Shown here in pieces: positions 1 to 22,431 of a DNA stretch of 22,431 nucleotides (positions are counted from its first letter, which is position 1; each line of letters opens with the position of its first letter). Below the pieces are notes generated by a model. It was not told where the DNA came from. It searched no databases and saw nothing but the letters and a program-made list of their open reading frames with translations. The position numbers and the translations under genes are program-made. This stretch comes from a virus, in IMG/VR virus record IMGVR_UViG_3300020410_000563, positions 1 through 22,431 of that record; one strand, 5' to 3'.

Positions 1-555
1 AACTGTAGGTTTATATTTACATGTAACTACTCTAATAGGCTTATAGAGCCCCTACATAGCAGGACTACTGTTATAGACTTTAAGTTAGCCCCCTCAGACA
101 AGCCTGTATTAGCGTCTAAGTTCCTTAAACGTATGGAATACATACTGAATAATGAGGGTGTAGACTATAATCAGAGGGTTCTGGCGGAGCTTTTAAACAA
201 GTATTTTCCAGACTATCGTAGGGTTATAAATGAGCTACAGAGATACTCTGTGGGTGGTTCTATAGATGAGGGCATATTAAGTAACTTCCAAGAAATCAAT
301 GCTAAGGCCCTAGTAGAGAGCCTCAGAGAGAAGGATTGGAAGAAGATGAGGCAATGGATTGCCAACAATATAGACACAGACCCACAACATGTATTTAGGC
401 AGATATATGATATATTATTGCCTGAAGTTAAGGGTATTCCACACTTGGTCTTGTTAATTGCAGATTATCAGTATAAAGCAGCTTTCGTTGCAGATCAGGA
501 AATTAACTTGACAGCCTGTTTGACTGAAATAATGGCAAATGTGGAATTTAAGTAA
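1..555 (+). CDS. 44: Sliding clamp loader large subunit gp44 (partial, 5' end outside window)
   Basis: AAA+ ATPase subunit of the T4-type clamp loader, which with gp62 opens the gp45 sliding clamp and places it on primer-template DNA. The reading frame is open from base 1. It begins with a sensor-1-like segment (FIFTCNYSNRL) followed by LHSRTTVIDF, the counterpart of the family SRC box that carries the arginine finger. The C-terminal helical collar follows (DYRRVINELQRYS, then KGIPHLVLLIADYQ). The Walker A and B motifs lie upstream of the window. An internal ATG at 133 is not the true start, because the frame is homologous upstream of it. The stop overlaps the next ATG as TAATG, so the genes are translationally coupled. 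In T4 gp62 follows gp44 directly; here three tiny genes separate them. Confidence 0.93.
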   Translation, partial: NCRFIFTCNYSNRLIEPLHSRTTVIDFKLAPSDKPVLASKFLKRMEYILNNEGVDYNQRVLAELLNKYFPDYRRVINELQRYSVGGSIDEGILSNFQEINAKALVESLREKDWKKMRQWIANNIDTDPQHVFRQIYDILLPEVKGIPHLVLLIADYQYKAAFVADQEINLTACLTEIMANVEFK

Positions 556-710
556 TGGCCAAAAAAGACGCTGTTCTGACTCTTAGGGTTTCTGCTCAAG
601 AAAAAGAAGAAATTAAGAAAGAAGCAGAAATTAGAGAAATAACAATTACAGAACTTCTGATGAAAGGCTTCAAAATCATGAAAGAAGGACAATACATTGA
701 CTTTAAGTAA
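555..710 (+). CDS. Small ribbon-helix-helix-like protein (51 aa)
   Basis: A 51-residue protein starting MAKKDAVLTLRVS at the ATG that overlaps the gp44 stop. A short strand of alternating hydrophobic residues (AVLTLRV) is followed by two predicted helices (AQEKEEIKKEAEIRE and TITELLMKGFKIMKE). This is the usual layout of an Arc/CopG ribbon-helix-helix DNA-binding protein, which would act as a dimer. The size and the coupled start support a real gene. The DNA-binding role is inferred from the fold pattern; no target can be assigned. Its last 14 bases overlap the probable TTG start of the next small gene. Confidence 0.6.
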   Translation: MAKKDAVLTLRVSAQEKEEIKKEAEIREITITELLMKGFKIMKEGQYIDFK

Positions 711-861
711 ATTATGGAGATTATGGTGTTTATCCCTAGGCGACAAAGCAAGTGATAACACCAAGGATGCAGACATGGTGGCAATTATGAGGTCCATCGT
801 TGTTTTAGTAAATTTTGTAACCTGTTTTTTCATTGTAGCAGGTATATTGAGGCATTGGTGA
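697..861 (+). CDS. Small single-pass membrane protein (54 aa, TTG start)
   Basis: The frame encodes (M)TLSKLWRLWCLSLGDKAS, an acidic linker, then a membrane segment (IVVLVNFVTCFFIVAGIL) and the end RHW. The pattern of an N-terminal LWRLW..xLGDKASD box plus one C-terminal membrane helix resembles small conserved hypothetical proteins I recall from marine T4-like phages. TTG at 697 is chosen because AAGGA lies 5 to 6 bases upstream and no ATG is available in frame ahead of the LWRLW box. The gene overlaps the preceding gene by 14 bases and the next one at TGATG. The function is unknown; an inner-membrane location is inferred. Confidence 0.6.
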   Translation: MTLSKLWRLWCLSLGDKASDNTKDADMVAIMRSIVVLVNFVTCFFIVAGILRHW

Positions 862-1106
862 TGACGTTTCCAGATATAATAGGACTAACAGGAGTTGCAT
901 TGCTTATAATTACATATGCTCTATTACAATTAGATAGAATTGACCCTAAAGGGTTTTGGTATAGTTTCAATAACTTGATTGTAGCTATTTTGGTTACAGT
1001 TAGTTTGATATATACTCCTAATCTTGCTAGTATTGTAATAGAAGTGTTTTGGTTTATAATTAGTTTATATGGTGTTGTAATGTATTACAACAGGAAGAGA
1101 ATATGA
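861..1106 (+). CDS. Small membrane protein, CBU_0592-like family
   Basis: An 81-residue hydrophobic protein with three predicted membrane segments: IIGLTGVALLIITYALL, then FNNLIVAILVTVSLIYT, then IVIEVFWFIISLYGVVMYY. The IGLTGVALLIITYALL ... W.. N.. A ... V.W.IISLYG pattern matches the short membrane family represented by Coxiella CBU_0592, whose function is unknown. The ATG at 861 overlaps the preceding stop (TGATG). A TTG at 855 in the same frame is possible but less likely. Its stop overlaps the gp62 start (ATGA), so it is part of the replication operon by transcription, although nothing shows a replication role. Confidence 0.7.
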   Translation: MTFPDIIGLTGVALLIITYALLQLDRIDPKGFWYSFNNLIVAILVTVSLIYTPNLASIVIEVFWFIISLYGVVMYYNRKRI

Positions 1107-1579
1107 GTGATAGTATATTAGAAGGATTTGGAGAACCTATTGTAGAGATAGATGAGAAAGAGTTTGAAGACAAACTCAAGAAGATATCTCCTTTTGACTT
1201 CGTAAATAGCATAAACTATTCTAAAGAAAACTTAATTGTAGATGAAAGAACAGAAAAGGAATATAATCCATTCATTGTAAATCGTGCAATGGGCTTTGGT
1301 CCTGATACAGTCATTGCAGGTAATGAAATGAATAGCAGGCATCACTTAGACAATAAAATGCAGTATGACTTTCTAATGGCAACTGTTAGAAAGGCAAAGA
1401 GATATAATAAATGGATAAAAGCAGAAGAATCTAACATTGAAGCTATACAAAAGTTCTTCGGTTATTCCTTTATGAAGGCAAAAGAAGCACTAAAACTTTT
1501 AAATGAAGATCAAATTGATAGAATCAAACTACATTTAGCCATGTCTCAAGGGGGCCAAAAGGTCCAAAAACATAAATAA
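1103..1579 (+). CDS. 62: Sliding clamp loader small subunit gp62
   Basis: The small, non-ATPase subunit of the T4-type clamp loader, which joins four gp44 subunits and contacts the gp45 clamp and DNA. The 158-residue product carries the segment SPFDFVNSINYSKENL, then YNPFIVNRAMGFGPDTV and NEMNSRHHLDNKMQYDF. This is the conserved core of marine T4-like gp62 as I recall it. It is somewhat shorter than T4 gp62 (187 residues). AGGAAGAG precedes the ATG at a good distance, and the start overlaps the preceding stop. The position between gp44 and regA matches the T4 gene order and supports the call. Confidence 0.88.
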   Translation: MSDSILEGFGEPIVEIDEKEFEDKLKKISPFDFVNSINYSKENLIVDERTEKEYNPFIVNRAMGFGPDTVIAGNEMNSRHHLDNKMQYDFLMATVRKAKRYNKWIKAEESNIEAIQKFFGYSFMKAKEALKLLNEDQIDRIKLHLAMSQGGQKVQKHK

Positions 1580-1622
1580 GTTATTATAGACATAATAATT
1601 TACAAGAAACAGAGAATTGAGA

Positions 1623-2045
1623 ATGGTTGATCAAGACAATTACTTTAATATAGACTATCCAGGTTATTCACCCTTAGAAGTTTCATTAAAGGACCCAGAA
1701 GATTTCCTAAAAGTGAGGGAGACACTATCACGAATAGGTGTTGCTTCTAAGAAGGAAAAGGTTCTTTATCAGTCTTGTCATATACTGCACAAAAAAGGTA
1801 GATACTTTATTACACATTTTAAAGAACTATTTGCATTAGACGGCAAGGAAGCTGACTTCCAAGACAATGATTTACAACGAAGAAATACAATAGCAAAACT
1901 ACTATCCGATTGGGGATTAGTAGACATCATTTCTAAAGATGTTGATGATTATGCTCCTTTAAGTCAGATAAAAATAATATCATTTAAGGAGAAGGGTGAG
2001 TGGGAGCTAATCCCTAAATATAACATTGGGAAGAAAGTCAAATAA
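1623..2045 (+). CDS. regA: Translational repressor RegA
   Basis: RNA-binding protein that in T4 represses translation of several early mRNAs, including its own and those of clamp-loader genes, by covering ribosome binding sites. The core PEDFLKVRETLSRIGVA, KVLYQSCHILHKKGRYFI, HFKELFALDGKEAD and RRNTIAKLLSDWGLV aligns by eye with T4 RegA almost throughout. The protein is 140 residues, against 122 in T4. The extra residues are an N-terminal lead of about 17 (VDQDNYFNIDYPGYSP). ATG at 1623 is chosen over an in-frame TTG at 1617; the ribosome binding site is weak. A 43-base gap separates it from gp62. Its end overlaps the radical SAM gene. Confidence 0.93.
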   Translation: MVDQDNYFNIDYPGYSPLEVSLKDPEDFLKVRETLSRIGVASKKEKVLYQSCHILHKKGRYFITHFKELFALDGKEADFQDNDLQRRNTIAKLLSDWGLVDIISKDVDDYAPLSQIKIISFKEKGEWELIPKYNIGKKVK

Positions 2046-3354
2046 CCAGGAATACTGGCTCAACAAGATAAAAACAGACTTGGACGCAATTGGTCCAGGA
2101 TTCTGTATCTTAAAATGGCACTATCTTGAGTTATCACTTGCAGAGGGACTGAAACATTCTTGTTATCATTGTCCACAACACAAAATACCTTTAAAATCAG
2201 ATTTACACAATACACCTACAACAAAAGAAGTAAGGCAACAAATGCTGGATGGACTAAAACCAGCCGAGGACAATTATTGCTACGATATCGAGAAAACAGG
2301 CAACTATTCTGATAGGCAATATCTTGCCGTTCAGTTCATAAAAGAAGACCCTAACATTATCGCCAAGACAGCAGCTTACGAACCTGATGAACAAATATAT
2401 CCTAAATATCTAACAGTCAGTTTTACAAATAGATGTCAAATGTCCTGTATATATTGTGGTGCAGGAAAAAGTTCTACATGGAAAAAAGAAATAGATGAAC
2501 ATGGACCTTATCCTCTAAATGTAAAAGATAATTATGACAAGTATATGCCTAGAAATGATATAATGAAAGTAGAGGATAATCCTTATGTAGATAAATTTTG
2601 GAAATGGTTACCAGATGCTTATCCTCACTTACAAACAATTAGACTTACAGGTGGTGAACCTTTATTAGATGAAAATACATTTAAGTTATTACAATATGTT
2701 AAGGATAATCCTAAAAAACTATCATTTGAAATAAGCACAAATTTAATGGTTACAGATAGGCGAGTATCTAATTATATAAATTTAGTGAAAGGCTTACCAG
2801 GACAGAAATGTTATGTAAGCGTAGATACTTGGGGAGAACAAGCAGAATGGATTAGAACAGGACTAAAAATAGAACAATTTGAACATAACCTACACAGAGT
2901 ATTAGGTAACGGTATAAAAGTAGGTATTATGTGCACCTTTAATCTTTTATCTATTCCTAACTTTGAAGAGTGGGTATTTAAAATGGCAGAACTAAAACAA
3001 CAATATCCTGGACTGCTTACAGTTGATGTTCCTCAAATGGTAGAGCCATTACACCTAACTACAAGAATTGCTGATAAAAAGTTAATAAATATGTTGGATA
3101 AGGCATATAAGTCTATGCTAACATATTCGCATCTATTTGAAGATTACGAAATATCTAAATTTAAAAGAACAATAGCGTGGACAAAGGCAAACCTTATGAA
3201 AGGCGAAGAATTAGAAAGAAATAGAAAAGACTTTGTTAAATTTGCCAATGAAAAAGATAGGAGAAGAGGCACAAATTTTTTAGAAACTTTTCCTGAATTG
3301 AAAGAATTTTATAATGACACAAGCACAACAATACAAGCTACTTCATCCATATAA
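2026..3354 (+). CDS. Radical SAM protein (twitch-domain type)
   Basis: A 442-residue enzyme that should bind a [4Fe-4S] cluster and cleave S-adenosylmethionine to a 5'-deoxyadenosyl radical. The canonical CX3CX2C motif is seen at Cys137, Cys141 and Cys144 (NRCQMSCIYCGAG), and a GGE motif at about 209-211 (RLTGGEPLLD) fits the SAM-binding site. An N-terminal CYHCP (about 46-50) and Cys85 may add metal-binding positions. The family is known in marine T4-like phages as a radical SAM protein with a twitch domain; its substrate is unknown. The best start is TTG at 2026, inside regA, without a strong ribosome binding site, so the N-terminus is uncertain. It overlaps the following oxygenase by 41 bases, which suggests that the two work together or are co-regulated. 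Confidence 0.85.
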   Translation: MGRKSNNQEYWLNKIKTDLDAIGPGFCILKWHYLELSLAEGLKHSCYHCPQHKIPLKSDLHNTPTTKEVRQQMLDGLKPAEDNYCYDIEKTGNYSDRQYLAVQFIKEDPNIIAKTAAYEPDEQIYPKYLTVSFTNRCQMSCIYCGAGKSSTWKKEIDEHGPYPLNVKDNYDKYMPRNDIMKVEDNPYVDKFWKWLPDAYPHLQTIRLTGGEPLLDENTFKLLQYVKDNPKKLSFEISTNLMVTDRRVSNYINLVKGLPGQKCYVSVDTWGEQAEWIRTGLKIEQFEHNLHRVLGNGIKVGIMCTFNLLSIPNFEEWVFKMAELKQQYPGLLTVDVPQMVEPLHLTTRIADKKLINMLDKAYKSMLTYSHLFEDYEISKFKRTIAWTKANLMKGEELERNRKDFVKFANEKDRRRGTNFLETFPELKEFYNDTSTTIQATSSI

Positions 3355-3970
3355 TCCTACAATATTAGTAGCAGACGATTTCTTTCCAGCAGAAAAATGT
3401 GATTTATTATTAGAAACTGCACAAGAACCAGACTTTTTTAAGAAATCCTCAGTAGGAGATGACCCAGATAATCCTACATATGATTATAGACGAACAAGTA
3501 AGACAGGTTGGATAGATTATAACAATATTACAGCTCACGAATTTTTACAAAGAGCAGCTTCAATATTAAATGTGAGACCTGAACAGTCAGAACAATTACA
3601 AATAGTCAGTTATGATTTAGGACAAGAATATGCACCTCATCAAGATGCATTTCCTTTAGATTCATATCAACTTAATGAAAACGGCGGACAAAGAGTAGCA
3701 ACTGCATTATTATATTTAAATACACCTACAGAAGGAGGAGCAACATCTTTTCCTAGTATAAATGGTGGTAGAGGATATGAAGTGCAAGCAAGAAAAGGAA
3801 GATGTGTATTTTTTACTACTACATTCTTAGGATTACAAGAACCACATCCGTTTTCACTACACGGTGCTATGCCATTAATTAAAGGTAGAAAGTATGTTGC
3901 TAACTGTTGGTTTAGACAACATCAAAGATGGGCATATAAAACACCAGAAGACACAGATCAAAGTGATTAA
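3314..3970 (+). CDS. 2OG-Fe(II) oxygenase, prolyl 4-hydroxylase-like
   Basis: A 218-residue non-haem iron dioxygenase that would couple 2-oxoglutarate decarboxylation to hydroxylation of a protein or small substrate. The iron ligands fit H109-x-D111 (YAPHQDAF) and H183 (SLHGAMPL), with K193 (GRKYVANCW) as the likely 2-oxoglutarate-binding residue. The intervening ATALLYLNTPTEGGATSFP and RKGRCVFF strands are typical of the P4Hc fold. The ATG lies within the end of the radical SAM gene. Such oxygenases are frequent in marine T4-like phages, where their targets are mostly unknown. The next gene is 279 bases away, behind a late promoter motif. Confidence 0.9.
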   Translation: MTQAQQYKLLHPYNPTILVADDFFPAEKCDLLLETAQEPDFFKKSSVGDDPDNPTYDYRRTSKTGWIDYNNITAHEFLQRAASILNVRPEQSEQLQIVSYDLGQEYAPHQDAFPLDSYQLNENGGQRVATALLYLNTPTEGGATSFPSINGGRGYEVQARKGRCVFFTTTFLGLQEPHPFSLHGAMPLIKGRKYVANCWFRQHQRWAYKTPEDTDQSD

Positions 3971-3973
3971 TTT

Positions 3974-3981
3974 TATAAATA
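3974..3981 (+). promoter_or_regulatory. T4-type late promoter motif upstream of hsp20
   Basis: TATAAATA followed by GTATT (3974-3986). This is very close to the extended T4 late promoter TATAAATAcTATT, which is read by host polymerase with gp55 and gp33. It lies just after the oxygenase stop, in a gene-free stretch, oriented toward hsp20. The expected start point is about 3987. The octamer also occurs by chance in such AT-rich DNA; the intergenic position and the extended match are the support. Confidence 0.6.
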
Positions 3982-3986
3982 GTATT

Positions 3987-4249
3987 ACCTCGTTGACAAA
4001 ACGACCTAGATGGGTTTTAAATCCATTTTGTTTAGGAAGTAAATGTTTGGAGAAGTATAGGAGGCTTTTAGCCACACTATGCCTTCCAAAGGAATTTTAC
4101 TTCACAACCTGGGGAGTTTTAGAGAGGTATTTGGGTATGAGGCCGACAACTGATATATTCATTATTGAAACCAAAACCTCTACTCATCTTACAGATACGC
4201 CGAAAGGGTATCTTATATTAACCTTGCTAACTAATAGGAGGAAACTAAC
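3987..4249 (+). ncRNA. Structured untranslated region, possible leader RNA of hsp20
   Basis: This stretch holds no convincing gene on either strand. It has nested pairing potential. GAAGTAAA at 4036-4043 pairs perfectly with TTTACTTC at 4096-4103, and this encloses GGAGGC (4060-4065) with GCCTTCC (4081-4087, one bulge). ACAAAA (3996-4001) can pair with TTTTGT next to a TGGGTT/AATCCA hairpin. Near the gene, GATAC..CC-GAAA-GG-GTATC (4194-4212) forms a hairpin with a GNRA loop. AGAGGT (4123-4128) with ACCTCT (4176-4181) and ATGAG (4137-4141) with CTCAT (4183-4187) cross each other, so they would form a pseudoknot or alternative states. It resembles no riboswitch class I can name with confidence. 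Confidence 0.4.
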
Positions 4250-4696
4250 ATGGTAAGATTAAGCACGACTAATTGGAACAATTTCGTTTCAGCATTCCCA
4301 CAAGTAGAAAGTAGATTAATAGGATTTGACAGAGTATTTGACGCTGTCAATAGACTTCATAGTATTGAAGGCGGACAATCTAACTCTTTCCCACCTTACA
4401 ACATCAAGAAACTAGATGATGAAAATTATGAAATCACACTAGCTCTTGCAGGCTTTAAAAAGTCTGAATTGAGTGTTGTTGTGGAAGACGGCAACCTTGT
4501 CGTTAAAGGTGAACAAGAAAAATCAGAAGATGAATTCTTGCATAAAGGAATTGCAGAACGCAATTTCACAAGAACATGGGCTTTAGCAGATGAAGTTAAA
4601 GTATCAGGTTCTAAACTTGAAGATGGAGTTTTAACTATTTCACTGGTTCATGAAATACCAGAGGAAAAGAAACCTGTCGATATAAAAATTAAATAA
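4250..4696 (+). CDS. hsp20: Small heat shock protein Hsp20 (IbpA-like)
   Basis: ATP-independent holdase chaperone of the alpha-crystallin family. It binds unfolding proteins as oligomers and probably helps fold phage proteins late in infection. The 148-residue protein has an N-terminal arm (NNFVSAFPQVESRLIGFDRVF) and an alpha-crystallin domain from about residue 49 (YNIKKLDDENYEITLALAGF, ELSVVVEDGNLVVKGE), with the conserved late element LEDGVLTISL and a short basic tail. AGGAGG stands 7 bases before the ATG, a very strong ribosome binding site. Hsp20 is a standard gene of marine T4-like phages. A late promoter motif and a long, potentially folded leader precede it, which suggests late and perhaps post-transcriptional control. 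Confidence 0.95.
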   Translation: MVRLSTTNWNNFVSAFPQVESRLIGFDRVFDAVNRLHSIEGGQSNSFPPYNIKKLDDENYEITLALAGFKKSELSVVVEDGNLVVKGEQEKSEDEFLHKGIAERNFTRTWALADEVKVSGSKLEDGVLTISLVHEIPEEKKPVDIKIK

Positions 4697-4712
4697 TTAC
4701 AGGAGAAGGAGC

Positions 4713-5066
4713 ATGTCTAAAAACATTCAAATAATCAAACTCACAACGGGTGAAGACTTAATTGGAGAAGTAGGCGATACAGAAGTAGATGGAAAAGCAT
4801 TTCTAACTATTGATAAACCTGCACTAATCATGATGATGCCTAAGCCTGGAAGTGATAATGAATTTGGTGTGGGACTTGCTCCTTACGCTCCTTTTGCCAA
4901 AGGGCACAAGGTTCCTATTTTTCCAGCGCATATTGTATCAGTCTATGACCCTGCAGAGGAAATACTATCAGCATATAACCAGAAGTTCGGAGCTGGACTT
5001 GTTATGCCGACACAGAAAGAAAAGTCGATTATAAATAAACAAGTATTAAACGAACAGAAGAAGTAA
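4713..5066 (+). CDS. Small conserved phage protein, possibly Sm-like fold
   Basis: A 117-residue protein beginning MSKNIQIIKLTTGEDLIGEV and continuing with short strands (AFLTIDKPALIMMMP, FGVGLAPYAPFAKG, VPIFPAHIVSVYDP). The opening pattern, strands carrying a TGEDLIGEV turn followed by 'DKPALI', resembles small Sm/Hfq-like barrel proteins seen in T4-like phages. That is fold recognition by eye and is uncertain. AGGAGAAGGAG precedes the ATG. It follows hsp20 by 16 bases and is probably co-transcribed with it. The tail after residue 100 is charged and probably flexible. Confidence 0.6.
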   Translation: MSKNIQIIKLTTGEDLIGEVGDTEVDGKAFLTIDKPALIMMMPKPGSDNEFGVGLAPYAPFAKGHKVPIFPAHIVSVYDPAEEILSAYNQKFGAGLVMPTQKEKSIINKQVLNEQKK

Positions 5067-5067
5067 T

Positions 5068-5469
5068 ATGTATGAATACAGAATTAACGTTGTCAAAATT
5101 ATAGATGGAGATACAGTAGATGTGGACATTGACCTCGGTTTCGGTGTCTGGCTCAAGAAGCAAAGAATACGATTGCATGGGATTGATACTCCCGAAAGTC
5201 GAACCCGTGACCTCGATGAAAAACGATATGGACTCATGGCAAAGAAATTCCTTACGGAACAAATCAAAGATGGGGCTATACTCAAAACAAGGCTCGATAA
5301 AAAAGGAAAATACGGTAGGATACTTGGTGAATTTCTTAGTTTAGAAGATAGAACTAATATCAATGAACTAATGATATTGAAACACCATGCCGTCTCTTAT
5401 CACGGTGCAAGTAAACAAGAAATAGCAGAAGGACACTTGCGCAATAGGACCAGAGTAAAAGAAATCTAA
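5068..5469 (+). CDS. Thermonuclease (staphylococcal nuclease homologue)
   Basis: A 133-residue SNase-fold protein that would cut DNA or RNA phosphodiester bonds with calcium. The motifs are VKIIDGDTVDVDID (about 9-22), RIRLHGIDTPES (33-44, with Arg35, Asp40 and Glu43 as candidate catalytic residues) and KKGKYGRILGE (79-87, Arg84). All key positions of the family appear to be kept. There is no signal peptide, so it should act in the cytoplasm, for example on host DNA. It starts two bases after the preceding stop. An in-gene TATAAATA at 5030-5037 could be a late promoter for it, but it may be chance. The gene ends at the promoter of DNA polymerase. Confidence 0.9.
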   Translation: MYEYRINVVKIIDGDTVDVDIDLGFGVWLKKQRIRLHGIDTPESRTRDLDEKRYGLMAKKFLTEQIKDGAILKTRLDKKGKYGRILGEFLSLEDRTNINELMILKHHAVSYHGASKQEIAEGHLRNRTRVKEI

Positions 5470-5498
5470 TTGACTGTAGGTTCGTAAGAGCCTATAAT
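5470..5498 (+). promoter_or_regulatory. Sigma70-type promoter P1 for DNA polymerase
   Basis: TTGACT (5470-5475) and TATAAT (5493-5498) are separated by exactly 17 bases, which is near the bacterial consensus. The expected start is about 5505, 20 bases before the gp43 ATG. The spacer GTAGGTTCGTAAGAGCC shares nine positions with the spacers of the promoters at 14493 and 14964. AGGTTC-GTAA-GAGCCT inside the spacer is a short inverted repeat. There is no poly-T after it, so it is not a terminator. Confidence 0.85.
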
Positions 5499-5524
5499 GT
5501 ATATATTATTAATAAGGTGTTGTT

Positions 5525-8023
5525 ATGAATTTCTATACTTATGCTCGACATTATGGGGACAAGATACTTGTCCGAGGTGTTAAGGATGGAAGAAGGTTTA
5601 TAGGTAAACATGATTTCCGTCCAACATTATTCGTAAAGTCAGATAAGCCAAGCAAATACAAATCAATATATGGTGAAAATGTTTCACCTGTTCAGTTTGA
5701 ATCCAACAAGGAGGCAACCGCCTTCTATGACAGATACAAAGATATATCCAACTTTCCTATATTTGGACAAGACTATTATGGCTATCAGTATATTACAGAA
5801 AAATATCCTGGCATAGTAGAATGGGACGCTAAAAATATTAAGGTTTATTCTATTGATATAGAAACAACCTCGGAAAGTGGATTTCCGAACGTGGACTCTC
5901 CAACCGAGAAGATGTTAGTTATTACCATGCAAGATAACAACACCAAGAAAATAACAACCTTCGGAGTTGGAGAGTTCACACCTACAGACAATGTAAAAGG
6001 ATATGATATAGATTATATCAACTGTAAAGATGAATATACATTACTAAAAACATTCTTAGAATGGTGGCAGGATAATTGTCCAGATGTTATTACAGGCTGG
6101 AACTCTGCCTTATTTGATATTCCTTATTTACTTGCAAGAACAGAAAGAATATTGGGGGAAGGGGAGCATAAGAAGTTTTCTCCCTTCGAGCTTGTAAACA
6201 AACGAAAAGTTAGATTTGCAGCAGGAAGGGAGATGACTGCTTTTGAGATTACAGGTGTTGCACAACTAGACTATCTCGACTTATACAAGAAGTTTACTTA
6301 TGTGACTCGTGAATCTTATAAACTAGACTTTATTGCTGAAACAGAACTAGGCAAGAACAAATTAGAGTCTGGGTTTGATACATTTAAGGAGTTCTATGAG
6401 GGTGACTGGAATAGATTTGTAGAATATAATATTATTGATACAGTTATTGTTGATGAACTAGAAGATAAAATGAAACTTATTGAACTAGCATTGACAATGG
6501 CATATGACGCTAAATGTAACTACAATGATGTCTTCTCAGCAGTTAGAACATGGGATAGTTTACTTTACAATCACTTATGGGAGAAGAACATTGTTATCCA
6601 TCAGAAAAGTGGAAAGAAAGATAGACAGATCGAAGGAGCCTATGTCCAAGAGCCTAAACCAGGTGGTTATGATTGGGTATGTAGCTTTGACGCTACAAGT
6701 CTGTATCCTTCTATACTTATGCAGTATAATATGAGTCCAGAAACTATTGTCCCTGGATTCAAGTATGATGTTAAGGTAGATGACTTGTTAGATAGATACA
6801 AGTTAGACAAACTGAAAGAAAAGAACTATGCTATGGCATCTAATGGCACATGCTATACAAGAGAGAAACAAGGATTGTTTCCTGAGATTGTTCAGAAGTT
6901 CTTTAATGATAGATTAAAATACAAAAAACTAATGCAGGAGGCACAGAAGAAATATCAGGAGACAGGTGCTAAGGCATATCAGAATGAGGTTAGTAAATAC
7001 AACAACTTCCAGATGGCTAGAAAGATTCAACTAAACAGCTTATATGGTGCCCTAGCTAATCAATACTTTAGATTCTATGATGACGATATTGCAGAAGGTA
7101 TTACAATGACAGGACAACTTGTTATTCGAGATACTGCTAAGGCGTTAGATAATTACATGAACAAAGTATGTGGCACAGAAGATGAAATGTATTCTTTTTA
7201 TAGTGATACTGACTCTTGTTATGTAACCTGTAAAAATCTAGTAGAAAACTTCTTCCCTGATAAAGGTGTAGATAAAACAGTTGAACTATTAGATAAGATA
7301 GGAACAGATAAAATAGAACCTGCTATAGATCAGGCAATGACTAAACTTGCTAATTACACAAATGCTTTCGAGAATAAAATATTCTTTAAACGTGAGGTAA
7401 TTGCAGATAAAGGTATATTTGTTGCTAAGAAACGTTATGCCTTGAACGTTTTAGATGATGAAGGATTACGCCTACAAAAGGCAAAACTAAAGGTAATGGG
7501 ACTAGAAATAGTAAGAAGTAGCACTCCTGGCCCTATTAGAGAGTCTCTAAGGGAGGCAGTTAGGCTAATACTTACAAGCACACAAGAAGAATTACATAGT
7601 TTTATAGAGAATACGAAACAAGACTTCCATACTATGACTGCTGAGGATATAGCATTTCCTAGAGGTTGTAACAATATGGCAAAGTATCATTCTACAGCAG
7701 ACATCTATAGTAAAGGCACACCTATACATGTTCGAGGTGGTTTGCTTTACAATTATTATGTGAGTAAATTGAACTTGAACTTAAAATATGAACAGATACA
7801 AGAAGGAGATAAGATTAAGTTTTTATATTTGAAAGAACCTAATCCTCTGAAAGAAAATACTATTGCTTTTGTGGCAAAACTTCCTAATGAGTTTGGATTA
7901 GAAAAGTATGTGGACTATGAACTAATATTCCAAAAGGCATTCTTAGACCCTCTTGATAATATACTAAAGCCTATAGGTTGGCATACAGAACCACAGGCAA
8001 CACTCGAGGATTTATTTGCATGA
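5525..8023 (+). CDS. 43: DNA polymerase gp43 (family B)
   Basis: Replicative DNA polymerase with 3'-5' proofreading, 832 residues (898 in T4). The exonuclease motifs are visible: Exo I at Asp111-x-Glu113 (YSIDIETTS), Exo II in GWNSALFDIPYL and Exo III in YNIIDTVIVDEL. The polymerase motifs follow: motif A FDATSLYPSIL with Asp389, motif B KIQLNSLYGALAN, motif C YSDTDSCY with Asp561 and Asp563, and KKRYAL. The start is ATG, with AAGG upstream. Promoter P1 lies directly ahead, so it can be transcribed independently of regA, unlike a plain read-through arrangement. Its stop overlaps the start of the SET-domain gene. It is intact, with no intron or intein. Confidence 0.97.
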   Translation: MNFYTYARHYGDKILVRGVKDGRRFIGKHDFRPTLFVKSDKPSKYKSIYGENVSPVQFESNKEATAFYDRYKDISNFPIFGQDYYGYQYITEKYPGIVEWDAKNIKVYSIDIETTSESGFPNVDSPTEKMLVITMQDNNTKKITTFGVGEFTPTDNVKGYDIDYINCKDEYTLLKTFLEWWQDNCPDVITGWNSALFDIPYLLARTERILGEGEHKKFSPFELVNKRKVRFAAGREMTAFEITGVAQLDYLDLYKKFTYVTRESYKLDFIAETELGKNKLESGFDTFKEFYEGDWNRFVEYNIIDTVIVDELEDKMKLIELALTMAYDAKCNYNDVFSAVRTWDSLLYNHLWEKNIVIHQKSGKKDRQIEGAYVQEPKPGGYDWVCSFDATSLYPSILMQYNMSPETIVPGFKYDVKVDDLLDRYKLDKLKEKNYAMASNGTCYTREKQGLFPEIVQKFFNDRLKYKKLMQEAQKKYQETGAKAYQNEVSKYNNFQMARKIQLNSLYGALANQYFRFYDDDIAEGITMTGQLVIRDTAKALDNYMNKVCGTEDEMYSFYSDTDSCYVTCKNLVENFFPDKGVDKTVELLDKIGTDKIEPAIDQAMTKLANYTNAFENKIFFKREVIADKGIFVAKKRYALNVLDDEGLRLQKAKLKVMGLEIVRSSTPGPIRESLREAVRLILTSTQEELHSFIENTKQDFHTMTAEDIAFPRGCNNMAKYHSTADIYSKGTPIHVRGGLLYNYYVSKLNLNLKYEQIQEGDKIKFLYLKEPNPLKENTIAFVAKLPNEFGLEKYVDYELIFQKAFLDPLDNILKPIGWHTEPQATLEDLFA

Positions 8024-8379
8024 TGAGAACATTTGGAGACAAAACATATAGACCGTTACCTAAAGAGGTAACGATTACAACATCTAAAATAGATGGATTA
8101 GGATTACATGCCTTACAAAATTTACAGGCAGGAACAGTATTAGGAGAGACTCATGTTCTAGTTCACGATAAGGATAGACTAGAATGGGTAAGAACACCTT
8201 TAGGAGGATTTATTAATCATAGTGATGACCCTAACAGTTATATTGCTACAAATAAAGGAGATAGAATATTACATACTATCAAACCTGTAAAAGCAGGAGA
8301 AGAAATAACTGTTTATTATCGTTTCAAAGGTTATGATGGAACTACAGGTGATGACACAGAAGTAGAAATAGATGCGTAA
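8020..8379 (+). CDS. SET-domain protein, putative lysine methyltransferase
   Basis: A 119-residue minimal SET domain. The motifs run in the family order: SKIDGLGLHALQNLQAGTVLGE (22-43, the SxxGxGL region), GGFINHSDDPNSYI (62-75, the NHS.DPN catalytic/SAM motif) and LHTIKPVKAGEEITVYY (84-100, ending in the GEEI.. .Y motif). SET enzymes use S-adenosylmethionine to methylate lysine side chains. It has no pre- or post-SET zinc region beyond a short acidic tail. The ATG at 8020 overlaps the polymerase stop (ATGATG; 8023 is an alternative). Phage SET proteins are known, but their substrates are not. A protein of the host or the phage replisome could be the target. Confidence 0.8.
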   Translation: MMRTFGDKTYRPLPKEVTITTSKIDGLGLHALQNLQAGTVLGETHVLVHDKDRLEWVRTPLGGFINHSDDPNSYIATNKGDRILHTIKPVKAGEEITVYYRFKGYDGTTGDDTEVEIDA

Positions 8380-8957
8380 TGTATATTAGATTGATGGAAA
8401 ACCAAATAAGAAACATACCTAGTTTCTGGCCTCATGATTGGCCATTTAATGATATTGTAAAAAGATTGCCTGATACAGGTAAACTATTAGAGATAGGTCC
8501 TTATTTAGGAAAGTCTACAACTACATGGGCACAAGAATTTAAGAAGGCAAATAAGGATTGGGACATACATACAATAGATGCTTTTGAAGGTATAAAGAAA
8601 GCATGGCCAGGAATGGAACATTTACAAATAACAGAAGAAGAACATTTAGAAAAATTTAAAAGTAATATATCTGGTTGGGATAATATTACATGGGAAAAGA
8701 CAAGATGGACACCTAATTATAAAGGGTTTAGAGAATATGATGTGTTATTTTATGATGGCTTACATGACTATGAAAGTGTAAACAAAGTATTAGAACATTA
8801 TATAAATGTGGAATGTATTGTAGTAGATGATTATGATATGGAACACGAAGGAACTATGCAGGCAGTAGATGAATTTTATAATTCATTACCTTGGCCTAAG
8901 GAACTAGAACACATAGTTGAAAAAGGTAAGGGTATTGCAGTAATATGGAGAAAGTAA
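8379..8957 (+). CDS. Class I SAM-dependent methyltransferase-like protein
   Basis: A 192-residue Rossmann-type methyltransferase of the Methyltransf_24 kind. The glycine-rich SAM-binding loop is LEIGPYLGKST (37-47). IHTIDAFEG (63-71) supplies the acidic residue after strand 2. YDGLHDYESV (125-134) and CIVVDDYDMEHEGT (146-159) are the typical later motifs of this group. In other organisms these enzymes methylate sugars or small molecules and often sit with glycosyltransferases. Here a UDP-glucose dehydrogenase homologue lies 400 bases on, which suggests glycan or surface modification (inference). It starts at the TAATG overlap with the SET gene; ATG 8394 is an alternative. Confidence 0.8.
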   Translation: MYIRLMENQIRNIPSFWPHDWPFNDIVKRLPDTGKLLEIGPYLGKSTTTWAQEFKKANKDWDIHTIDAFEGIKKAWPGMEHLQITEEEHLEKFKSNISGWDNITWEKTRWTPNYKGFREYDVLFYDGLHDYESVNKVLEHYINVECIVVDDYDMEHEGTMQAVDEFYNSLPWPKELEHIVEKGKGIAVIWRK

Positions 8958-9136
8958 TGAGATCAGAAATGAATGAAAAAGACTTTGATGAATTTGTTAA
9001 AAGAGTTGAAATTCTAGGAGAGAAAGGTTACTCATTAGGTTATGAAGTAACTAAAACTGAAGAAGGAAAGTTCTTAGTAGAAATTATTGGAGAACATGAT
9101 TTTAAAGAATTAGATACATTAACAGAGGGTAGCTAA
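8957..9136 (+). CDS. Small unknown protein (59 aa)
   Basis: A short acidic protein, MRSEMNEKDFDEFVKRVEIL, followed by two predicted strands (GYEVTKTEEGKFLVEIIGE). The ATG at 8957 is favoured because GGAG lies 7 bases upstream and it forms TAATG with the methyltransferase stop. In-frame ATGs at 8945 and 8969 are alternatives. Its end overlaps the next start by one base. I do not recognise the family. Tight coupling on both sides is the main support that it is translated. Confidence 0.55.
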   Translation: MRSEMNEKDFDEFVKRVEILGEKGYSLGYEVTKTEEGKFLVEIIGEHDFKELDTLTEGS

Positions 9137-9321
9137 TGAAAATGAGAAAATACTCTGCCACAGGAGGCAGAAAGGCAAGGCGTGAACGTGCATTAGAACG
9201 TTTACAGAAAACTAACTTCACAACTAAAGTCCTAAACGGCAAGGAACGCAATGAAAAGAACTGGACAAAGAAGAAAGAAGAGGCAATCAAAGTCCTTGAA
9301 TCCAGAATTGCAGGGGCATAA
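9136..9321 (+). CDS. Small basic protein (61 aa)
   Basis: A lysine/arginine-rich protein opening MKMRKYSATGGRKARRERAL, then helix-forming sequence to the end (NWTKKKEEAIKVLESRIAG). The high positive charge suggests nucleic acid or ribosome binding, but no family is recognised. The start overlaps the upstream stop (TAATG). A 54-base gap with no promoter-like sequence separates it from the next gene. Confidence 0.6.
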   Translation: MKMRKYSATGGRKARRERALERLQKTNFTTKVLNGKERNEKNWTKKKEEAIKVLESRIAGA

Positions 9322-9375
9322 AATAAAATTTTTAGAAAAAAGAATAATAGATCAACAATCAAAAATAGAGGAACA

Positions 9376-10155
9376 ATGGCAAGAGATAAACAAGTTGCAA
9401 TCATCGGATACGGATTCGTAGGCAAGGCTACAGAATATCTTTTAGATTATTTTTATCCTGGAACAGAAATACAAATCCATGACCCTGATCAAGGTCATGA
9501 GATAGAAGATTGGAATGGTATTGAATATGCCTTTATTTGTGTTCCAACTAACCTAAAGGGTGATAAATTAGACACATCTATTATAGATAAAGTGTTAAAA
9601 GGATTAAGTGAAAGGTCATGTGCTAATATAGTAACACCTGTAATAAGAAGCACAATAGGTCCTGATCAAGCACTTGATTATTCTCGAAACGGAGCAATAA
9701 TTATGCCAGAGTTTCTTAGAGAACAACATTGGAAAGTAGACGTTGTAGACCCAGACATACCTCTGCTTATAGGATGTGTTAATTGTGATGACTTTATATC
9801 TTTCATTATGGATTGTAATTTAAAAGGTAAGAAAGTTTTTCTTACAGAACCAGCAACAGCAGCTACAATAAAATTATTTAGAAATGCTGCACTAGCAGTT
9901 AATGTAGGATTAGCAAATGACATTCATGGCGTATGTGATGTTTATGGTTTAGATTATCAAGATGTTAAAAACTTTATGATGAATGATAAAACAATGGGCA
10001 CACATTGGGAAGTGCCTGGTCCAGATGGAGAGTTTGGTTTTGGTGGAACTTGTCTACCAAAAGATTTGACTCATGCTTCTGGCCTCGTGTATAATAAGAA
10101 CAATATTATGAAAACGGCCTTAGAGGCTAACAAAACTAGGAGAGATGATGAGTAG
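9376..10155 (+). CDS. UDP-glucose/GDP-mannose dehydrogenase family protein, shortened
   Basis: NAD-dependent sugar-nucleotide dehydrogenase homologue. The N-terminal Rossmann motif is IIGYGFVGKA (9-18). It is followed by FICVPTN (53-59), VIRSTIGP (89-96), PEFLRE (111-116), a central helix with Lys165 and Asn170 (ATIKLFRNAALAV), and the catalytic cysteine box GFGGTCLPKDL with Cys226. Full-length UDP-glucose dehydrogenases have about 400 or more residues and a third, UDP-binding domain. This protein stops at 259, just after the central domain, so it either acts on a different substrate or has a modified activity. GAGG precedes the ATG. It overlaps UvsX by 8 to 11 bases. A role in making a sugar for glycosylation is inferred. 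Confidence 0.85.
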   Translation: MARDKQVAIIGYGFVGKATEYLLDYFYPGTEIQIHDPDQGHEIEDWNGIEYAFICVPTNLKGDKLDTSIIDKVLKGLSERSCANIVTPVIRSTIGPDQALDYSRNGAIIMPEFLREQHWKVDVVDPDIPLLIGCVNCDDFISFIMDCNLKGKKVFLTEPATAATIKLFRNAALAVNVGLANDIHGVCDVYGLDYQDVKNFMMNDKTMGTHWEVPGPDGEFGFGGTCLPKDLTHASGLVYNKNNIMKTALEANKTRRDDE

Positions 10156-11218
10156 TTTGATAGATAGAATAAAGAAAAATTCTACAATAAAAGAGTCTGA
10201 TGTAATTGCAGATTCTAAATTCCTAAATGATAAGGACTTGATACAGACTTCTGTTCCAGCAGTTAATGTTGCATTGAGTGGTAAACTTGATGGAGGTTTG
10301 ACTCCTGGACTTACAGTATTTGCAGGTCCTAGTAAACATTTTAAGACTGCTTTTGCTATGCTATTGGCAAAGGCATATTTAGATAAGTATGAAGATGGAG
10401 TTATCCTATTTTATGATAGTGAGTTTGGTGCTCCACAACAATACTTTGAAACATTTGAAATAGATACAAATAGAGTAATACATAGTCCTATTACAGATAT
10501 TGAACAACTGAAACATGATAGTATGCAGCAGTTGAATAATCTGGAGAGAGGAGATCATGTAATGATTATTGTAGACTCTGTAGGTAACTTGGCATCTAAG
10601 AAAGAAGTAGAAGATGCTTTAGATGGTAAGAGTGTAGCAGACATGACAAGAGCTAAACAAATGAAGTCCTTGTTTAGAATGATTACACCTCATCTAACAA
10701 TTAAAGATATTCCTGCTATTGTAGTGAACCACACATATAAAGAAATAGGATTATTTCCTAAAGATGTTGTTAGTGGAGGCACAGGCATTTATTATTCAGC
10801 AGACAATATCTACATTATAGGTAGAAGGCAACAAAAGACAGGAACAGAAGTTACAGGTTATGAATTTGTAATTAATGTTGAGAAGTCTAGATTTGTTAGA
10901 GAGAAGTCTAAGATTCCTGTAGAAGTATCTTGGGAGGCAGGTATTAGTAAATGGTCTGGCTTACTAGATATGGCTATTGAATCTGGACATGTTATAAAAC
11001 CTAGTAATGGTTGGTATCAGAGAATAGATTCAGATACAGGTGAAGCAGTAGAGCCTAAGGTAAGATCTAAAGACTTAGGTAAAGACTTCTGGTTGCCTAT
11101 ATTACAAGACAAAACATTTTCTGATTGGATTAGAAATAGATATACTATAGGCGCTGTAGATATGATGGCAGCAGAAGTCTCGGACGAAGATATTGAGAAA
11201 GAATACGACAAAGTGTGA
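10148..11218 (+). CDS. uvsX: Recombinase UvsX (RecA-like)
   Basis: ATP-dependent strand-exchange protein that forms filaments on single-stranded DNA and drives recombination-dependent replication in T4-like phages. Walker A is GPSKHFKTAF (about 60-69), Walker B is MIIVDSVGNLASKKE, and the MTRAKQMKSLFRMITP and VVNHTY segments match T4 UvsX. The C-terminal part WSGLLDMAIESGHVIKPSNGWY is also conserved. The product is 356 residues from ATG 10148. This start is preferred over ATG 10145 because AGGAG (10138-10142) then has a 5-base spacing. It begins inside the end of the dehydrogenase gene. Confidence 0.95.
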   Translation: MSSLIDRIKKNSTIKESDVIADSKFLNDKDLIQTSVPAVNVALSGKLDGGLTPGLTVFAGPSKHFKTAFAMLLAKAYLDKYEDGVILFYDSEFGAPQQYFETFEIDTNRVIHSPITDIEQLKHDSMQQLNNLERGDHVMIIVDSVGNLASKKEVEDALDGKSVADMTRAKQMKSLFRMITPHLTIKDIPAIVVNHTYKEIGLFPKDVVSGGTGIYYSADNIYIIGRRQQKTGTEVTGYEFVINVEKSRFVREKSKIPVEVSWEAGISKWSGLLDMAIESGHVIKPSNGWYQRIDSDTGEAVEPKVRSKDLGKDFWLPILQDKTFSDWIRNRYTIGAVDMMAAEVSDEDIEKEYDKV

Positions 11219-11381
11219 TAGGTGTGGAGACAAACTTAATCTAAAGAAAGATAAAGCATATTGTTTCCATAGTGATGAACAAGAAGTTTATATCTGTATC
11301 CCTTGCGTTCGAGAAGTATATACTGATTATGTAAAATTTAATGGTGATGGAAAGTTTATCCCAGATGAAGAACCGAATTGA
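11193..11381 (+). CDS. Zinc-ribbon microprotein (62 aa, TTG start)
   Basis: The sequence has paired cysteine knuckles C8-x2-C11 (KCDRCGDK) and C35-x2-C38 (YICIPCVR), with a further Cys24-x-His26 between them, a layout expected for a small zinc-binding domain. TTG at 11193, inside uvsX, is the only reasonable start ahead of the first knuckle. Its end overlaps the helicase gene. It stands exactly where T4 has the small gene 40 between uvsX and 41, but I see no homology to gp40. A role at the replication fork is a guess from position. Confidence 0.65.
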   Translation: MRKNTTKCDRCGDKLNLKKDKAYCFHSDEQEVYICIPCVREVYTDYVKFNGDGKFIPDEEPN

Positions 11382-12741
11382 ACAAGTAATATTAGAAAAT
11401 TTAATTAAGGATGATGACTTTGTAAGAAAAGTCATTCCTTTTCTAAAGCCTGAATACTTTATGGCATTTGAAGACAATAAAGTATTTAAAATTATTCATG
11501 ACTTTGTAGAAAAGTATAACAATCCGCCTAGTAAACAGGCAATCGTATTAGCATTGAATGAAGATAAGAGTTTGAACGAAGACACTCATGCTAAATGTAT
11601 GGAGGTTGTTAATACATTAAATGGTGATGAAGTAGATAAAGCCTGGTTAGTAGATGAAACAGAAAAGTTCTGTAAAGATAAGGCTTTGTATTTGGGTGTT
11701 ATGGAAAGTATCCAGATAATAGATGGTAAAAAGAAAGACATGTCTACAGATGCTTTGCCCGAGATATTATCTCAGGCATTACAAGTAGGATTTGATACTA
11801 ATGTAGGACATGATTTTATTGAAGATGCTGATAAACGTTTTGATTTTTACAACAGACTAGAAGAAAAAGTTCCTTTTGATCTTGAAATGTTTAATAAGAT
11901 TACAGAAGGTGGATTATCTAACAAGACATTAAATATAGCTCTGGCGGGCACGGGTGTAGGTAAATCCTTGTTTATGTGTCATATGGCGTCTGCTAATATT
12001 GCAGCAGGCAAAAATGTATTATACATTACTCTTGAAATGGCAGAAGAAAGAATAGCAGAACGTATTGATGCTAATCTTATGAACTTGCCTATAATGGAAC
12101 TCAAGGATTTATCTAAACCTATGTATGAAGACAGAATACAAAAGTTGAAAGATAAGTATGAAGGCAGATTAATTGTTAAGGAATATCCTACAGCATCTGC
12201 ACATGCAGGACACTTTAAGGCTTTGATAAATGAATTGAAACTAAAAAGAAACTTCTTTCCAGATATAATTTTTGTAGACTATTTGAATATATGCACAAGT
12301 TCTAGATTTAGGCCAGGTAGTAGTGCTAACTCCTATACAATTATTAAGAGTATTGCAGAAGAGCTTAGGGGCTTAGCAGTAGAACAAGATGTTCCTATAT
12401 TTAGTGCTACACAAACAACAAGAGGTGGTTATAATTCTAGTGATGTAGATTTGACAGACACCTCAGAAAGTTTTGGTTTGCCTGCTACAGCAGACTTGAT
12501 GTTTGCTATTATTAGCACAGAAGAACTAGAAAACATGGGACAGTTTATGATTAAACAATTAAAGAATAGATATGCTGACCCTACAAGAAACAAAAGATTT
12601 ATGATTGGTGTTGATAGAGCTAAAATGAAACTGTTTGATTTAGAACAGTCTGCACAGACAGCACTTACAGACGCCAACATAGACGTTCCGGTATTTGATA
12701 GAGGAAAACAGGAAGACAAATATGGAGACATTAAATTTTAA
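11341..12741 (+). CDS. 41: Replicative DNA helicase gp41 (DnaB-like)
   Basis: Hexameric 5'-3' helicase of the T4 primosome, which works with the gp61 primase and with UvsX-dependent replication. The N-terminal domain (FVRKVIPFLKPEYF, WLVDETEKFCKDKALYL) leads to the RecA-type core with Walker A GTGVGKS (203-209), YITLEMAEERIAERIDAN, Walker B DIIFVDYLNICTSSRF and SATQTTRGGY. The end DRAKMKLFDLEQSAQ and the final YGDIKF are typical of marine T4-like gp41. Translation may begin at ATG 11341 or at ATG 11365 (MKNRIEQVILENLI); the latter better matches the family length. It overlaps genes on both sides. Confidence 0.95.
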   Translation: MVMESLSQMKNRIEQVILENLIKDDDFVRKVIPFLKPEYFMAFEDNKVFKIIHDFVEKYNNPPSKQAIVLALNEDKSLNEDTHAKCMEVVNTLNGDEVDKAWLVDETEKFCKDKALYLGVMESIQIIDGKKKDMSTDALPEILSQALQVGFDTNVGHDFIEDADKRFDFYNRLEEKVPFDLEMFNKITEGGLSNKTLNIALAGTGVGKSLFMCHMASANIAAGKNVLYITLEMAEERIAERIDANLMNLPIMELKDLSKPMYEDRIQKLKDKYEGRLIVKEYPTASAHAGHFKALINELKLKRNFFPDIIFVDYLNICTSSRFRPGSSANSYTIIKSIAEELRGLAVEQDVPIFSATQTTRGGYNSSDVDLTDTSESFGLPATADLMFAIISTEELENMGQFMIKQLKNRYADPTRNKRFMIGVDRAKMKLFDLEQSAQTALTDANIDVPVFDRGKQEDKYGDIKF

Positions 12742-13456
12742 TGATATCGAATGGGAAGTATTGGACACACCAATCGCGAAAAGATATTCTAAGTTTCTAA
12801 AAGATAGAGAAGACACAAAACAATTCTTCTATATGGGAGAAACAAAAACACAAATTAAAGACGAAATAGAAAAGATAGCATACATGAAAGGTGCTCCTAC
12901 TATGGACTTGAATGATCTACATGAATATTTCGCAGATCATGAGGACGATGAAGACTTACAAAGACTAAATCATCTTATTCATTATTATGAATTGATAGAT
13001 AATAATTATCCTCCTCGATGGGGGTTTGAACCTACAGCAGATTATATTGGATTGCTTGAAGAAGACTTTGATCAGTTTACATTGACAAGACAATATGGTT
13101 ATTTGTATATAGGTTATCCTCATGTAGGCAAACATTTTGCAGAGATAGTATTTTCTAATGATGTAGATATTAAAGAAGAGCAATATCATCCTCAGGAAAT
13201 ATGTAGAACAAATTTTTTCTGTTGGCTAGGTAAAGAGATTTCTAGTCCGCCTGTAACGTTTTGGAATAAAGCACAAAAGGTTCATAAACAGGTAAAAGAT
13301 AGATTAAATTTGCCTGAAATGGATGATCCTGCATTGCGCATGGGCTATATTCCGTTTGCCAAGTTAAAGACTCGTATAAATAGTAATGAACTTGTTAGTC
13401 ACCTATTGAAAGTGAAACAAAGTTCTACTAATTATACGGAGTTATTTAATGGCTGA
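12722..13456 (+). CDS. Conserved phage protein of unknown function (244 aa)
   Basis: I do not recognise a domain. The 244-residue protein begins METLNFNDIEWEVL, is rich in acidic and aromatic residues, and has a compact central part (YPPRWGFEPTADYIGLLEEDF, QYGYLYIGYPHVGKHFAEIVFSND) followed by CRTNFFCWLGKE and a basic C-terminal third. There is no membrane segment or signal. ATG 12722 is chosen because GGAAG stands 6 bases upstream; the frame extends to a TTG at 12695 within gp41. It overlaps the helicase by 20 bases. Position suggests a replication accessory role, but nothing in the sequence proves it. Confidence 0.75.
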   Translation: METLNFNDIEWEVLDTPIAKRYSKFLKDREDTKQFFYMGETKTQIKDEIEKIAYMKGAPTMDLNDLHEYFADHEDDEDLQRLNHLIHYYELIDNNYPPRWGFEPTADYIGLLEEDFDQFTLTRQYGYLYIGYPHVGKHFAEIVFSNDVDIKEEQYHPQEICRTNFFCWLGKEISSPPVTFWNKAQKVHKQVKDRLNLPEMDDPALRMGYIPFAKLKTRINSNELVSHLLKVKQSSTNYTELFNG

Positions 13457-13805
13457 AGGTAAAAGAGAAAATTTTGTTGAAATCAGTTTAGATGAATACG
13501 AAGAACTCAAAGCACAAATACCAGACCCAGACGAAGAAAAAGTTTCTGGCAAACCTTGGTGGCAAGCACCAGATGAAAGAGGTTGGATTTGGGTAGCACC
13601 TGAGTATTTTAGCAGATGGAGATTATTTCCACGTGCTTTTATATCCATGTATATCTACTTGTTATTTGAAGTAACAATGTGGTTCATGGCTTTACCAGAC
13701 CCTAATTCACAACAAGCAGGACTTGTTTCTGTTATTGTAGGGGCTGGAGCTGCTTGGTTCGGACTATATGTAAACAGCACATCAACAGACTTTAAGAAAG
13801 ATTAA
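13449..13805 (+). CDS. Two-helix membrane protein (118 aa)
   Basis: The soluble acidic N-terminal part (about 1-60, with WWQAPDERGWIWVAPEYFSRW) is followed by two membrane helices at about 63-82 (FISMYIYLLFEVTMWFMAL) and 89-108 (AGLVSVIVGAGAAWFGLYV), and a short tail. The second helix is glycine/alanine-rich, as in oligomerising membrane proteins. A holin-like role is possible from size and topology, but the spanins lie 8 kb away, so I leave it unassigned. A TATAAATA at 13375-13382 lies 67 bases upstream, inside the previous gene, and could be a late promoter. GGAG precedes the ATG. Confidence 0.7.
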   Translation: MAEGKRENFVEISLDEYEELKAQIPDPDEEKVSGKPWWQAPDERGWIWVAPEYFSRWRLFPRAFISMYIYLLFEVTMWFMALPDPNSQQAGLVSVIVGAGAAWFGLYVNSTSTDFKKD

Positions 13806-13806
13806 C

Positions 13807-14220
13807 ATGCCTACAATAGAATTAAGCACATACTATGTTGAGTTCATAGGGTTTTTACTTACCTTGATGTTAGGTCTAGGTTTGAAAGACTGGGCTGGTT
13901 CTTTCATAAAGGGTATGAAATTCAGAATAAATCCTGCCTTTAAAGAAGGAGACAAAGTATTATTAGATGGTTGTCCAGCACTAATAGTTAAAATAGGATA
14001 TTCAGAAACAGTATTTGGAGTATATGGAAAAGATGGTTACACCTGGAGATATGTCCCTAATACTAGAATAGAGTATTTGAAACTAGAGAAGATTGTTGAC
14101 CCTGAACTACATAGGGACACAGATCAAGAAAAAGCACAAAGAATAATAGACGCAATACAAGACGCTAATATTGAGGCAAACCAACAGGAGATAACAAAAA
14201 TAAAAAATGGAGACAAGTGA
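13807..14220 (+). CDS. Membrane protein with MscS-like beta domain
   Basis: A 137-residue protein with one N-terminal membrane helix (about 9-27, YYVEFIGFLLTLMLGLGLK) followed by a beta-rich segment FKEGDKVLLDGCPALIVKIGYSETVFGVYG and YTWRYVPNTRIEYLKLEKI. The order 'F..GD.v...g..g.V..I....T......g....VPN..i' is that of the beta domain of small mechanosensitive channels (MscS). The pore helix TM3 of MscS is not obvious, and only one membrane segment remains. It may form a reduced channel or modify the host channel; both are inference. A coiled-coil-like tail (110-137) ends the protein. The start follows the previous stop by one base. Confidence 0.65.
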   Translation: MPTIELSTYYVEFIGFLLTLMLGLGLKDWAGSFIKGMKFRINPAFKEGDKVLLDGCPALIVKIGYSETVFGVYGKDGYTWRYVPNTRIEYLKLEKIVDPELHRDTDQEKAQRIIDAIQDANIEANQQEITKIKNGDK

Positions 14221-14453
14221 TGCCGGCAAAATTCAAACCAAGCCACAAAGAGTCTATAAAAGGAGCTGATGGACGCCCAACCAAACGTTGGAGAATGAAA
14301 CATTACTACCTTAAACAGACACCTACAGACGAGATAATCGAAGCTATAAACAAGGGTAAACCTAAACACAGAAACAAATTTATCAATGAATTGACCCGTA
14401 GAGGGGTAAAATTAGTGTGGAAAACCGAGGAAGAACTGGCTTTAGACACCTAA
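14220..14453 (+). CDS. Small conserved basic phage protein (77 aa)
   Basis: The protein begins MPAKFKPSHKESIKG and continues KRWRMKHYYLKQTPTDEIIEAINKG and KHRNKFINELTRRGVKLVW. This pattern (MPxKFxPS, 'HYYLK', a helix, then an arginine/lysine-rich helix ending in RRG) is one I recall from small hypothetical proteins of marine T4-like phages. The function is unknown; the charge suggests nucleic-acid contact. ATG 14220 overlaps the previous stop (GTGATG), and GGAG lies 7 bases upstream. It is the last gene before the early promoter at 14493. Confidence 0.7.
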   Translation: MPAKFKPSHKESIKGADGRPTKRWRMKHYYLKQTPTDEIIEAINKGKPKHRNKFINELTRRGVKLVWKTEEELALDT

Positions 14454-14492
14454 CTTACTGTTATTAAACACAAAAAGATTTGAAAAAAAGGG

Positions 14493-14521
14493 TTGACAAT
14501 TGGTTCACCAGAGTGCATAAT
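14493..14521 (+). promoter_or_regulatory. Sigma70-type promoter P2
   Basis: TTGACA (14493-14498), a 17-base spacer ATTGGTTCACCAGAGTG, then CATAAT (14516-14521). The expected start is about 14528, 25 bases before ATG 14553. The spacer shares T2, GGTT (4-7) and AGAG (12-15) with the spacers of P1 and P3. An A-rich stretch (GAAAAAAAGGG) lies just upstream and could act as an UP-like element. Confidence 0.82.
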
Positions 14522-14552
14522 AACGGTATATTTAGTAAAAGGTAAAGAAAAT

Positions 14553-14939
14553 ATGAAAACATGGGAACAACTAACAGAGAGAGAACAGTTACTAACTTAT
14601 ATCTCTGATGTCCACAAGGACGCATATGGCTTTAGGCCACGTGGTTCTTACGACAACTATTCTGTAGTTGAGCTCAAGGCTGAGTTAGACAGACTTTGTG
14701 AGATTGCTGAAGAAGAATACAAACAGCAGCAAGCTCTTGAAGCCGAGAACTACAAAGCTCTTCATAAGCACTTTGCAGATTTAGTGAATATGGGGGCTAA
14801 AAACTTCAAACAGGCTCTTGCTTGGGACGTTCAAGCTGAAGAATGTGAGTATGAAGGCTATGTTGATTATGGCTTTTATTGCTACAAAAAAGGCTTGGCT
14901 TATGGCAAGCAGAGAGTTCTAGAAAGATTAGCAAGTTAA
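14553..14939 (+). CDS. Conserved early phage protein of unknown function (128 aa)
   Basis: The protein starts MKTWEQLTEREQLLTYISDVHKDAYGFRPRG and has a central acidic helix (ELKAELDRLCEIAEEEYKQQQALEAEN) and a C-terminal segment with YGFYCYKKGLAYG. The opening 'W..L..RE.LL...SD.HKD.YGFRPR' is shared, as I recall, by small hypothetical proteins of many unrelated phages. The role is unknown; host takeover is plausible because of the strong early promoter 32 bases upstream. ATG 14553 is chosen because the frame's earlier TTG falls inside the -35 box. It is mostly helical and soluble. Confidence 0.8.
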   Translation: MKTWEQLTEREQLLTYISDVHKDAYGFRPRGSYDNYSVVELKAELDRLCEIAEEEYKQQQALEAENYKALHKHFADLVNMGAKNFKQALAWDVQAEECEYEGYVDYGFYCYKKGLAYGKQRVLERLAS

Positions 14940-14963
14940 TTGCGCTTTTGGTCCTATTGAGTG

Positions 14964-14992
14964 TTGACTCTTGGTTTACAAGAGTCTATAAT
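14964..14992 (+). promoter_or_regulatory. Sigma70-type promoter P3 with inverted repeat
   Basis: TTGACT (14964-14969), a 17-base spacer CTTGGTTTACAAGAGTC, then TATAAT (14987-14992). The expected start is about 14999, ahead of ATG 15022. GACTCTTG (14966-14973) and CAAGAGTC (14979-14986) form a perfect 8-base inverted repeat around a 5-base centre. The repeat runs from inside the -35 box to the edge of the -10 box, as an operator for a dimeric regulator would. The spacer shares nine positions with both P1 and P2. Confidence 0.85.
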
Positions 14993-15021
14993 GTGATAGT
15001 AAATATAGAAATGGAGATGTT

Positions 15022-15390
15022 ATGTCAGAGCAACTATTCAAATATGCAGGCTATTCAGTAACAGAGTCAGGCCAGACTAAGGCTAGATTCGGTAATGATA
15101 TGGTCTCGCGCATAAAAAAACTTACGGCAAATTCTAATACAAACACTTGGTTTGCAGAACTGCCGGAAGCTATGACCAAGAAGGATGCGTGTAATTACTT
15201 ACTTGAAAACAATGAGGAAGTGTCCTCTAATTTTGAAGTAAAAGATGCGCTACAGAAGGTCGTATATCGTAATGCACCTCGTGTAACGAGAACGGTTAAT
15301 TTAGGAAACCCTACGGTTTCTTCAACAACCGTTGTCAACGAGAGTGTGAATTCAACCAATGAAATGGGAGGCCAAGATGGCAACAACTAG
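15022..15390 (+). CDS. Small early protein of unknown function (122 aa)
   Basis: The protein begins MSEQLFKYAGYSVTESGQTKARFGNDMVSRIKKL, then a segment FAELPEAMTKKDACNYLLEN, and ends in a threonine/asparagine-rich, probably disordered tail (after about residue 85). The opening 'FKYAG.S...G.TK.RF.ND...R...L' and 'ELP..MTK.DA..YL' patterns resemble small proteins I recall from marine phages; the function is unknown. GGAG precedes the ATG at about 5 bases. It is the first gene behind promoter P3 and overlaps the next gene by 14 bases. Confidence 0.72.
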   Translation: MSEQLFKYAGYSVTESGQTKARFGNDMVSRIKKLTANSNTNTWFAELPEAMTKKDACNYLLENNEEVSSNFEVKDALQKVVYRNAPRVTRTVNLGNPTVSSTTVVNESVNSTNEMGGQDGNN

Positions 15391-15628
15391 AGTAACTCAG
15401 GAACAAAAAGTTCTTAACTTTTTGAATACCGGTGCTTCATTAAGCAATGCTGTGGCAACACACAAGCTTAAAGTAAATAGACTTCCTGCTAAGATTAATG
15501 TTCTTAGAGGTAAAGGATATGCTATTTACACTAATACTAACCAACAAGGTAATGCTACCTACAGGTTAGGAACTCCTAGCAGGGCAATGATCTCAGCAGC
15601 TTTTGCAGCTGGTGTATCTTTTAACTAA
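15377..15628 (+). CDS. Helix-turn-helix-like small early protein (83 aa)
   Basis: The 83-residue protein reads MATTRVTQEQKVLNFLNTG, ASLSNAVATHKLKVNRLPAKINVLRGKGYAIYTN, then a strand pair (GNATYRLG) and PSRAMISAAFAAG. The 'QKVLNFLN.G..L...A......RL..KI..LR..GY.I' pattern is that of a winged helix-turn-helix with a beta wing, so DNA binding is likely. ATG 15377 is chosen because GGGAGG sits 6 bases upstream; ATG 15359 in frame has no such site. Sharing an operon with P3, it is a candidate regulator of the phage promoters (inference). A strong terminator follows. Confidence 0.72.
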   Translation: MATTRVTQEQKVLNFLNTGASLSNAVATHKLKVNRLPAKINVLRGKGYAIYTNTNQQGNATYRLGTPSRAMISAAFAAGVSFN

Positions 15629-15638
15629 ACTGCTAGTC

Positions 15639-15690
15639 AACCAAGGGATATTGCTATCATAAGAACCATATCCCTTGGTTTATTTTTATA
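15639..15690 (+). terminator. Rho-independent terminator closing the early operon
   Basis: A perfect 13-base inverted repeat, AACCAAGGGATAT (15639-15651) and ATATCCCTTGGTT (15668-15680), around a 16-base loop, is followed at once by TATTTTTATA. It sits 10 bases after the stop of the helix-turn-helix gene and separates early genes from a late-type promoter. The stem is unusually long and perfect for this window. Confidence 0.88.
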
Positions 15691-15694
15691 TACA

Positions 15695-15702
15695 TATAAA
15701 TA
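15695..15702 (+). promoter_or_regulatory. T4-type late promoter motif
   Basis: TATAAATA, immediately after the terminator and 23 bases before ATG 15725. The expected start is about 15708, which leaves room for the AGGA ribosome binding site at 15717. The intergenic placement, with no other promoter available beyond the terminator, makes this the best-supported late promoter of the window. Confidence 0.72.
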
Positions 15703-15724
15703 AAAGAACAAACACAGGAACACA

Positions 15725-15967
15725 ATGACCAATCCATTAGGTAAAGAATTACTAGAAGCCCTGGAGGCCAAATATAGGGGCGACATAGCTACAGCGGTAG
15801 CCAACATAAGAGTTTACATAGAAAATCCAGCTGGAATAGGCGAACACCCAGACGTAGTTCAAGCAATGGATACACAGATAGAGATTATAGCAGCAGCACA
15901 AGAAAAATTAGATATCTTATTAAGTAGAAGATATAATTTTAGCGGAGCGAGGACTCCCGTTGAATAA
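15725..15967 (+). CDS. Small helical phage protein (80 aa)
   Basis: The protein MTNPLGKELLEALEAKYRG DIATAVANIRVYIENP is predicted to be nearly all helix: two long helices separated by GIGEHPDVVQAMD. The same layout ('LGK.LL..LEAKY..DI..A......Y..N..GIGEHP') occurs in hypothetical proteins I recall from marine T4-like phages. The function is unknown; the late promoter suggests a structural or assembly role. AGGA precedes the ATG. The stop overlaps the TTG of the next gene. Confidence 0.72.
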   Translation: MTNPLGKELLEALEAKYRGDIATAVANIRVYIENPAGIGEHPDVVQAMDTQIEIIAAAQEKLDILLSRRYNFSGARTPVE

Positions 15968-16181
15968 GGTGACTTGCTTTGGAGACGAATTTATAGGCGC
16001 AGAAGTATCTCAGACAGGAGATAATATGCACACGGTTAATTATATAAGAGAAGGTGAGATAATCTTTTCTAATTATGTTTTTAATGATAACTTGGAATCA
16101 GGGAGACTTGATTCTATTGAAATGGCAACTAAATTTGTTGAGAGTGAGAAACTAAAGAATGGCAAACAATGTTTACAGTAA
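15960..16181 (+). CDS. Small unknown protein (73 aa, TTG start)
   Basis: The reading frame encodes MNKVTCFGDEFIGAEVSQTG followed by a strand-rich segment (HTVNYIREGEIIFSNYVFND) and a C-terminal helix. TTG 15960 is selected because GAGG stands 8 bases upstream and it overlaps the previous stop; GTG 15969 is the alternative. It overlaps the next gene by 23 bases. I recognise no family. Confidence 0.55.
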   Translation: MNKVTCFGDEFIGAEVSQTGDNMHTVNYIREGEIIFSNYVFNDNLESGRLDSIEMATKFVESEKLKNGKQCLQ

Positions 16182-16653
16182 AATAATATTACAAGATGCT
16201 AATATAGATGCTGAAAAAGCTTTTGTAGAAGTATTTAATTATTTAGAAGACAACGGTGAAAAAGGTCTAGAATATTCTCATATTCTTCCTGAAACAGAAA
16301 TAATGGACAACTCATATTATGATGAGAACATTGGTCCTAGATTTGCAAACATCACAAAGTATATGGGAACAGAAGTAGAAATAACTTCTGGTTGGATGTC
16401 GCCTCACATATTTTTTGAAATACTAGGAGAACATCTATCCTCATATGACCCTGATGTAAAACTAACTATGCAATATATAGATGAATATTATGTATTTGCA
16501 GGAGTTTATACATGGTTTGATGGTATGCAACAAAAAGAAGAATCAGGGGGTTGGTTTAGAGAACAACATGAAGAGTTAGGAGGCAATCCTAGTGATTTGC
16601 CAGATTTTATATATGATACAATAGATGAATGGGTAGAAGATGAAATATATTAG
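16159..16653 (+). CDS. Possible YubB/DUF1281-like ferredoxin-fold protein (164 aa)
   Basis: The protein opens MANNVYSKIILQDANIDAEKAF and has a central region with the order 'YMGTEVEITSGWMSPHIFFEILGEH' then 'VKLTMQYIDEYYVFAGVYTWFDG'. This order of a G-T-V strand, W-x-(S)-P-x, helix, then 'Y.(D)E...FAG' resembles the ferredoxin-like domain of YubB/DUF1281 proteins found on plasmids and phages. The match is by eye and moderate, and no enzymatic residues are evident. The N-terminus also fits the usual 'MAN' opening of that family. The function is unknown. It lies in the late operon, overlapping both neighbours. Confidence 0.55.
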   Translation: MANNVYSKIILQDANIDAEKAFVEVFNYLEDNGEKGLEYSHILPETEIMDNSYYDENIGPRFANITKYMGTEVEITSGWMSPHIFFEILGEHLSSYDPDVKLTMQYIDEYYVFAGVYTWFDGMQQKEESGGWFREQHEELGGNPSDLPDFIYDTIDEWVEDEIY

Positions 16654-17071
16654 AAAATTAATTATGTTTACTGTAGACTGTTGGAGATTAGTAATGGATA
16701 ATAGGTATAATCCTCTTAGACATATTGCTGACCCTTCAATTCAAGCCTACTTTACAATGGTATTGTTCATCATGTGGAGTGCTTACTTTGCCTTACTTGC
16801 ATGGACTTATATTGGTTGGGATAGTTATAGTATTGTTTATTCAATATGGATACATTTAGGAGTGGTTATTCCTATGATGTTGACTAACTTAACATTTAGA
16901 GAAGCAGAAAAGAATGGCGCTAAATGGTATAAAGATAAATGGGAGAAAGAATCGTTTCTTCATTGGAAAAAACAAGAACAAAGCTATAATTCTTTTCAGA
17001 AAAAACCACTTACAGGTAAAGGTCAATTTGATAAACAAAGAACTGGTTATACAGAAGGAGACAACACCTGA
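16640..17071 (+). CDS. Two-helix membrane protein (143 aa)
   Basis: A basic N-terminal segment (MKYIRKLIMFTVDCWRLVMDNRYNPLRHI) is followed by two membrane helices at about 36-58 (AYFTMVLFIMWSAYFALLAW) and 63-84 (IVYSIWIHLGVVIPMMLTN), then a long charged tail likely in the cytoplasm. The sequence 'DNR.NPLRHI.DPS.QAYF...LF.MWS.YF' resembles a conserved hypothetical of marine T4-like phages, from memory. The function is unknown. It overlaps the previous gene by 14 bases and the next by one. Confidence 0.7.
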   Translation: MKYIRKLIMFTVDCWRLVMDNRYNPLRHIADPSIQAYFTMVLFIMWSAYFALLAWTYIGWDSYSIVYSIWIHLGVVIPMMLTNLTFREAEKNGAKWYKDKWEKESFLHWKKQEQSYNSFQKKPLTGKGQFDKQRTGYTEGDNT

Positions 17072-17511
17072 TGAAATTAGACTATAAAGACGTAGGCAAA
17101 ATAGGTATAACTTGTTCTACATTTGATTTACTACATGCAGGACATGTTGTAATGTTAGAAGAAGCTAAACGTCATTGTGATTATCTAATAGCAGCCCTAC
17201 AAGTAGACCCTACACAAGACAGAAAAGAAAAGAACAAACCTATACAAAGCGTCGTAGAAAGACAAATCCAACTAGCAGCAGTTAGATTTGTAGATGAGAT
17301 TGTAGTATATAACACAGAAAAAGAATTAGATGATATATTTTTAACCTTGCCTATTAATGTTAGGATTATAGGAGAAGAATATAAGGACAAAGATTTTACG
17401 GCAAAGAAAATTTGCTATAAAAGAAAGATAGAGATAATCTATAACAAGCGAGATCATTCTTTCAGTAGCACTGATCTTAAAAAACGAACTAAAATTATGG
17501 AGATAAAATGA
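17071..17511 (+). CDS. Cytidylyltransferase-like nucleotidyltransferase
   Basis: A 146-residue enzyme of the HxGH nucleotidyltransferase superfamily, closest in layout to glycerol-3-phosphate and ADP-heptose-type cytidylyl/adenylyltransferases. The active-site motif is H22-A-G-H25 (FDLLHAGHVVMLEEAK), the PIQSVVERQIQLAAVRFVDEIVV segment matches the family's R-x2-x-L region, VRIIGEEYKDKDF precedes the sugar or alcohol site, and FSSTDLKKR replaces the usual ISSTxxR. It activates a phosphorylated sugar or alcohol with CTP or ATP; the substrate is unknown. The glycosyltransferase 450 bases downstream suggests a glycan pathway. It starts in a TGATG overlap, with AGGAG 10 bases upstream. Confidence 0.85.
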   Translation: MKLDYKDVGKIGITCSTFDLLHAGHVVMLEEAKRHCDYLIAALQVDPTQDRKEKNKPIQSVVERQIQLAAVRFVDEIVVYNTEKELDDIFLTLPINVRIIGEEYKDKDFTAKKICYKRKIEIIYNKRDHSFSSTDLKKRTKIMEIK

Positions 17512-17702
17512 AAACAAATGCAGTTCAAAGAATAGTAAATTGTCTAAAGGCAGAGAAGAAAGCATTACATGGTGAATTCAAAGCCTATTGGAAAAAGACT
17601 GCTCAGGACATCGCTACAAAAAACAATATAGATATAGCAGATGTAAAAGAAAACTTGGAGCTTTATGATGCAAGAAATTATCAAAGTGGTAGCTACCACT
17701 AA
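17508..17702 (+). CDS. Small basic unknown protein (64 aa)
   Basis: MKTNAVQRIVNCLKAEKKALHG continues as predicted helices (YWKKTAQDIATKN, DIADVKENLELY), with a polar end. GGAG precedes the ATG at about 5 bases. It overlaps the nucleotidyltransferase by 4 bases and the next gene by 38. No family is recognised. Confidence 0.55.
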   Translation: MKTNAVQRIVNCLKAEKKALHGEFKAYWKKTAQDIATKNNIDIADVKENLELYDARNYQSGSYH

Positions 17703-18000
17703 CATTTGGCAGAACTTCGGCGAAGTAAAAGAATATCCTATGTGGAGATCACAAGGAAGCGCTGAATATATTATAGGCTATTGCAAAGAGTTACCTTCTC
17801 ATACTGAAGTAGGAGAAATGATTACAAAACTACAACATATATTAGAAGGCAAAGTAACAGACAATGTAATAGAAATATTCTCAGGTTATGAGATATATGA
17901 AAAAGACAAACTAACACATAATGAATATTTCCAACTTAATCAAGGAGGGTCAATTGACTTCCCAGCAGAAGACATCACGAAAATCAAAGTCGAAGAATAG
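17665..18000 (+). CDS. Unknown protein (111 aa)
   Basis: The protein (MMQEIIKVVATTNIWQNFGE) has a strand-helix-strand look: EIIKVVATTN, a polar loop with YPMWRSQGSAEYIIGYC, a helix GEMITKLQHILEGK, then NVIEIFSGYEIYEKD. Translation may start at ATG 17665 or 17668; GGAG lies 4 or 7 bases upstream. It overlaps the glycosyltransferase gene by 47 bases when that gene starts at TTG 17954. I do not recognise it. Confidence 0.6.
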   Translation: MMQEIIKVVATTNIWQNFGEVKEYPMWRSQGSAEYIIGYCKELPSHTEVGEMITKLQHILEGKVTDNVIEIFSGYEIYEKDKLTHNEYFQLNQGGSIDFPAEDITKIKVEE

Positions 18001-18751
18001 ATTTACTGTAGGCTTCACATACTTTGATGAGCCACATATACTCAAACAACAATTTGAGATATGGAAAATGTGGCCTAAAGATGTTGAAATTATATTAGTT
18101 GATGATGGGAGTGAACATTCACCTGCCAAAGATGTTATTGAAGAGGCAGGATTCAAGATGGAAGATTGGAATGCAGACTTTAGATTATTTAGAGTCACAA
18201 GGAATTTAGGATTCAATTCACATGGTTGTAGAAATCTAATAGCAAAATATGCTGAGACAGATACTATTGCCTTTTTGGATATGGATTGTAGAATACATGA
18301 AGGAGATATTGCACTCTTAAAACAAATGATATTCAATCCTGAAAAGATATATTTACATAGACTGTATATGTATCAAGATCAAAAGTTATCTACTGCTCCA
18401 GGGCATAGAAACTGTTTTATAATTAGCAAAGAACTATATTGGGCTGCTGGTGGTTATGATGAGTCCTTCACAGGATATCATTATGGCGATTGGGAGTTTC
18501 ATGAAAGAGTAGAAAAACTACAGGAGGAAAGAGGGACTTCTCCTACATGGGAAACGACTGGCATCACGGTTACCTGCATAAGAAAAGGCAGACATGGCTC
18601 TGTTAGAAACGATAAGAATCTAACATTAGGTAGAACTACACATTATATTGATGATGAGTTATTCTATACTGATAAAGATGAAAAGCAAGTAAAAAGATTA
18701 CGAGGAACCAAGAAGCAAGTTATAGACTTTCCATTTATTGAAGTCTTATAA
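17954..18751 (+). CDS. Glycosyltransferase family 2 (GT-A fold)
   Basis: A 265-residue transferase that would move a sugar from a nucleotide-sugar donor. The motifs are FTVGFTYFDEPHILKQQFEIW (N-terminal strand and helix), IILVDDGSEHSP, RVTRNLGFNSHGCRNLIAKYA, and IAFLDMDCRIHEGD with a DMD in place of DxD as the likely metal site. GGYDESFTGYHYGDWEFHERV gives the catalytic acidic region. The start is taken as TTG 17954 because AGGAGG ends 5 bases before it; an in-frame ATG at 17921 lacks such a site and adds only unconserved residues. The target could be lipopolysaccharide, phage DNA or a virion protein. It ends at the late promoter motif for the next gene. Confidence 0.85.
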   Translation: MTSQQKTSRKSKSKNRFTVGFTYFDEPHILKQQFEIWKMWPKDVEIILVDDGSEHSPAKDVIEEAGFKMEDWNADFRLFRVTRNLGFNSHGCRNLIAKYAETDTIAFLDMDCRIHEGDIALLKQMIFNPEKIYLHRLYMYQDQKLSTAPGHRNCFIISKELYWAAGGYDESFTGYHYGDWEFHERVEKLQEERGTSPTWETTGITVTCIRKGRHGSVRNDKNLTLGRTTHYIDDELFYTDKDEKQVKRLRGTKKQVIDFPFIEVL

Positions 18752-18754
18752 ATA
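18747..18754 (+). promoter_or_regulatory. Late promoter motif at the start of the DUF6267 gene
   Basis: TATAAATAC (18747-18755) overlaps the end of the glycosyltransferase gene. If it works as in T4, with TATAAATA at about -13 to -6, the transcript would begin near 18760, one base before ATG 18761. The region before this ATG has no AGGAGG-like site, which fits a leaderless transcript. The octamer is common enough in AT-rich DNA that chance cannot be excluded. Confidence 0.45.
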
Positions 18755-18760
18755 CTGCTT

Positions 18761-19918
18761 ATGAGGTTTACAGAATTTTTAACAGAACAATCCGAGGAAG
18801 ACAAGCTCAAACATTTAGAACATGTTGAGGACCACGTCATTCATTCAGGACATAAAGGTTTTGGACACGCATTTCATACATTGAATGATGTGCATAATAA
18901 CCTACAAGGCAAAGGTGGCAAAGATACACAGGTAACAATGAAATATGATGGCAGTCCTGCCGTTGTATTTGGTAAGCATCCTGAAAATGGTAAGTTCTTT
19001 GTAGCATCTAAGTCAGCATTCAATAAAAATCCTAAGATAAATCATACACACGAAGATATACAAAAGAATCATGGACATGCTCCTGGACTTGTTCAGAAGT
19101 TAAGTGCAGCATTAGATCACGCACATAAAATAGAGCCTGATGGAATCTATCAGGCGGACATAATGCACGCAGGAGATGTTAAGAAGAAAGGCAACAGAGT
19201 AGAATTTACTCCTAATACTATTACATATCACGCACCACATGATTCAGATCATGGTAAAGCAGCAGCTAATTCTAAACTAGGATTAGCAGTTCATACAAAG
19301 TATGAAGGCAAAAATATAGCAGATTTAAAGGCTGTTCATGGTGCAGTAGATATGAAAAACTTTAAACAACATAAAGACGTCCATATGATGGACGCTAATC
19401 ACGATACAAGCACTCATAGATACTCTATGGAAGACAGAAAAAAGGTGCAACACCACTTGGACCAAGCAGTGGCACACTTCAAAAATACACCAAGAGAGCA
19501 CCACGATACTGTGGCAAAACACGCAGTAGCAAAGAAAACATACATCAATCATACTGTAAGAACAGGAGAACCTTATAGTCATGAAGGATTTGTAAAACAT
19601 GTAACTGCTAGCCACCAAAAGAAAGTAGATAAAGTAAAAACAGACGCAGCTAAGGCTAGACATCAAACAACTATGGATAACACTCTAGATCATATAAATA
19701 AGAATAAGGAACACTTTGAAGGGCCTATGAACATGCACAAACACCTTCAAGCAGCAAAGAATATTATTACTAATACTTTGTCGCAGAAGTCACAGTATGG
19801 ACATGAGATAGCAGGCTCTCCTAGTAAACCAGAAGGTTTTGTTGCCATACGAAATGGCAGACCTTCTAAATTTGTAGATAGAAAAGAGTTTAGTGCAGCT
19901 AACTTTAATAAAGGATAA
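18761..19918 (+). CDS. DUF6267-like protein: ligase-type nucleotidyltransferase with capsid-targeting-like N-terminus
   Basis: A 385-residue protein of a family I recall from marine T4-like phages as DUF6267. VTMKYDGSPAVVFG carries K61-Y-D-G64, the nucleotidyl-lysine motif I of ATP-dependent ligases. It is followed by NGKFFVASKSAFNKNPKIN, GIYQADIMH and KLGLAVHTKYEGK, which fit later motifs of that fold, so ligase or nucleotidyltransferase activity on RNA or DNA is plausible. The opening MRFTEFLTEQ resembles the capsid-targeting leader of T4 internal proteins (IPIII begins MKTYQEFIAEA) and has a possible gp21 cleavage site LTE/Q. It has about 41 histidines (over 10 percent). The stop overlaps the NfuA start (TAATG). 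Confidence 0.75.
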   Translation: MRFTEFLTEQSEEDKLKHLEHVEDHVIHSGHKGFGHAFHTLNDVHNNLQGKGGKDTQVTMKYDGSPAVVFGKHPENGKFFVASKSAFNKNPKINHTHEDIQKNHGHAPGLVQKLSAALDHAHKIEPDGIYQADIMHAGDVKKKGNRVEFTPNTITYHAPHDSDHGKAAANSKLGLAVHTKYEGKNIADLKAVHGAVDMKNFKQHKDVHMMDANHDTSTHRYSMEDRKKVQHHLDQAVAHFKNTPREHHDTVAKHAVAKKTYINHTVRTGEPYSHEGFVKHVTASHQKKVDKVKTDAAKARHQTTMDNTLDHINKNKEHFEGPMNMHKHLQAAKNIITNTLSQKSQYGHEIAGSPSKPEGFVAIRNGRPSKFVDRKEFSAANFNKG

Positions 19919-20553
19919 TGGATATTAATATAGAAGTAACAGAAGATGCAATAGAGTATTTGAAAGGACTATTGGAAACAGTAGACATTCAAGACCCTAA
20001 AGGTCCTAAGACTAATATTAAAGTTTTTGTAGAAAACGGTGGGACTCCACATGCAGAAACAATGCTAACGTATTGTAAAGAGTCAGAGAAAGGCGATTCA
20101 GAGGTAATAAACTTTGAACCTTTTGATCTGTATGTAGATAAAAACAGTATAAAATTTTTAGAAGACGCTAAAGTAGACCATAACAAGGATACTTTTGGAG
20201 GACAATTAACTATAAAGGCACCTAATTCTAAGGTATCTAAATTAGATGAAAATTCTACTTTAGAAGAGAAAGTTAATTATTATCTGTTCAATGATGTAGC
20301 TCCTATGTTAGCACAACATGGTGGTAATGTAAGACTACATAAAATTACAGAAGATAATATGGCAGTATTAGAATTTGGTGGGGGTTGTCAAGGGTGTAGT
20401 GCAGTAGATATGACACTTACTCATGGCATAGAACAAATAATTTTACAGAACGTTCCTGAGATAAAAGGCATAATGGATATGACAGATCATAGTCTATCAC
20501 AGAATGCTTATTATAAGGACGAATCTGAAGCACAAGCATACGGAGGCTTTTAA
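19918..20553 (+). CDS. nfuA: Fe-S cluster carrier NfuA
   Basis: A 211-residue homologue of bacterial NfuA, which receives [4Fe-4S] clusters and delivers them to apo-enzymes. The N-terminal half is a degenerate A-type domain (IKVFVENGGTPHAETMLTYC, FDLYVDKNSIKFLEDAKVD, GGQLTIKAPN). The C-terminal Nfu domain has LAQHGGNVRLHKITEDNMAVLEFGGG followed by C157-x2-C160, matching E. coli Cys149/Cys152, and IKGIMDMTDH. Length and both domains match E. coli NfuA (191 residues) closely, and the cluster cysteines are intact. Phage copies would act as auxiliary metabolic genes. In this window they could serve the radical SAM enzyme or host Fe-S proteins (inference). It is followed at TAATG by a cysteine-rich peptide. 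Confidence 0.95.
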   Translation: MDINIEVTEDAIEYLKGLLETVDIQDPKGPKTNIKVFVENGGTPHAETMLTYCKESEKGDSEVINFEPFDLYVDKNSIKFLEDAKVDHNKDTFGGQLTIKAPNSKVSKLDENSTLEEKVNYYLFNDVAPMLAQHGGNVRLHKITEDNMAVLEFGGGCQGCSAVDMTLTHGIEQIILQNVPEIKGIMDMTDHSLSQNAYYKDESEAQAYGGF

Positions 20554-20606
20554 TGCAAAAGAAATGCAAATGTTGTGAATGCTGTTCTTGCACTTGTTGC
20601 GGGTAA
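20553..20606 (+). CDS. Eight-cysteine microprotein (17 aa), putative metal-binding peptide
   Basis: A tiny frame, MQKKCKCCECCSCTCCG, with 8 cysteines in 17 residues, arranged as C-x-CC-x-CC-x-C-x-CC. GGAGG (20542-20546) is placed 6 bases before the ATG, and the ATG overlaps the NfuA stop (TAATG), the same coupling used by real genes here. The CxCC and CxC pattern is like metallothioneins, so binding of zinc, copper or iron (or an Fe-S cluster) is plausible. The stop falls 4 bases before the next ATG, so the frame fits exactly between two genes. It is too short for most gene finders. Function and expression are unproven; the metal role is inferred from composition and position. Confidence 0.6.
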   Translation: MQKKCKCCECCSCTCCG

Positions 20607-20610
20607 TTAA

Positions 20611-21477
20611 ATGGCAGACGAACAAGAAAAACATATAGTATTTTCATATGGACGTATGAATCCGCCTACTGCTGGACATAGCAAAGTCGTAGATAAAGTT
20701 AAGTCTCATGCAGAAAAAATAGGTGCTAATCATGCTGTCATTGTTAGTCATTCACAAAACAGTAAAACAGACCCTTTACATCATGAGCACAAAAAAGAAT
20801 ATCTAAGACATATTCATCCAGATGTAAACTTTGAACATTCTACAAAAGAACACCCACACTTCTTAGCACAACTTAAAAAGTTTAATCAAGAAGGACATTC
20901 ACACGCAACTATGGTTGTAGGTAGTGATAGAGTAAAACAATTCAAGTCGTTGGCACATAAATACAACGGTAAAGAGTATAATTATAAAAAGATAAACATA
21001 CTATCAGCAGGACACAGAGACCCAGATGCTGAGGGTGTTGCAGGTATAAGTGGAACAAAGATGCGTAATCATGCTAGTGGTAATGATTACAAATCATTTA
21101 AGGCAGGATTACATGCCAATCATAGTGATGAACATGCCAGAAAACTATTTAAAGCAACACGTCAAGGTATGAATCTACAGAAAGAAGAGGTAGGCATGAA
21201 AGATTTTAAAACATTCCTTGCAGAAGATATGTCAGGTATGACTGTCGGAGGCGGACATAAAAGAAGTGTCAAGCAAGGCGCTGGACTTACTAAGAAAGGT
21301 GTTGCCAAATATAGGCGACAAAATCCTGGTAGTAAATTACAAACAGCAGTTACCACACCACCAAGTAAACTAAAACCTGGCAGTAAAGCTGCCAAAAGAC
21401 GTAAATCGTTTTGCGCTAGAAGTAGAGGATGGACAGGTGAAAGAGGTAAAGCAGCAAGACGGAGGTGGAATTGTTAA
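20611..21477 (+). CDS. TxGH nucleotidyltransferase fused to capsid-targeting-like segment and DUF6321-like tail
   Basis: A 288-residue protein in three parts. Residues 1-195 form a nucleotidyltransferase: FSYGRMNPPTAGHSKVVDKV has the T-x-G-H active site (T20-H23), VVGSDRV follows, and GISGTKMRNH corresponds to ISSTxxR; an adenylyl- or cytidylyltransferase is likely. This part is histidine-rich (about 21). Residues 196-207 read MKDFKTFLAEDM, like a T4 capsid-targeting leader with a possible LAE/D cleavage site. Residues 208-288 are basic, with GLTKKGVAKYRRQNPGS, KPGSKAAKRRKSFCARSRGW and RRRWNC, as in DUF6321 proteins of T4-like phages. ATG 20611 follows the cysteine peptide by 4 bases. The second part may also be made separately (see the internal start). 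Confidence 0.8.
   Translation: MADEQEKHIVFSYGRMNPPTAGHSKVVDKVKSHAEKIGANHAVIVSHSQNSKTDPLHHEHKKEYLRHIHPDVNFEHSTKEHPHFLAQLKKFNQEGHSHATMVVGSDRVKQFKSLAHKYNGKEYNYKKINILSAGHRDPDAEGVAGISGTKMRNHASGNDYKSFKAGLHANHSDEHARKLFKATRQGMNLQKEEVGMKDFKTFLAEDMSGMTVGGGHKRSVKQGAGLTKKGVAKYRRQNPGSKLQTAVTTPPSKLKPGSKAAKRRKSFCARSRGWTGERGKAARRRWNC
21196..21477 (+). CDS. Possible internally initiated protein: CTS-like leader plus DUF6321-like domain (93 aa)
   Basis: The in-frame ATG at 21196 (Met196 of the larger protein) has GAGG at 21187-21190, 5 bases upstream, a better ribosome binding site than that of the full-length start. The product would begin MKDFKTFLAEDM, exactly where capsid-targeting leaders begin in T4 internal proteins, and contain the whole basic DUF6321-like domain. 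A separate 93-residue product, cleaved and packaged in the head, is therefore plausible. It could also be a simple fusion with no internal translation. Confidence 0.4.
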   Translation: MKDFKTFLAEDMSGMTVGGGHKRSVKQGAGLTKKGVAKYRRQNPGSKLQTAVTTPPSKLKPGSKAAKRRKSFCARSRGWTGERGKAARRRWNC

Positions 21478-21731
21478 TAGTTTATAGACTAATGTTGTCA
21501 GCAGTAACGGCAACATTTGGAACAGCATTTGCAAAGTGGTTTTTCACAACAAAGATAGGTATATGGGTTCAACAAAAATTTGAACAGTTCATGAATTACC
21601 TACAAGAAAAATACGACATTGAATTGGCAAAAAAGGAAGCAGCTTGGAGGAGAGATTATCCATTATTAGCACAACGTATTGATGGCTTAGAAGAGGATTT
21701 AGACGAGCTGTATAAAAAGGTAAATAAATGA
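21471..21731 (+). CDS. Small membrane-anchored coiled-coil protein (86 aa, TTG start)
   Basis: The protein begins MLIVYRLMLSAVTATFGTAFAKWFFTT, an amphipathic or membrane-inserting N-terminal segment. It continues with KIGIWVQQKFEQFMNYLQEKYDIELAKKEAAWRRDYPLLAQRIDGLEEDLDELYKK, which is largely coiled-coil helix. The pattern 'KWFFTTKIGIW.Q.K...FM..L..KYDIE.AKK' matches a conserved hypothetical I recall from marine T4-like phages. TTG 21471 is favoured because GGAGG ends 5 bases before it; GTG 21465 is an in-frame alternative. It overlaps the i-spanin start (ATGA), so a link to lysis or the envelope is possible. Confidence 0.65.
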   Translation: MLIVYRLMLSAVTATFGTAFAKWFFTTKIGIWVQQKFEQFMNYLQEKYDIELAKKEAAWRRDYPLLAQRIDGLEEDLDELYKKVNK

Positions 21732-22102
21732 GTAAAATTTTTATAGGAATAATATTTGCTATGCTTTTGGCATTCGGAGGTTATTATTGGATATCAGAAA
21801 AGAGAATAGCTACTCTAACTGAGAATAATGCTAAACTAACAATAGCAGCACAAACTAATCAAGAAACAATTGAAAAGCTGGAAGAGGATAATCAGGCTTA
21901 TGAAGTAGCTAATAAAGAATTACAATTAAAGTATAGAGAGGCAGAAAAATATGGTGACGAACTGTCTAAAAAATTAAGAGAACATGATTTAACAAGATTG
22001 ACTTTGCGTAAGCCTGGTCTAATTGAAAAGAGAGTAAACGATGCAACAAAGAAAGTATTTGAAGAACTTGAGTCTTCTACTGCTGTTCAGCCTGACAATT
22101 AG
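21728..22102 (+). CDS. i-spanin (Rz-like inner-membrane lysis protein)
   Basis: A 124-residue type II membrane protein. One N-terminal signal anchor (about 4-21, IFIGIIFAMLLAFGGYYW) is followed by a long periplasmic coiled coil (about 24-90, LTENNAKLTIAAQTNQETIEKLEEDNQAYE and on). The C-terminal part (HDLTRLTLRKPGLIEKRVNDATKKVF) is typical of T4-like PseT.3-type i-spanins. With the o-spanin it would bridge the periplasm and fuse inner and outer membranes at lysis. The o-spanin gene begins inside its last 62 bases, the classic nested arrangement. This implies a Gram-negative host with an outer membrane. Confidence 0.85.
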   Translation: MSKIFIGIIFAMLLAFGGYYWISEKRIATLTENNAKLTIAAQTNQETIEKLEEDNQAYEVANKELQLKYREAEKYGDELSKKLREHDLTRLTLRKPGLIEKRVNDATKKVFEELESSTAVQPDN

Positions 22103-22431
22103 TGGCTGTTCATTAATACCTAAGCAAGTAGAAGTTCAAACAAAATTTATAGAAAGAAAGATTCCTATTCAGGAACCACCTAAAGGACTTACACTTTACC
22201 CTGTTACATTCTATGCAGTAACAGAAGATAACTACAAAGAGTTCGAGGAAAAGTTTAAAGATAAGAATGAAAACCTAGTCTTTTTTGCGCTATCAGTGCC
22301 AGATTATGAGAATATGTCGTTAAATTTAGCAGAAATGAAAAGATATATAGATCAACAAAAAACTATCATTGTCTACTATGAGAAAAGTATAAATAATGAG
22401 TATAAAGCACAAATTGGCGTAGAAGAGGGTA
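22041..22431 (+). CDS. o-spanin (Rz1-like outer-membrane lipoprotein), partial
   Basis: The frame from ATG 22041 is open to the window end (130 codons shown). It begins MQQRKYLKNLSLLLLFSLTISGC, a basic start, a hydrophobic core and a lipobox ISG-C with lipidated Cys23. The mature part (SLIPKQVEVQTKFIERKIPIQ) is followed by a mixed region with VTFYAVTEDNYKEF and ENLVFFALSVPDYENMSLNLAEMKRYIDQQKTIIVYYE. It overlaps the i-spanin gene in another frame. The product would be an outer-membrane lipoprotein pairing with the i-spanin through its C-terminal part. A TATAAATA at 22388-22395 inside the gene may be a late promoter for downstream genes or chance. Confidence 0.85.
   Translation, partial: MQQRKYLKNLSLLLLFSLTISGCSLIPKQVEVQTKFIERKIPIQEPPKGLTLYPVTFYAVTEDNYKEFEEKFKDKNENLVFFALSVPDYENMSLNLAEMKRYIDQQKTIIVYYEKSINNEYKAQIGVEEG

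Follow-up and report, generated by a model that had tools for sequence, protein, structure and literature searches.

Features of the microORF locus

The analysed stretch of DNA (hereafter the window) comprises the 22431 bases of one IMG/VR virus record and carries T4-like replication genes, including those for a UvsX-like recombinase, a DnaB-like helicase, a family B polymerase, clamp loader parts and a translational regulator. Near its end lies a microORF whose coordinates are given in Table 1 together with those of its neighbours. Translation of 20553–20606 bore out the frame of 17 codons and eight cysteines that had been predicted from the bare sequence. The predicted arrangement was likewise confirmed: the microORF ATG (20553–20555) and the nfuA stop codon (TAA, 20551–20553) have one base in common within TAATG, GGAGG stands 6 nt from the ATG, and 4 nt separate the microORF stop codon (20604–20606) from the start of the next ORF (20611).

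Table 1 Coordinates of the microORF, its ribosome-binding site and the adjoining genes in the window
Feature	Position	Strand	Remarks
DUF6267 gene (phrog_455)	18761..19918	+	Upstream neighbour in relatives too
nfuA-like gene	19918..20553	+	A-type domain and NifU C-terminal domain; GGCQGCS motif
GGAGG Shine-Dalgarno (SD)	20542..20546	+	6 nt spacer to the microORF ATG; within the coding end of nfuA
microORF MQKKCKCCECCSCTCCG	20553..20606	+	17 codons and TAA; 8 Cys in C-x-CC-x-CC-x-C-x-CC
Cytidylyltransferase-like / DUF6321 gene	20611..21477	+	Often the downstream neighbour in relatives too

The product of the nfuA-like gene matched the Pfam models NifU (PF01106, 1.2e-17) and Fe-S_biosyn (PF01521, 2.4e-9); its best NCBIfam model was TIGR03341 (YhgI_GntY, 3.1e-71), at a score below the cut-off of that model (239 vs 269 bits). 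It was 48–51% identical to SAR86 NfuA and 51% identical to the NfuA of one Porticoccaceae genome. The window also encodes a radical SAM protein (2026–3354), a 2OG-Fe(II) oxygenase (3314–3970), an Hsp20 (4250–4696) and a second cytidylyltransferase-like protein (17071–17511), and two of these four are enzymes that could need a supply of Fe or Fe-S.

A 7-Cys sub-pattern of the microORF matched once in the window and not once in 100 dinucleotide shuffles. Cysteine occupies 8 of the 17 residues of the peptide, which has no aromatic residue and no histidine, a composition of the kind by which metallothioneins are recognised (small size, Cys of at least ~ 20–30%, CxC and CC motifs, few or no aromatics). 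We regard the microORF as almost certainly a real gene.

Conservation of the cysteines in related loci

Pattern searches force the cysteines to be present, and selection was therefore measured on sets found by other routes. A free scan for Cys-dense ORFs was run on 85 loci fetched by NfuA or cytidylyltransferase protein; at least one such frame was present in 19 of them, and the 8-Cys family was found in five (L001, L003, L004, L127 and L152, with overlapping pieces of the same contigs), some further Cys-rich frames being taken as chance. When these five loci were compared, third-position changes were seen in five of the eight Cys codons, and all 16 first and second positions were invariant (hypergeometric p = 0.0013). 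The scoring of synonymous against nonsynonymous change in relatives, which had been proposed along with the original prediction, is thus in favour of conserved cysteines.

The same loci point to an accessory gene. A different Cys-rich 16-mer, MCKCESCKCDPCTCSN, occupied the same spot before the cytidylyltransferase gene in L133–L135, with an AGGAGG site. Since L129–L132 carry the cytidylyltransferase gene with neither the 8-Cys microORF nor a 16-mer of this type before it, the microORF is dispensable. The DUF6267 gene lay upstream with no intervening nfuA in L127, L224, L234 and L317. A further Cys-rich phage microORF with an SD site, MCENPNCKCENCTCNPCKCTGRDCGC (L151:8287–8367), was noted on a contig that has a relative of the cytidylyltransferase gene.

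The 8-Cys family in viral contigs

The 8-Cys spacing C-x-CC-x-CC-x-C-x-CC was searched in IMG/VR, both leading spacers being restricted to RRN, and the same pattern in reversed codon order served as a null control (a complete scan, 68 stretches). One filter was applied to both (an ATG within 8 codons, no more than 9 Cys), and exact sequence duplicates were removed before counting, which reduced 104 viral and bacterial rows to 81. The forward pattern gave at least 137 matches in viral loci and at least 42 distinct microORFs, 36 of these with an SD-like site, vs 76 matches and no microORF for the reversed pattern. The six viral members lacking an SD site include L260, which is cut by the contig end. 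Viral members were 13–17 residues long and mostly of the form M(x)0-4 C[KN]CC[KESR]CC[SNTDKHA]C[TDES]CC followed by 0–2 residues, the spacers between the cysteines being small and hydrophilic. Only two distinct other Cys-dense microORFs with an ATG and a ribosome-binding site were seen in the first viral loci.

Profile searches covered members and frames of 20 residues or more, for which the 17-mer itself is too short. Neither Pfam (E up to 1) nor NCBIfam returned a match for the 25-residue member at L427, and PHROG returned none for the 25-residue readthrough frame of the window peptide. A blastn search of GenBank phages for the region around the microORF returned 70 records, none of them covering 80% of the query, and tblastn with frames of 32 and 24 residues returned nothing, under a low-complexity filter that may mask such frames. 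The 20 GenBank blastn matches listed were 22–41 bases long with E values of 3 to 9 and were taken as chance. The whole genomes of phages C48C1, HTVC008M, P-HM2 and S-CAM9, searched with 5-Cys sub-patterns, gave no match or matches judged to be chance; the 8.4 kb around the iscU gene that C48C1 carries are free of Cys-dense ORFs.

Copies in SAR86 and other bacteria

SAR86 is an abundant surface-ocean group. When one genome per bacterial species was searched with the 8-Cys pattern, at least 119 stretches were obtained, from which at least 39 microORFs passed the filter; 34 of their records were SAR86, three Gammaproteobacteria, one Porticoccaceae and one Woeseiaceae. Two further bacterial copies fall outside the filter, one with a GTG start (L398, Porticoccaceae) and one with a longer N-terminus (L355, Oligoflexia). 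The type peptide of SAR86 is MCDCCDCCECSCCSK, with variants.

Within the order of SAR86 genome G001, the full pattern occurred in 71 of 199 sampled genomes, or 70 once G193, a repeat, is subtracted. A loose search in the same order for a promoter followed by M-C-[RAN]-C-C found 66 places in 65 genomes, and at 65 of these 66 promoter-ascertained places the remaining five cysteines were in exact register (comparison of coordinates). The exception, G167:C2:131813 (L474), in which a stop codon replaces the last of the eight motif cysteines, is the single break among the 66 copies. Taken with the viral data, the window microORF looks like a member of a family common to many phages and SAR86 and kept by selection.

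Among the matches listed, TANWNT ended exactly 6 bases before the ATG in 36 of 39 bacterial rows, compared with 17 of 324 large ORFs and none of 42 viral members; the narrower TATANT stood at this position in 32 of the 39 bacterial rows listed vs four of the 324 large ORFs, which were taken from the same loci with mechanical first-ATG starts. Because this −10 box lies exactly 6 nt before the ATG (e.g. L334:4924–4971 and L412), we infer a leaderless mRNA for most SAR86 copies. Not all are of this type: L477 (G188) has its −10 box further upstream together with an SD-like stretch, the spacing is shifted in L475 and L476, and an SD-like site was present in five of the 39 bacterial rows listed. 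SAR86 carries the 8-Cys peptide as a separate gene with its own promoter, and most of its copies look leaderless.

An alignment of the 60 bases upstream of the bacterial genes was inspected for a shared operator, and outside the extended −10 region (−18 to −7) no column exceeded 0.6 bit, with the exception of the base adjoining the ATG (0.67 bit); with no conserved column beyond the extended −10, we propose no metal-sensor site. By the rule applied in the terminator scan, nothing terminator-like followed the L355 copy, and one followed the L427 copy, where shuffles averaged 0.5. A sulfatase-like protein, recognised by reading its sequence, is encoded upstream of four SAR86 copies (L344, L392, L408 and L426).

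The surroundings of the bacterial copies include metal-related genes. A MerC-family gene (PF03203) was present in 28 of 30 microORF-bearing SAR86 genomes, which had been chosen by eye with long contigs favoured and several of them with a known MerC-like neighbour, and in 15 of these 28 no more than 4 kb separated it from the microORF, the arrangement taking several forms. The chance expectation would be ~ 1% for independent positions in genomes of 0.9–1.5 Mb, a figure that shared descent precludes claiming. A next ORF was visible at 34 of the 39 bacterial loci listed and none at the other five; the 31 same-strand next genes were scanned and comprised MerC (five), beta-helix/NosD (four), Lactamase_B/HAGH_C, i.e. 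glyoxalase II-like (three), SMR (two) and VTT (two), others occurring once. In one genome (L355), a predicted ArsR-type HTH protein (PF12840, 2.6e-8; PF01022, 3.1e-6) ends directly upstream of the microORF; the 41 genomes searched in the family of that genome yielded no second real member.

Fe-S genes beside the 8-Cys microORF

The original prediction tied the microORF to nfuA. The overlap of start and stop codons in the window agrees with this, and an obligate coupling is not supported: nfuA was adjacent in five of the 42 distinct viral occurrences listed (L001, L003, L004, L152 and L294, with nfuA on the opposite flank in L004), and in SAR86 the peptide has a gene of its own. In these 42 occurrences, DUF6267 and cytidylyltransferase neighbours were commoner than nfuA and occurred without it, while L002 and L005 have nfuA and no microORF within the fetched stretches. 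Given the five occurrences and the absence from L002 and L005, coupling to nfuA seems confined to a single phage lineage.

A broader form of the proposed link to Fe-S carriers fared better. Fe-S genes were counted by querying the loci with IscU, IscA and NfuA in tblastn, with an SD site required (L260 excepted) and rows merged by flanking DNA, which leaves 37 loci rather than 42. nfuA, iscU or iscA was found in nine of the 37 distinct 8-Cys viral loci listed, the other 28 having none of them in the fetched stretch; in six of the nine it lay within 400 bases of the microORF (five nfuA, one iscU), the iscU case being L218, where that gene begins 8 bases after the microORF. Among 286 pattern-fetched control loci without a counted microORF, unmatched for phage type or habitat, three had an Fe-S gene, and two of these three (L643 and L544) are loci of the second architecture described below that failed the SD filter. 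Fisher tests against these controls gave p = 2e-7 for the 8-Cys architecture and p = 4e-19 for the second architecture, values that are too small because related phages are not independent. A linkage of Fe-S assembly genes to such peptides above background in viral contigs is supported by these comparisons of sequence. The same queries found nothing in the 39 bacterial loci listed (mostly 8 kb), and the tie to Fe-S genes is accordingly viral and does not extend to SAR86.

On one 67 kb contig (L312), iscU, an A-type carrier gene, nrdA and nrdB (ribonucleotide reductase subunits) and a glutaredoxin gene are close together, ~ 9.7 kb from the 8-Cys microORF. The IscU of this contig was 82% identical to the IscU of one Porticoccaceae genome and 60–64% identical to five from SAR86, which hints at the host of that phage only.

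A second microprotein architecture

Scanning IMG/VR for the spacing of the L133 peptide yielded at least 77 distinct short ORFs under a loose filter and at least 59 with an SD site and 14 residues or more (loci L543–L661). These microORFs are Cys-rich and encode 14–19 aa, a typical member being MCKCKDCKCNPCKCN; examples lie at L643:466–507 and L600:6017–6058 (minus strand). Proline, a residue outside the search pattern, was present in 43 of the 59 members listed. Four loci (L575, L619, L588 and L625) have a 19-residue sub-type with an added C-x-CC-x-C tail (MCECKQCECESCNCSCCEC).

An iscU, iscA or nfuA gene was found in 25 of the 57 second-architecture loci listed, in 24 of them within 400 bases. 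In 21 of the 25, the microORF opens within the final iscU codons and runs across the stop codon of that gene; three of the other four microORFs lie ~ 360–400 bases downstream of the Fe-S gene and one (L636) upstream. L643 carries in a row iscU, the microORF, a DNA packaging protein gene (PF11123) and a T7-type terminase gene, and the ORF layout of L660 is similar; terminase genes on both contigs examined mark them as phage.

Comparison with known systems

Bacterial metallothioneins are roughly 50–60 residues long. The 8-Cys peptides resemble those of the SmtA/BmtA family and PmtA (PF02069) in being small and Cys-rich with CxC and CC motifs, and some bacterial copies lie near metal-handling genes. 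They differ in that the phage peptides have only 13–17 residues, about half of them in the eight cysteines, in the lack of His from the window peptide, in being phage-borne, in the leaderless appearance of the SAR86 copies and in the lack of a profile match for scannable members. As scannable members match no described model and metal binding is putative, the peptide is best called metallothionein-like and cannot be filed as a metallothionein. The short fungal Cu-metallothioneins of the Neurospora crassa type, with about 25 residues and 7 Cys, are likewise very short, Cys-dense thiolate peptides; the 8-Cys peptide is shorter still and encoded by bacteria and phages, the likeness being one of description.

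Marine phages carry iscU and A-type carrier genes (PMC5332604; PMC9038755), and one putative SAR86 phage has been described as encoding IscU (PMC5332604). Relative to these auxiliary genes, a coupled Cys-rich microORF would be an added component; the words ‘metallothionein’ and ‘cysteine’ are absent from the main text of PMC5332604. The open-access papers searched, among which most subscription journals and the contents of small-ORF catalogues do not figure, yielded no earlier report of the peptide motif in phages or SAR86, and nothing linking SAR86 with metallothionein or metallothionein with phage auxiliary metabolic genes.

Possible roles of the peptide

Soft-metal binding or thiol chemistry offers the simplest account of eight cysteines within twelve residues, which places a metal-thiolate peptide in the lead. 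That the 8-Cys peptide binds metal we consider quite likely from its composition and neighbours. Our preferred reading, to which we give a probability of roughly 0.6, is that of a minimal metallothionein-like metal-thiolate peptide that would buffer metal for Fe-S assembly or protect it. A role specific to Fe-S in phages is a closer call, and falls slightly short of an even chance.

One alternative takes the frame as a mere translational bridge from nfuA to the cytidylyltransferase gene, its cysteines accidental, as the TAATG overlap and the 4 nt to the following start might suggest. We find this scarcely credible as a whole explanation, since the exact Cys pattern recurs across dozens of unlike settings as well as in bacterial genes that stand alone, codon-reversed counterparts number zero and the Cys codons vary at third positions only; coupling itself may still occur. 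A cysteine-responsive attenuator, on which ribosomes would stall when Cys-tRNA is short and alter the next gene while the peptide itself is inert, has a precedent in the leaderless poly-Cys short ORFs reported to function in this way in mycobacteria (Canestrari 2020, cited in PMC9094748). The SAR86 copies likewise look leaderless (TANWNT in 36 of the 39 bacterial rows listed) and have runs of Cys codons, and of the 34 bacterial loci listed with a visible next gene, 31 have it on the strand of the microORF, four of the 31 being glutathione-linked by Pfam (three HAGH_C, one GFA), which is the sole support from the neighbourhood. Several observations weaken this explanation and leave it improbable. 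The next genes are mixed, the 25 matched families listed, of 31 (first next gene scanned), include no cysteine-biosynthesis or sulfate-assimilation family, and the next ORF is on the opposite strand in three bacterial loci (L385, L391 and L429) and one viral locus (L316). The RNA of the window locus, the one locus folded, showed no excess of structure over shuffles (z = +0.89). Exact Cys spacing, together with the unforced proline in 43 of the 59 second-architecture members listed, argues for selection on the peptide. Viral members, in contrast to the mycobacterial ORFs as described in PMC9094748, mostly have an SD site and lie between genes in operons, and the leaderless hexamer precedes none of the 42 listed.

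A general thiol/redox peptide, or one for broad detoxification of metals (Cu, Cd, Hg), would make the Fe-S neighbours a reflection of phage accessory regions only. The 28 of 37 viral loci (in the fetched stretch) and 39 of 39 bacterial loci listed that have no Fe-S gene are in keeping with such a role, as are MerC nearby in 15 of 28 SAR86 genomes, the predicted ArsR regulator that L355 follows and the glutathione-linked enzymes that some SAR86 members precede. Against this, 21 of the 57 second-architecture loci listed have the microORF overlapping the 3′ end of iscU, and Fe-S genes are enriched with both architectures; we regard this alternative as rather unlikely.

Copper and zinc poison Fe-S assembly. 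On the preferred reading of a metal-thiolate peptide serving Fe-S assembly, the 17-mer would most likely fold only around soft metal ions, by way of a thiolate cluster, and the phage microORF would probably be translated through coupling from the preceding gene. During infection, this small peptide might then buffer or chaperone metal, most probably to the benefit of Fe-S assembly by both phage and host: it could shield scaffold and carrier proteins from Cu(I)/Zn(II), or deliver iron or sulfur. SAR86 would use the same device from a gene with its own promoter. More tentatively still, the phage Fe-S kit may include a hitherto unnoticed part, Cys-rich microproteins (13–19 residues, at least two architectures that differ in Cys spacing) encoded across the end of iscU or next to iscU or nfuA and handling metal or sulfur for the scaffold or carrier, with the 8-Cys type common to SAR86 and other marine Gammaproteobacteria, leaderless there, and perhaps smaller than any other metallothionein-like protein.

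Should it bind metal, the peptide would rank with the shortest metal-thiolate proteins in nature, distributed across SAR86 and in phages; it would also add a component to phage-borne Fe-S assembly and allow a direct test of what phages gain from having iscU and nfuA at all. The microORF is so short that gene callers may miss it. Most SAR86 microORFs have the −10 hexamer exactly 6 nt before the ATG, vs a similar hexamer there in 17 of 324 large ORFs of the same loci, and leaderless starts may therefore help gene finding.
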